Shown: positions 1 to 49,024 of the stretch, in pieces
Numbering within the stretch: position 1 is the first letter of the stretch
Layout: each line of letters begins with the position of its first letter
DNA from: Bacteroidales bacterium
GTDB lineage: Bacteria > Bacteroidota > Bacteroidia > Bacteroidales > UBA932
Direction: 5' to 3'
Assembly (NCBI GenBank): GCA_017399865.1
Contig: JAFQAT010000009.1
Location: 1-49,024 of the forward strand
Length of the DNA stretch: 49,024 nucleotides
Program-made: the position numbers and the translations under genes
The notes under the pieces: model-generated
What the model saw: only the letters and a program-made list of their open reading frames with translations
Told to the model about the DNA's origin: nothing
The model's database searches: none

Positions 1-477
1 GACAGATACCATCGGCACCTTGCGGAGCATCTCCAGAACGGTGCTGGTCTTGGAATCCACATCGTCTTCCACCTTATATGTTATCTTGTCCACATCCATC
101 TTTACCAGAGTCTTCTGGGCCGTGACCGATCCTGCCTTCAGGGTCTGTACATCATCTTCTATGAGGATTGTACCCAGATCCAGTACATCCTGTCCGTCAA
201 GCCGGAACGCGACATTGCGCTCTTTTCTTCCCATGTTGCTGAAAAGCATGCGGAAGCCACCTTTTCCTGTCAGTGTCTGTGAAAACCGGCCGGATTCGTC
301 AGTCGTGGTGAATGCTATCGGCTTGGATGGGTCTTCATCTTTGAAGAACTGCAGGACTGCTGCCGGCTCACCCTCTCTTGTGAGCGAGTCTGCTATCGTG
401 CCGGTTACTTCAGTTGACTGTCCTTTTGCTGTTACCGCTGCAAAAACGAATAATGATATGATAAGGAATCGTTTCAT
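1..477 (-). CDS. Outer-membrane TonB-dependent-type protein, N-terminus only (cut by window edge)
   Basis: The frame is open from the ATG at 477 to base 1 (159 codons) with no stop, so the gene continues to the left of the window. The first 20 residues are a signal peptide (MKRFLIISLFVFAAVTAKGQ). Next comes a carboxypeptidase-regulatory-like beta-sandwich (about residues 21-110, ending in GTILIEDD). Then comes a plug-like stretch containing VDKITYKVEDDVDSKTSTVL and an LRKVPMV motif. That arrangement is common in Bacteroidota outer-membrane beta-barrel receptors of the 'outer membrane beta-barrel family' type rather than classical SusC. The barrel itself lies outside the window, so the ligand cannot be guessed. 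A -7 box precedes it at 505-512. Family call is inference from the N-terminal domains. Confidence 0.75.
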   Translation of the reverse strand, partial: MKRFLIISLFVFAAVTAKGQSTEVTGTIADSLTREGEPAAVLQFFKDEDPSKPIAFTTTDESGRFSQTLTGKGGFRMLFSNMGRKERNVAFRLDGQDVLDLGTILIEDDVQTLKAGSVTAQKTLVKMDVDKITYKVEDDVDSKTSTVLEMLRKVPMVSV

Positions 478-504
478 GTTCTTGTGTTCTTATGTTGATG
501 CCGG

Positions 505-512
505 CAAAGATA
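505..512 (-). promoter_or_regulatory. -7 promoter box for the outer-membrane protein
   Basis: The minus strand reads TATCTTTG, a perfect match to the Bacteroidota -7 consensus TAnnTTTG, 27 bases upstream of the ATG at 477. I see no clear -33 TTTG. Confidence 0.6.
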
Positions 513-617
513 GGATCATATATAATCCGCATAACCGTGTTTCGACAGATGACAGGTTTTCTTCGACGGACTGTGCCCGCAGGCTCCTCCTTCCATTTCA
601 TATATTGATATTTTGGT

Positions 618-625
618 TAACTTTG
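618..625 (+). promoter_or_regulatory. -7 promoter box of ispE, four bases from the ATG
   Basis: TAACTTTG matches TAnnTTTG and ends at 625; the ispE ATG begins at 630. Transcription from such a box normally starts a few bases downstream, so the mRNA would have essentially no 5' leader. Confidence 0.65.
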
Positions 626-629
626 CCGT

Positions 630-1493
630 ATGATTACAAACCCTAACGTAAAGATAAACCTGGGACTTAATGTCCTTCGAAAGAGGGAGGACGGATTCCA
701 TGACCTCGAGACACTTTTTGTGCCGTACTTCGGCATCAGCGACACCCTGGAAATCGTTGTCGGAGACGATTACAGCAGGACATCTGCGGCACTCTTCGGC
801 CGATATGGGGAGCCGGACGGCTGCGCCGGAGAGGCTCCCATGCTGGCGCAGGGCATCTCGGAAGACGGCAAGCTTATGATCACCATCGCCCGTAAGGAAG
901 GCGTGGACTGGGATCCGCTCAAGGACCTCACGGCGAAGGCATACAGGATTCTTGCGGAAGACTTCGAACTTCCGCCGGTAAAGATATTCCTGGAGAAGAC
1001 ATCTCCGGTCGGTGCGGGTCTGGGTGGCGGCTCTGCCGATGCCGCCTTTGCCCTGAAGATGCTGGACGAACTCTGCGGACTCGGTCTTTCCGAGGAGCAG
1101 CTGGCATCATATGCTTCAAGGCTGGGAAGCGACTGCGCATTCTTCGTCTACAACCGCCCTATGATCGGTGAAGGAAGGGGAGAGATCCTGTCGGAGTATC
1201 CGGTTTCGTTAGAAGGCTATGATCTCCAGATCCTGACCCCGGAAGGGATTTCAGTCTCTACGAAGGATGCTTATAGCGGCATAAGGCCGCATATTCCTGA
1301 AGTCCCGTTGAGGGAGGCCCTTGCCAGACCGATAGAAGAGTGGGATGGCATCCTTGTCAACGACTTCGAGGAGACCGTATTCGCCAAATATCCCGAACTC
1401 GCCGCAATCAAGCGTTCCCTCTACGACAGCGGAGCAGCCTACGCCTCAATGTCCGGCTCCGGCTCCGCCCTCTTCGCCCTCTACAGGATGTAG
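630..1493 (+). CDS. ispE: 4-diphosphocytidyl-2-C-methyl-D-erythritol kinase
   Basis: Phosphorylates CDP-methylerythritol with ATP in the cytoplasmic MEP pathway to isoprenoid precursors. The 287-residue protein has the GHMP kinase pattern: a substrate-binding N-terminus with the conserved lysine in NPNVKINLGL (residue 8), the glycine-rich ATP loop PVGAGLGGGSADAA (127-139) including the catalytic Asp at about 137, and the C-terminal GHMP motif MSGSGSALFAL. Length is normal for the family. The ATG at 630 is chosen because the N-terminal motif needs it and because the -7 box at 618-625 allows nothing further upstream. It is monocistronic and convergent with the toxin-antitoxin pair that follows. 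Confidence 0.95.
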   Translation: MITNPNVKINLGLNVLRKREDGFHDLETLFVPYFGISDTLEIVVGDDYSRTSAALFGRYGEPDGCAGEAPMLAQGISEDGKLMITIARKEGVDWDPLKDLTAKAYRILAEDFELPPVKIFLEKTSPVGAGLGGGSADAAFALKMLDELCGLGLSEEQLASYASRLGSDCAFFVYNRPMIGEGRGEILSEYPVSLEGYDLQILTPEGISVSTKDAYSGIRPHIPEVPLREALARPIEEWDGILVNDFEETVFAKYPELAAIKRSLYDSGAAYASMSGSGSALFALYRM

Positions 1494-1516
1494 GTTGCAG
1501 TCATAGCTTGTTTGTG

Positions 1517-1912
1517 TTAAATATATTTATCCAGCAAACCGCTCTGCAAGTCGAGTAATATCTGCTTGCTTACCTCTTTCAATACCGGCAGATCGTTTTT
1601 AAGTGTTGCAAATATCGCTTCCTCATCAACATTTGCATATTCATGTGCAATGAAATTTCTCATTCCGAAAACTTCTTTCCAAGGAATTGTATTGTACTTA
1701 TTGAAAAAGCCGGTTTTTGTGTTATTGCGTACTTTGATAAAGTTCTCGGTAATGCACTGAATGCTCATGCTGCATGCTCTGAATATTGTCATGCCGCTGA
1801 GATTCTTGCCTAAATCATCCGGCTCAATAATAGGCTCGGACATTTGCTCGGCCAATTCCATTTCCTCAATAGCAGTCTTTATATAAGCTGCTACACGAAT
1901 CTTCTTACACAT
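1517..1912 (-). CDS. hepT: HepT-like HEPN ribonuclease toxin
   Basis: A 131-residue all-alpha protein of the HEPN/DUF86 family. The signature of HepT toxins, R-x4-H-x-Y, is present as RNFIAHEY at residues 85-92. In studied pairs this motif forms the RNase active site, and its tyrosine is AMPylated by the partner MntA to silence the toxin. The gene is downstream of and overlaps the HTH-MNT gene by 8 bases (1905-1912), the usual translationally coupled antitoxin-toxin layout. Active-site residues look intact, so the toxin is probably functional. The function is inferred from family knowledge; nothing shows what triggers it here. Confidence 0.85.
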   Translation of the reverse strand: MCKKIRVAAYIKTAIEEMELAEQMSEPIIEPDDLGKNLSGMTIFRACSMSIQCITENFIKVRNNTKTGFFNKYNTIPWKEVFGMRNFIAHEYANVDEEAIFATLKNDLPVLKEVSKQILLDLQSGLLDKYI

Positions 1913-2408
1913 ATATCAGATCTTTTGAAATTGATTCCTTGAATTCTTCGCGGAGTTTGGATCTTGCAGAAATGATATCGACTTCACGACATAGGATAGA
2001 CTCCAGATCACTTTTAAGGCCGGCGTATAGATACAATGACGGGTTCGTCAGGTTTACAAGGATATCAATATCGCTGTTTGCGTTCTGCTCGTTTCTTGCG
2101 ACACTGCCGAAGAGAGCGAGACTTTCTATACCATACTTGTCAGCGTTATTGTTCTTGAATACTCTCAGAATGTCGAGAATTCTATCTCTCTCTGTCTTTA
2201 GCTCACCACGGGAATCTATGCATATTATTCTTGTACTATAGCCAAGTGCTGCCAGTATTCTGGATATGGTGGCATCGCTGCCTAAAAGTCCACGTTCCAT
2301 CTTGGAAACTTGAGATTTGGTCATACCGGCTATGATACCAAGTTGCTCCTGAGTGAAACCGCGGGACTTTCTTAACTGCTTTATATCTATGTTATTCAGC
2401 TGTTTCAT
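1905..2408 (-). CDS. mntA: MntA-like nucleotidyltransferase antitoxin fused to an Xre-type HTH
   Basis: A 167-residue two-domain protein. Residues 7-60 form an Xre/Cro helix-turn-helix (GFTQEQLGIIAGMTKSQVSK). Residues 75-150 form a minimal nucleotidyltransferase with GSVAR (101-105), the metal-binding pair DID (113-115) and a third acidic residue at about D144 (EVDII). MntA enzymes AMPylate and so neutralise the HEPN partner; the HTH probably gives autorepression of the operon from the promoter at 2428-2435. The ATG at 2408 is chosen because an in-frame extension upstream would run into that promoter. The Gly that often follows GSxAR is Asn here. Stand-alone MntA is more common than this HTH fusion. 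Confidence 0.85.
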   Translation of the reverse strand: MKQLNNIDIKQLRKSRGFTQEQLGIIAGMTKSQVSKMERGLLGSDATISRILAALGYSTRIICIDSRGELKTERDRILDILRVFKNNNADKYGIESLALFGSVARNEQNANSDIDILVNLTNPSLYLYAGLKSDLESILCREVDIISARSKLREEFKESISKDLIYV

Positions 2409-2427
2409 ATAATATGTCACCTTTCTG

Positions 2428-2435
2428 CAAAGATA
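2428..2435 (-). promoter_or_regulatory. -7 box of the HTH-MNT/HepT operon
   Basis: The minus strand reads TATCTTTG, 19 bases upstream of the ATG at 2408. A likely place for autoregulation by the HTH domain. Confidence 0.6.
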
Positions 2436-2532
2436 AATCAAGTTTCATACATATGCAACATTTGCAACATATATACCATTAGTATATGTAGTTCTACAGG
2501 AAATAAAACAATAAAAAAAAGAAAAAAGTGAC

Positions 2533-2573
2533 GAAAACACCGGATTCTGTGACGAACGGAAGACGGTGTTTTC
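2533..2573. repeat. 10-bp perfect inverted repeat with T-rich tail
   Basis: GAAAACACCG (2533-2542) and CGGTGTTTTC (2564-2573) pair perfectly across a 21-base loop. The loop side also carries a direct repeat GTGACGAA (2528-2535 and 2549-2556). The region lies between divergent genes, so a terminator has no obvious gene to end. An operator or mRNA structure upstream of the lipoprotein gene is equally possible. Confidence 0.4.
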
Positions 2574-2596
2574 TTTGTTTTGCCTTTCTTTGAGGC

Positions 2597-3775
2597 ATGA
2601 AAAGATTTGTGCTGATGATTGCTGCGGCTGTGCTGTGCTCGTGCGGGTTGGAGCAGGTGGATGAAGGAACGTATCCGTTCTCTGACGGAATATGGAAAGG
2701 GCCTTCGTACGGGAAGCATCTGTCAGGAACTGTTTATGCTGCGGGGTTGGACTATCCTGCCGCTTATGACTGGAGGGCGGATACGGAAAAAGGAAAGGTA
2801 AAATGTTCGATGGTACTCTTCGCCGACGGAATACCTGTGCTTAAGGTCCCTGTCGGGGATGCCCACGAGGTGTCTTCTGACATGGGCAGACACAGGATCC
2901 GCGCCGGAAACCTCTACACCGACTATACTGACGGGAAGGTGACTGTCCTCAAGCGGGACGGCAAGGAAATCGCGCGGTACGATGGCGCGGAGGACATCAT
3001 CTGCATGGAGGTCCATGACGGGAAGGTCCATTCTCTCAGCCGCCCGTCTGACGGTGAGGGTTTCAGATACAGGGTGGATGGCCGTCTTGTGCTGGAGAGA
3101 TCCGGTGGGGCTCCATACCCGCATCTGACGGTGCATCAGGACAGCGTCCGATTCTGCTTCAGCCAGTCCCAAAGGACTGCCGAAGGGACACAGTTGCGCT
3201 ATTATCATGTGGCGGGCGGAGTCGTAAGACAGATGGAGGTCCCGGCGGAAATCTCGCATGTATGGGACATGATGATGTCGGACGGCAAGGTGGCCATGGT
3301 CGTGTCCCTGCCTGACCGGAGTCCTGTGCTGATGCACGACGGGCGGGAGGAATATGTGGAATATCTCGGACGTCAGAAAGTGGTCTCATGCACCTTCTGT
3401 GACTCGGAATATCTGTGCGTATGCGTACGGTGCCGGTATTCCGGAGACAATCTGATGTCGGACATATTATGGACGGCGGACGATGGATGGAACATGTACC
3501 GTATAGGACGAACCCTCGCCTGCGTCCATGTCGACGAAGGCAGATGCAATGCCGTCATCAATCCTTCCGACGGACGGGACGGAATCATATTCAGCGGAAG
3601 GACCGCTTCTTTCATTCCGCAGGGATATTCCGTCTTTTCGAAGGAATGCATGACCCGCAGGGACAGTGTCCTGTATGTGGGCCTGTCTTCTGCTGCAGGC
3701 GTCCCGCCTGTTATATGGAGGAACGGAGTTCTGGATACGTTGAGGATAAACGGCCCGCTTACCTGCCTTCGATGA
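2597..3775 (+). CDS. Unrecognised lipoprotein, Asp-Gly rich, possibly beta-propeller
   Basis: I do not recognise this 392-residue protein. It starts with a lipoprotein signal (MKRFVLMIAAAVLCSC, lipidated Cys at about 16), so it is membrane anchored outside the cytoplasm. The rest has short beta-prone stretches ending in Asp-Gly turns (DGKVTVLKRDG, DGRLVLERSGG, SDGKVAMVVSL), which suggests a degenerate repeated-blade fold; that is inference only. It is unusually Cys-rich near residues 265-280. A TTTCTTTG box-like element (2585-2592) ends four bases before the ATG. Its 3' end overlaps the convergent transporter gene by 17 bases. No operon partner suggests a role. Confidence 0.7.
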   Translation: MKRFVLMIAAAVLCSCGLEQVDEGTYPFSDGIWKGPSYGKHLSGTVYAAGLDYPAAYDWRADTEKGKVKCSMVLFADGIPVLKVPVGDAHEVSSDMGRHRIRAGNLYTDYTDGKVTVLKRDGKEIARYDGAEDIICMEVHDGKVHSLSRPSDGEGFRYRVDGRLVLERSGGAPYPHLTVHQDSVRFCFSQSQRTAEGTQLRYYHVAGGVVRQMEVPAEISHVWDMMMSDGKVAMVVSLPDRSPVLMHDGREEYVEYLGRQKVVSCTFCDSEYLCVCVRCRYSGDNLMSDILWTADDGWNMYRIGRTLACVHVDEGRCNAVINPSDGRDGIIFSGRTASFIPQGYSVFSKECMTRRDSVLYVGLSSAAGVPPVIWRNGVLDTLRINGPLTCLR

Positions 3776-4511
3776 TGTTACGGGCGAGAGTGTTGGCGCA
3801 GACGAAGTCTCGCAGTTCGCGGCAGTCCGTATGCAGGATCGAGTGCCTGTCTCCCTGCCAGAGGAGGGAGCCTTCGTGGATGAAGCCGATCTTGTCTCCG
3901 ATTTCGAGGATCGAGTTCATGTCGTGGGTGTTCACGATCGTGGTCATGTTGAACTCCTTCGTCAGATCGTATATGAGACGGTCGATAAGGATGGATGTAT
4001 AGGGGTCGAGGCCTGAATTCGGTTCGTCGCAGAAGAGGTATTCGGGGTTCAGGGCTATCGCACGGGCGATTCCGACCCTTTTCTGCATTCCTCCGCTGAG
4101 CTCGTTCGGATATTTGTCGTCCGAGCCGATGACATTTACCTTCTCAAGGCAGTACCGTGCCCTTTCGCGTCTCTGGGCCGCAGACCAGTCTGTGAAGAAT
4201 TCCATAGGGAACATGACGTTCTCGATCACAGTCGCGAAGTCGAAGAGGGCGCTTCCCTGGAAGAGGATGCCGATCTTCTGGCGCAGTGCCTTCTTCTCCT
4301 TATAGTTCATCTTGGAAAGCGTTCTGTCTCCATATGATATGTCACCGCTGTCCGGATCCATGAGGCCGATGAGGTTCTTAAGCAGGACGGTCTTTCCCGA
4401 TCCGCTGGCACCTATTATCATGTTGCATCTGCCGGGTTCGTATTCGACAGAGATGTCTTTCAGCACCTGCTTTCCTTCAAAGCTTTTGTTCAGATGTTCT
4501 ACCTTTATCAT
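3759..4511 (-). CDS. mlaF: MlaF-like ABC transporter ATP-binding protein
   Basis: Cytoplasmic ATPase of an Mla-type phospholipid transporter that maintains outer-membrane lipid asymmetry. The 250-residue protein has Walker A GASGSGKT (34-41), a Q-loop (GILFQGSALFD), the signature LSGGMQKR, Walker B YLFCDEP and the switch His in NTHDM. The signature variant LSGGM with the Phe-Asp after the Q-loop is typical of MlaF rather than of import or Lol ATPases. It follows the MlaE-like permease gene with a 12-base gap and the same strand, so the two form one operon. No MlaD/MCE substrate-binding gene is adjacent; that partner must be elsewhere. Confidence 0.88.
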   Translation of the reverse strand: MIKVEHLNKSFEGKQVLKDISVEYEPGRCNMIIGASGSGKTVLLKNLIGLMDPDSGDISYGDRTLSKMNYKEKKALRQKIGILFQGSALFDFATVIENVMFPMEFFTDWSAAQRRERARYCLEKVNVIGSDDKYPNELSGGMQKRVGIARAIALNPEYLFCDEPNSGLDPYTSILIDRLIYDLTKEFNMTTIVNTHDMNSILEIGDKIGFIHEGSLLWQGDRHSILHTDCRELRDFVCANTLARNIIEGR

Positions 4512-4523
4512 GATACTGCGGTT

Positions 4524-5270
4524 TTAATAAAGCATCAGTTCCGTGACGATAAGGTCGCTCAGGAGAATGAGAATGCTAGTTGTGACTATTGCTTTGGTGC
4601 TCGATCTTCCGACTCCGAGCGATCCTCCCTTCGCGTAGTAACCGTTGAAGGCCGCGATCGAGGAGATCATGAAGCAGAAGAGTGACATCTTGAAGCAGCT
4701 GTAGAAGATATAGAATCCGTTATAGAATGCCTTGATTCCGGTGATGTACGATGCCGTAGGGATGATCTGGGTGGTCTCTACCACGAAATAACCGCCGATA
4801 AGTCCCAATGCCAGACTCATCAGCATGAGAAGCGGGCTGAGGATGGTGGCGGCAGTGACTTTTGGAAGCACCAGGAAGCAGGCAGAGTTCACTCCCATCA
4901 TGTCCATTGCGTCTATCTGTTCGGTTATGCGCATGCTTCCGATTTCCGAAGAAATGTTGGAGCCCATCTTGCCTGCCAGAATCAGGGCGACCATGGTCGA
5001 GCAGAACTCAAGGATGAGGCTCTCCCTCACCATGTATCCGATATACATCTTGTCGATTATCGGATTCTCAAGGTTGGAGGCGGTCTGGATTACGAGCACG
5101 CCTCCGATGAACAGCGATATCACCCCTACGAGGAGTATGGATGAGAGTATAAGCTTGTCGGCTTCGTTCACGAACTGCCTCCAGAATATGCGTCCCTTTT
5201 CCGGCTTCCTGAATACCATCTTCAGGAAGAGGAAATACCGGCCTATGGATTCGAAGAATCTTCTGATCAT
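4524..5270 (-). CDS. mlaE: MlaE-like ABC transporter permease
   Basis: A 248-residue inner-membrane permease of the MlaE family. It has five or six hydrophobic segments (for example LILSSILLVGVISLFIGG and ILSPLLMLMSLALGLIGG) and the family signature around GSNISSEIGSMRITEQIDAM, where EQIDA is highly conserved. It moves phospholipids between inner and outer membranes together with MlaF. I place the start at the ATG at 5270 (MIRRFFESIG). An in-frame ATG at 5306 also exists, but it lies upstream of the -7 box at 5295-5302 and could not be on a transcript from that promoter. Confidence 0.88.
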   Translation of the reverse strand: MIRRFFESIGRYFLFLKMVFRKPEKGRIFWRQFVNEADKLILSSILLVGVISLFIGGVLVIQTASNLENPIIDKMYIGYMVRESLILEFCSTMVALILAGKMGSNISSEIGSMRITEQIDAMDMMGVNSACFLVLPKVTAATILSPLLMLMSLALGLIGGYFVVETTQIIPTASYITGIKAFYNGFYIFYSCFKMSLFCFMISSIAAFNGYYAKGGSLGVGRSSTKAIVTTSILILLSDLIVTELMLY

Positions 5271-5294
5271 CTCAAAAATCTTTTTGATGCACTG

Positions 5295-5302
5295 CAAAGT
5301 TA
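5295..5302 (-). promoter_or_regulatory. -7 box of the mlaE-mlaF operon
   Basis: The minus strand reads TAACTTTG. The box lies inside an apparent N-terminal extension of the permease frame and so decides its start (5270). Confidence 0.6.
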
Positions 5303-5323
5303 CCATAAATCTTAGATATATCG

Positions 5324-5331
5324 TATATTTG
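5324..5331 (+). promoter_or_regulatory. -7 box of the GH3 gene
   Basis: TATATTTG, 22 bases before the ATG at 5354. It lies back to back with the mlaE promoter, with only 21 bases between the two boxes. Confidence 0.6.
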
Positions 5332-5353
5332 TATCCGCTATAAATCCGTGACT

Positions 5354-7681
5354 ATGAAAAAGACAATCATCCTTATCCTGACGGCTGTCCTTCTGCTGCC
5401 GTCGTCTGCATCGGCACAGGAAAGCCTTCCTTTCCGTAATCCGGAACTTTCCAGAGAGGAAAGAATCGACGACCTTATCTCACGACTGACCCTTCAGGAG
5501 AAGGTGAACATGATGATGCACGGCTCCAAGGGAGTCGGGAGGCTCGGCATTCCGGACTATAACTGGTGGAACGAAGCCCTGCACGGAGTGGCCAGGGCCG
5601 GTCTTGCGACCGTGTATCCGCAGGCCATCGGCCTTGCGGCCACATTCGATCCGCAGACCCATCTTCAGACTTTCACGTATGTGTCTGACGAGGCGCGTGC
5701 AAAATACAATGATGCCATAAGCAAGGGCCAGCACAAGCAGTATTACGGACTGACTTTCTGGACTCCTAACATCAACATATTCAGAGATCCGAGATGGGGA
5801 CGCGGCCAGGAGACCTACGGCGAGGACCCATATCTTACCTCTGCCATGGGTGTCGCTACCGTGAAGGGACTTCAGGGCGACCATCCTGATTATTACAAGA
5901 CCCATGCATGCGCCAAGCATTTCGCCGTCCACAGCGGACCGGAATGGAACAGGCACAGCTTTGATGTCGTGGTGTCTTCAAGAGACCTTTGGGAGACATA
6001 TCTCCCCGCTTTCGAGGCACTTGTGAAGGAAGGTGACGTACGCGAGTTCATGGGAGCGTACAACAGTTATGACGGCGATCCTTGCTGCGGAAGTTCGTTC
6101 CTTCTGAAGGACATCCTTCGCGGAAAGTGGAATTATGACGGTCTCGTCGTGTCTGACTGCTGGGCGATCAACGACTTCTTCGTAGTTGGTCATCATGAGA
6201 CCCATCCTGACGCTGCATCGGCATCCGCTGCAGCTGTCCTTACCGGTACCGATATCGAGTGCGGCAGCGCATATGTGAACCTGATGAGTGCCGTCGAGGA
6301 AGGAATGATTACTGAAAAGGATATAGATGTTTCTATCAGACGCATCCTGAACGGACTTTTCGAGCTCGGATTCTTCGACCCGGCTTCGATCGTTCCTTGG
6401 AGCGGCATCCCGTATTCGAATGTGGATTCCCAGGAACATAAGGACCATGCATTGAAGGTTGCACGCCAGTCGGTGGTTCTTCTCAAGAACGATGGAGACC
6501 TTCTTCCTGTTGAGCCATCAGAAGTTCGGAAGATCGCGGTCGTCGGACCAAATGCGACAGACGACAAGATGATGCTCGGAAACTATAACGGAACCCCGTC
6601 TCATACAGTGACCATCCTTGAAGGAATCAAGGCTGCATATCCCGATGCCGAGGTTACATACGAAAGAGGATGCGACCTTGTGGAGGGATATGTATATGTG
6701 GATCCGCGCCTTCGCAGGGGTTTCCGTGCGGAAAATTATGAAGGTCTTTCTGCCGAGCAGATGGCTGAAATCCAGCGCATGGAAAAGGAACGTCTGGCCC
6801 TTCTGGCAGCAGCTCCGAAGCCTATTCCTTCAGAGAACTATACTCCTGAAGCGCTTGCAGAGTTTGCTTCGAAGATTGCAGAGGACGCTGATGTGATCTT
6901 CTTCGTAGGAGGACTTTCTCCGTTCATCGAAGGAGAGGAGATGAAGGTCAGCCTCGACGGATTCAAGGGCGGAGACCGTGAGAAGATCGAGCTTCCTGAG
7001 GTCCAGGGAAAGATGCTCAAGGCATTAAAGGCGACAGGAAAGCCTGTGGTGTTTGTGCTTTGCTCCGGCAGTGCCATCGCTCTCGAGCAGAATGAGGCGG
7101 ACTATGATGCCCTTGTATGCGCATGGTACGGCGGACAGGCCGGCGGTACGGCAGTGGGTGATATCGTAAGCGGAAAAGTTTCCCCTTCAGGACGTCTTCC
7201 TATCACATTCTACAAGTCTACAGCCCAGCTTCCTGACTTCCTGGACTACAACATGAAGGGAAGGACATACCGTTACATGACGGAAGAGCCTCTCTATCCT
7301 TTCGGATACGGACTCAGCTATGCGGACTTCTCGTATGAAAAGGCGAAGCTTTCGTCAAAGTCCATCAAGGCGGGTGAAAGCGTTACCCTTACCGTGGACC
7401 TTAAGAACAGCAGCGATGTGGCTTCTGATGAAATAGTCCAGGTCTATGTGAAGCGCCTTGGTGATGAGAATGCCCCTTTGAAGGCTCTCAAGGGCTTCCA
7501 GAGGGTGAATGTGGGGCCGAACCAGACAAAGGCTGTCGCAATCGAACTTCCGGCTTCGTCTTTCGAGTATTATGACTCTGCTTCAGACGACCTTACGGTA
7601 AAGCCAGGCAAGTATCAGATTCTGTATGGTTCATCATCGGCAGATGCTGATCTTAAGGCACTTAAGTTGACGATAAAATAA
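5354..7681 (+). CDS. Secreted GH3 glycosidase (beta-xylosidase/beta-glucosidase type)
   Basis: A 775-residue exported glycoside hydrolase family 3 enzyme that removes terminal beta-linked sugars. The signal peptide ends near SASAQ (about 22). The N-terminal TIM barrel shows DPRWGRGQETYGEDP, the KHFAVHSGPEWNRH substrate loop, and the nucleophile Asp in VVSDCWAIND (about residue 268). An alpha/beta sandwich follows (LKNDGDLLPV, with the acid/base region near GGLSPFIEGEEM). It ends in a fibronectin-III-like domain (PFGYGLSYADF onward). The N-terminal pattern with NWWNEALHGVAR is that of GH3 beta-xylosidases, and two arabinofuranosidases lie about 8 kb away, so xylan or arabinoxylan is a plausible substrate. 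The ATG at 5354 is preferred over an in-frame GTG at 5348. Confidence 0.9.
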   Translation: MKKTIILILTAVLLLPSSASAQESLPFRNPELSREERIDDLISRLTLQEKVNMMMHGSKGVGRLGIPDYNWWNEALHGVARAGLATVYPQAIGLAATFDPQTHLQTFTYVSDEARAKYNDAISKGQHKQYYGLTFWTPNINIFRDPRWGRGQETYGEDPYLTSAMGVATVKGLQGDHPDYYKTHACAKHFAVHSGPEWNRHSFDVVVSSRDLWETYLPAFEALVKEGDVREFMGAYNSYDGDPCCGSSFLLKDILRGKWNYDGLVVSDCWAINDFFVVGHHETHPDAASASAAAVLTGTDIECGSAYVNLMSAVEEGMITEKDIDVSIRRILNGLFELGFFDPASIVPWSGIPYSNVDSQEHKDHALKVARQSVVLLKNDGDLLPVEPSEVRKIAVVGPNATDDKMMLGNYNGTPSHTVTILEGIKAAYPDAEVTYERGCDLVEGYVYVDPRLRRGFRAENYEGLSAEQMAEIQRMEKERLALLAAAPKPIPSENYTPEALAEFASKIAEDADVIFFVGGLSPFIEGEEMKVSLDGFKGGDREKIELPEVQGKMLKALKATGKPVVFVLCSGSAIALEQNEADYDALVCAWYGGQAGGTAVGDIVSGKVSPSGRLPITFYKSTAQLPDFLDYNMKGRTYRYMTEEPLYPFGYGLSYADFSYEKAKLSSKSIKAGESVTLTVDLKNSSDVASDEIVQVYVKRLGDENAPLKALKGFQRVNVGPNQTKAVAIELPASSFEYYDSASDDLTVKPGKYQILYGSSSADADLKALKLTIK

Positions 7682-7706
7682 ATCTTTGCATGATAAAATA
7701 AATCTT
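7672..7706. repeat. 15-base direct repeat spanning the GH3 stop codon
   Basis: GATAAAATAAATCTT occurs at 7672-7686 and again at 7692-7706. The first copy includes the last codon and the TAA stop. This looks like a small slippage duplication; the second copy weakly folds (GATAA/TTATC). Confidence 0.6.
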
Positions 7707-7790
7707 ATCATCTGATTTTCGTCACATTTTTCTCTTTCTTATCATGTTTTTCCGCATTTACGCCAATCTTTGGACGTAAAAAACATTGAT

Positions 7791-9365
7791 ATGCTCATAA
7801 ACATTCATGCGGCGAAGTGTATCGGGATTGATGCGGTCCCGGTAACTGTTGAGATAGATGTGACTTCGGGCATCGGAATCCATCTGGTCGGACTTGCCGA
7901 TGCGGCGGTCAAGGAAAGCCTTCTCAGGACAATGACAGCCCTTCAGTCGATGGGATTCAGGATCCCCGGCAAGAAGATTGTGATCAATCTTGCCCCGGCG
8001 GACATGCACAAGAAAGGAAGCGGATACGACGTTCCGATAGCCTTGGGCATAATCGCCTCGTCGGGGCAGATGGACCTGCCCCTGCTCGGCGATTACATGG
8101 TGATGGGTGAGCTCAGCCTTGACGGAGGAATAAGGGAAGTTTCTGGAGCCCTTCCGATAGTGGAACTTGCGATGAAGGAAGGGCTGAAAGGATGTATCCT
8201 GCCTGAAGAATCTGCCATGGAGGCTGTGGAATTTGAGGGGATAGAGATATTTGCCGTGCGCGACCTCAGGGATGTGCTCCGGGTTCTCTGCGGGGAGGAA
8301 GAATGCGGTGATCTGAAGGTTGCCGCCAGAAAGCGGAAGATGCTCGCAAACAACAATCCCGTCGGTCCGGACGGTTGCTTAAGGGAATCAGGGGCCTTTG
8401 CCCCGATGGACTTTTCTGAGATAATCGGCCAGGAAGGAGCAAAAAGGGGAGTGGAGATAGCCTGTGCAGGAGGCCATAATGTCATAATGATCGGTTCTCC
8501 GGGCTCCGGAAAGAGTTCCCTGGCCAAGGCAATGGCGGGAATCCTGCCTCCGATGACCCTCGAAGAGTCTGTCCAGACGAGTAAAGTTTATTCCGTAGCA
8601 GGCAAGGGAAATCCTATGGGCGGACTGATGAAGACAAGGCCTTTCCGCTCTCCTCATTACAGCGCTTCGGTAGCTGCTCTTCTCGGCGGCGGTTCTGACA
8701 ATATTCTCCCCGGAGAAATCTCCCTTGCCCATAACGGCATACTCATGATTGACGAGTTCTGTGAGGCCCCGAAGAAGATTCTGGAGGTTCTGCGTGCTCC
8801 CATGGAAGACCGCAAGGTCACCATATCCCGTCTGAAATCCAAGGTCGAGTTTCCCGCTGACTTCATGCTGGTCGCTGCAGCAAATCCCTGTCCATGCGGC
8901 TACTATGGTGAAGGAGACAGATGTACATGTTCTCCTTCCCGCCGTCTTGCCTATCTATCCAAGCTGTCAGGCCCTATCATGGACCGTATAGACATACAGC
9001 TGTGGATGCACCCGATAGATTCGAGAAAGCTGGTCGAACGTCGTCCTGCCGAATCCAGCGAAACCGTCGCCCGGAGGGTTCTCAAGGCACGGGAGATACA
9101 GAGAAGGCGTTTTGCCGGCGACGGCATATTCTGCAATGCCTCCATGAACAACCGTCTTATAGAGAAATATTGTCCGCTTGATTCCGCCTGCAAGGAACTG
9201 CTGGAGAGGATAATCGACCGCATGGGCCTTTCCGCCCGTGCATGTACACGCATAATAAAGCTCGCGCGGACGATAGCCGATCTGGATGGATCGGCCGATA
9301 TCCGTCCCGAGCACATCTCGGAAGCGTCTTCCTACCGCTTCCTCGACCGCCAGAACATATTGTAG
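7791..9365 (+). CDS. comM: ComM/YifB family AAA+ ATPase (Mg-chelatase-like)
   Basis: A 524-residue cytoplasmic protein: an N-terminal Lon-S16-like ChlI domain (about 1-165, GLADAAVKESLLR and KGSGYDVPIALGI), then an AAA+ Mg-chelatase-type ATPase (about 185-400), then the C-terminal helical domain. Walker A is GSPGSGKSS. The AAA+ domain has the PFRSPHYSAS and MIDEFCEAPKKILE (Walker B) motifs, and a zinc-like cysteine cluster PCPCGYYG...CTC follows. ComM is a hexameric helicase that promotes branch migration during recombination and natural transformation. I chose ATG 7791 because relatives start close to this point (MLINIHAAKCIGIDA); a TTG at 7770 would add seven residues. Confidence 0.92.
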   Translation: MLINIHAAKCIGIDAVPVTVEIDVTSGIGIHLVGLADAAVKESLLRTMTALQSMGFRIPGKKIVINLAPADMHKKGSGYDVPIALGIIASSGQMDLPLLGDYMVMGELSLDGGIREVSGALPIVELAMKEGLKGCILPEESAMEAVEFEGIEIFAVRDLRDVLRVLCGEEECGDLKVAARKRKMLANNNPVGPDGCLRESGAFAPMDFSEIIGQEGAKRGVEIACAGGHNVIMIGSPGSGKSSLAKAMAGILPPMTLEESVQTSKVYSVAGKGNPMGGLMKTRPFRSPHYSASVAALLGGGSDNILPGEISLAHNGILMIDEFCEAPKKILEVLRAPMEDRKVTISRLKSKVEFPADFMLVAAANPCPCGYYGEGDRCTCSPSRRLAYLSKLSGPIMDRIDIQLWMHPIDSRKLVERRPAESSETVARRVLKAREIQRRRFAGDGIFCNASMNNRLIEKYCPLDSACKELLERIIDRMGLSARACTRIIKLARTIADLDGSADIRPEHISEASSYRFLDRQNIL

Positions 9366-9381
9366 TTATTTATTTTGAAAG

Positions 9382-9413
9382 TTTGTTATTTATTTGAGAA
9401 TCTTATATATTTG
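9382..9413 (+). promoter_or_regulatory. Complete promoter (-33 TTTG and -7 box) of higBA
   Basis: TTTG at 9382-9385 and TATATTTG at 9406-9413 are separated by 20 bases, the normal Bacteroidota spacing. The -7 box ends four bases before the higB ATG at 9418, so the transcript is probably leaderless. Confidence 0.65.
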
Positions 9414-9417
9414 CATC

Positions 9418-9711
9418 ATGAGGATAATATCGGTCATAAGATTGAAGGAGTATTGGGAGACGCATCCGGATACAAGGATTCCATTGAGCGAATGGTATCT
9501 GAAGGTGGGGAAAGCAAAGTGGAAATCGTTCCGTGACATGAAGAATGACTTCAATTCGGTCGATTATGTCGGCAACCAGAGGTATGTGTTCAATATAAAA
9601 GGGAATGCGCACCGGCTGGTGGTTGCAGTAAAATTCACTCCTCAGCTTGTGTATATACGCTTTGTCGGCACACATGATGAATATGATGCAATAGACGTTA
9701 AAACTATATGA
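9418..9711 (+). CDS. higB: HigB-type mRNA interferase toxin
   Basis: A 97-residue RelE-fold protein of the HigB_toxin family, which cleaves mRNA at the ribosome. The family pattern is clear: IPLSEWYLKVGKAKW at the front, VGNQRYVFNIKGNAHRLV in the middle, and VYIRFVGTHDEYDAID at the end. It is full length for the family (usually 95-105 residues). The toxin gene comes first and overlaps the antitoxin gene by 4 bases (ATGA at 9708-9711), the typical inverted higBA order. The ATG at 9418 follows from the promoter position; an upstream in-frame start would lie before the transcription start. Confidence 0.9.
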   Translation: MRIISVIRLKEYWETHPDTRIPLSEWYLKVGKAKWKSFRDMKNDFNSVDYVGNQRYVFNIKGNAHRLVVAVKFTPQLVYIRFVGTHDEYDAIDVKTI

Positions 9712-10079
9712 GTATGGCACAGATAAGGAATCAGGAAACATATGATGCGGTCATGAAGAGGATTGACGAGCTGTTCCTTTGTACGGATGAAAGTACGGAC
9801 CCTGGAGATCCCAGGCTTCTGGAACTGGATCTTCTGTCAGAACTTGTGGAGGAATACGAGAAGGAGAAATACCCTATAGAAACCCCTTCCCTTGCATCTG
9901 TCCTGCTGTATCGTATGCGTGAGATGAATCTCTCGCAGAGGGATCTTGCGTCACTTCTGGGCATGACGGCTCCCCGTCTGTGCGAAATCCTGAACGGCAA
10001 GAAGGAACCGACCTATCAGCAGGCCAGGCAGATTTCCGCCAAGCTCGGGATAGATGCGGATATCGTTCTCGCCTTATAA
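9708..10079 (+). CDS. higA: HigA-type HTH antitoxin
   Basis: A 123-residue antitoxin. The C-terminal half (about 68-120) is an Xre-type helix-turn-helix (LSQRDLASLLGMTAPRLCEI), used for dimerisation and operon repression. The acidic N-terminal half (LLELDLLSELVEEYEKEKYP) is the likely toxin-binding region. This layout, an acidic alpha-helical N-terminus and a C-terminal HTH, fits the antitoxin partner of HigB_toxin proteins. It overlaps higB by 4 bases. Its last codons run into the tsaE promoter at 10094. Confidence 0.88.
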   Translation: MSMAQIRNQETYDAVMKRIDELFLCTDESTDPGDPRLLELDLLSELVEEYEKEKYPIETPSLASVLLYRMREMNLSQRDLASLLGMTAPRLCEILNGKKEPTYQQARQISAKLGIDADIVLAL

Positions 10080-10093
10080 TGTTTTGAATTTTG

Positions 10094-10101
10094 TATCTTT
10101 G
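10094..10101 (+). promoter_or_regulatory. -7 box of tsaE, four bases from the ATG
   Basis: TATCTTTG; the ATG is at 10106. This gives tsaE its own promoter, independent of the toxin-antitoxin operon just upstream. Confidence 0.6.
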
Positions 10102-10105
10102 CGGC

Positions 10106-10528
10106 ATGAAACAGCAGATCACGATAGCAAATACGGCAGACCTTGACAGGGCTGCGGCAGAATTCCTGGAAAAGATAGGGGACAGAACTCTTGTGGCGTT
10201 CTTTGCACCGATGGGTGCCGGCAAGACCACATTCACAACCGCCATCTGCAAGGCTCTGGGAGTTACAGACCCGGTAGGCTCTCCTACATTCGCCATAGTG
10301 AACGAGTACATGAGGGCGGACGGAGACCCTATGTACCATTTCGACTTCTACAGGATAAACAAGCTTCAGGAAGCGGTGGAGATCGGTCTTTATGATTATC
10401 TTGACAGCGGCTTCCTGTGCATCATGGAATGGCCTGAGAACATTGAGGATCTGTTGCCTGAGGAGACTCTGAAGGTGTATTTTACAATAAACCCAGACCA
10501 GTCACGAACCCTGGTCTGGGATGAATAA
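10106..10528 (+). CDS. tsaE: tRNA threonylcarbamoyladenosine biosynthesis ATPase
   Basis: A 140-residue P-loop ATPase that works with TsaB and TsaD to make t6A37 on ANN-decoding tRNAs. Walker A is MGAGKTTF (residues 36-43); GSPTFAIVNEY and HFDFYRI are the family motifs, and IMEWPENIEDLLP is the C-terminal signature. Length is normal. The start is fixed by the promoter and by comparison with the family; an in-frame TTG at 10091 is inside the -7 box region. The 3' end contains a perfect hairpin (10492-10520) that can act as terminator for the opposite strand. Confidence 0.93.
   Translation: MKQQITIANTADLDRAAAEFLEKIGDRTLVAFFAPMGAGKTTFTTAICKALGVTDPVGSPTFAIVNEYMRADGDPMYHFDFYRINKLQEAVEIGLYDYLDSGFLCIMEWPENIEDLLPEETLKVYFTINPDQSRTLVWDE
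10492..10520 (-). terminator. Hairpin in the tsaE 3' coding end, likely terminator of the convergent sigma operon
   Basis: CCCAGACCAG (10492-10501) and CTGGTCTGGG (10511-10520) form a perfect 10-bp stem with a 9-base loop. On the minus strand the stem is followed by TTTATTGT; on the plus strand no T tract follows. It therefore suits the operon ending at 10554. Confidence 0.55.
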
Positions 10529-10553
10529 GGCTATTTACATAATAACTTGCAGA

Positions 10554-11732
10554 TCAGAGATTCACTCTGAATCCCATTTCTATTCCCAGCATAAGAGGCT
10601 GGGCTGTTCTGATGCTCTTCGGCTGACCGCAGTCGAAATAATAGCGGAGACTTGGATCCATATAGAGTCCGAGATGTCTGCCAAGCATGAATTCCACTCC
10701 TAATCCGATGTTAGCGGAAGCCTGCACTCCTTTTACTGAGCCTTTGTAGATATATTCTGTATTAAGGATGTCGTATTTGTCGGACAGGCACCTCTCCAAT
10801 GTGAATCCGCCATAAGTATAGAAATTCATATACTCATTGTCGACGATGCTGTAGAATGCGTTCACAGGTATTCCGACATAATGCTGTGCATTGCGGATGT
10901 CTGTCGATACAGATTCCTCGATGTTTCCTTCCTTGTTTACCAGGGTGTATGTTCCGAAGAATTTTCTTGTCAGGATGGTGTAGTTCGCTCCCACGCCGAG
11001 AGACCATCTGTCGCTGAGACCGATCTTTACGCCGGCTCCAAATGAGACGGGAAGTCCGTAAGTGGATTCCGTACTCTTCTGTTCCACACCTGTCTTAGGT
11101 CTTGATGTGGACATCGACGGGCGCTTGAGAGGACTCAGTCCGCTGCTTTGAACGCTGTTGGTTCCTGTTATTCCGGAAAGTGTCAGGGCTGTGCTTCTTC
11201 TTTTCCTTACCTTTTCCGTCTCCTCGTCATCCCATATCTCCGGCCACATCTCCGATGATGGTTCAACATCGGAAATCACAGTCTCATGCGTCTTCTTTGG
11301 TGGCTCGGGGACTTCTGGTGATTCTTCTGCGGCTGGCTCCGTCGGCATGATGACCGGAGTATCGGAAGCTTGTGCCAGATATGACGGAATCTGTCTTTCT
11401 GAAATCGAAGCCGGAGTGTGAAGTCTGTATCCGGTATTGACTTCCGGAGCATCTGCAACTGCAATGAGGCCCTTGTCTGACGTTGCCGGGATGATGTCTC
11501 CGTTACCATTCCAGTCAATGAATACGCCTATTGCGACAGCAGCAGCGGCAGCAACCGCTACAGCGCTGCGTCTGAACCACAGCGTCACGGTCTTCCTGCT
11601 TCTGATGCCGTCTATCCTGTCGAGTTCCGATGAGATTCCGTCCCAGACATGGGCAGGTACGTCTTCCTGTCCCTGGGAAAGGATCGATCTCATCAGATCG
11701 TCAGATTCAATATATTTGTCTTCATCAAACAT
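10554..11732 (-). CDS. Anti-sigma-like membrane protein with C-terminal beta-barrel
   Basis: A 392-residue protein with an odd layout. Residues 1-55 are charged and cytoplasm-like (DDLMRSILSQGQEDVPAHVW), resembling the N-terminal segment of small Bacteroidota anti-sigma proteins. Residues 56-73 are one Ala/Val-rich membrane helix. Residues 75-220 are a Pro/Glu/Ser/Thr-rich linker. Residues 226-392 look like an eight-strand outer-membrane barrel (PorT/OMP_b-brl type), with alternating strands and a terminal beta-signal GFRVNL. No signal peptide is visible. It overlaps the ECF sigma gene by 8 bases, so it is its likely partner. Topology across both membranes is inference. The ATG at 11732 is preferred over a TTG two codons upstream. 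Confidence 0.8.
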   Translation of the reverse strand: MFDEDKYIESDDLMRSILSQGQEDVPAHVWDGISSELDRIDGIRSRKTVTLWFRRSAVAVAAAAAVAIGVFIDWNGNGDIIPATSDKGLIAVADAPEVNTGYRLHTPASISERQIPSYLAQASDTPVIMPTEPAAEESPEVPEPPKKTHETVISDVEPSSEMWPEIWDDEETEKVRKRRSTALTLSGITGTNSVQSSGLSPLKRPSMSTSRPKTGVEQKSTESTYGLPVSFGAGVKIGLSDRWSLGVGANYTILTRKFFGTYTLVNKEGNIEESVSTDIRNAQHYVGIPVNAFYSIVDNEYMNFYTYGGFTLERCLSDKYDILNTEYIYKGSVKGVQASANIGLGVEFMLGRHLGLYMDPSLRYYFDCGQPKSIRTAQPLMLGIEMGFRVNL

Positions 11733-12267
11733 TATCAATCTCCTTTATCTTGTTCTGCAGCCATAGCCTTGCCCTGCTCAGCTGCGTCCTCGATGTCGTT
11801 TCGCTTATCCCAAGGACTTCTCCTATCTCCTTATGGGAATACCCCTCTATCGCATACATGTTGAATACGGTCCTGAAACCGGGAGGCAGCTGTGTTATCA
11901 GCTTCATCAGGTCCTTGTATCCTATGCTCTGTAGCTGGGTCACCGTCTCCGCCTTCATCCCTCTGGCCGTTTCCAGGTCGTCGCTCATCTTGAGCGCGTC
12001 CTTCTTGCGGAGCTCCATCAAGGCAGTCGTTACAAAGATCTTTCTGGCCCATCCTTCAAAGGAGCCGTCTCCCTTGTAGGTGTCCAGGCGCGTGAATAAT
12101 GTTATGAAGCCTTCCTGGAGTATGTCCTCGGCCAGTTCCCTGTCCCCGACATAGCGGATGCATACCGGAAACATGCGCGGCGCCAGTCGGTCGTATAGGA
12201 CCTTTTGCGCAGCTCTGTCTCCTTTGATGCATGACTCAATCAGCTGGAAGTCGAGGTTATTGTCCAT
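11725..12267 (-). CDS. ECF-type RNA polymerase sigma factor
   Basis: A 180-residue sigma-70 of the extracytoplasmic-function group. Region 2 (about 22-90) has AEDILQEGFITLFTRLDTYKGDGSFEGWARKI, in two runs covering sigma2 helices. Region 4 (about 125-175) has the HTH YSHKEIGEVLGISETTSRTQ. It directs RNA polymerase to a small regulon, usually envelope related. It is first in a two-gene operon and translationally coupled to the anti-sigma/barrel protein. No -7 box of the housekeeping type is obvious upstream, compatible with autoregulation, but I cannot identify an ECF promoter. Confidence 0.92.
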   Translation of the reverse strand: MDNNLDFQLIESCIKGDRAAQKVLYDRLAPRMFPVCIRYVGDRELAEDILQEGFITLFTRLDTYKGDGSFEGWARKIFVTTALMELRKKDALKMSDDLETARGMKAETVTQLQSIGYKDLMKLITQLPPGFRTVFNMYAIEGYSHKEIGEVLGISETTSRTQLSRARLWLQNKIKEIDNV

Positions 12268-12284
12268 TATTCATGCCTTTTAAA

Positions 12285-12319
12285 GATGCAGATAAGCCCG
12301 AGAATGTTGCATCTGCATC
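12285..12319. repeat. 9-bp inverted repeat between divergent sigma and TPR genes
   Basis: GATGCAGAT (12285-12293) and ATCTGCATC (12311-12319) pair perfectly with a 17-base spacer, 18 bases upstream of the sigma-factor ATG. Candidate operator or leader hairpin; no regulator is identified. Confidence 0.35.
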
Positions 12320-12360
12320 ACATTTTTTCCAAACTTATGCATTTTTCCCGAATTCCGTAT

Positions 12361-12368
12361 TATTTTTG
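12361..12368 (+). promoter_or_regulatory. -7 box of the TPR-envC operon
   Basis: TATTTTTG matches TAnnTTTG, 30 bases before the ATG at 12399. Confidence 0.5.
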
Positions 12369-12398
12369 TATGTTTTCTACGAATATTTGAACACAATT

Positions 12399-14114
12399 AT
12401 GCTTAAGATATTGAAATCGACCGTTCTTTTATGCCTCCTGTCTGCGCTCATGCAGGTTTCCGGCTATGCGCAGGAGTCCCGTCCGGGAGCCGAGGCGGAG
12501 AATATGGTCCTGTCTGCCGTCGCCCGGATGAATGCCAATGATATCGAAGGGGCGCGTGAGATCCTCTTCCGCCTTCTTGCGCAGGATGCGGAGAATGACG
12601 CCGCCTGGTACTATCTTGGAATGACTTCCCTGATGGACAAGGATGTATCTGAAGCGGAAACATATCTAAAGACGGCAGTGGATCTGGATCCGGACAACTT
12701 CTGGTACAGATACCGCCTTGCCGGCATCTACGGTGCGACCCAGCGTACGGAACTTACCGTGGACATGTATGAGAAGCTTCTGGAGGATTTCCCGAAGAGA
12801 AGCGAACTTTACCTTGACCTTGTGGACCTTTATGCAGCCCAGGGCGAATTTGAAAAGGCACTGGAGACCATCGGTCAGGTGGAGACGGTCTTCGGTGTCA
12901 CGGAGAGTCTTGTGATGTACCGCTTCAACCTTCTCAGGCGTATGGACCGTCATGAGGAGGCTTTCAGGTCACTGGAAAAATTCAACGAGGAATATTCGTC
13001 TCCATATGTGCTGACGACGCTTGCAGACTGGCAGATGTCAATGTATAATGATTCCACTGCAATTGCTTATTATGACGAAGCCCTGGACCTTGCTCCCGAT
13101 TATACCCCGGCGCTTCTCGGCAAGGCAGAGACATACAGGCTCATACGCAGGTACGATGATTATTTCGACGTTCTTGATTCATTCGTGTCTTCGAAGGACA
13201 TACCGGCTTCTGCAAAGAGCGAATATCTGATGGCAGTGGTCCAGAGGACCGATCCGAAGTTCATACGCTCGTTCATCCCTCAGCTTGACAGCGTCGTGAC
13301 CAGGTCTGCAGACCTTCATTCTTCAGACAGCACCATACTCCAGACGGCCGGCGTCTATTACTATTCAACCGACAGAAAGGATAAGGCCAAGGAATATTTC
13401 GGAAGAAATGCAGCAGCATGGCCGGAGAGCAAGGCGGCAAATGCCACTCTTGTGGAGTTCCTGATGTATGCGGAAGATTGGGAAGCCCTTTCGGAAGAAG
13501 GACGCAAGGCTTTTGAGAAGTTCCCGGGTGAGACCGCTTTCCTTGAGATGGCCAGCGTCGGCGACTATAACCTCAAAAGGTATGACGACGTGCTTGAGAT
13601 ATGCCGCAAAGTCCTGGAGGTGGCTCCTTCGGACAGTTCCAGCACCTTGAGGGCATGGTCTACCATGGGTGACATATACCATACCCTGGGGGATGCGAAG
13701 AAGTCATACAAGGCATATGACAAGGCTCTTAAGATCAATCCGGACTATGTGTATGTCCTTAACAACTATGCATATTATCTCAGCATGGAAGGAAAAAATC
13801 TGAAGAAGGCATACAACATGAGCAGGAAGACCATAGAGGCGGAACCGAACAATTCCACATATCTGGACACTTTCGGATGGATCCTCTTCCTGCAGGGAAA
13901 GCCTGACCAGGCCAAGCCTTATTTCAAGCAGGCGATGCTGTATGGCGGAAAGGACAGTCCGGTGATACTGGACCATTATGCCGAAGTCCTTTATGCTCTC
14001 AAGGAATACGACATGGCTTTTGTCTACTGGAATCTCGCACGTCAGAAGAACGCCGGGGACATCCCGGATCTGGATGAAAGGATCGAGGCCAGAAAGAAGG
14101 CCATAAACAGATGA
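12399..14114 (+). CDS. Exported tetratricopeptide-repeat protein
   Basis: A 571-residue periplasmic or outer-membrane-associated protein. The signal peptide ends near SGYAQ (about 25). The rest is a series of TPR units, clearest at DAAWYYLGMTSLMDKDVSEA, YVLNNYAYYLSMEGKNLKKA and TYLDTFGWILFLQGKPDQA. TPRs mediate protein-protein contacts. The gene overlaps the EnvC-type gene by 4 bases (ATGA at 14111), so the two are co-translated. In many Bacteroidales a DUF4292 lipoprotein gene sits between such a TPR gene and the EnvC gene; here it is missing. The ATG at 12399 is chosen because only it gives a signal peptide. Confidence 0.85.
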   Translation: MLKILKSTVLLCLLSALMQVSGYAQESRPGAEAENMVLSAVARMNANDIEGAREILFRLLAQDAENDAAWYYLGMTSLMDKDVSEAETYLKTAVDLDPDNFWYRYRLAGIYGATQRTELTVDMYEKLLEDFPKRSELYLDLVDLYAAQGEFEKALETIGQVETVFGVTESLVMYRFNLLRRMDRHEEAFRSLEKFNEEYSSPYVLTTLADWQMSMYNDSTAIAYYDEALDLAPDYTPALLGKAETYRLIRRYDDYFDVLDSFVSSKDIPASAKSEYLMAVVQRTDPKFIRSFIPQLDSVVTRSADLHSSDSTILQTAGVYYYSTDRKDKAKEYFGRNAAAWPESKAANATLVEFLMYAEDWEALSEEGRKAFEKFPGETAFLEMASVGDYNLKRYDDVLEICRKVLEVAPSDSSSTLRAWSTMGDIYHTLGDAKKSYKAYDKALKINPDYVYVLNNYAYYLSMEGKNLKKAYNMSRKTIEAEPNNSTYLDTFGWILFLQGKPDQAKPYFKQAMLYGGKDSPVILDHYAEVLYALKEYDMAFVYWNLARQKNAGDIPDLDERIEARKKAINR

Positions 14115-15298
14115 ATGGAATGAACAGATATCTGAAACATATTGCATTGGCTTTTATCTTCCTGTGTATGTGCACGGGAGCCCGTTCTCAGGACACCAGA
14201 GTCCAGGAAGAACGGAAGGCCCGTCTTGAAAGGGAGATAGCCATCATAGACCGCCAGCTCGCCGACAATGCTTCGAAGAGCAGCAACAGGCTTGCCGATC
14301 TGAACCTTATCAGGAAGAAGGTCGCAAACAGGAAGGAACTGGTGGCCCAAAGCGACCGCCAGATCAGGAAATATAATGACGATATCTATCTTACACAGCT
14401 GGAAATCAATAAGATAAACAAAAGGATAGAAACCCTTACCGACCACTATTCGAAGCTTGTCCTGAGCGCATACAAGAACCGTGATGCCCGTGTCTGGTAC
14501 ATGTATATGCTGGCAAGCGACGATCTCGGGCAGGCGATGCGTCGTTTCGGTTATTTCAAGAATCTCTCCGGCCAGATGAAGGACGAGGCAAGGAAGATAC
14601 TTCAGGCGAGGGAAGAGCTGGAAGAGGAGAAGGAGAAACTTTCGAAGATGAAGAAGGAGGCGGAGGATGTGAAGGCGGAGCGTGTGAAGGAGCTCGAAAG
14701 CCTGCGCAAGGATGAGGCGAAGGCTGATGATGTGGTCAAGCAGCTCAAGAAGAACCGCCGTACATATCAGAAGCAGCTTGATGCCAAAAAGAAGGAGGTT
14801 CAGGCTCTCAACCGTGAGATACAAAGGATAATATCTTCGGCAATAAAGGGAGGTTCGTCGTCATCTTCAAGAAAGACAGAGGTTGACTCCAAGCTGGCGG
14901 CGGAATTTGTGAAGAACAAGGGAAAGCTCCCATGGCCTGTGGAAGGTGCTGTCGTCGGCCGCTTCGGCTCCCAGCGCCATCCGGTCTATGATATCGTCAT
15001 GCCTGCGAACAACGGATTCGACCTTGCGGTGGCAAAGGGCGAACAGGCTAAGGCCGTGTTCGACGGTGTTGTCCGCCAGGTCATGGTTCTCCCAGGATAT
15101 AACCAGTGCGTCATGATAGACCATGGTGAATATTTCACATTATACTGCAAACTGAAGAATGTCACGGTCAAGGCCGACGACAAGGTGAAGACCGGTGACG
15201 TCCTAGGTCTTGTGGACACCATCAACGGACAGACGCAGCTCCATTTCGAACTCTGGCAGGGAAAGAAACCTCATAATCCTGAATCCTGGCTTAAATGA
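14111..15298 (+). CDS. envC: EnvC-type murein hydrolase activator (degenerate LytM/M23)
   Basis: A 395-residue exported protein: signal peptide (to about 27, GARSQ), long coiled coil (about 30-110 and 150-245, rich in Glu/Lys/Arg), and a C-terminal LytM/M23 domain (about 275-395). The LytM domain has lost its zinc ligands. The usual H-x-G-x-D is NNGFD, YAHL is YCKL, and the H-L-H-F motif is QLHFELW. As in E. coli EnvC, such a domain cannot cut peptidoglycan but activates an amidase during cell division. Co-transcription with the TPR protein supports an envelope role. Confidence 0.88.
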   Translation: MNGMNRYLKHIALAFIFLCMCTGARSQDTRVQEERKARLEREIAIIDRQLADNASKSSNRLADLNLIRKKVANRKELVAQSDRQIRKYNDDIYLTQLEINKINKRIETLTDHYSKLVLSAYKNRDARVWYMYMLASDDLGQAMRRFGYFKNLSGQMKDEARKILQAREELEEEKEKLSKMKKEAEDVKAERVKELESLRKDEAKADDVVKQLKKNRRTYQKQLDAKKKEVQALNREIQRIISSAIKGGSSSSSRKTEVDSKLAAEFVKNKGKLPWPVEGAVVGRFGSQRHPVYDIVMPANNGFDLAVAKGEQAKAVFDGVVRQVMVLPGYNQCVMIDHGEYFTLYCKLKNVTVKADDKVKTGDVLGLVDTINGQTQLHFELWQGKKPHNPESWLK

Positions 15299-15338
15299 TC
15301 ACACAAATTATTAATCTATAACACTAAAGCTATTTATC

Positions 15339-16871
15339 ATGAAGAAATTAGCCCTCCTTATTGCGGGAGCATGCATGTCGCTTTCTGCCTTCTCACAGGT
15401 ACATGTCAAAGTGCACGAAACAGCGGAGAATCAGCCTGTCATTCACAAGGAAATCTACGGTCAGTTTGCCGAGCATCTAGGACGATGTATATATGACGGC
15501 ATCTGGGTGGGACCGGAGTCTGACATTCCAAATATCGATGGATACAGAAAGGACCTCATCGAGGCTCTCCAGACCCTCAAGGTTCCGGTACTCAGGTGGC
15601 CGGGCGGATGCTTTGCCGACGAATACCACTGGATGGACGGAATCGGACCGAAGGAGAACCGTCCGATGATGATCAACAACAACTGGGGAGGAACGGTAGA
15701 GGACAACTCTTTCGGTACTCACGAGTTCTTCAATCTCTGCGAGCTTCTCGAGTGCGAGCCTTATCTTTCAGGCAACGTGGGATCAGGTTCTGTTGAGGAA
15801 CTTGCAAAATGGGTGGAGTACATCACTGCTGAAGGCGGTACTCTGGCCGAACTCCGTGCAAAGAACGGACGTAAGGAGCCTTGGAAACTCAAGTATCTCG
15901 GCGTAGGAAACGAAAGCTGGGGATGTGGCGGAAACATGCGTCCGGAGTATTATTCAGATCTCTATCGCCGTTATGCGACATATTGCCGCAACTATGACGG
16001 AAACATTCTCTACAAGGTTGCCAGCGGTGCTTCAGACTACGACTACAACTGGACTAAAGTCCTTATGGAGCGTATAGGAACCCAGATGCATGGCGTTTCT
16101 CTCCACTATTATACAGTAAAGGGATGGGAAGGATCGAAAGGTTCTGCGACCGTTTTCAATGAGGATGAATGGTATGACATGATCGCAAAGTCCGTCGAGG
16201 TAGAGGAGGTTATCGAGAACCATAAGGCCATTATGAATGCATATGATCCTGAAGGCAAGATCGACCTTCTGCTTGATGAGTGGGGAACCTGGTTTGATGT
16301 CGAGCCTGGAACGAATCCGGGTCATCTGTATCAGCAGAATACAATGCGCGACGCGATGGTAGCTGCCATGTCGCTGAATATCTTCCATCGTCACACAGAC
16401 CGTCTTACGATGGCCAATATCGCCCAGATCGTGAACGTGCTTCAGTCCATGATCCTTACCAAGGGAAGCGAGATTGTCCTTACTCCTACATACCATGTGT
16501 TCCGTATGTACAACGTGCACCAGGATGCGCAGTTCGTTCCTACAGAATGCAATGCTGCGGACATGGTTTCCCCTTCAGGACGAATCATGCCTGAGGTAAG
16601 CGTGACTGCTTCAAAGGATGCAGAGGGCAAGCTTCATGTGTCTATCGCCAACCCTGTACTTGACAAGGCTCAGACCATTACACTGAACTTTGACGCATTC
16701 AAGCCGAAGAATGTGGCGGGTGAGGTCCTTGCTGCACCTTCAATCCAGTCATACAACGACTTCGGCAAAGAGCCGGCAGTCGCTCCAAAGCCTTTCACAG
16801 CGTTCAGGAAGGACGGCAGGTCTCTTGTCGTCACCGTTCCTGCTGCGTCTGTAGTCTGCCTTGAATTCTAG
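15339..16871 (+). CDS. Secreted GH51 alpha-L-arabinofuranosidase
   Basis: A 510-residue glycoside hydrolase of family 51 that releases terminal arabinofuranose from arabinan or arabinoxylan. The signal peptide is [20 protein letters not shown]. The TIM barrel has [14 protein letters not shown], the acid/base Glu in GVGNESWG (about E192), and the nucleophile Glu in [10 protein letters not shown] (about E314). A C-terminal beta-sandwich follows. The gene is three bases upstream of a second, longer GH51 gene. This is the short form of GH51, usual for enzymes acting on small oligosaccharides. Exact specificity cannot be read from sequence. Confidence 0.93.
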
Positions 16872-16874
16872 TAT

Positions 16875-18854
16875 ATGAAAAGAATAGCTTTATCGCTTCT
16901 CGCGATGTCTGTGGCTGTCATCATGACAGCCCAGACAAACGAGATGAAGGTCCGTGTAAACAAGCCTGGCGCTGAGATCCAGCCTACAATGTACGGAATC
17001 TTCATCGAAGACATCAACTTTGCAGCTGACGGCGGTCTGTATGCGGAACTTGTAAAGAACCGTTCGTTCGAGTTCCCTAACAACCGTCTTCAGGGATGGA
17101 CAGTGGGCGGACGTCTCGAGGTAATGAACGACGGACCGTTCGAGCGCAACCCTCATTATGTAAGACTTCATTATCCCGGCCACCCTCACAAGCACACCGC
17201 CATGGAGAACAACGGCTTCTTCGGCATCGGTCTGAAGAAGGGTGAGCAGTACCGTTTCAGCGTATGGGCTCGTATTCCTGACGGAAAGGAAGCAGGAAAG
17301 CTCGGAATCGAGTTCATCGACACCGCTTCAATGGGTGAGGAGCAGGCACATACTGTAGCAGAAATCACAGTCGACTCAAAGGAGTGGAAGAAGTATGAGG
17401 TAGTGATGACATCAGCGGTTACAGACCCTAAGGCTACCCTCCGCGTCTTCCTCAACAGCCCTGTGACTGTCGATGTGGAGCATGTTTCCCTCTTCCCTGT
17501 AGACACATGGAAGGGCCATGAGAACGGCCTCCGCAAGGATCTTGCACAGGCTCTCTATGACCTCGAGCCTGGTCTTTTCCGCTTCCCTGGCGGATGTATC
17601 GTCGAGGGAACCGACCTTCCTACACGCTACAACTGGAAGAACAGCGTCGGTCCTGTAGAGAACCGTCCATTGAACGAAAACAGGTGGCAGCATACTTTCA
17701 AGCACCGCTACTATCCTGATTATTTCCAGTCATACGGTCTTGGTTTCTACGAGTATTTCCTTCTTTCAGAAGAGATCGGAGCAGAACCGCTTCCTGTCCT
17801 CAGCTGCGGCCTTGCATGCCAGTTCCAGAACGAGACACAGGATGCGCATCAGCCGGTGTGTGAGCTTGACGAGTATATCCAGGATGCCCTCGATCTGATC
17901 GAGTTCGCAAACGGAGACGTGACCACAGAGTGGGGTAAGCTTCGTGCTGAAATGGGCCATCCGGAGCCTTTCAACCTCAAGTTCATCGGCATCGGAAACG
18001 AGCAGTGGGGACCAGAATATCCCGAGCATCTCGAGCCTTTCATCAAGACTATCCGTGCCGCTTATCCTGAAATCCTCATCGTAGGTTCGTCAGGACCTAA
18101 CTCTGAAGGAGACCAGTTCGATTTTCTCTGGCCTGAGATGAAGAGACTCGGCGCTGACCTTGTCGACGAGCACTTCTATCGTCCAGAGGCTTGGTTCCTC
18201 GCACAGGGAGCACGTTATGACAACTACGACCGCAAGGGTCCGAAGGTGTTCGCAGGCGAATATGCATGCCATGGTGCAGGCAAGAAGTGGAACCATTTCG
18301 AAGCATCCCTTCTCGAGGCTGCATTCATGACCACTATCGAAAGGAACGCAGACATCGTCCATATGGCTACATACGCGCCTCTCTTCGCACACATCGAAGG
18401 ATGGCAGTGGAGACCTGACCTCATCTGGTTCGACAACCTCCGCAGCATGAAGTCATGCAGCTGGTATGTACAGCGGCTCTATACCCAGTATAAGGGTACC
18501 CATGCACTCGCCCTTACAGACATGCAGGGCGTGAACATAACAGGCGCGGAAGGCCAGAACGGACTTTTTGCAAGCTCTGTATACGATGCTGACAAGAATC
18601 AGGTGTATATAAAGGTAATCAATGTTTCGAACGAAGTCCAGTCTGTCAAGATAAACTTTGAGGGTCTCAAGAAGAAGGAAGTCCTCAAGGGCGTTGCGGC
18701 GGTAAGCTATCACAGCGACGACCTTGATGCTGACAATACTCTTGACGAGCCGGAGAAGATAGTCCCTGTCACTGTTCCGTTGGAGTTTGAAGGAAAGGTA
18801 CTGGAAACAGGCGTCACTCCAAAGACCTTCATGGTTTACGTCCTTCAGAAATAA
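16875..18854 (+). CDS. Secreted GH51 alpha-L-arabinofuranosidase with N-terminal CBM-like domain
   Basis: A 659-residue GH51 enzyme, longer than its neighbour. After a signal peptide (to about 20, VAVIMTAQ) and a first strand of the barrel comes a carbohydrate-binding-like beta-sandwich (about 70-210, AHTVAEITVDSKEWKKYEVV). Then come the TIM barrel with LFRFPGGCIVEGTDLP, acid/base GIGNEQWG (about E376) and nucleophile FAGEYACHG (about E462), and finally the C-terminal beta-sandwich. It shares an operon with the shorter GH51 gene (3-base gap) but differs clearly in sequence, so this is not a recent duplication. The pair probably act on different arabinosyl linkages. A hairpin terminator lies at 18868-18895. 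Confidence 0.93.
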   Translation: MKRIALSLLAMSVAVIMTAQTNEMKVRVNKPGAEIQPTMYGIFIEDINFAADGGLYAELVKNRSFEFPNNRLQGWTVGGRLEVMNDGPFERNPHYVRLHYPGHPHKHTAMENNGFFGIGLKKGEQYRFSVWARIPDGKEAGKLGIEFIDTASMGEEQAHTVAEITVDSKEWKKYEVVMTSAVTDPKATLRVFLNSPVTVDVEHVSLFPVDTWKGHENGLRKDLAQALYDLEPGLFRFPGGCIVEGTDLPTRYNWKNSVGPVENRPLNENRWQHTFKHRYYPDYFQSYGLGFYEYFLLSEEIGAEPLPVLSCGLACQFQNETQDAHQPVCELDEYIQDALDLIEFANGDVTTEWGKLRAEMGHPEPFNLKFIGIGNEQWGPEYPEHLEPFIKTIRAAYPEILIVGSSGPNSEGDQFDFLWPEMKRLGADLVDEHFYRPEAWFLAQGARYDNYDRKGPKVFAGEYACHGAGKKWNHFEASLLEAAFMTTIERNADIVHMATYAPLFAHIEGWQWRPDLIWFDNLRSMKSCSWYVQRLYTQYKGTHALALTDMQGVNITGAEGQNGLFASSVYDADKNQVYIKVINVSNEVQSVKINFEGLKKKEVLKGVAAVSYHSDDLDADNTLDEPEKIVPVTVPLEFEGKVLETGVTPKTFMVYVLQK

Positions 18855-18860
18855 CTTTAG

Positions 18861-18868
18861 TATATTTG
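18861..18868 (+). promoter_or_regulatory. -7 box of the epimerase gene, abutting a terminator hairpin
   Basis: TATATTTG. Its last base is the first base of the hairpin at 18868-18888, so a transcript started here would lack most of the hairpin's left arm. Confidence 0.55.
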
Positions 18869-18895
18869 CAGTCTGAATTTCAGACTGCATTTTTT
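18868..18895 (+). terminator. Intrinsic terminator of the GH51 operon, directly before the epimerase ATG
   Basis: GCAGTCTGAA (18868-18877) and TTCAGACTGC (18879-18888) form a perfect inverted repeat, folding as an 8-bp stem with a 5-base loop. ATTTTTT follows (18889-18895), then the ATG at 18896. Confidence 0.7.
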
Positions 18896-20041
18896 ATGAG
18901 CGAAAAGAAGACGGTGTTCCTGACAGGCGCCACCGGAAACATGGGATGGGCCGGCTTTCAGGAACTGTACGGCAGAAAAGACAGATTTGACATAAGGGTC
19001 CTTGCACGCGACAGCAGGAAGAACCATAAGATGCTCGACAGATATGCCGGTGATCCGTCCGTGACTGTGATCTGGGGCGATCTGATGCGTTATGAAGATG
19101 TCCTGGAGGGAGTGAACGGGGCGGATTATGTGCTTCATGTAGGCGGAATGGTGTCTCCTGCAGCGGACTATTATCCTGAAAAGACCCTGAAGGTCAATGT
19201 GACCGCCGCCGAGAATGTCGTGAAGGCCATCCTGGACCAGCCTGACCCGGATTCGGTCAAGGCTGTGTACATAGGCTCTGTCGCCCAGTATGGCGACAGG
19301 AATCCTCCCCGCCATTGGGGAGATGCGTCGGAGCCGCAGACTCCTGCGAAGTTCGACATGTACGCCCTGTCCAAGATCCGCTCCGAAGAAGTCTTTGCAT
19401 CTGCAGGTCTGAAGCATTGGGTATCCCTCCGCCAGAGCGGAATCCTTTATCCGGGCATCTTGAGCGTCGTCAATCCGACAGCCTTCCATGTGCCTATGGG
19501 AGGTGTGCTCGAGTGGGCTACCATCGAAGACTCCGGACGTCTTCTTGCCCAGGTCTGCGAGGACTGGGTCCCTGAAGACTTCTGGAACAAGGCATACAAC
19601 ATCAGCAGCGGCGCACAGTACCGCATGACCAACTACGAATTCATGTGCAGGATGCTCGGAGCCCTCGGTCTTCCTTCACCGGAGAAGGTCTTCGAACCTC
19701 AGTGGTTCGCCCTGAAGAACTTCCACGGAATGTGGTACAAGGATGCGGACAAGCTTGACGAAATACTTCATTTCAGGTCATATGTGCCTGTGGACGAATA
19801 CTTTGCATCCATGAAGTCCAGGCTTCCGTGGTTCTACTCGCTTGCCTTCCTCGCGCCGGCATGGGCTGTCAGGATGTTCATGAAACCTTTTGCCTTCGAA
19901 AAGGGAATGGGCACCCAATGGTGGGCGGCGAATGACCCCGAAAAGTTCGAAGCATATTACGGATCCCGCGAAGCCTACGACGCCATCCGATCATGGGACG
20001 ACATCCGTCCTGCCCCGCTGGATAAATCGCCAGGTATTTAA
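18896..20041 (+). CDS. NAD-dependent epimerase/dehydratase family protein
   Basis: A 381-residue extended short-chain dehydrogenase. It has the Rossmann NAD(P) motif GATGNMGWAG (about 11-20) and the catalytic pair Tyr-x3-Lys in YALSKIRSEE, with the upstream serine in YIGSVAQYGD. The central part is typical of sugar-nucleotide epimerases or dehydratases. The C-terminus (about 300-381) carries a hydrophobic stretch (LPWFYSLAFLAPAWAV) that may contact the membrane; that is a guess. The substrate is unknown. It has its own promoter and does not belong to the GH51 operon. The start is the ATG at 18896, just after the terminator T tract. Confidence 0.8.
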   Translation: MSEKKTVFLTGATGNMGWAGFQELYGRKDRFDIRVLARDSRKNHKMLDRYAGDPSVTVIWGDLMRYEDVLEGVNGADYVLHVGGMVSPAADYYPEKTLKVNVTAAENVVKAILDQPDPDSVKAVYIGSVAQYGDRNPPRHWGDASEPQTPAKFDMYALSKIRSEEVFASAGLKHWVSLRQSGILYPGILSVVNPTAFHVPMGGVLEWATIEDSGRLLAQVCEDWVPEDFWNKAYNISSGAQYRMTNYEFMCRMLGALGLPSPEKVFEPQWFALKNFHGMWYKDADKLDEILHFRSYVPVDEYFASMKSRLPWFYSLAFLAPAWAVRMFMKPFAFEKGMGTQWWAANDPEKFEAYYGSREAYDAIRSWDDIRPAPLDKSPGI

Positions 20042-20071
20042 GTAGTTGATATTCAACGTTCTATTGTGAAT

Positions 20072-20095
20072 CGCCTGTGTAAAATGCCACAGGCG
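20072..20095. repeat. Hairpin CGCCTGTG/CACAGGCG upstream of nrdG
   Basis: An 8-bp perfect stem (20072-20079 with 20088-20095) and an 8-base loop, between the epimerase stop and nrdG. Its arms share CCTGTG/CACAGG with the two larger hairpins downstream of nrdG (20760-20803 and 20835-20874). It could terminate the epimerase gene, though no T run follows. Confidence 0.5.
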
Positions 20096-20137
20096 TGTTA
20101 AAGTTAGTTCTTGATTAATAGGAAGATAAGTGTCGTA

Positions 20138-20641
20138 ATGAAGATAAGGATATTGGACATATTGGAAGAGACGATGGCCGACGGGCCGGGGCTGCGCACA
20201 TCGATCTATTGTGCGGGCTGCGCCCATCATTGTCCGGGGTGTCATAACCCGCAGTCATGGGACTTCCACGGGGGCAGGGAAGTGTCGGTCGACGAACTTC
20301 TGGAAATCGTCAAGGCGGACGAATTCGCCGATGTGACATTCTCTGGCGGCGACCCGCTCTATCAGGTCGAAGCCTTTACCGAGCTGGCCCGCCGCATCAA
20401 GGAAGAGACAGGAAAGAACATATGGTGCTACACCGGGTTCACATACGAGGAAATCCTCGCTGACGCTCGTCTGAGCCAGATTCTTCCATACATCGACACA
20501 TTGGTCGACGGTCCTTTCATAGCCGGTCTGCGAGATCCCGACCTCCATTTCCGCGGCAGCTCCAACCAGCGCATCATCCATCTTCACTCTGATGATGAAG
20601 ACCGGATACCTGGAACAGTACCTACAGTTCCATACAAATAG
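20138..20641 (+). CDS. nrdG: Anaerobic ribonucleotide reductase activating protein
   Basis: A 167-residue radical SAM enzyme that installs the glycyl radical on NrdD. The cluster motif is YCAGCAHHCPGCHN (about 28-41), the NrdG version of the CxxxCxxC 4Fe-4S site; the GGDP SAM-binding motif appears as FSGGDPLY. Length is normal. It acts in the cytoplasm under strict anaerobiosis and is convergent with nrdD, so the two meet tail to tail with 334 bases between stops. That is unusual, as many genomes have them as a co-directional pair. The ATG at 20138 is chosen over an in-frame TTG at 20111. Confidence 0.93.
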   Translation: MKIRILDILEETMADGPGLRTSIYCAGCAHHCPGCHNPQSWDFHGGREVSVDELLEIVKADEFADVTFSGGDPLYQVEAFTELARRIKEETGKNIWCYTGFTYEEILADARLSQILPYIDTLVDGPFIAGLRDPDLHFRGSSNQRIIHLHSDDEDRIPGTVPTVPYK

Positions 20642-20649
20642 CCTGAAGA

Positions 20650-20751
20650 CAGTTCCGGTGCCATAATACTCCGGTGACCCCCTGTCCTCTGCGAGGACGT
20701 CCCCCTAGCCGGGGGTGGCATGTCACTCTCCGTATTACGGCACCGGAACTG
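20650..20751. repeat. 102-base palindromic element with internal hairpins (cruciform / four-way junction)
   Basis: An outer stem of 20 bp with one mismatch (20650-20669 with 20732-20751) encloses GTGAC/GTCAC (20674-20678, 20722-20726). Inside are two small hairpins: GTCCTC-TGC-GAGGAC (20684-20698) and CCCCC-TAGCC-GGGGG (20701-20715). It begins eight bases after the nrdG stop. The nested layout is like small palindromic mobile repeats (MITE or REP-like) and is far longer than a terminator needs. No other copy of it was seen in this window. Confidence 0.75.
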
Positions 20752-20759
20752 AATATAGA

Positions 20760-20803
20760 AGACACCTGTGACAGAAATCTGGTGAAAACTGTCACAGGTG
20801 TCT
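20760..20803. repeat. 15-bp perfect hairpin, first of a pair (ACACCTGTG family)
   Basis: 20760-20774 pairs perfectly with 20789-20803 around a 14-base loop. Arms contain ACACCTGTGACAG/CTGTCACAGGTGT. The right arm AACTGTCACAGGTGT recurs exactly at 20860-20874. Confidence 0.7.
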
Positions 20804-20834
20804 CTATAATCCTATTAAATCCCCTTTTTCAGTA

Positions 20835-20874
20835 ACACCTGTGTCATAAAACGTGCGGAAACTGTCACAGGTGT
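20835..20874. repeat. Second ACACCTGTG-family hairpin
   Basis: ACACCTGTG (20835-20843) pairs with CACAGGTGT (20866-20874), with two more pairs after one mismatch. It is a diverged tandem partner of the hairpin at 20760-20803, with a different loop. Confidence 0.65.
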
Positions 20875-20875
20875 A

Positions 20876-20955
20876 AAACAATATCCCCGGGATGTGGACG
20901 AGCGAAGCATATACCTATGCTCCTGCGAAGCGAACCACTCCAGGGGATATTGTTT
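20876..20955. repeat. Palindromic element with conserved GCGAAGCAT...CCTGCGAAGC loop
   Basis: AAACAATATCCCC (20876-20888) pairs perfectly with GGGGATATTGTTT (20943-20955). The stem continues imperfectly inward (GATGTGG with CCACTCC). The enclosed core 20898-20934 begins GAGCGAAGCAT and ends CCTGCGAAGCGAA. This core is nearly identical to the repeated core inside the methyltransferase gene at 37220-37510, although the stems are unrelated. It ends 20 bases before the nrdD stop. Confidence 0.8.
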
Positions 20956-20975
20956 GGTAGGGACGGGATGAATGG

Positions 20976-23183
20976 CTATTCGTGGACGACGCGGTCCTTG
21001 AGCTCGGCGAGTTTGCCGCTGTTCCAGCGGCTGGTCGTGCCGACTAGGTATCCGGTGATGCGCTGGAGCTGGTCGATATGCTCTCCACCGCAGTGCGGGC
21101 ACTTTGTCAGGTCCTTCTCTGCGTTCTCGAATCCGCAGTCCATGCAGCGGTTGCGGTTGTGGTTCACTGAGCAGTATCCGATGTCATACCTGTCCATGAG
21201 GTCTACGATCGCCATGATGGCCTCCGGATTGTGGGTCGCATCTCCGTCGATCTCGACATAGAAGATGTGTCCGCCACCGGTCAGGGCATGGTACGGTCCT
21301 TCGATCTCTGCCTTGTGCTTAGGCGTACATTTGAAATATACCGGCACATGGTTCGAATTGGTATAATAATCCTTGTCGGTAACTCCCGGAATGATGCCGA
21401 ACTTCTTTCTGTCGCCGCGTGTGAAGCGGCCCGCAAGGCCTTCGGCCGGGGTCGCGAGCACGCTGTAATTGTGTTTGTATGTCTCGCAGAATTCGTTGAT
21501 CTTGCTGCGCATGAAGGTCACGATGCGGAGGCCTAACTCTTGGGCTTCAGCCGATTCTCCATGATGCTTTCCGATAAGGGCTATCAGAGTCTCTGCCAGT
21601 CCGATGAAACCGATTCCGAGGGTTCCGTGGTTGATTACAGACTCGATGGTATCGTTGTCCTGAAGCTTCTCGCTGTCCATCCAAAGGGCTCCCATGAGCA
21701 GAGGGAACTGCTTCTTGAGGGCAGTCTTCTGGAAGTTGAACCTCTCGTTGAGCTGCTTTGCAGCTATCTCGAGGGCCCAGTCAAGCTTCTTGAAGAATTG
21801 ATGTATCCTGTCTTCCTGGTTCTCTATGCCCATGCACTCGATAGCGAGCTTGACGATGTTTATGGTAGTGAATGAGAGATTTCCGCGGCCGATCGATGTC
21901 TTTGGTCCGAAGCGGTTCTCGAAGACTCTGGTGCGGCATCCCATTGTAGCTACTTCCCACATATATCTCTTAGGGTCATCAGCCTTCCAGAGCTCATGGT
22001 GGTTGAACGGAGCGTCGAGGTTCACGAAGTTAGGGAAGAAACGTCTTGCAGACACCTTGCAGGCAAATTTGTAAAGGTCGTAGTTGCGGTCTTCGGGCAG
22101 GTAGCTCACTCCGCGCTTCTTCTTCCATATCTGGATAGGGAAGATAGCTGTTGAACCATTTCCTACGCCCTCGTAAGTGGTGTTGAGGATTTCACGGATG
22201 ACGCAGCGTCCTTCTGCTGACGTATCTGTTCCATAGTTGATAGAACTGAACACCACCTGGTTTCCTCCGCGCGAGTGGATTGAGTTCATGTTGTGCACGA
22301 ATGCCTCCATGGACTGATGCACGCGGCTTACAGTCATGTTGATCGCATGCTGGATGACGCGGTCGTCTCCTTGGATGCCGACAAGATTGCGCTTCAGGTA
22401 GTCATCGATCACTACATTATACAGTCTTGAGTAGTCTTCTCCGTTGATCTCTCCTATCTTGTCAAGCTCTTCCTGGAAGGTCTTCCTCACGAAAGGCGCC
22501 ATGTAGAAGTCGAAGGCAGGGATAGCCTGTCCTCCGTGCATCTCGTTCTGGACGGTTTCCATAGAAATACAGCCCAGGATGCTGGCTGTCTCGATCCTTT
22601 TTGCCGGACGGGATTCGCCGTGGCCGGCGAAGAATCCGTCCTCCAGGATCTTGTCCAGCGGATGCTGGATGCATGTGAGGCTCTTTGTCGGATAGTAGTC
22701 CTTGTCGTGGATGTGGATGTAGTTGTTCTTCACGGCCTCTTTTACGTCATCAGAAAGCAGACATTCGTCTACATATGACTTCGTCGACTCGGAAGCGAAC
22801 TTCATCATCATTCCCGCCGGAGTATCAGCATTCATATTCGCATTCTCTCTGGTGATCTCAGTCGCCTGGGCGTCTATGATCTCCTGGAAGATCTCGCGAG
22901 ACTTTGCCTTTCGGGCAAGATTACGCTTGTTGCGGTATGCTATGTATCTCTTTGCTACTTCCTTGCGCGGACTGTTCATGAGCTCGTTCTCTACGTGGTC
23001 CTGGATGTCCTCCACGCTCATCTCATCCACGTCTATCTTCGATATTGCCGCCGCTATCTCTGCCGCAAGCACAATGTCTTCCCCCTCATCTGTTACATTC
23101 ATCGCCTTGAGGATGGCGTCGACAATCTTCCTGTTGTCGAAAATCACGACTCTTCCGTCGCGTTTAACTACATGCTTGACCAT
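20976..23183 (-). CDS. nrdD: Anaerobic (class III) ribonucleoside-triphosphate reductase
   Basis: A 735-residue glycyl-radical enzyme that makes dNTPs from NTPs without oxygen. It begins with an ATP-cone regulatory domain (about 1-95, VVKRDGRVVIFDNRKIV). The catalytic barrel follows. Near the C-terminus are the four-cysteine zinc site CMDCGFENAEKDLTKCPHC and the glycyl-radical motif RITGYLVGTT (radical Gly about 711). All key residues are present. Activated by NrdG, encoded tail to tail. It has its own -7 box at 23247-23254. Confidence 0.96.
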   Translation of the reverse strand: MVKHVVKRDGRVVIFDNRKIVDAILKAMNVTDEGEDIVLAAEIAAAISKIDVDEMSVEDIQDHVENELMNSPRKEVAKRYIAYRNKRNLARKAKSREIFQEIIDAQATEITRENANMNADTPAGMMMKFASESTKSYVDECLLSDDVKEAVKNNYIHIHDKDYYPTKSLTCIQHPLDKILEDGFFAGHGESRPAKRIETASILGCISMETVQNEMHGGQAIPAFDFYMAPFVRKTFQEELDKIGEINGEDYSRLYNVVIDDYLKRNLVGIQGDDRVIQHAINMTVSRVHQSMEAFVHNMNSIHSRGGNQVVFSSINYGTDTSAEGRCVIREILNTTYEGVGNGSTAIFPIQIWKKKRGVSYLPEDRNYDLYKFACKVSARRFFPNFVNLDAPFNHHELWKADDPKRYMWEVATMGCRTRVFENRFGPKTSIGRGNLSFTTINIVKLAIECMGIENQEDRIHQFFKKLDWALEIAAKQLNERFNFQKTALKKQFPLLMGALWMDSEKLQDNDTIESVINHGTLGIGFIGLAETLIALIGKHHGESAEAQELGLRIVTFMRSKINEFCETYKHNYSVLATPAEGLAGRFTRGDRKKFGIIPGVTDKDYYTNSNHVPVYFKCTPKHKAEIEGPYHALTGGGHIFYVEIDGDATHNPEAIMAIVDLMDRYDIGYCSVNHNRNRCMDCGFENAEKDLTKCPHCGGEHIDQLQRITGYLVGTTSRWNSGKLAELKDRVVHE

Positions 23184-23246
23184 ATGGTGTATTTGTTTTT
23201 TCTATTGGATTGTTAAAACCGGAACCTGGTTTTCAGAACCGGAAGA

Positions 23247-23254
23247 CAAAGATA
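23247..23254 (-). promoter_or_regulatory. -7 box of nrdD
   Basis: The minus strand reads TATCTTTG, leaving a leader of roughly 60 bases. The leader (23184-23245) contains AAAACC/GGTTTT and repeated CCGGAACC-like arms, perhaps a small structure; no known NrdR-type box is visible. Confidence 0.6.
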
Positions 23255-23309
23255 ATCAGAGGGACGAAATTGTCAAGCGTTTTCACTAAAAAGTTATCAA
23301 CAAAAATAA

Positions 23310-23346
23310 TTATCGCCTATCTAATCTATTGATTGACAGGCGATAA
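23310..23346 (-). terminator. Intrinsic terminator of the phosphopantetheinyl transferase gene
   Basis: TTATCGCCT (23310-23318) pairs with AGGCGATAA (23338-23346), and the stem extends to 11 of 12 pairs. On the minus strand it is followed by TTATTTTTG. Confidence 0.65.
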
Positions 23347-23402
23347 CAAAATATTTAATTTTTATAAAATCTAAATTATGTGTAACAAGGTTGTTTTTCT
23401 CC

Positions 23403-24041
23403 TTATCCTACAAGCCATACGAGCACATGACGGTCGAAGGTGATGTACTCGAGTTCGAAATCCTCTTCGTATTCGTCCTTGTGGATGAATGTCGCTTCGA
23501 GTTCACCCTCCTTCCTTACGTTGAACTTCTCGACCTCGATCTGCTCTGCGAAGTCCACGCGGTTCTGGGACATCCTCTTGAAGATTGCCTCCTTCGCGCA
23601 CCAGTAGATGGCGAGCTGCTCGTTCTTCTTATCGTCATCTTCCAGATCCTCGATCTCGTCTTCGGAAAGGGCCTTCTTCTCGACAGCCGCAAAGTTTCTG
23701 TCCAGAGACTCGATATCGATTCCGACTTCCTCGTCATCGTGGATGATGATGGCTACATATTTCTCTGTATGGGTGATGCTGATGGTAGTAGCGCAGTTTT
23801 CGAGATAAGGCTTGCCGTTGTCATGATGGTTGAGGTACATCTTCTCCTCGAACACTTCGTTGATGAGTGCCCTTACCGCCAGTTTCTGTCTTCTCTGGCT
23901 TTCGCTGCGGAACAGCATTATTTCTTCAAGTTCATCTGTAGGGACGGAAGTCAGGTTCATCAGCTCCTCTTCCGTTTCGGTCACCTGCCATACGGCGATT
24001 TCCGCTTTGTTGTCAAGTTTCTTTCTGAGATATAGTGCCAT
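23403..24041 (-). CDS. 4'-phosphopantetheinyl transferase superfamily protein
   Basis: A 212-residue Sfp-type enzyme that transfers the phosphopantetheine arm of CoA to a carrier protein. Family motifs in order: SITHTEKYVAI (about 88-98), the Mg-binding VGIDIE (about 106-111), and WCAKEAIFK (about 145-153). The protein is strongly acidic. It is preceded by a small hypothetical frame and a shared promoter at 24279-24286. The acyl-carrier substrate, fatty acid or secondary metabolite, cannot be told; no biosynthetic cluster is nearby. Confidence 0.88.
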   Translation of the reverse strand: MALYLRKKLDNKAEIAVWQVTETEEELMNLTSVPTDELEEIMLFRSESQRRQKLAVRALINEVFEEKMYLNHHDNGKPYLENCATTISITHTEKYVAIIIHDDEEVGIDIESLDRNFAAVEKKALSEDEIEDLEDDDKKNEQLAIYWCAKEAIFKRMSQNRVDFAEQIEVEKFNVRKEGELEATFIHKDEYEEDFELEYITFDRHVLVWLVG

Positions 24042-24056
24042 ATAATGTAAAATGTT

Positions 24057-24212
24057 CTATGAAATGACAGGACTCGGAGTACCTATATATGACAATCCTG
24101 TGCGTGCAGACCATGCACACACAATAAAACCTTCCTGGCTTTCGCCGGAAGTGTCGCCCATAATCATGTAAACGTTGCTGGACAACGGATCGTCAGAAGT
24201 CTGATCCGCCAT
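24057..24212 (-). CDS. Small hypothetical protein, or leader remnant
   Basis: A 51-codon frame from ATG 24212, ending 15 bases before the phosphopantetheinyl transferase start. The frame is open further upstream, as far as the promoter at 24279-24286; a GTG at 24251 would give 64 residues. I recognise no domain. The residues (ADQTSDDPLSSN, GFIVCAWSARTG) are not low complexity. It could be a genuine small protein, a decayed gene, or simply a 230-base leader of the downstream gene. Confidence 0.35.
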   Translation of the reverse strand: MADQTSDDPLSSNVYMIMGDTSGESQEGFIVCAWSARTGLSYIGTPSPVIS

Positions 24213-24278
24213 GATACTGAGATTGTTACCTATAGGACTGGGAGGTTCCACTTGTCTTATCTTGTTAAATTTCAGCGG

Positions 24279-24286
24279 CAAAGATA
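24279..24286 (-). promoter_or_regulatory. -7 box upstream of the small frame and phosphopantetheinyl transferase gene
   Basis: The minus strand reads TATCTTTG. It is the only good box between 24041 and 24334 on this strand. Confidence 0.55.
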
Positions 24287-24334
24287 CTAAATGTTTTGAT
24301 ATATGAAAATAATTATTGCTAACTTGCATGCCGT

Positions 24335-25534
24335 ATGATAGACAAGAATACCGATACAATACTTATAAAAGGAGGAACCGTCCTTACCGGTGGTAAAGAA
24401 TTTCATGCGGATGTAATCGTCCGTGCCGGACGGATTTCATATGTTGGTCCGGACGGAGAGTCCGGACTCCGGGGTGATCCGGTCCATGTCATCGATGCCG
24501 CCGGAAAATATGTCTCCCCTGGATTCATAGACCTTCATGCCCATGGCGGAACAGGCGCTGACTTCAGCGACGGAACCTTCGAAGCCTTCCGCAAGATACT
24601 TGCATTCCATGGTTCCCATGGTACGACGTTGCTTTTCCCTACATATATGACAGGATCTGTCGAATCTCTCCACAGGGCGATCCAGACATATAAGGATGTC
24701 AGCGCTTCGGATATCGAAGGCGCTGCAATGGGCGGATGGCATATGGAAGGTCCATACTTCGCTCCTACCAAAAGAGGTGCCCAGGACCCGCGCTACATGA
24801 GAGATCCCGACCCGAAGGAATATATGGATATATGGGAGCGGACTGGCGGCAGCGTTGCCAGATGGAGCCTTGCGCCTGAACTTCCAGGCGCCCATGCCAT
24901 GGCCCTTTCGCTGAAGGCGAAAGGGGTTCAGATGGCCTTCGGCCATACTGACGCCACCTTCGAAGAATGCGAAGCGGCCTTCGAAGCGGGTTTTACCCAT
25001 ATGACCCACTTCTTCTCATGCATGAGCACGGTGTCCAGAAAAGGGGTTGAGAAAATAGCAGGAGCGGTTGAATATGCATATTATAATGATGACGTCACGT
25101 TAGAGTTGATAGGGGATGGAATACATGTCCCTGCATCTTTACTTAAGATGATATATAAGATAAAAGGTGCTGACAGGATAGCCTTGATCACAGACTCCAT
25201 CCGTGCCTCCGGCCTCCCGGATGGAGAATATGAACTGGGAGAAGGCGGCCTGAGGATTACCGTAGGAGAGGGAATGGCCCGCCTGACAGGCAGTCAGACG
25301 CTGGCTGGAAGCGTCGCTACTATGGACCAGGTAGTAAGGACAGTGTGGAAACTGACCGGACTGCCTCTGGCGGAAGTCGTGAAAAGCGCGACCCAGACCC
25401 CGGCCCGTCTGATGCGCATAGACGACAGAAAAGGTTACCTCCAGAAAGGATATGACGCCGACATCGTCGTTTTCGACAAAGATATCGATATCCAGCATGT
25501 ACTGGTAGCCGGAAAGCCTGTCAGATTTGCCTGA
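24335..25534 (+). CDS. nagA: N-acetylglucosamine-6-phosphate deacetylase
   Basis: A 399-residue amidohydrolase that converts GlcNAc-6-phosphate to glucosamine-6-phosphate and acetate in amino-sugar catabolism and cell-wall recycling. Metal and catalytic motifs are visible: PGFIDLHAHGGTGADF, WHMEGPYFAP, FGHTDATFEE, THFFSCMS, GDGIHVP and the catalytic Asp in LITDSIRASG. It closes with the beta-sandwich segment DADIVVFDKD. Length is normal. No amino-sugar genes are adjacent. A weak promoter-like TAACTTG lies at 24320. Confidence 0.93.
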   Translation: MIDKNTDTILIKGGTVLTGGKEFHADVIVRAGRISYVGPDGESGLRGDPVHVIDAAGKYVSPGFIDLHAHGGTGADFSDGTFEAFRKILAFHGSHGTTLLFPTYMTGSVESLHRAIQTYKDVSASDIEGAAMGGWHMEGPYFAPTKRGAQDPRYMRDPDPKEYMDIWERTGGSVARWSLAPELPGAHAMALSLKAKGVQMAFGHTDATFEECEAAFEAGFTHMTHFFSCMSTVSRKGVEKIAGAVEYAYYNDDVTLELIGDGIHVPASLLKMIYKIKGADRIALITDSIRASGLPDGEYELGEGGLRITVGEGMARLTGSQTLAGSVATMDQVVRTVWKLTGLPLAEVVKSATQTPARLMRIDDRKGYLQKGYDADIVVFDKDIDIQHVLVAGKPVRFA

Positions 25535-25657
25535 CCCGCCACTGTACATGACTACCGGCCATACAGTTCCTTGCAAGACGTACAATCTCTATGTCGGGCA
25601 ATCAGGACGTTATGCAGGAAAAAACTGATTTTAAAGCGGATTACCATAATATTTATT

Positions 25658-25665
25658 ATATTTGC
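25658..25665 (+). promoter_or_regulatory. -7 box of mdh
   Basis: TATATTTG, 39 bases upstream of the ATG at 25705. Confidence 0.6.
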
Positions 25666-25704
25666 CAAGATTTGATTACAAATACTTAAACATTATAGAA
25701 AATC

Positions 25705-26691
25705 ATGGAATTTTTGACTAACGACAAGCTCGTGATCGTAGGTGCCGGCGGCGCTATCGGATCAAACATGGCTCAGACAGCTCTCATGCTCGGCCTTACT
25801 CCAAACATCTGCCTTTATGACATTTACGGACCAGGCGTGAACGGTGTTGCAGAAGAACTGTACCACTGCGCATTCGAGGGTGCGAACATCACATGGACAA
25901 CCGATCCTGAAGTTGCCTTCACAGGTGCAAAGTACATCATCTCTTCAGGCGGTGCTCCTCGTAAGGAGGGCATGACCCGTGAGGACCTCCTCAAGGGCAA
26001 CTGCCAGATCGCTGCAGAGTTCGGTGACAATATCAGAAAGTATTGCCCAGATGTAAACCACGTGGTTGTTATCTTCAACCCTGCTGACGTTACAGCTCTT
26101 ACAGCTCTCATCCGCTCAGGCCTCAAGCCAAGCCAGCTCACTTCGCTCGCTGCCCTCGACTCTACACGTCTCCAGTCAGCAATCGCAAAGGAACTCGGCG
26201 TTCCTCAGTACAAGGTTGAGAACGCACGTACATACGGCGGTCACGGTGAGGCTATGGCAGTGTTCGCATCAAAGATTACAGTTGACGGCAAGCCTCTTGC
26301 AGAGTTCAATATTCCTGAAGACAGGTGGGCTGAAATCAAGCACGCTACCATCCAGGGCGGCTCTAACATCATCAAGCTTCGCGGACGCTCTTCATTCCAG
26401 AGCCCTGCCTATCAGTCAGTGCTCATGATCCAGGCAGCTATGGGCGGTCCTGAGTTCAACTGGCCTGCAGGATGCTATGTAAACACCGAGAAGTATCAGA
26501 ATGTCCTCATGGCGATGCCTACAGTGATCGACGCAACAGGCGTACACTTCGGTGAAGTTACCGGATCAGCAGAGGAACTCGCTGCTCTCGATGCATCTTA
26601 CGCACACCTCCAGGTAATGCGTGACGAGATCATCAGCCTCGGCATCATTCCTCCAGTATCAGAGTGGAAGACAATCAACCCTAACCTTTAA
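25705..26691 (+). CDS. mdh: Malate dehydrogenase
   Basis: A 328-residue NAD-dependent lactate/malate dehydrogenase family enzyme of the type common in Bacteroidales. It interconverts malate and oxaloacetate in the reductive branch leading to succinate and propionate. Motifs: NAD fold VGAGGAIGSNMAQTA (12-26), mobile loop SSGGAPRKEGMTREDLLKGN, NPADVT, and the catalytic His in YGGHGEAMA. Codon use is strongly biased (uniform ctc, aag, gtt, tca), as in highly expressed genes. The gene ends in two hairpins and is monocistronic. Confidence 0.92.
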   Translation: MEFLTNDKLVIVGAGGAIGSNMAQTALMLGLTPNICLYDIYGPGVNGVAEELYHCAFEGANITWTTDPEVAFTGAKYIISSGGAPRKEGMTREDLLKGNCQIAAEFGDNIRKYCPDVNHVVVIFNPADVTALTALIRSGLKPSQLTSLAALDSTRLQSAIAKELGVPQYKVENARTYGGHGEAMAVFASKITVDGKPLAEFNIPEDRWAEIKHATIQGGSNIIKLRGRSSFQSPAYQSVLMIQAAMGGPEFNWPAGCYVNTEKYQNVLMAMPTVIDATGVHFGEVTGSAEELAALDASYAHLQVMRDEIISLGIIPPVSEWKTINPNL

Positions 26692-26696
26692 TCGTC

Positions 26697-26717
26697 ATTC
26701 CCGACCTGTTCGGGAAT
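26697..26717. repeat. REP-like hairpin ATTCCCGA/TCGGGAAT
   Basis: 8-bp perfect stem with a 5-base loop just after the mdh stop. The wording (CATTCCCGACCTGTTCGGGAATCC) is close to dispersed intergenic repeats I know from other bacteria, so a repeat origin is likely; only this copy is in the window. Confidence 0.5.
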
Positions 26718-26728
26718 CCTGAACAATA

Positions 26729-26770
26729 AAAAGTGCAAAATTTTTGAAAAAAGTTTTGCACTTTTATTTT
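26729..26770 (+). terminator. Intrinsic terminator of mdh
   Basis: AAAAGTGCAAAA (26729-26740) pairs perfectly with TTTTGCACTTTT (26754-26765), 12 bp, followed by ATTTTTTTG. The arms are A/T rich on both sides, so it may work on both strands. Confidence 0.75.
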
Positions 26771-26785
26771 TTGTACCTATATTTG
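26755..26785 (+). promoter_or_regulatory. Promoter of tRNA-Pro, overlapping the mdh terminator
   Basis: TTTG at 26755-26758, inside the right arm of the mdh terminator, and TATATTTG at 26778-26785 are 19 bases apart. Confidence 0.6.
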
Positions 26786-26813
26786 CAGTCCCAAATGAAA
26801 GGGAAACCATAAT

Positions 26814-26887
26814 CGGGGTGTGGCGCAGTTGGCTAGCGCATCTGGTTTGGGACCAGAGGGTCCTGTGTTCGAGTCACAGTACCCCGA
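26814..26887 (+). tRNA. tRNA-Pro (anticodon UGG)
   Basis: A full cloverleaf can be drawn. Acceptor CGGGGTG/TACCCCG; D stem GCGC/GCGC; anticodon stem TCTGG/CCAGA with loop TTTGGGA (anticodon TGG); T stem CTGTG/CACAG with TTCGAGT; discriminator A. It is 74 bases and CCA is not encoded. The UGG anticodon reads CCA/CCG and probably other proline codons. Confidence 0.95.
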
Positions 26888-26899
26888 CATTCAAGGAAG

Positions 26900-26934
26900 G
26901 AAACTCACTGATAATTAGTGGGTTTCTTTTTTTT
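26900..26934 (+). terminator. Terminator of tRNA-Pro
   Basis: GAAACTCACT (26900-26909) pairs with AGTGGGTTTC (26917-26926) with one G-U pair, followed by eight T. Confidence 0.8.
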
Positions 26935-26965
26935 GTATACTATTTCATTTCAAGCAAAATAAGTC

Positions 26966-26973
26966 TATCTTTG
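26966..26973 (+). promoter_or_regulatory. -7 box of the SusCD operon
   Basis: TATCTTTG, 15 bases before the susC ATG at 26989. It lies downstream of the tRNA terminator, so the operon is independently transcribed. No Fur-like site was identified by eye. Confidence 0.6.
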
Positions 26974-26988
26974 CAAATTGGTTTGAAT

Positions 26989-29900
26989 ATGAGAAAGTTA
27001 GTAGTGTATATCCTTGCAGTCATCTGTATTCTGCTGGTGACACCGGACTGCCTGTTTTCGCAGACTGGCAGGAGGGTTCTTGCCGGGCGTGTCGTCGACA
27101 GTCATGATGTACCTTTGGCTGGAGCCAATGTATACGTGCGTGGTGACGCATATAACGGAACATCCACTGATGTGGAGGGCTATTTCTCCCTTGAACTTCC
27201 TGATGACCGGAAAATAGTTATCGAGGCTTCTTTCATTGGCATGAAGCAGTATTCTGTCAATTATGACGGACAGAAGGAGATGCTGATAGTGATGGAAGAT
27301 GATCTCAATATGATGGAAAGCGCCGTTGTGATGGGAAAACAGAATATCAACGACCTTGACATCAGAGCGAAGGCGGGAGTAATAAATATGGTGGACATGA
27401 ACCGTCTGCAGGATAAGCCGGTTGTGGATCTATCCCTGTCGCTGCAGGGCTCGGCTCCCGGACTTATTGTCACTAACAGGGGAGATCTTGGTACCAAACC
27501 GGAAATCAGAATCAGAGGAAATACATCTTTCAGAAAGGGGGATACTGCTAATGAGCCTCTATATGTGCTTGACGGGCAGGTCATTTCTTCAGATGCATTC
27601 ATGACGCTGAATCCTCTTGACATTGCTGATATCAAGATTCTTAAGGATGCAGTTGCATGTGCGCTGTATGGAACAAAGGCTGCAAACGGTGTGCTGGAGA
27701 TCACGTCTGTACGAGGAACCAATGGCAGCACCTTGGTAACTTACGACTTTAACGGAGGTGTCACTTTCAGAGGTCGCCGAGGCGTGCCTATGATGGAGTC
27801 TGCCGAGAAGCTTGAACTTGAGCGCAGACTAAAGAATCCCGAAGCTCCAGGCTATCGTTACAGTGAGGATTATTATAGAAAGTATTATGGCTCCGATCCG
27901 AATCTCAGCGAAATGATTGCGCATGGAAAATCTGTTCTGGACGGGCTCAGAAACATCAACACTGACTGGTTCAATGAGCTTCTGCGCAATGATTTCTATC
28001 AGCGTCACAACCTGAGTGTGCGAGGCGGAAACGAGTCTACATCATATTACGCATCAGCGAATTATAACTATCAGGGAGGACAGATTCCCGGTAATGACGT
28101 AAGGCGTTTTTCCGGACGTCTGAGTCTGGATCAGGCTATGGGTAAGAAAGGATATGTATCCTTGAGCGTCAGCGGTGGTTATTCAAAATCAAACAGTCCT
28201 AACGGTTCTACATATTCTCCGACCTCCCTTATATATGAGCTGAATCCATATGAAAGCAAGACCAGCGGTGAACTTTGGTCATATCCCGGCAGGTCTTATG
28301 ACGATCTTGTATATCAGTTCGAACGTACATCGGAAGACAAACGCTTCGGGACTACCGGAAGCATAAACTGGGAACCGCTCAAGGGCCTGACTGTTGCTGC
28401 AGTTGCCGGTCTGGATCTTGTGTTGTCTGAGTCTTTGGAATTTACCCCTTCCACAGCTTATGAGGAACTGCACAGCGGTGTCCCTTCGAATGAACGGGGC
28501 AAGCTTTCCAAGTCCAAGAATGTCAGTACGAACGTGACGACCAATGTGCGTGTCACATGGAACAGAACCTTTGGCAGACATGATGTGACGCTGGGGGCAA
28601 ACACCGACTACTATTGGGATGATATGGACAACATGTCGATTACGGGATATGGTGTCGGTAAGCTCAAGACCCCGTCGGCGATCAACCAGTCTATCGAAGG
28701 AAACCGAAAGGTCAGGACATCAAACTTCAACGAACAGACGGCACAGCTGGGTATAGGATTGCTTGGAGGATACTGTTATGACGGAGTATATGATGTTTTC
28801 GGAACATACAAGTCTGACGCTTCGTCGATTCTTCCAAAAAACAAGAGATGGAATGCGGCTTGGGCCGTAGGTGCGGGATGGAATATAAAGGGATATGGAT
28901 TCATGGAGGACTTTGATCCGATATCTTCGTTGAGGTTCAAGGGCTCATATGGCCGTACTGCCAGCCTTGCCGGAGTCTCACCGGCCCTTACGGTCGCTAC
29001 CTTCGCATATCTGGAGGACAGTTATGGAGATCAGAGGCTTCTGGAACTCATGTCATTGTATAATGACAAGCTGAAGCCGGAGCAGACTGTATCGACTGAA
29101 GTGGGATTGTCTCTGGGCTTGTGGAACAGGTTGGACCTGGATCTGGGATGGTATGACAGGCGTACAGAGGATGCCCTGCTGGATGTGCCGATCCCTGCAT
29201 CCAATGGTTTCAGTACATTGAAGAGGAATATAGGTGTCCTCAGCAATTCGGGGGTGGAGGTGTCCGCTAACGGAAAGATCGTGGATATGGATGAACTTAG
29301 GCTCAATCTCAGGGTCTCGCTTGCGTATAACCGTAATATGGTTGTCGACCTTTACGATGGAGACCGTCTTTATGTCAGCGAGGATTCAGTCATCCCTGAC
29401 TATGAGGTCGGGCAGGCATATGATATGATCTATGGCCCCGTTTCTCTGGGTCTGAACCCTATGACGGGTCTTCCTGTATTCAAGGGAGCTGATGGGAAAG
29501 AGGTTCAGGCTACAGAAAAGCTTAAGAGGGAGGATATGGTCGCTTTGGGTTACGGGTCGCCGCCTTATAACGGTACGATCAACCTGAGCTTTACATACAG
29601 GCAGTTTGAATTCGATGCGGATTTCTATTATGTGCTTGGGGGAATCAAGGCCTATGCCTATTCGTATGTAAGGGATTATGACGATGCCAACAGGAATGCA
29701 GTCAAGGGGCAGGTTGAAAACATGTGGTTTCAGAAAGGTGATGAGGACAAGATGTACCATACTCCGTTCTATTCATCATCCGCAATCGAGAATCTTACAC
29801 GCTGGCCTAACAGCAAGTCTGTGGGAAGCAGTGATTATCTGAGACTTCAGATGCTGTCTGTCAGATACCGTTTTCCACAGCAGTTCATCAGAAGGCTTGG

Positions 29901-30045
29901 CGGGGTCATCAAATATGGCAACATAGCCTTACAGGCATCCAATATATTTACACTGACCAGATACAGGGAGTCAGACCCGGAGTCAGGATCCCTTGTCGGA
30001 GTGCAGCAGCCGGTAGTTACAATGAGTTTAAGCATGTCGTTCTAG
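26989..30045 (+). CDS. SusC/RagA-type TonB-dependent outer-membrane transporter
   Basis: A 1018-residue SusC-like transporter. The signal peptide runs to about 29 (PDCLFSQ). A carboxypeptidase-like domain follows (about 35-110, GRVVDSHDVPLAGANVYVRG), then a TonB-box region near MMESAVVMGKQN. The plug contains LQGSAPGLIVTNRGDLG, IRIRGNTSF, YVLDGQ and ILKDAVACALYGTKAANGV. The C-terminal barrel ends in MSLSMSF. With the SusD lipoprotein it forms a 'pedal-bin' importer driven by TonB. The ligand is unknown; the downstream M16 protease and ChaN argue against a glycan. The ATG at 26989 is used because an in-frame extension would read through the tRNA. Confidence 0.95.
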   Translation: MRKLVVYILAVICILLVTPDCLFSQTGRRVLAGRVVDSHDVPLAGANVYVRGDAYNGTSTDVEGYFSLELPDDRKIVIEASFIGMKQYSVNYDGQKEMLIVMEDDLNMMESAVVMGKQNINDLDIRAKAGVINMVDMNRLQDKPVVDLSLSLQGSAPGLIVTNRGDLGTKPEIRIRGNTSFRKGDTANEPLYVLDGQVISSDAFMTLNPLDIADIKILKDAVACALYGTKAANGVLEITSVRGTNGSTLVTYDFNGGVTFRGRRGVPMMESAEKLELERRLKNPEAPGYRYSEDYYRKYYGSDPNLSEMIAHGKSVLDGLRNINTDWFNELLRNDFYQRHNLSVRGGNESTSYYASANYNYQGGQIPGNDVRRFSGRLSLDQAMGKKGYVSLSVSGGYSKSNSPNGSTYSPTSLIYELNPYESKTSGELWSYPGRSYDDLVYQFERTSEDKRFGTTGSINWEPLKGLTVAAVAGLDLVLSESLEFTPSTAYEELHSGVPSNERGKLSKSKNVSTNVTTNVRVTWNRTFGRHDVTLGANTDYYWDDMDNMSITGYGVGKLKTPSAINQSIEGNRKVRTSNFNEQTAQLGIGLLGGYCYDGVYDVFGTYKSDASSILPKNKRWNAAWAVGAGWNIKGYGFMEDFDPISSLRFKGSYGRTASLAGVSPALTVATFAYLEDSYGDQRLLELMSLYNDKLKPEQTVSTEVGLSLGLWNRLDLDLGWYDRRTEDALLDVPIPASNGFSTLKRNIGVLSNSGVEVSANGKIVDMDELRLNLRVSLAYNRNMVVDLYDGDRLYVSEDSVIPDYEVGQAYDMIYGPVSLGLNPMTGLPVFKGADGKEVQATEKLKREDMVALGYGSPPYNGTINLSFTYRQFEFDADFYYVLGGIKAYAYSYVRDYDDANRNAVKGQVENMWFQKGDEDKMYHTPFYSSSAIENLTRWPNSKSVGSSDYLRLQMLSVRYRFPQQFIRRLGGVIKYGNIALQASNIFTLTRYRESDPESGSLVGVQQPVVTMSLSMSF

Positions 30046-30046
30046 A

Positions 30047-31390
30047 ATGAAGAGATTATATATATATATCAATATGGTATTGGTTCTTGCCGGTTGTTCT
30101 ATTGATATCCGTCTTGAAGATCAGTTCTCTGATCCATACGCCATAACCGATTCAGAAACCGCCAGGGAACTGCTGGCATCTGCATATAATTCTCTTCCGA
30201 GATTCCAGATGGAGTTTTCTGTTCTTTCAGATGACTTTTATCCTACGGCACTCTCACAGAAATATGCTGAAATGCTGAATCTGTACAATTGGCAGGAAAA
30301 GGCGATAAATGACTTCTCGTCTAATGTATGGAATGAGTATTATATGACTGTCGCCGTTATCAATGCACTGCTCCCGCGTCTGGATATGCTGACTCCGAAG
30401 AATGATGATGATGCGGCTGAGCTGGCAAGGATAAGAAGCGAGGCATATGCATTGAAGGCTATGTGCTATTTTGACCTAGTAAGACTGTACGGACCTATAG
30501 TACTCAAGGACCGTCTGGAGTTTGAGACTCTTCCAAGGTCGTCTGTGGAGGAGTGTCTTGAGGAGATTGATGCTCTCCTGGATGAAGCCGAGAAAGTGAA
30601 GGATAATGATTCAGAGGTCTTTTATATGTCAAGTGCTGCAGTGAAGGCCTTGAGAGTGGAGTTTGAACTCTATCGCGGAGATTATGATGCTGCTGTCGGG
30701 ACTGCTCTTGAACTTCTTGAAGGAGCAGAAAGCAGATGGACCAGGTCTTCATTCGATAATCTGTGGTCTGGAAATGAAAGTGACGACAGAATATTCGCCC
30801 CTTATATCTTTGACTCATTCTACACTGACCTTTGTTATGACAAGGAGAACGGAGATTATTTCATTCTGAATGATCATGTGGTCTATGATGATGCTGATCT
30901 AAGGAGATCATGGTGCGAATATCCTTTTGAAATGTCCTCCGGACAGGTCAGGGCTTTAGGAAAATACAACAGGATGTACTATGAGAATACGACGGTCAGA
31001 TATATCAATACCATGCGTTACAGTGGAGTATGTTTCTCTGCGGCGGAGGCATATGCCCGTGGTGAAAAGCCTCAGCTGGCTTTGCAGATGGTAAACAGGC
31101 TTCTTGGTGCATATGGAGCGGAGCTTTTGGACGAATCGCTTGAAGGAGAAGCTCTGATCGAGGCTATATTAAAAGAGAAGCATAAGGAATTCGTCGGAGA
31201 GGGTGTGAGGTATTTTGATCTTAAGAGAATCGGAAAACCTCTGAAGAGATACAGGAATCTGGGGTCTGGGGTATCCTCTACGATAGCGGAAGATGATTAC
31301 AGATGGCTTTTCCCGATCCCTGAATCAGAATATAAGTATAATGACCTTATGGACCAGAATCCGGAATGGCCGTTCATAAAGACAGAATAA
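30047..31390 (+). CDS. SusD/RagB-family surface lipoprotein
   Basis: A 447-residue SusD homologue, the lid of the SusC pore. The lipoprotein signal is MVLVLAGC, with the lipidated Cys at about residue 17. The TPR-like helices are typical (TARELLASAYNSLPRFQMEF, ARIRSEAYALKAMCYFDLVRLYGP). The C-terminal hallmark EKHKEFVGEGVRYFDLKRIG is present, ending YRWLFPIPESEYKYN. It lies two bases after the susC stop. It is shorter than most glycan-binding SusD proteins (about 500-570), similar to peptide-type RagB-like members, though length alone is weak evidence. Confidence 0.94.
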   Translation: MKRLYIYINMVLVLAGCSIDIRLEDQFSDPYAITDSETARELLASAYNSLPRFQMEFSVLSDDFYPTALSQKYAEMLNLYNWQEKAINDFSSNVWNEYYMTVAVINALLPRLDMLTPKNDDDAAELARIRSEAYALKAMCYFDLVRLYGPIVLKDRLEFETLPRSSVEECLEEIDALLDEAEKVKDNDSEVFYMSSAAVKALRVEFELYRGDYDAAVGTALELLEGAESRWTRSSFDNLWSGNESDDRIFAPYIFDSFYTDLCYDKENGDYFILNDHVVYDDADLRRSWCEYPFEMSSGQVRALGKYNRMYYENTTVRYINTMRYSGVCFSAAEAYARGEKPQLALQMVNRLLGAYGAELLDESLEGEALIEAILKEKHKEFVGEGVRYFDLKRIGKPLKRYRNLGSGVSSTIAEDDYRWLFPIPESEYKYNDLMDQNPEWPFIKTE

Positions 31391-31415
31391 TCCCAAAACA
31401 AATAAACATACTATT

Positions 31416-32612
31416 ATGAAAAAATTTCTGATGTTAGGCTGCATGCTTGCAGCCATGGCAGGTTTCACAGCCTGCGAAGATGACAACACCGGCAACGGTG
31501 GTTACGAAGGTATCAACTACATCTACCTTTCTACACAGGAAGGCAAGACTACCCTTTATGAGACTGATGCAGATCCGATCGTTGTAGAGGTGATGCTTAC
31601 CGCTGCTCTCCAGGAAGATCTGGTGCTTTCATTCGCCATCAACGGTACTGAGGGTGTGGTTTCAATCGAGGGTAATCCTGTGACAATCAAGGCAGGTGAG
31701 AAGACAGGCACATTCAATATCGTTTCAAACAACGCTGGTGTTCTTGAGGCTTCTGCAAACTTCACTGTAGCTCTTGCCGCTGATGCAAACCTTCCTGAGA
31801 ATGTAGAGCTTAAGGAGGCTCTTGCATTCGTGGTGACTCCTGTTGTAGTTGAGGAACAGAATCCTACAGACGAGAAGACTGCGCTTCTGAATGCATACAA
31901 GGAAGCTACAGGCATCGACCTCACAAAATATATCGGTCTCGTTAATGTGAGCACAGTCATAACAGGTACAGACCCTGATTCGGGCGAGCCTCTCGAGCCA
32001 AGAACCGTGAACGGAAAGACACTTATAGAACTTTCTGAGTCAGCTACAGCCGAGGCTCCTGTTCTCAAGATGGCTACAAACGCAATGGGTATCGAGGATT
32101 ACATGTATCAGATACTTCGTTCTGTGACTGTAGATAACGATGACTACTGGTATGGTGAGTATACAATGCCTTGCTATGATGCCTTGATGACAGCCATAAA
32201 CTGGAGCAAGACCTCAGAGGAAGTTTTCTCGATGTCTCTCGACGGCATTACATTCGGTGCAGAAGGTGCTATCGAGTTCCTCGGCCAGGGATTGAGCCAG
32301 TATGAGGATGAGATTACAATCGTACCTTTTGACTACAGCTTTACTGCATATGACAGAGAGCTTGCAGCAATCGAGTCAGGTGAGCTCGATCCTTCTGCAG
32401 ACCCTGAATGGATGTATGACGCGACAGCAAACCCATATTATCACCTTAACTGTGACGACATCACAGAGGACTGGTTTGAGATGGAAGGCAACTGGATCGA
32501 GGCCTCAGCTTCAGTTTCGGAGACAGCCCTTACATTTACATTCTGCGTATATGCATGCTCCCTCGACTACGACTATACCCGTATAGTAGCAACATATACT
32601 CCCAACAACTAA
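31416..32612 (+). CDS. Surface lipoprotein of the SusCD operon, function unknown
   Basis: A 398-residue lipoprotein in the position where SusE/F-like accessory binding proteins usually lie. The signal MKKFLMLGCMLAAMAGFTAC gives the lipidated Cys at 20. It is followed by EDDN, an acidic stretch like the Bacteroidota lipoprotein export signal, so surface exposure is likely. Residues about 45-145 look like a Calx-beta or Ig-type strand-rich domain (VTIKAGEKTGTFNIVSN). The remaining 250 residues are Asp/Glu/Tyr/Trp-rich and I do not recognise them; a DUF4929-type family is possible but unsure. Probably helps capture the ligand of the transporter. Confidence 0.8.
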   Translation: MKKFLMLGCMLAAMAGFTACEDDNTGNGGYEGINYIYLSTQEGKTTLYETDADPIVVEVMLTAALQEDLVLSFAINGTEGVVSIEGNPVTIKAGEKTGTFNIVSNNAGVLEASANFTVALAADANLPENVELKEALAFVVTPVVVEEQNPTDEKTALLNAYKEATGIDLTKYIGLVNVSTVITGTDPDSGEPLEPRTVNGKTLIELSESATAEAPVLKMATNAMGIEDYMYQILRSVTVDNDDYWYGEYTMPCYDALMTAINWSKTSEEVFSMSLDGITFGAEGAIEFLGQGLSQYEDEITIVPFDYSFTAYDRELAAIESGELDPSADPEWMYDATANPYYHLNCDDITEDWFEMEGNWIEASASVSETALTFTFCVYACSLDYDYTRIVATYTPNN

Positions 32613-32634
32613 TTGATTATAAACAATTTCTGAT

Positions 32635-35460
32635 ATGCTGAAAAGAACGCTGCCTCTTTTGGCGGTAATGCTTCTTCTTGCGGTCGCTTCCAGGGCACAG
32701 TCTGTGTCCTGGAATGACCGTATAATGAATCCACTTGGTATTATCGATGAAAAACTCGATAATGGCCTCAGATATATACTGGTAGAGAACGATTCTCCGG
32801 ACAGGATGATAGAAATGCGTCTGATATTCCGTGCAGGTTCTGTGCTCGAGACTGAAGAAAACAGGGGAGCCGCACATTTTCTGGAGCACTTGGCCTTCGG
32901 AGGCACGAGGCATTTTCCAGGCCACAAGCTTGTGGACTGGCTGGAATCCAGAGGTGTCCAGTACGGTATCAGCATCAACGCATATACCGGATATGACCGA
33001 ACCGTTTATCAGTTGGCCATCCCTTCAGACAATCTTAAGGATATTGACAATGCCCTCCTCATCCTGAAGGACTGGCTTGTGGACATTCCTTTGGACGAAG
33101 AGAAGGTGGAGGGAGAGAAGGGCATCATCATAGAGGAACTCCGTGGATATGATGTCGGAGACGAGTTCTACAACCTTAAGATAGGCAGCGGACTTTACAG
33201 CAAAGGAATACCTCTTGGAACAGAAGAGGACATCCGAAAAATGACACCGGAGATTCTCCGGGACTTCCACTCGAAGTGGTATACGCTCTCGCAGGCAACG
33301 GTGGTTCTTGTGGGAGACTTTGACAAGGAATACATGCAGACGAGGGTTGAAAAGATATTCAGCTCTCTTCCGCCTACCTCTTCACCGGACTATCGCGAAT
33401 ATCCTCATACTTATGACCCAGGGGTTGATTATGCAGAGGTAAGGGATACCCTCATGAGGACCAGTACGCTTGAAATCATGGTTCCGCACGAGTGTACGTC
33501 GAGACGTACGGTAGGTGATGCAATAGATTCCGAACGCAAGGATATGCTTATTTCCGCACTTTCCGAAAGATTCTACAGGACAGGCAACGATGCGGCTCTT
33601 TCGAATACATGGTATCTTGCGGACAAGGACCATTTCACTATTTCTTTGGACGGAAAGACAAAGCAGGAGATTTCAGATAAGCTCGTGAGGGCTCTCGCTG
33701 AAATCAGCAGGGTATGCCGTGAAGGATTTACCTCTGAAGAAATGGAGATTGTCCGTAGAAAGGAACTTGACCGATTCAAGATCCCTCATAACAGTTCGAA
33801 TTCGTCGTATATATGCGAGTCCATAGCAAGTGATGTGATGTTCGGCGACAAGGACATCACGGATCCGAAGCAGTTTGAATGGGCAAAGGAAGAGCTGGCC
33901 TCCACATTGTCTGAAGACCTGCAGAAGATATTGGTGCGCTGGATGTTTGCTGCGGATAACTGCCGTCTCGCCGCATGCCGTCTGAATCCTCTTTTATGTG
34001 AGGGCTTTACTGTAGAGGAACTTGACTCTCTCTGGAATGCAGGCAAGTCGATGAGTCTTGGAACATATGTATTCGTGCCTGAAGAAGATGAACCTCGGGA
34101 GCAGTATGTCCGGATTCCGTCGTGGCTTCGTGAATCGGGACCTTTCGATCAGTCAGTTATTGCTTCAAGAAAATACCATGAACATACTGAAGTTACCGAG
34201 ATTGTCCTTACAAATGGATTCAGACTTGTATTGAGACCTACCAATGACGAGGAAGGTAAGGTCCAGATGCAGCTGTTCGCGCCTGGCGGACTGTCCAAGG
34301 CCCCGGAGGATGATTATCCTCAATATGAAGGAACAGCCGGGTATATTGAACTGGGAGGTATCGAAAGACTGGATGACGATGATTATTATTCAATTCTCTC
34401 GCAGAACGGTATAGGTCTGATAGTGGCTCTTGAGTCCTGGTGGCACGGAATCATCGCGTCGGCTCCTTCAGATATGGCAGACGTCATGATGAACCTTGTA
34501 GTGGAGAAGATGCTGCGTCCCGGACTTAATCATGATGATTTTGAAGAACTCCGGAAAAATGAACTGGAAAGTTTCGGGGAAGAATCCTATATATCTCGTC
34601 TGATGAGGACTGATTATCAGCGCCAGCTGAATGCTAGGCTGGACTCTCTGATGGGAAACATGGTATATGGAAGGAGGCTTTCTTTCAGGAAGTCAGATGT
34701 TGAGGAGCTTGATCTGGATCGTATCGGTGACTTTTACAAGAGGCTCTATAGCAATCCGGACGGCATGACATGTGTCGTATGTGGCGCTTTTGATGTGGAA
34801 GAAATGATCAGAATTGCGGTTCCAGTTTTTGCTCAGATGGTTTCTGCCGAGCCTGGAAGATATGGCGTTTCATATTTTACTCTTCCTGAAGGACGTATCG
34901 TCCATACATGGCCAAACTCAAACGATACTCAAGCTGTATTTGATTATGTCTTATATGGAAAATATGAGCCGTCTCTCCGTAATGGTCTGATTCTTAAACT
35001 GATGCAGAATATTGTCCGGGGGCGTCTCCTTTCTGTCCTCAGGGAAGAGAACTCTTTGGTATATTCTCCGTACATCTCTCTTTTCTATAATGCGGTTCCT
35101 GATAATATCTTTTATTTTGATATCAATGCCTCAGTCGACCGCCGCAATACAGCTGTCGTTCACGCCTATCTTGACAATATCATAAGGGAACTCCAGGAAA
35201 AGAAGGTTTCAGTTAAGGAACTGGAAACGTTGAAGCAGATATTCATCGTGAACAAGAGAAATTATCTGCAGAATGATGCTACAGCAGGCTGGAAGACCTA
35301 TCTGGTGGGACAATTAAAGAATAATGAATCTCTCTCGGATCTTGAGAATTATGAGGAGATATTAAGCTCAATCACTACAGCTGAAGTACGTGATGCTTTC
35401 AGAAATCTTGTGAATGCAGACAATCACCTTCTGCTGTCCATAGGAGATTTTGAACTATGA
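32635..35460 (+). CDS. Periplasmic M16 zinc metalloprotease (PqqL/FusC-like)
   Basis: A 941-residue pitrilysin-family protease with two fused M16 halves. After a signal peptide (to about 22, ASRAQ) the N-terminal half has the inverted zinc motif HFLEH (81-85) and the distal ligand Glu in EKGIIIEE (about 161), so it is catalytically competent. The C-terminal half (about 500-941) lacks HxxEH, as usual. Such clamshell proteases take in unfolded or small polypeptides. In Pectobacterium FusC, a periplasmic M16 enzyme, cleaves imported ferredoxin to free iron. Here it is encoded 22 bases after the lipoprotein gene and overlaps chaN by 4 bases, so proteolysis of the imported substrate is the best inference. 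Confidence 0.9.
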   Translation: MLKRTLPLLAVMLLLAVASRAQSVSWNDRIMNPLGIIDEKLDNGLRYILVENDSPDRMIEMRLIFRAGSVLETEENRGAAHFLEHLAFGGTRHFPGHKLVDWLESRGVQYGISINAYTGYDRTVYQLAIPSDNLKDIDNALLILKDWLVDIPLDEEKVEGEKGIIIEELRGYDVGDEFYNLKIGSGLYSKGIPLGTEEDIRKMTPEILRDFHSKWYTLSQATVVLVGDFDKEYMQTRVEKIFSSLPPTSSPDYREYPHTYDPGVDYAEVRDTLMRTSTLEIMVPHECTSRRTVGDAIDSERKDMLISALSERFYRTGNDAALSNTWYLADKDHFTISLDGKTKQEISDKLVRALAEISRVCREGFTSEEMEIVRRKELDRFKIPHNSSNSSYICESIASDVMFGDKDITDPKQFEWAKEELASTLSEDLQKILVRWMFAADNCRLAACRLNPLLCEGFTVEELDSLWNAGKSMSLGTYVFVPEEDEPREQYVRIPSWLRESGPFDQSVIASRKYHEHTEVTEIVLTNGFRLVLRPTNDEEGKVQMQLFAPGGLSKAPEDDYPQYEGTAGYIELGGIERLDDDDYYSILSQNGIGLIVALESWWHGIIASAPSDMADVMMNLVVEKMLRPGLNHDDFEELRKNELESFGEESYISRLMRTDYQRQLNARLDSLMGNMVYGRRLSFRKSDVEELDLDRIGDFYKRLYSNPDGMTCVVCGAFDVEEMIRIAVPVFAQMVSAEPGRYGVSYFTLPEGRIVHTWPNSNDTQAVFDYVLYGKYEPSLRNGLILKLMQNIVRGRLLSVLREENSLVYSPYISLFYNAVPDNIFYFDINASVDRRNTAVVHAYLDNIIRELQEKKVSVKELETLKQIFIVNKRNYLQNDATAGWKTYLVGQLKNNESLSDLENYEEILSSITTAEVRDAFRNLVNADNHLLLSIGDFEL

Positions 35461-36320
35461 AGAATCTGATACTGACAATTCTGACATGTCTGGTAACATT
35501 GGTTGCCAAGGCCCAGGATAATCCGGCATATAGGATATTTACATCCGACGGCGAAAAGACGGATTACAGCACTATGATTGAAACCGTTTCAAAGGCTGAT
35601 GTTATCTTTGTAGGTGAGACGCATAATTGTCCGATAGCGCATTGGATGGAGTATGAGATAATCAGCGACATTGCCAGGAAGTGCCCCAAGGGGTTGGTGT
35701 TAGGAGCAGAAATGTTCGAGAGTGACAACCAGCTTCTTTTAGACGAATATGTATCGGGCCTGATATCTTCGGACCGTTTCGAATCTGAAGCTAAACTTTG
35801 GGATAATCACTATACGGATTATGCTCCGCTTCTGTATCTGGCAAGAGATAAAGGTCTGCGTTTCATCGCTACCAATGTGCCGCGTAGATATGCATCATAT
35901 GTAAAGGATAATGGGCTTGAGGCTCTGAATGATTTGTCGGATGCTGCAAAAGCTCTTATGGCTCCTCTGCCCATCGCATATGATGAAGCATCGGCAGAGA
36001 ACGAGATGTTCGCTTTTATGAATATGATGGCAGGTCACGATTCTCAGAGCCATTATGCAGAGGCTCAGGCTCTGAAAGATGCAACGATGGCATGGTTCAT
36101 TGCAGAGAATTCTGACAGAAAGTTCATCCATATAAACGGTAACTACCATTCTGACAGCAATGGGGGAATCATTCCATATCTGAACAGATACCTTCCGGAT
36201 AAAGACGTCGCCACCATCTGCTGTGTACGGCAGGAGGAAATCAGCCGTCTTGATGTGGATAATCGCGACAGGGCGGATTTTATAATATGTGTTCCTGAAG
36301 AAATGACTATGACGTTTTGA
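35457..36320 (+). CDS. chaN: ChaN-family haem/iron-binding protein
   Basis: A 287-residue exported protein of the ChaN/Tiki-like fold (haem-binding uptake). The signal peptide ends near VAKAQ (about 20). Motifs: [16 protein letters not shown] (about 51-66), [17 protein letters not shown], and the second conserved site [12 protein letters not shown]. ChaN of Campylobacter binds stacked haems through a conserved Tyr and is iron regulated; EreA and Tiki are distant metalloprotease-like relatives. Translationally coupled to the M16 protease by a 4-base overlap (ATGA). This is the main reason to think the operon handles a haem- or iron-bearing ligand. A peptidase role for this protein itself is an alternative. 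Confidence 0.85.
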
Positions 36321-36330
36321 CGGGGTTTAT

Positions 36331-36338
36331 TATCTTTG
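36331..36338 (+). promoter_or_regulatory. -7 box of the LolD-type ATPase gene
   Basis: TATCTTTG, 17 bases before the ATG at 36356 and 10 bases after the chaN stop; it separates this gene from the SusCD operon. Confidence 0.6.
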
Positions 36339-36355
36339 CTGGAAAGATATGTATT

Positions 36356-37006
36356 ATGATTCAGGCAAAAGGAATAGAAAAGTCGTTCGGCACGCTGAAA
36401 GTGCTCAAGGGAATCGATTTCAACGCTTCAAAAGCAGAAGTCGTGTCTATAATGGGTGCTTCTGGAGCAGGAAAGTCCACCCTTCTTCAGATTCTTGGCA
36501 CATTGTCGACACCTGACGCCGGGTCTTTGGTCATAGATGGCGTAGAAGTTTCCCGTTTGAAAGGCGACGCGCTGGCCGAATTCCGCAACCGCAAGCTCGG
36601 TTTCGTCTTCCAGTTCCATCATCTCCTTCCTGAGTTCACGGCTCTTGAGAATGTCATGATTCCAGCATTCATAGCCGGACGTTCCCGAAAGGACGCTTCG
36701 GAAGCTGCTTCTGCGCTGCTGGCGGATCTCGGTCTGGCAGAACGCATGGGTCATAAGCCTACGGAACTGTCCGGTGGCGAGCAGCAGAGGGTCGCGATAG
36801 CCCGTGCCCTGATCAACAGACCTGCGGTCCTCTTTGCCGATGAACCTTCCGGAAACCTTGATTCCAAGACCAAGGAAGAACTCCACCGTCTTTTCTTTGA
36901 CCTCAGGGACAAGTACGGGCAGACCATTGTAATCGTAACTCACGATCCCGACCTTGCCGCCATGTGCGACAGGTCTCTCTATATGGTAGACGGACAGTTT
37001 GTATAA
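36356..37006 (+). CDS. lolD: LolD-like ABC transporter ATP-binding protein
   Basis: A 216-residue ATPase of the MacB/LolD group, most likely powering release of lipoproteins from the inner membrane. Walker A is GASGAGKST (34-42), followed by the LolD-type [19 protein letters not shown], the signature [15 protein letters not shown], Walker [13 protein letters not shown] and the switch His in VTHDPDL. No permease gene is adjacent; LolC/E must be elsewhere. The start at 36356 follows from the promoter at 36331-36338. Confidence 0.88.
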
Positions 37007-37018
37007 TCGTCTGAGCCA

Positions 37019-38068
37019 ATGGGAGTTTTTCGTTTCAAGAAGTTCGAAGTGGTGAATGAGCGCAGCGCCATGAAGGTAAACACCGACGGTGTCCTTCTCG
37101 GCGCCGCGATGACTATAAAGCAGGCAGACAGGTATCTGCTGGATATCGGCACCGGCACCGGCACCATCGCCCTTATGGCTGCCCAGCGTCTGTCGCAGGC
37201 CTGCATCGGTCATTCGGACAAGCGAAGCATCTCCCTACGTTCCAGCGAAGCGGTCCGAATGACCGATGCAGGCCCCGGAGATTGCCCGACAGAAGGTCCG
37301 GATGCCCGTCGGATCGGGCGAAGCATCTCCCCATGTTCCTGCGACGAAGGTCTGACCGGCCGTCAGATCGGGCGAAGCATCTCCCCATGTTCCTGCGACG
37401 AAGGTCTGACCGGCCGTCAGATCGAGCGAAGCATTTCCCTATGTTCCTGCGACGAAGGTCCGGATGCCCGTCGGATCGGGCGAAGCATTTCCCCTATTCT
37501 CTGCGAAGCCGAGCCGACGGGCATCCGGACCCTCTGCCTGCATGCAATAGATATAGACGAAGCATCGGCGACGGAAGCCGAAGCAAACTTCCGCAACTCG
37601 CCATGGCACGACCATCTCCATGCATTCAACATGTCTCTCGACGAATTCGCCCGCAACGGGGGCGGAACGGAATATGATCTGATTTTTTCGAATCCGCCGT
37701 ATTTCGAAGACTCCTTCAATGCTCCCGAAGAGCGCAGGAACAACGCCCGCCACACTTCGACCGGACTCTCATACCGCGAGATCCTCGATTTTGCTTCGGA
37801 ACATCTTTCCGATGAAGGAAGAGTATCCCTTGTGCTTCCCGCAGAAACCGAGCACGCCCTCTGCCGTCATGCGCGGATGTACGGACTTCATCTGTTCAGA
37901 ATCCTCCGCATAAGGACTGTGCCGAGAAAAGCCCCTTCCCGGATAATCGCCGAATTCTCGAGAAAACGCACGGAAACCCCTGAAGACAGGATCCTTACAA
38001 TACAGAATGAGGGAAAGTATACCGAAGAGTACCTTTCCCTCATGCGAGATTTCTATCTTTTCGCTTAA
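37019..38068 (+). CDS. trmN6: TrmN6-type tRNA (adenine-N6) methyltransferase with large in-frame repeat insertion
   Basis: A 349-residue SAM-dependent methyltransferase related to YfiC/TrmN6, which makes m6A37 in tRNA1(Val). The usual length is about 235-245, so about 110 residues are extra. Motif I LLDIGTGTGTIAL (40-52) and the catalytic motif SNPPYFE (224-230) are intact, as is HAIDIDEAS (175-183) that should follow motif I closely. Between them, residues about 61-173 consist of repeats (GRSISPCSCDEG, period 18) encoded by palindromic DNA at 37198-37531. The frame is kept on both sides. The insertion sits in a surface loop between helix A and strand 2, so the enzyme may still work. It follows lolD by 12 bases and ends in a 4-base overlap with a convergent gene. 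Confidence 0.85.
   Translation: MGVFRFKKFEVVNERSAMKVNTDGVLLGAAMTIKQADRYLLDIGTGTGTIALMAAQRLSQACIGHSDKRSISLRSSEAVRMTDAGPGDCPTEGPDARRIGRSISPCSCDEGLTGRQIGRSISPCSCDEGLTGRQIERSISLCSCDEGPDARRIGRSISPILCEAEPTGIRTLCLHAIDIDEASATEAEANFRNSPWHDHLHAFNMSLDEFARNGGGTEYDLIFSNPPYFEDSFNAPEERRNNARHTSTGLSYREILDFASEHLSDEGRVSLVLPAETEHALCRHARMYGLHLFRILRIRTVPRKAPSRIIAEFSRKRTETPEDRILTIQNEGKYTEEYLSLMRDFYLFA
37198..37274. repeat. Palindromic element inside the methyltransferase gene, 22-bp perfect stem
   Basis: 37198-37219 is the perfect reverse complement of 37253-37274 (22 of 22). The 33-base loop is AAGCGAAGCAT...CCAGCGAAGCG, with GCGAAGC at both ends (37222-37228, 37245-37251). It is the same loop family as the intergenic element at 20876-20955. 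It is translated in the methyltransferase frame. Confidence 0.88.
37295..37531. repeat. 54-bp-period tandem array of the palindromic element inside the methyltransferase gene
   Basis: Four copies of the core start at 37316, 37370, 37424 and 37478, spaced exactly 54 bases. Each begins G(G/A)GCGAAGCAT. The first three continue to CCTGCGACGAAGG and the fourth diverges at its end. The spacer GTCTGACCGGCCGTCAGA is itself palindromic. The outer 18 bases (37295-37312) are the perfect reverse complement of 37514-37531 and also recur at 37457-37474, so the last unit forms its own hairpin (37457-37531). The 54-bp period keeps the frame (18 residues). Confidence 0.88.
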
Positions 38069-38538
38069 TTCTGCTGCGGTCTGGGACCGTGATGCAGATT
38101 CCTGATGTGCTGCCTTCTGAACTTCTCTTCCGCAACAAAGATCTTCGCTACCTTTTTGTCCGGAAGTATCTTCTTGTACTTTTCTACAGAGTCGCTGCGG
38201 ATCTCATCCTGGCTCTCCAGCGCGTCCAGATATCTTTCCAGACATTTGCTGATCTCCTTGTCCGACTTGTCCTCTTCAATGGCTTTTTCCAGCTCCATAT
38301 AGGAGACGAAGGTGCTGCGCATCGCTCTGTCAAGCTGGTCGCTTACTGAATTATAAATCGGCCAGAAACTCTGCGCCTCCGCAGGAGTAAGGCCTATTTC
38401 ATTTGTAAGGAATGCGATCTTGATGCTCTGCATCTTTTCTTTCCAATCCTCTCCCGGCTTTGGCTGGGCGTAAGCATGTCCTGCATACAAGGCCATGACG
38501 AGAATCAATGCGACTGTTGAAAATAATCTATGTTTCAT
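38065..38538 (-). CDS. Exported helical protein, third gene of the second sigma locus (Spy/CpxP-like position)
   Basis: A 157-residue protein with a signal peptide (to about 24, GHAYAQ). The mature part is almost wholly alpha-helical and charged, with LTPAEAQSFWPIYNSVSDQLDR, a motif typical of small periplasmic stress or metal-sensing proteins (Spy-like) in Bacteroidota. It ends with a His/Gln-rich tail (HGPRPQQN). It is the last gene after an ECF sigma and an anti-sigma-like gene. A chaperone or sensor role is inference from context. Confidence 0.7.
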   Translation of the reverse strand: MKHRLFSTVALILVMALYAGHAYAQPKPGEDWKEKMQSIKIAFLTNEIGLTPAEAQSFWPIYNSVSDQLDRAMRSTFVSYMELEKAIEEDKSDKEISKCLERYLDALESQDEIRSDSVEKYKKILPDKKVAKIFVAEEKFRRQHIRNLHHGPRPQQN

Positions 38539-38547
38539 GGCTTCCTG

Positions 38548-38943
38548 TTATTTTGATAATTCTATATGTTCTGCTGATACTCCTGTGTAAATGAGATAGT
38601 TGATGATGTCCTCGCTGCTGACTTCCGCCTCTGCCAGCTGGGAACCGTATTCCATCTCGTATGCTATGGTGTTCATCATGTTGTCCGAGAACAGGACATA
38701 GTCTTCTTCTGTCATGTCGTACTGCGGCATGGACCTTTCAAGCAGGAAGGTTCCCGTTGTGACAAGGGATACGAATACGGCGGCCATGGCTGCGTATGGG
38801 GCTATGCGGTTCCATAGGCTGACCTTTACAGCAACAGGCCTGGCGTTGGCCTCCTTGAAGGCTCCGAAGTAGCCTTCAGGCACCGTGAACGGCATCTGCT
38901 TCAGCTCGAGGCTGTCTTTCAATATGTCATTTTCCTTTCTCAT
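38548..38943 (-). CDS. Small single-pass membrane protein, probable anti-sigma factor
   Basis: A 131-residue protein: cytoplasmic N-terminus with FTVPEGYFGAFKE (about 19-31), a motif seen in Bacteroidota sigma-associated membrane proteins; one membrane helix (about 49-68, YAAMAAVFVSLVTTGTFLL); and a C-terminal acidic domain outside the cytoplasm (EDYVLFSDNMMNTIAYEME). It lies 38 bases downstream of the ECF sigma gene and 9 bases upstream of the next gene. The role as anti-sigma factor is inferred from gene order and topology; no zinc-binding ZAS motif is present. Confidence 0.7.
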   Translation of the reverse strand: MRKENDILKDSLELKQMPFTVPEGYFGAFKEANARPVAVKVSLWNRIAPYAAMAAVFVSLVTTGTFLLERSMPQYDMTEEDYVLFSDNMMNTIAYEMEYGSQLAEAEVSSEDIINYLIYTGVSAEHIELSK

Positions 38944-38981
38944 CGCTTATTAGACACTTATATTAATAAAAGGTTTATTCT

Positions 38982-39527
38982 TTATACTTCAATTACTTTC
39001 TGTAAATCTTCCTTGACCTTTGTATAGGCATGGTGGTATGATGCCTTCAGGGCTCCCACGGAAGTTCCTGTTATATCCGCTATGTCTTCATATTTCATCT
39101 CGTCGAAATACCTGAGGTTGAAGACTATCCTCTGCTTTTCCGGAAGACGCTGGATCGCCTTGTGGAGTTCGCGCTGGAGCTGGTTGCCGTTGAAGTGCGG
39201 ATCGTCATCAATCATCCTCTCTACGGCCGCGTATGATGACTCTAGCGAAACCAGGGCCTTGAACTTCCTTTTGCGCAGGTGGTTGAGGACTTCGTTAGTG
39301 GCAATCCTGTACAGCCACGTATAAAGCTTCGAATCTCCGCGGAAAGATGGCAGAGCGGTCCATATCTTGATGAAGATGTCCTGAAGGAGGTCGTTGGTGT
39401 CGTCGTGACTGCACAGGAACCTGCGCACATGCCAGTACAGCCTTTCTGTATATGCATGCACGATGCCGTTGAAAGCCTCTTCCTGCCTTCCGCAGCCGCA
39501 AAGTTTTATGATATCGTTGTCAGTCAC
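38982..39527 (-). CDS. ECF-type RNA polymerase sigma factor (second locus)
   Basis: A 181-residue ECF sigma. Region 2 shows DTNDLLQDIFIKIWTALPSF and SKLYTWLYRIATNEVLNHLR. Region 4 has LPEKQRIVFNLRYFDEMKYE and the HTH DIADITGTSVGALKASYHHA. It differs clearly from the sigma factor at 11725-12267, so the two likely serve separate regulons. It is first of three genes, with a -7 type box at 39564-39571. Confidence 0.92.
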   Translation of the reverse strand: MTDNDIIKLCGCGRQEEAFNGIVHAYTERLYWHVRRFLCSHDDTNDLLQDIFIKIWTALPSFRGDSKLYTWLYRIATNEVLNHLRKRKFKALVSLESSYAAVERMIDDDPHFNGNQLQRELHKAIQRLPEKQRIVFNLRYFDEMKYEDIADITGTSVGALKASYHHAYTKVKEDLQKVIEV

Positions 39528-39563
39528 TTGTTATAAGACACCTTTTGACTTTCAGGGATTAAA

Positions 39564-39571
39564 CAAAAATA
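39564..39571 (-). promoter_or_regulatory. -7 box of the second ECF sigma locus
   Basis: The minus strand reads TATTTTTG, 36 bases before the ATG at 39527; only 21 bases from the divergent lepA box. Confidence 0.5.
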
Positions 39572-39592
39572 GCGAAATTTTTCTATATTTAT

Positions 39593-39600
39593 TATCTTTG
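39593..39600 (+). promoter_or_regulatory. -7 box of lepA
   Basis: TATCTTTG, 19 bases before the ATG at 39620. Confidence 0.65.
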
Positions 39601-39619
39601 CACCGATTATATACAGACG

Positions 39620-41407
39620 ATGAAACACACAAGAAACTTTTGCATCATTGCGCATATCGACCACGGCAAGAGCACTTTGGCCGACAGGATGCTTGAAATA
39701 ACGAACACACTTTCCGAGCGTGACATGGAGAACCAGGTCCTGGACTCCATGGATCTGGAGAAGGAGAAGGGCATCACGATCAAGAGCCACGCCATCCAGA
39801 TGGATTATGTCCATAACGGAGAGACATATACGCTTAATCTTATCGACACTCCGGGCCACGTCGACTTCTCGTACGAAGTCTCGAGGGCGATAGCCTCTTG
39901 CGAGGGCGCCCTTCTTGTTGTGGATGCCACCCAGGGCATCCAGGCCCAGACTATATCAAACCTTTACCTTGCGATCGAGCATGATCTCGAGATTATACCT
40001 GTGCTCAACAAGATCGATGTGGAGTCAGCGATGGTTGAGGTGGTTACCGACCAGGTCGTTGACCTTCTCGGATGCAAGCCGGAAGAAGTCCTGCTCGCTT
40101 CCGGAAAGACAGGACAGGGCGTCAAGGAAGTGCTTGACGCTATCGTGGAGAGGGTGCCTGCTCCGAAAGGGGATCCTGATGCGCCGCTCCAGGCCCTGAT
40201 CTTTGACTCTGTATTCAATTCGTTCCGTGGAATCATCGCATATTTCAAGGTGATGAACGGATCGATCAAGCCGGGCGACAAGGTCAAGTTCGTCAGCACG
40301 GGCAAGGAATATGTTGCCGACGAGATCGGTGTCTTGAAGATGAAGATGCACCCTCGCAAAGAGATTCCTTGCGGAAGCGTGGGTTATATCATATCAGGAA
40401 TCAAGACGGCAGTAGAAGTGAAGGTGGGTGATACCATTACTCATGTGGGAAGATCATGTACGGAAGCAATCGCCGGTTTTGAGGATGTGAAGCCGATGGT
40501 CTTTGCGGGTATGTATCCGGTGGAGACTGATCAGTATGAAGAGCTCCGCGCTTCGCTGGAGAAGTTCCAGCTCAACGACGCTTCCCTTGTGTTCGAACCT
40601 GAGTCGTCGCTCGCGCTCGGATTCGGATTCCGCTGCGGCTTCCTCGGACTCCTCCATCTGGAGATCGTCCAGGAGCGCCTTTTCAGGGAGTTCAACATGG
40701 ACGTGATCACGACCGTTCCTAACGTATCTTATAAGGTATATACGACCCAGGGAGAGTGTCTGGACGTGCATAACCCGTCGGGACTTCCTGCGGCAACGCT
40801 TATCGACAGGATCGAGGAGCCTTATATCAGGGCACAGGTCATTTCAAGATCAGACTATTACGGACCGATCATGAAACTCTGCCTCGACAAGAGGGGAGTG
40901 CTCATAAACCAGCATTATCTGACTGCAGACCGTCTTGAACTGACATATGAGATGCCTCTTTCGGAGATCGTGTTCGACTTCTATGACAAGCTGAAGTCCA
41001 TTTCTAAGGGATATGCTTCGTTCGACTATCATGTGGTAGGCTTCAAGGAGGCTAAGCTCGTGAAGCTGGATATCCTTCTCAACGGAGACCCGGCCGATGC
41101 GCTTTCATCGCTGATCCATGCCGACCATGCATACGATTTCGGACGTAAGATGTGCGAGAAACTCAAGGAACTCATACCAAGACAGCAGTTCGATATTGCT
41201 ATTCAGGCTGCAGTCGGAGCGAAGATCATTGCCCGTGAAACAGTCAAAGCTGTCCGTAAGGATGTGACCGCCAAGTGTTACGGAGGTGACATAACCCGTA
41301 AGAGAAAGCTTCTCGAGAAGCAGAAGCAGGGTAAGAAGAGGATGCGCCAGATCGGAACCGTCGAGGTTCCTCAAAGCGCATTCATGGCTGTCCTGAAGCT
41401 GGACTGA
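39620..41407 (+). CDS. lepA: Elongation factor 4 (back-translocating GTPase)
   Basis: A 595-residue translational GTPase. G1 AHIDHGKST (10-18), the switch region with [16 protein letters not shown]3 DTPGHVDF and G4 NKID are present. The C-terminal LepA domain shows [17 protein letters not shown] and [20 protein letters not shown]. It acts on stalled ribosomes in the cytoplasm and is normal in length. A single-gene unit ending in a strong terminator at 41439-41466. Confidence 0.97.
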
Positions 41408-41438
41408 TAAGGAAGTCACAAACGACTGGGTGATAAAA

Positions 41439-41466
41439 AAGGGAAACCGTCACGGCTTCCCTTTTT
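41439..41466 (+). terminator. Intrinsic terminator of lepA
   Basis: AAGGGAAACCG pairs with CGGCTTCCCTT (one mismatch) around a 3-base loop, followed by TTTTTG. Confidence 0.75.
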
Positions 41467-41525
41467 GTATGTCTTCTGCATTCCTGAAGGAATTGCACAC
41501 TTTATTGGAAAATCCAGGAGTGCAG

Positions 41526-41582
41526 AAAGAGACGAATAAGATTCTTAACCGATGCAAAGATCGTTGTCTTTTTCGTCTCTTT
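41526..41582. repeat. 11-bp inverted repeat in the 250-base gap between lepA and the DUF2723 gene
   Basis: AAAGAGACGAA (41526-41536) pairs perfectly with TTCGTCTCTTT (41572-41582). A second pair, GAATAAGATT and AATCTTATTC, links 41534-41543 with the end of the DUF2723 gene near 41654. The stretch 41583-41640 is rich in G/T with repeated GTTGTTTT. No coding potential is seen in 41467-41656. It may serve as terminator or 3' structure for the minus-strand gene. Confidence 0.4.
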
Positions 41583-41656
41583 GGTTGTCTGTTTCGTTGT
41601 TTTAACTGTTGTTTTAGCTGTCTGGCGTTGTTTAAATGCCTTTTGTCAAAGAAATC

Positions 41657-44600
41657 TTATTCTTCGATGTCAAGGAGAGAGTTGAATCTCTGACGGGTCT
41701 GTTCAGCGAACTCGACATCTCCGTAGTGGTCTGTCAGCTCCGCTACATATGATATGCAGTTGTAGCAGCTTTCGAATTCCTGCTTTGCAAAATCATAGTA
41801 GTTCAGGAAGAATTCCGTCGATACGAAGATCTCGTCCATGAACTTTTCGGCGAGGGCGAGCGCCTTGTCTTCAGCGCCGGCATCGTAATATGTCTCGATC
41901 ATGTCGATGACCATGTACTCGTTCGAGAAGCCGAGGTATGTCATGTCGAGAGGGAAGTTCTCTTCAGGAACGCATTCCTGACACATGTCGAGGAGTTCGA
42001 CAGCCCTTTCCTTGTCGCCTATCTTGAGCATCTCCTTTGCTGCGTTCACAAAGAGTCCTCTCTGCGAGAGAACGCCGCAGAATGTGTAGTTGTGCTGGTA
42101 GTCGATGAAATAGTCGTTCCTCTTAAGGGCATCCCAAGAATATACGTTCTTTATCTTGTGATAGAGGTCCTCGGCATCGGCGAAACCGATGTCGGTGCTC
42201 TTCATCTTGTTCTTTATCGGCACGAACCTGTATGAGAATCCGTCATACTGCAGATACTCCTTCATTCCGATGTTGATGTCTCCACCCATGCTGAGAAGGC
42301 TGATAGGGCGGTCCCACTTGTAGTTTGAAAGGAGATCGAGCATGAAGAGTTCCGGTTTTGTCAGATAGTCCTTGTCCTTAGGGATGGTAAGGGTTATCTG
42401 GTCCGGAATCATGTCGGCGTACTTCTCGTCGAGGATGCCGTACTTTATGACATTTTCCTTGTCAACAGGGATGCTGAATCTTCTGGAAAGGATGTAGTCT
42501 ACCATCTTGCCGCTTGAAAGAGGAATCTTTGCGTCCGGATGACGGAATATGCGCATCACGTCGGCAAGCGGAATTACAGTGTCGCGCGTGTCATATATAT
42601 ATACGAACTCGTTGGTTCCGTATAGGTACTGCCTCGGACCGACTGTAAGGTCAAGCGGAGCGGACTCGTTCATCGCCCATTTCATCTGGTCTATATGCCA
42701 GTCCGTGCCGAGGAGTGATGTATTGGCGATACGGACATCTGTCCTGACGTTCTCCACCTCCTGTGCGTACCACAGAGGGAATGTGTCGTTGTCTCCGTGC
42801 GTCACGAGGATGCCGTTTTCGCCTACTGAATTCAGATAGTTCCTTGCCATCTCGACGGCGGTGTACCTGTTGCTTCTGTCATGGTCGTCCCAGTTTTCCG
42901 CCGCCATGAGGGCAGGTACTCCGAGGGTCAGGGCGGTGACTCCGGCTGCTACTGCAGTCTCCATATTCCTGCGGTCCTTAAGAAGGTCCATTATCCATGA
43001 ATAAATTGCTGCGGCTCCGAGTCCTATCCATATGCAGAACGAATAGAACGATCCGGCGTAGGCGTAGTCACGCTCGCGGACCTGATACGGCGGCTGATTG
43101 AGGTATATCACGATGGCGATTCCGGTCATGAAGAACATGAGGAATGTAAGCCAGCATCCTCTGCCGTCGCGTCTGTACTGGAAGAATATTCCGAGGATTC
43201 CGAGCAGGAGAGGAAGCATGTAATAATGGTTCTTTCCCTTGTTGTCCTTGAGATATCCGGGCGCGTCGGACTGGTCTCCTAGGCGGAACTCGTCGAGAAG
43301 AGGAATACCGCTTTCCCAGTTACCTGCAAACATGTCGCCGGGACTTGGACTATGGATGTCGTTCTGGCGTCCTGCGAAGTTCCACATGAAGTATCTCCAG
43401 TACATCCAGTTCATCTGATAATCGAAGAAGAATGCGAGGTTCTGGAAGAATGTAGGCTTCTTGTGCTCGGCTCCGGCAACGGTCTTACCGTTCTTGCCGA
43501 TGTACGACTGGTAGAATGCTATATGGCGCGGATCTGTCGCGCTCCACATTCTAGGGAAGAGCATCTTGCCCTCAGACTTGTATGTAATCTTTCCCGGTCC
43601 TTCGGTCTTTATGTACTTGTCTCCAAGCGGCGCCCAGTACTCAGTTGTCTCGATCTCATATGGCGCATCAAAGTACTCTCCATAGATGAGTGGATTGCTT
43701 CCGTATTGTTCGCGTCCGAGATATCTGACTAGCGTGAACGGATTGTCAGGCTGGTATTCGTTTGTAGGTGTTTTTGCCGCCGAACGGATGATCACGATAG
43801 AGAAGAGTGAGAATCCGATCACTATCATTGTGAAACACAGGAGCACGGTGTTGGCAAACACCTGCTGGTTCTTCATGGTACTGAAAAGTCCCCAGAAGCA
43901 TGCTCCAAGCAGCACTGCCATGAAGAAAACAGCTCCGCTGTTGAATCCCATGCCGAGTCTGTTCACGAAGAACAGATCGAACTGCGCCGCGATCTTAGGG
44001 AGATATGGGATGATGCCGAAGAGTATCACTGCAAGGATGACGACAGATACCGCGAATATCTTGACGTATTCCTTGAAGCTGTAGTGGCCGTTTTCGCGCT
44101 TCTTGTAATAGAACATGAATACCAATGCCGGAATGGCCAGAAGGTTCAGGAGGTGGATTCCGATGGAAAGGCCCATTATGAAGGAAATGAGGACAATCCA
44201 CCTGTTTGCATAAGGGGTGTCCGCCTGCTCATACCATTTCGTCATTGCCCAGAACACGAGGGCTGTGACAAGCGATGACATGGCGTATACCTCACCTTCA
44301 ACGGCAGAGAACCAGAATGTATCGCTGAATGTGTATGCGAGGGCTCCGACCGCTCCTGCACCGAAGATCGCAATTGCTCTTCCGAGGGTGTATGTGCCGT
44401 CTTCGGACGGCCTGATCACCCTCTTCGCGAGGAAGACTATGGTCAGATACAGGAAAAAGATGGTGAGTGCCGAGCAGATGGCGCTCATCGCGTTCACTGC
44501 AACCGCCGCATGCATGTTGTCTGTGAACATCGTGAAGAATCTTGCAAACAGCTGGAACACAGGGTTTCCCGGCGGGTGTCCCACTTCCAGCTTGTACGAT

Positions 44601-44731
44601 GATGCGATGAACTCGCCACAGTCCCAGAATGAGGCTGTCGGCTCGATCGTGAGGAGATAGGTGACTGCGGAAATCGCAAAGACGATTGTCGCAGTCAATC
44701 TGTTCCAAAGTGTGAATTTCTTATTGTTCAT
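41657..44731 (-). CDS. DUF2723 polytopic membrane protein, probable protein O-glycosyltransferase-like
   Basis: A 1024-residue protein. The first 60% is a multi-pass membrane domain of the DUF2723 family with the early acidic motif FWDCGEFIASSYKLEVGHPPGNP, split here over two conserved patches; this resembles GT-C fold glycosyltransferases using lipid-linked donors. The last 400 residues are soluble and contain HGDNDTFPLWYAQEVE and helical repeats. In Bacteroidota these proteins are abundant and suspected to act in surface glycosylation, but the reaction is not settled. An ATG at 44770 in frame lies inside the -7 box, so I use ATG 44731 (MNNKKF). Confidence 0.85.
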   Translation of the reverse strand: MNNKKFTLWNRLTATIVFAISAVTYLLTIEPTASFWDCGEFIASSYKLEVGHPPGNPVFQLFARFFTMFTDNMHAAVAVNAMSAICSALTIFFLYLTIVFLAKRVIRPSEDGTYTLGRAIAIFGAGAVGALAYTFSDTFWFSAVEGEVYAMSSLVTALVFWAMTKWYEQADTPYANRWIVLISFIMGLSIGIHLLNLLAIPALVFMFYYKKRENGHYSFKEYVKIFAVSVVILAVILFGIIPYLPKIAAQFDLFFVNRLGMGFNSGAVFFMAVLLGACFWGLFSTMKNQQVFANTVLLCFTMIVIGFSLFSIVIIRSAAKTPTNEYQPDNPFTLVRYLGREQYGSNPLIYGEYFDAPYEIETTEYWAPLGDKYIKTEGPGKITYKSEGKMLFPRMWSATDPRHIAFYQSYIGKNGKTVAGAEHKKPTFFQNLAFFFDYQMNWMYWRYFMWNFAGRQNDIHSPSPGDMFAGNWESGIPLLDEFRLGDQSDAPGYLKDNKGKNHYYMLPLLLGILGIFFQYRRDGRGCWLTFLMFFMTGIAIVIYLNQPPYQVRERDYAYAGSFYSFCIWIGLGAAAIYSWIMDLLKDRRNMETAVAAGVTALTLGVPALMAAENWDDHDRSNRYTAVEMARNYLNSVGENGILVTHGDNDTFPLWYAQEVENVRTDVRIANTSLLGTDWHIDQMKWAMNESAPLDLTVGPRQYLYGTNEFVYIYDTRDTVIPLADVMRIFRHPDAKIPLSSGKMVDYILSRRFSIPVDKENVIKYGILDEKYADMIPDQITLTIPKDKDYLTKPELFMLDLLSNYKWDRPISLLSMGGDINIGMKEYLQYDGFSYRFVPIKNKMKSTDIGFADAEDLYHKIKNVYSWDALKRNDYFIDYQHNYTFCGVLSQRGLFVNAAKEMLKIGDKERAVELLDMCQECVPEENFPLDMTYLGFSNEYMVIDMIETYYDAGAEDKALALAEKFMDEIFVSTEFFLNYYDFAKQEFESCYNCISYVAELTDHYGDVEFAEQTRQRFNSLLDIEE

Positions 44732-44767
44732 TATGTTGTGTTTTCTTTGTCTTTTTATCCAAACTGA

Positions 44768-44775
44768 CAAATATA
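44768..44775 (-). promoter_or_regulatory. -7 box of the DUF2723 gene
   Basis: The minus strand reads TATATTTG; it sets the gene start at 44731 with a leader of about 30 bases. Confidence 0.6.
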
Positions 44776-44788
44776 CGACTATTATCGC

Positions 44789-44796
44789 TATATTTG
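44789..44796 (+). promoter_or_regulatory. -7 box of the SUI1-DUF4271-hemD-rnpA-yidD operon
   Basis: TATATTTG, 17 bases before the ATG at 44814; divergent with the DUF2723 box only 13 bases away. Confidence 0.6.
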
Positions 44797-44813
44797 CAAA
44801 AAGATTTTTACAG

Positions 44814-45158
44814 ATGGCAGATAACGATTGGAAGAAAAGGTTAGGCGTGGTATTTTCTACGAACCCTGATTTCAGCTATGAGGAAGAGACTGTGGAGGAA
44901 CAGCAGACTCTCGAACCTTCGAGGCAGAACCTCATCGTCTCGATTGACAGAAAGGGGAGGGCCGGAAAGCAGGTCACCCTTGTCACCGGTTTTGTCGGCA
45001 CTTCCGATGATCTTGCTGATCTGGGACGTGTGCTGAAGGTGAAATGTGGAGTCGGTGGAAGTGCCAAGGATGGAGAAATCACCATCCAGGGCGATTTCAG
45101 GGACAGGGTCGTGACCCTGCTTAAAGATATGGGTTATAAGGCGAAAAGGGGAAACTGA
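44814..45158 (+). CDS. SUI1/YciH-family translation initiation factor
   Basis: A 114-residue protein with a variable acidic N-terminus (1-35) and a SUI1 domain (about 36-112). The domain is recognised by the pattern RKGRAGKQVTLVTGF, DLADLGRVLKVKCGVGGS and DGEITIQGDFRDRV. It is homologous to eukaryotic eIF1 and bacterial YciH, which influence start-codon fidelity. It is the first gene of the operon, one base from the next gene. Confidence 0.9.
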   Translation: MADNDWKKRLGVVFSTNPDFSYEEETVEEQQTLEPSRQNLIVSIDRKGRAGKQVTLVTGFVGTSDDLADLGRVLKVKCGVGGSAKDGEITIQGDFRDRVVTLLKDMGYKAKRGN

Positions 45159-45159
45159 C

Positions 45160-45780
45160 ATGCTGTTCAAACTGCTGGCTTTGTTTTCATTTCTGATCGT
45201 GCTGCTCCTTCTGAAGCGGCTGGTCAACATATGGCCTTCACTGATGGCATGCCTGATCAGAGGAAAGGAGAGTCTGAATCTGGAGGCGAGTGTCAAGTTG
45301 AGCCGTGACAGGGATGCGTTGGCGCTTGCAATGATTGTACCTTTATGTCTGGTGGCGTTCCGATACAGGCTCTATGAGCCCGGTTTTCTTGATGGAATGC
45401 CTGACAATCCGGTTCTTGGTCTGTATTTCGGGGTGTTCTTTGCCTATATCTTCCTGCGTTCTCTGATGGCGTGGCTCTTCCGCCCGCAGAAAATGCCGAA
45501 GAAGACCTATATCGCTGCCGAAAAAGCGTCGTACAGCTTTTTTGTGATATATGTACTTGTGCTTCTTGCCATGGGTGCCGTTTTTGGCGTTCTGGATGTG
45601 CAGGATGGTCCTGCGAGGACTGCAATGCTTTGGTTATCAGCGTTCCTCTATTTTATTTTTCTCATAAGGAAAACACAAATTTTTTCTACATCTTGTTCAG
45701 TTTTCGCAGGTTTTTTGTACCTTTGCGCCCTCGAAATGATACCTACGGGAATTCTGGTGGTTTCAGCTATTATTTTTTAG
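45160..45780 (+). CDS. DUF4271 inner-membrane protein
   Basis: A 206-residue polytopic protein with six or so hydrophobic segments (for example LFKLLALFSFLIVLLLL and ASYSFFVIYVLVLLAMGAVF). It fits DUF4271 by size, topology and its constant position just before hemD in Bacteroidales. No function is established. The 3' end (45700-45780) contains TTTTTTGTACCTTTGCG, which includes TACCTTTG (45718-45725), a match to the -7 consensus and a possible internal promoter for hemD. Confidence 0.8.
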   Translation: MLFKLLALFSFLIVLLLLKRLVNIWPSLMACLIRGKESLNLEASVKLSRDRDALALAMIVPLCLVAFRYRLYEPGFLDGMPDNPVLGLYFGVFFAYIFLRSLMAWLFRPQKMPKKTYIAAEKASYSFFVIYVLVLLAMGAVFGVLDVQDGPARTAMLWLSAFLYFIFLIRKTQIFSTSCSVFAGFLYLCALEMIPTGILVVSAIIF

Positions 45781-45786
45781 ACAGGA

Positions 45787-46527
45787 ATGAGCGTAAAGAA
45801 GATATTGATTTCACAGCAGCAGCCGAAGACGGCTTCGCCTTATACCAGCATTGCAGAAAAGTTTGGAGCAGAGTTTGACTTCAGGCAGTTCTTTAAGATG
45901 GAACCTCTGACTTCCAGAGAGTTCCGTGCACAGCGGATTAACATACTTGACCATACGGCTATAGTGTTTTCAGCCCGTACCACGATTGATGCATTCTTCC
46001 AGTTGTGTGAGGAGCTTCGTGTAAAGGTGCCTGAAACCATGAAGTATTTCTGTACTACAGAAGCTGTTGCGAACTATCTCCAGAAGCATATCGTCTATAG
46101 GAAGAGAAAGATATTCTTCGGAGACGGTACTCCTCAGTCTATAATAGGTCTTATCGGAACGAAGCATAAGGGAGAGAATTTCCTTATTGCAACGGCTGAA
46201 TCTACATCTAAAGATGCTGTGACCAAGACCTTCGAAACCCAGAAGTTTGCTTTTGAGACAGCGGTCTTTGTAAAGCCAGTGGCACAGGATATCAAGGATG
46301 TCGACATCCACTCATATGATATGGTCGTACTCTTCAATCCTGCTGACGTGAAGTCTCTCTATGAGAACTACCCGGATTTCCAGCAGGGCGACCTCAAGTT
46401 CGTATCATACGGAAGATCCATAGTGACGGCTATGGAGGAAGCCGGTCTTACCATAGAGGTTTCGGCTCCTACTCCGGAAACGCCTTCGGTAGCCAAGGCC
46501 ATCGAACTTTATCTTTCCAGGAACTAG
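45787..46527 (+). CDS. hemD: Uroporphyrinogen-III synthase family protein
   Basis: A 246-residue HemD-fold protein. It begins MSVKKILISQQQPKTASPY and has two alpha/beta domains. HemD closes the tetrapyrrole ring, but active-site residues are poorly conserved in the family, so the call rests on fold pattern (MEPLTSREFRAQRINILDHTAIVFSA, in parts, and VVLFNPADVKSLYENYP) and on the Bacteroidales gene order. Many Bacteroidales lack a full haem pathway, so a divergent role cannot be excluded. Confidence 0.8.
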   Translation: MSVKKILISQQQPKTASPYTSIAEKFGAEFDFRQFFKMEPLTSREFRAQRINILDHTAIVFSARTTIDAFFQLCEELRVKVPETMKYFCTTEAVANYLQKHIVYRKRKIFFGDGTPQSIIGLIGTKHKGENFLIATAESTSKDAVTKTFETQKFAFETAVFVKPVAQDIKDVDIHSYDMVVLFNPADVKSLYENYPDFQQGDLKFVSYGRSIVTAMEEAGLTIEVSAPTPETPSVAKAIELYLSRN

Positions 46528-46529
46528 TC

Positions 46530-46943
46530 GTGGAAACTGAAGTTCGTAATACGCTTCCTAAGAAAGAAAGATTGTGCGGCAAGACGTCCATCTCTAAGCT
46601 TCTTGCCAAAGGTAAGCATGGCAGCGTGTCAGGTATCCGCTATCAGTGCCTTTACGGGACAGACAGCGGTGTAAACCGCATTCTTGTCTCCGTCTCCAAG
46701 AAATTTTTCAAAAGGGCAGTGAAGCGAAACCTGCTGAAGCGCCGCATCCGAGAAAGCTGGCGCCGTCAGAAGCATCAGCTTAACCTTGAAGGGAATTTCG
46801 ATATCCTTCTGATTTATTCTGTAAAGGAAATCCTCTCATATGAAGAGATTTATTCGTCTATTGGGCAGGTGATAGAGAATCTCAATGCCAAGCATGGCCC
46901 GAAGCAGCCGGCGGAGGCTCCTGATGCTCCGCTTTCCGAATGA
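46530..46943 (+). CDS. rnpA: Ribonuclease P protein component
   Basis: A 137-residue basic protein that assists RNase P RNA in tRNA 5' processing. The family motif is [31 protein letters not shown]. It starts with GTG at 46530, two bases after the hemD stop; no ATG lies at a suitable place. A Pro/Ala-rich tail (about 120-137) extends beyond the usual end. It overlaps yidD by 4 bases. Confidence 0.93.
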
Positions 46944-47212
46944 TCATGGATGCAAACCGTCAGAACCCGAAGGGCTTCAAGGCAACTCTTAAGAGGATTG
47001 CCATTGCTCCGTTCGTGTTTCTGATAAGGTTCTACCAGGTCTGCCTTTCCCCTCTGAAGGGAGGCCCTTCATGCCGCTTTACCCCCACATGTTCCCAGTA
47101 CGCTCTTGAGGCATTCCGCAAGCACGGCCCCTTCAAAGGCCTCTACCTTTCGGTCCGCCGCATCCTCCGTTGCCACCCCTGGGGCGGCCACGGCTATGAC
47201 CCCGTACCCTAA
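46940..47212 (+). CDS. yidD: Membrane protein insertion efficiency factor YidD
   Basis: A 90-residue protein with an amphipathic N-terminus and the YidD core [33 protein letters not shown] and [14 protein letters not shown]. The Cys pattern and the terminal HPW-GG-GYDPVP motif are conserved. It helps YidC insert inner-membrane proteins. The start overlaps the rnpA stop (ATGA), and a second ATG two codons later is also possible. Confidence 0.95.
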
Positions 47213-47237
47213 ACTCCTGATTTGTAGTGTATTACAA

Positions 47238-47271
47238 AATATGCGTACCGTCAAAGGGGAGCACGCATATT
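47238..47271. repeat. 9-bp inverted repeat after yidD
   Basis: AATATGCGT (47238-47246) and ACGCATATT (47263-47271) pair perfectly around a 16-base loop, between convergent genes. No T run follows, so its use as a terminator is unsure. Confidence 0.4.
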
Positions 47272-47317
47272 CTGCAATGTGTTGATATTTAATCGGTTGC
47301 GATCTATGCTGTTCGGG

Positions 47318-48253
47318 TTATCTTGCTAATCTTACGAAGACGCTGAGCGGGAGGTTCTTGCCGTAGCTGTCTCGAAGGACGAGCTCGCCGAAGTCGAGTG
47401 ACTTGTAGGCATTCTTCAGACAGAAAGCCTGCTTCACGATCGTCTCGCCGAGGACCGCCGAATATCCGTTTGAATAGAGGTTGAGGACCATGAAGCTGTC
47501 CTGCGGAGCCAGAATCGCAGCTACGCACTGGAGCATTTCGTTGAGGCATTCGTCCAGTTTCCACTTTTCGCCGTCCGGACCGTGTCCGTATGCCGGCGGG
47601 TCAAGGATGATTCCCTGATATGTGTTGCCTCTCTTGGCCTCGCGGCGTGCGAATTTAAGTGCATCTTCTACTATCCATCTGATATTGTCCAGACGGCTGG
47701 CCTCCATGTTTCCGCGCGCCCATGTCACCACCTGGCGGACAGAGTCGAGATGTGTCACGTCCGCTCCTGCAGCCTTGGCTGCGAGCGACGCTGCTCCGGT
47801 GTATGCAAAAAGATTGAGAACTTTAGGCTTCGGCTTGTCCTCTTTTTCTGCCTTTTCGACCAGCTCTCTGGTCTGTCTGTAGATATACTCCCAATTGGAT
47901 GACTGCTCAGGGAAGACACCGACGTGCTTGAAGGATGTCAGTCCGAGACGGAGCGAGAAATTCAGACCTTCCTGCGCGCCGTTATAGCGGATGTACCACT
48001 GGTCATCCATCTTCTTCCTGCGTTCCCATGTGCCGCTGTCCTCCTTGCCGGCCTTGCCGAATCCGGCGCCGGTCTTGAAGCGGGTGTGGATCATCCTGTT
48101 CCACTCTCCGTCCGACAACGATTTGTCCCACAGAGCCTTAGGCTCGGGACGGGCCATGATGAACGGCCCGAACCTTTCGAGTTTCTCGAAATTGCCGGAA
48201 TCAATGAGTTCATAATCTTTCCAGAATGCGCCTGGGCTTTCAATAGTCATCAT
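47318..48253 (-). CDS. Class I SAM-dependent methyltransferase, RlmI-like (rRNA methyltransferase type)
   Basis: A 311-residue protein. It has a beta-rich N-terminal part (about 1-120, YELIDSGNFEKLERFGPF) and then a Rossmann methyltransferase domain with motif I VLNLFAYTGAASLAAKAAGA, acidic HLDSVRQVVTWARGN, and the catalytic-type motif IILDPPAYGHG. The DPPAYGHGP form is typical of 23S rRNA cytosine-5 (RlmI/RlmK-like) enzymes. The exact target is unknown. Promoter at 48304-48311. Confidence 0.85.
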   Translation of the reverse strand: MMTIESPGAFWKDYELIDSGNFEKLERFGPFIMARPEPKALWDKSLSDGEWNRMIHTRFKTGAGFGKAGKEDSGTWERRKKMDDQWYIRYNGAQEGLNFSLRLGLTSFKHVGVFPEQSSNWEYIYRQTRELVEKAEKEDKPKPKVLNLFAYTGAASLAAKAAGADVTHLDSVRQVVTWARGNMEASRLDNIRWIVEDALKFARREAKRGNTYQGIILDPPAYGHGPDGEKWKLDECLNEMLQCVAAILAPQDSFMVLNLYSNGYSAVLGETIVKQAFCLKNAYKSLDFGELVLRDSYGKNLPLSVFVRLAR

Positions 48254-48303
48254 AACGGGGTCGGATTTTATGCCACGGCGGGTCGCGGCTATTTTTTCAG
48301 CCG

Positions 48304-48311
48304 CAAAGATA
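48304..48311 (-). promoter_or_regulatory. -7 box of the RlmI-like methyltransferase gene
   Basis: The minus strand reads TATCTTTG, 50 bases before the ATG at 48253. Confidence 0.6.
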
Positions 48312-48341
48312 GGTAAATTCTTGTATTTCGACGAAAATTGC

Positions 48342-48349
48342 TAAATTTG
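48342..48349 (+). promoter_or_regulatory. -7 box of pgk
   Basis: TAAATTTG, 39 bases before the ATG at 48389. A TTG at 48321-48323 lies 18 bases upstream of the box. Confidence 0.6.
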
Positions 48350-48388
48350 CTCGGATTTAGGAAATATTAACAAACATACTATACGATT

Positions 48389-49024
48389 ATGCAACAGTTT
48401 ATTGACACTTACGATTTCGCCGGCAAGAAGGCGATTGTACGCGTTGACTTCAACGTTCCTCTCAACGAGAAGATGGAGATCACTGACGACACACGTATCC
48501 GTGCAGCAATCCCTACCCTCAAGAAGGTTCTTGAGAAGGGTGGTGCTCTCATCATCATGTCCCACCTCGGCCGTCCGAAGGGCGTTACAGAGAAGTTCTC
48601 TCTCAAGCACATCCTCGGCCGCGTTCAGGAACTCCTCGGCGCTCCTGTAAAGTTCGCTGATGACTGCCAGGCTGCTGACGAACAGGTTGCAGCTCTCAAG
48701 ATGGGTGAAGTCCTCGTTCTCGAGAACCTCCGTTTCTATGCAGAGGAAGAGGGCAAGCCAAGAGGCGAGTTCGCTACAGATGAAGAGAAGAAGGCTGCAA
48801 AGGCAGTGGTCAAGGAAAACCAGAAGGCATTCGTGAAGAAGCTCGCTTCTTACGCTGACTGCTACATCAACGACGCTTTCGGTACAGCACACCGTGCACA
48901 CGCTTCTACTGCCCTCATCGCAGAGTACTTCCCTAACGACAAGATGTTCGGTTACGTGATGGAAGGCGAGATCAAGGCTATCGACCACGTCCTCAAGACT
49001 CCTGAGCATCCTGTTACAGCTATC
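48389..49024 (+). CDS. pgk: Phosphoglycerate kinase, N-terminal half (cut by window edge)
   Basis: 212 codons open to the end of the window. The glycolytic enzyme transfers phosphate between 1,3-bisphosphoglycerate and ADP. The 3-phosphoglycerate-binding motifs [27 protein letters not shown] and [13 protein letters not shown] are present. Codon use is strongly biased, as in mdh, consistent with high expression. The insertion between ENLRF and the NDAFG motif ([20 protein letters not shown]) is the longer version common in Bacteroidota. The ATP-binding half lies outside the window. Confidence 0.95.

What the first reader, a model, noticed from the sequence alone, without database searches (positions are those of the whole stretch)
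37198..37531. Palindromic repeats inserted in frame in a tRNA methyltransferase gene, adding about 110 residues
Seen: the TrmN6-type gene keeps all its motifs, but between motif I (residues 42-48) and the strand HAIDID (175-180) lie about 110 residues encoded by a 22-bp perfect palindrome and a 54-bp-period array, all in frame. Known: Rickettsia palindromic elements are small palindromes that invade coding sequences in frame and are translated. Inference: this Bacteroidales genome hosts an analogous element family that tolerates translation, and the insertion sits in a surface loop, so the enzyme may survive. I know of no description of this in Bacteroidota.
Basis: partly seen in the sequence, partly recalled or inferred. 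Interest (0 to 1): 0.9.

Follow-up and report, generated by a model that had tools for sequence, protein, structure and literature searches.

The report
Repeat landing pad inside a gene
In a gut bacterium the gene for a tRNA-modifying enzyme carries two hairpin-forming DNA repeats that would be translated as about 108 extra amino acids, and related species carry other kinds of repeat at the same spot, so certain loops of working enzymes seem to be recurrent landing sites for small repeats.

Summary
trmN (37019-38068) carries two in-frame hairpin elements: E1 with perfect 22-bp arms, E2 with a 54-bp tandem array. The loop is about 108 residues longer than in the nearest species without an insert. 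The insert is neither unique to this genome nor recent: G033 has E1 and E2, G075 has E1, at dS near 1.4, while the enzyme core is under purifying selection (dN/dS about 0.1). Across the three E1 copies 11 of 22 stem pairs changed on both sides.

The elements belong to a family (F1 here) with a conserved loop and locus-specific stems: 18 loci in this genome, 5 in frame inside genes. Between species the loop is inverted in 7 of 15 shared loci, three of them with identical arms. Matched arm change plus loop inversion is what replication template switching predicts.

The TrmN loop is a hotspot: 13 of 95 distinct orthologues carry a recognisable repeat there, from four families, all in one 28-row clade. 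dpp4 shows a second shared site.

In-frame palindromic repeats are known (Rickettsia RPEs, REPs). New here: the F1 family, one site used by several families, loop flips. No expression or enzyme data; the structure model was unusable.

The parts
37019..38068 (+). trmN, tRNA1(Val) adenine-37 N6-methyltransferase, with in-frame insert
37198..37219 (+). E1 left arm, 22 nt, perfectly complementary to the right arm
37220..37252 (+). E1 loop with the conserved core GCGAAGCATCTCCC and a second GCGAAGC
37253..37274 (+). E1 right arm
37290..37317 (+). E2 outer left arm (28 nt, 93% complementary to 37509-37536)
37293..37508 (+). E2 array: four copies of left arm plus loop at 54-bp spacing (copies start at 37293, 37347, 37401, 37455)
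37457..37531 (+). E2 hairpin of the last copy: arm 37457-37479, loop 37480-37508, arm 37509-37531
37509..37536 (+). E2 outer right arm
20882..20949 (+). another F1 copy, intergenic between two convergent ORFs in this window

Best explanation
The segment is two copies of a small palindromic repeat (family F1) that entered a tolerant loop of TrmN in an ancestor of at least three species. Shown: same place and open frame in three species, core enzyme under purifying selection, matched stem changes, later four-copy expansion seen only in this genome, other repeat families at the same place in other species. Inferred: the copies arrived as non-autonomous repeats of the REP/RPE kind; the loop between the helix after motif I and the next strand tolerates added residues, so insertions that keep the frame survive and the spot collects unrelated repeats. 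Inferred: the arms stay complementary while their sequence drifts, and loops flip between species, because replication switches template within the hairpin, copying one arm onto the other and at times inverting the loop. In intergenic copies the stem probably ends transcription of one or both neighbouring genes; in trmN the hairpin is probably a passenger.
For: Core dN/dS 0.094 and 0.101 against G033 and G075. E1 in three species with 11 of 22 pairs changed on both sides, 2 on one side. 32 F1 elements: 18 of 18 outer pairs with two-sided changes, 200 two-sided cells against 53.6 in shuffles. G-T pairs only 3.5% of paired cells in the outer stem. Loop inverted in 7 of 15 shared locus groups, three with identical arms. 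Tandem copies 1 and 2 differ at six sites, all within 13 nt of the arm. 13 of 95 distinct TrmN carry a repeat of four families in this loop; 7 of 19,000 shuffled loops do. The same repeats are dispersed in those genomes, with 0 hits for the reversed patterns. Five genes of this genome hold in-frame F1 copies.
Against: No expression, proteome or enzyme data. The AlphaFold model from the single sequence is meaningless (pLDDT 32). L124 (G073) has a short loop yet falls among the three F1 rows, with weak support for its exact place, so loss or two gains must be assumed. Template switching was not observed directly: matched change could also come from selection, E2 taken alone is not significant (29 of 500 shuffles), and 18 of 143 pairs compared between G000 and G033 were not Watson-Crick in at least one species. 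Flip calls rest on gene order; the L262 group may mix two neighbouring copies. dS of 1.39 is near saturation. What moves F1 is unknown.
Confidence: 0.7

Rival explanations
1. The hairpins are kept by selection because they act locally, for example on mRNA stability or transcription through trmN, or by binding a factor through the conserved loop; matched stem changes are then ordinary compensatory evolution.
For: Stems stay paired at dS near 1.4; loop core nearly invariant in 32 elements; intergenic copies sit within 80 bp of a stop codon in 12 of 13 cases in this genome, which fits a terminator role.
Against: Loops are inverted in 7 of 15 shared locus groups, which selection for a strand-specific signal would oppose; most TrmN orthologues have no hairpin there; few G-T intermediates (3.5% of paired cells), although a two-way terminator would also avoid them.
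Confidence: 0.2
2. The conserved loop of about 35 nt is itself the mobile unit and enters the tips of ready-made, locus-specific hairpins such as terminators; flips are then two insertion directions.
For: Constant loop, locus-specific stems, both directions seen.
Against: Downstream of metK 6 of 22 genomes have F1 and none of the other 16 shows the same stem without the loop; E1 in trmN sits in no terminator.
Confidence: 0.1
3. trmN is a pseudogene that collects junk.
For: A 108-residue insert and a score below the family cut-off.
Against: Core dN/dS about 0.1 and open frames; motifs kept; no second trmN found in this 78%-complete genome.
Confidence: 0.03
4. The number of 54-bp copies is an assembly artefact.
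For: G033 has E2 in a single copy; no reads were available.
Against: The four copies are not identical (6 to 9 differences from copy 1) and the frame is kept; other species show tandem growth of other repeats at the same place (L132, L135, L160).
Confidence: 0.1

Closest known systems
Rickettsia palindromic elements (RPEs)
   Same: Palindromic repeats present in many copies and translated in frame in unrelated genes (PMC10969869 and PMC3733652, passages).
   Different: RPEs are described there as about 150 bp with a conserved peptide; F1 has a conserved loop and locus-specific stems, and one TrmN site is used by several families. Sequence kinship to RPEs was not tested.
REPs of the CGTC superfamily
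   Same: F2, F3 and F5, the repeats at this site in other species, carry a GTCAT end and short stems and lie mostly dispersed in the genome; CGTC REPs are reported in Bacteroidetes and intragenic REPs in several species (PMC3733652).
   Different: F1 has arms of 13-25 bp and loops of 29-39 nt in most copies seen, against stems of 8-9 bp and loops of 4-5 nt in that paper, and no constant end tag.
Coding palindromes of Nematomorpha mitochondria
   Same: Perfect inverted repeats inside translated, functional genes (PMC6649704, abstract).
   Different: There both arms encode conserved protein regions; here the arms encode residues that relatives lack.
Template-switch mutation at inverted repeats
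   Same: Arm homogenisation and spacer inversion in yeast coding DNA (PMC8604942, abstract); creation and upkeep of RNA stems (PMC8794818, abstract).
   Different: Those are mutation processes; here they would act on a dispersed bacterial repeat family between species.

Membership tests
Rickettsia palindromic elements | palindromic repeat lying in frame inside conserved genes | tested here: met
   trmN, dpp4, ABC-F, ArsP_2, dnaX in this genome (dnaX named from sequence by recall)
Rickettsia palindromic elements | sequence kinship to a described RPE family | not tested
   no RPE sequence was compared
Rickettsia palindromic elements | host in Rickettsiales | tested here: not met
   35 of 35 stretches with the loop pattern are in records titled Bacteroidales
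CGTC REPs | F1: stem of 8-9 bp, loop of 4-5 nt, constant CGTC-type end | tested here: not met
   arms up to 22-25 bp, loops 29-39 nt, ends locus-specific
CGTC REPs | F2/F3/F5: GTCAT end, short stem, many dispersed copies | tested here: met
   sequences; F3 100 copies in G211; F2 in 14 of 15 genomes; F5 copies elsewhere were not counted
REPs mobilised by a Y1 (RAYT) transposase | cognate transposase gene flanked by the repeat | tested here: inconclusive
   one PF01797 gene in G000, 25.1 bits against a cut-off of 23, no F1 core found beside it
MITEs | constant terminal inverted repeats and target duplication | tested here: not met
   stems differ from locus to locus; target duplication not tested beyond one 8-bp repeat
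Known RNA family | match at Rfam gathering score | tested here: not met
   8 matches at E<=1 in 36900-38200, all microRNA hairpins far below gathering score
TrmN methyltransferase | match to NF047853 and class I motifs | tested here: met
   E 5e-55 in two stretches, motifs aligned; score below the curated cut-off of 350

The most novel reading that the evidence does not exclude
F1 is a new class of bacterial hairpin repeat whose conserved loop is recognised as folded single-stranded DNA (two GCGNAGC mini-hairpins), while the stem is rewritten and the loop inverted again and again by template switching at the replication fork; a few protein loops (TrmN, DPP4) are true recurrent landing pads for several repeat families, so repeat insertion is a steady source of new protein sequence in this genus.
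Probability: 0.25. Interest if true: 0.88.

Novelty: new variant of a known kind. Interest (0 to 1): 0.7.

Why it matters
One enzyme loop is taken by unrelated small repeats across species while the enzyme stays under selection, which makes the old question of whether translated palindromes supply new protein sequence testable with natural replicates. The F1 loci, with matched stem changes and inverted loops between species, would be a natural record of template switching in bacteria.

Tried and rejected
Rejected: pseudogene; an insert private to this genome; a known RNA family; F1 as a CGTC REP (stem and loop size). Considered, not supported: the loop as a mobile unit entering ready-made hairpins. 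Whether one arm was copied from the target at insertion could not be tested for lack of a clean empty site.

Led nowhere: a mobiliser beside F1. Structure: six submissions met a busy machine (57, 61, 71, 79, 81, 85); the job accepted finished with mean pLDDT 32 and pTM 0.21, so it says nothing and no fold search was run. The literature search for GCGNAGC or mini-hairpin listed nothing on repeats; the GNA mini-hairpin motif is recalled.

Counts to read with care. TrmN was found in 90 of 200 genomes of the genus; fetched 80 stretches; of 100 loci parsed (this gene plus 99 fetched) L206 gave no ORF, leaving 99, of which 95 were distinct and 4 duplicates were dropped. Some genomes occur under two handles (G033 and G074 gave identical matches). 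Intragenic shares (F3 11 of 30, F2 7 of 30) count any ATG-started ORF of 200 aa or more and include spurious frames, ORF ends and trmN itself. One search had two pattern hits outside the loop: L200, a further in-frame F3 near the C-terminus, and L181, an antisense near-match. One search's bootstrap had not settled; F5 is not clustered on the tree (500 of 500 shuffles as low). Six of the eight genomes (all but G007 and G001) had given sequences to the model. One search misaligned the mraZ-side pair, recounted; its 'one-sided' column is zero by construction. One search used a wrong E2 border and was redone. In one search I listed 22 of 25 matched stretches; three whose match stops short of the gene end were left out. 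One search stopped with an error and was redone; one search stopped and was redone. Alignment A2 held a wrong stretch of L131 and was replaced by A3.

Full report
OBSERVATION. The window's trmN (37019-38068, 349 aa) has the TrmN motifs, split by an insert. The insert holds an inverted repeat with perfect 22-nt arms (37198-37274, E1) and a second inverted repeat (37290-37536, E2) in which left arm plus loop is repeated four times at 54 bp. The segment folds far better than shuffles (z -8.7). Both elements share a loop core; allowing one mismatch it occurs 7 times in the window against 0.19 expected. PDB chain 7wm6 aligns with query residues 9-65 (a weak stretch of 1.1 bits) and 177-344 and leaves the insert unmatched, between the stretch after motif I and the next conserved stretch. 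By the usual order of the class I methyltransferase fold (recalled) that is the turn between the first helix and the second strand.

A FAMILY WITH CONSTANT LOOP AND CHANGING STEM. In the genome the loop core with up to 2 mismatches has 63 hits against 22 for the reversed pattern. Of the 28 loci outside and inside trmN inspected first, many sit in hairpins with nearly the same loop but unrelated stems, others show no hairpin (more). On 32 aligned elements all 18 outer pairs show changes on both sides; over the 25 pairs given 91.5% of cells pair and 200 cells are two-sided against 53.6 in shuffles; sliding the partner by one to three columns drops pairing to 34-44%. A covariance model finds 23 matches in G000 at E<=0.1, 22 of them at E<=0.001, which I group into 18 loci; 34 in G033, 13 in G073, 19 in G075, 13 in G077, 9 in G080, 2 in G007 (E 3.6e-4 and 0.024) and none in G001. 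All of these but G007 and G001 had given sequences to the model. An exact loop pattern scanned in the 84,980 species genomes hit 35 stretches, all in records titled Bacteroidales, 31 of them naming a ruminant gut sample. I call this family F1. The loop carries GCGRAGC and GCGNAGC, with N the free position; such heptamers are recalled as unusually stable DNA mini-hairpins, which no call here tested.

WHERE F1 SITS. In G000, 13 of 18 loci are intergenic by ORF tables (no gene caller was run); 9 of the 13 lie between convergent ORFs, 4 between ORFs on one strand, none between divergent ones, and in 12 of 13 a stop codon of a flanking ORF lies within 80 bp. Many stems begin with A and end with T runs, as two-way terminators would. 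Five loci are in frame inside genes: trmN, dpp4, an ABC-F gene, an ArsP_2 gene (Pfam) and dnaX (named by recall). In dpp4 and the ABC-F gene the PDB alignment shows extra residues around the element: 43 against 3 and 87 against 52. In dnaX the element runs against the gene and the frame is still open. Per element 3.75 of 6 frames are open against 2.62 in shuffles, 0 of 200 as high.

THE INSERT IS OLD. G033 has E1 and a single-copy E2 at the same place in trmN, and G075 has E1. Core dS to each is 1.39, near saturation, and dN/dS 0.094 and 0.101. Across the three E1 copies 11 of 22 stem pairs changed on both sides, 2 on one side, 3 have an unpaired copy, 6 never vary, and 95% of cells pair. E2 has two sequences and 4 two-sided pairs, which 29 of 500 shuffles equal. 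L124 (G073), with a short loop, falls among the three F1 rows, so a loss or a second gain is needed.

A HOTSPOT. I parsed 99 trmN genes, 95 distinct, from the genus and from genomes behind named loci. The loop runs from 7 to 118 residues. Thirteen of 95 carry a recognisable repeat in it: F1 3, F2 (GATTCCCGGTCAAGCCGGGAATGAC type) 4, F3 (GTCATTCTGAGCGAAGTGAAGAATC type, either strand) 4, F5 2; shuffled loops gave 7 of 19,000. L132, L135 and L160 show tandem growth of their own repeat, like the 54-bp array here. All 13 lie in one supported clade of 28 rows with 9 long loops without a recognised repeat and 6 short ones; the tree needs 10 gains or losses of the four labels, 7 forced by supported branches. 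F3 and F2 are scattered through the genomes examined: F3 100 copies in G211, 80 in G083, 22 in G000 and none in 3 of 15; F2 in 14 of 15; 0 for the reversed patterns. F5 was not counted elsewhere. dpp4 shows a second shared site: one loop carries F1 in G000 and G033 and two F3 copies in G211, and another loop carries F2 in G211 and a repeat-like stretch in G033. Among the other F2/F3 copies looked at, repeat-coded residues lie in frames that look like UvrA, LigA (near the C-terminus), MetG, ClpB, RsmE and TsaB (names recalled, no family search run).

ARM CORRECTION AND LOOP FLIPS. Grouping F1 loci by flanking ORFs gave 15 locus groups in two or more genomes; in 7 the loop is inverted relative to the genes between species. 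In three the arms are identical: L257/L277 (17 nt, loop identical), L285/L354 downstream of metK (21 nt), L111/L115 (15 nt, loop identical, context judged from one ORF). In two more they are clearly related: L264/L230 (16 of 18 nt) and L261/L270 (17 of 20 pairs). The L262 group may mix two neighbouring copies. Over seven G000/G033 pairs, 101 stem pairs were unchanged, 24 changed on both sides and 18 were not Watson-Crick in at least one species (with the recount). Tandem copies 1 and 2 in trmN differ at six sites, all within 13 nt of the arm, and by eye copy 2 gains a local 6-bp hairpin there. Homogenised arms and inverted spacers are the outcome described for template switching in yeast (PMC8604942, abstract), and template switching has been proposed to maintain RNA stems (PMC8794818, abstract). 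In trmN a flipped E1 loop would bring an in-frame stop, a flipped E2 loop would not; both keep one orientation in the species seen.

MECHANISM, WITH STEPS MARKED. Shown: place, frame, age, purifying selection on the core, matched stem change, flips at intergenic loci, reuse of the site by other families. Inferred: entry as non-autonomous repeats; survival because the loop tolerates residues; template switching as cause of matched change and flips; terminator role of intergenic copies; passenger role in trmN. Unknown: what moves F1. One Y1 transposase-like gene exists in G000 without F1 beside it. The single-sequence structure model was unusable.

KNOWN OR NEW. In-frame palindromic repeats are known from Rickettsia and, for CGTC and GTAG REPs, from other bacteria; CGTC REPs are reported in Bacteroidetes (PMC3733652, passages and section 6; PMC10969869, passages). 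The listings of my searches showed no paper on this F1 family, on one protein position used by several repeat families across species, or on loop flips in a bacterial repeat family; that library lacks most subscription papers. I rate it a new variant of a known kind.

Noticed in passing
window 20882-20949: Another F1 copy between two convergent ORFs that look like nrdG and nrdD (names recalled); its loop is inverted relative to the genes in L123.
   Followed up: partly
window 37199-37206 and 37536-37543: An 8-bp direct repeat GCCTGCAT flanks the insert; the copies are 337 bp apart, which is not a multiple of three, so it is not a simple in-frame target duplication.
   Followed up: no
L204, L205, L198, L197, L201 (trmN orthologues): A second length-variable loop of TrmN, before the NPPY motif, is long in some species without a recognised repeat.
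   Followed up: no
L224 (G000:C17:14980-15186): A 300-aa Y1 transposase-like ORF, a possible mobiliser of one of the repeat families; no F1 core beside it.
   Followed up: partly
L351, L364, L360, L353, L369, L374 downstream of metK: Terminator-like hairpins with a shared stem (GTGCGTGCTCCC type) in six species where others have F1.
   Followed up: no
L357 and L361 downstream of metK: A different long hairpin (28-nt arms, 44-nt loop) with nearly the same loop in two species, perhaps another repeat family of the constant-loop kind.
   Followed up: no
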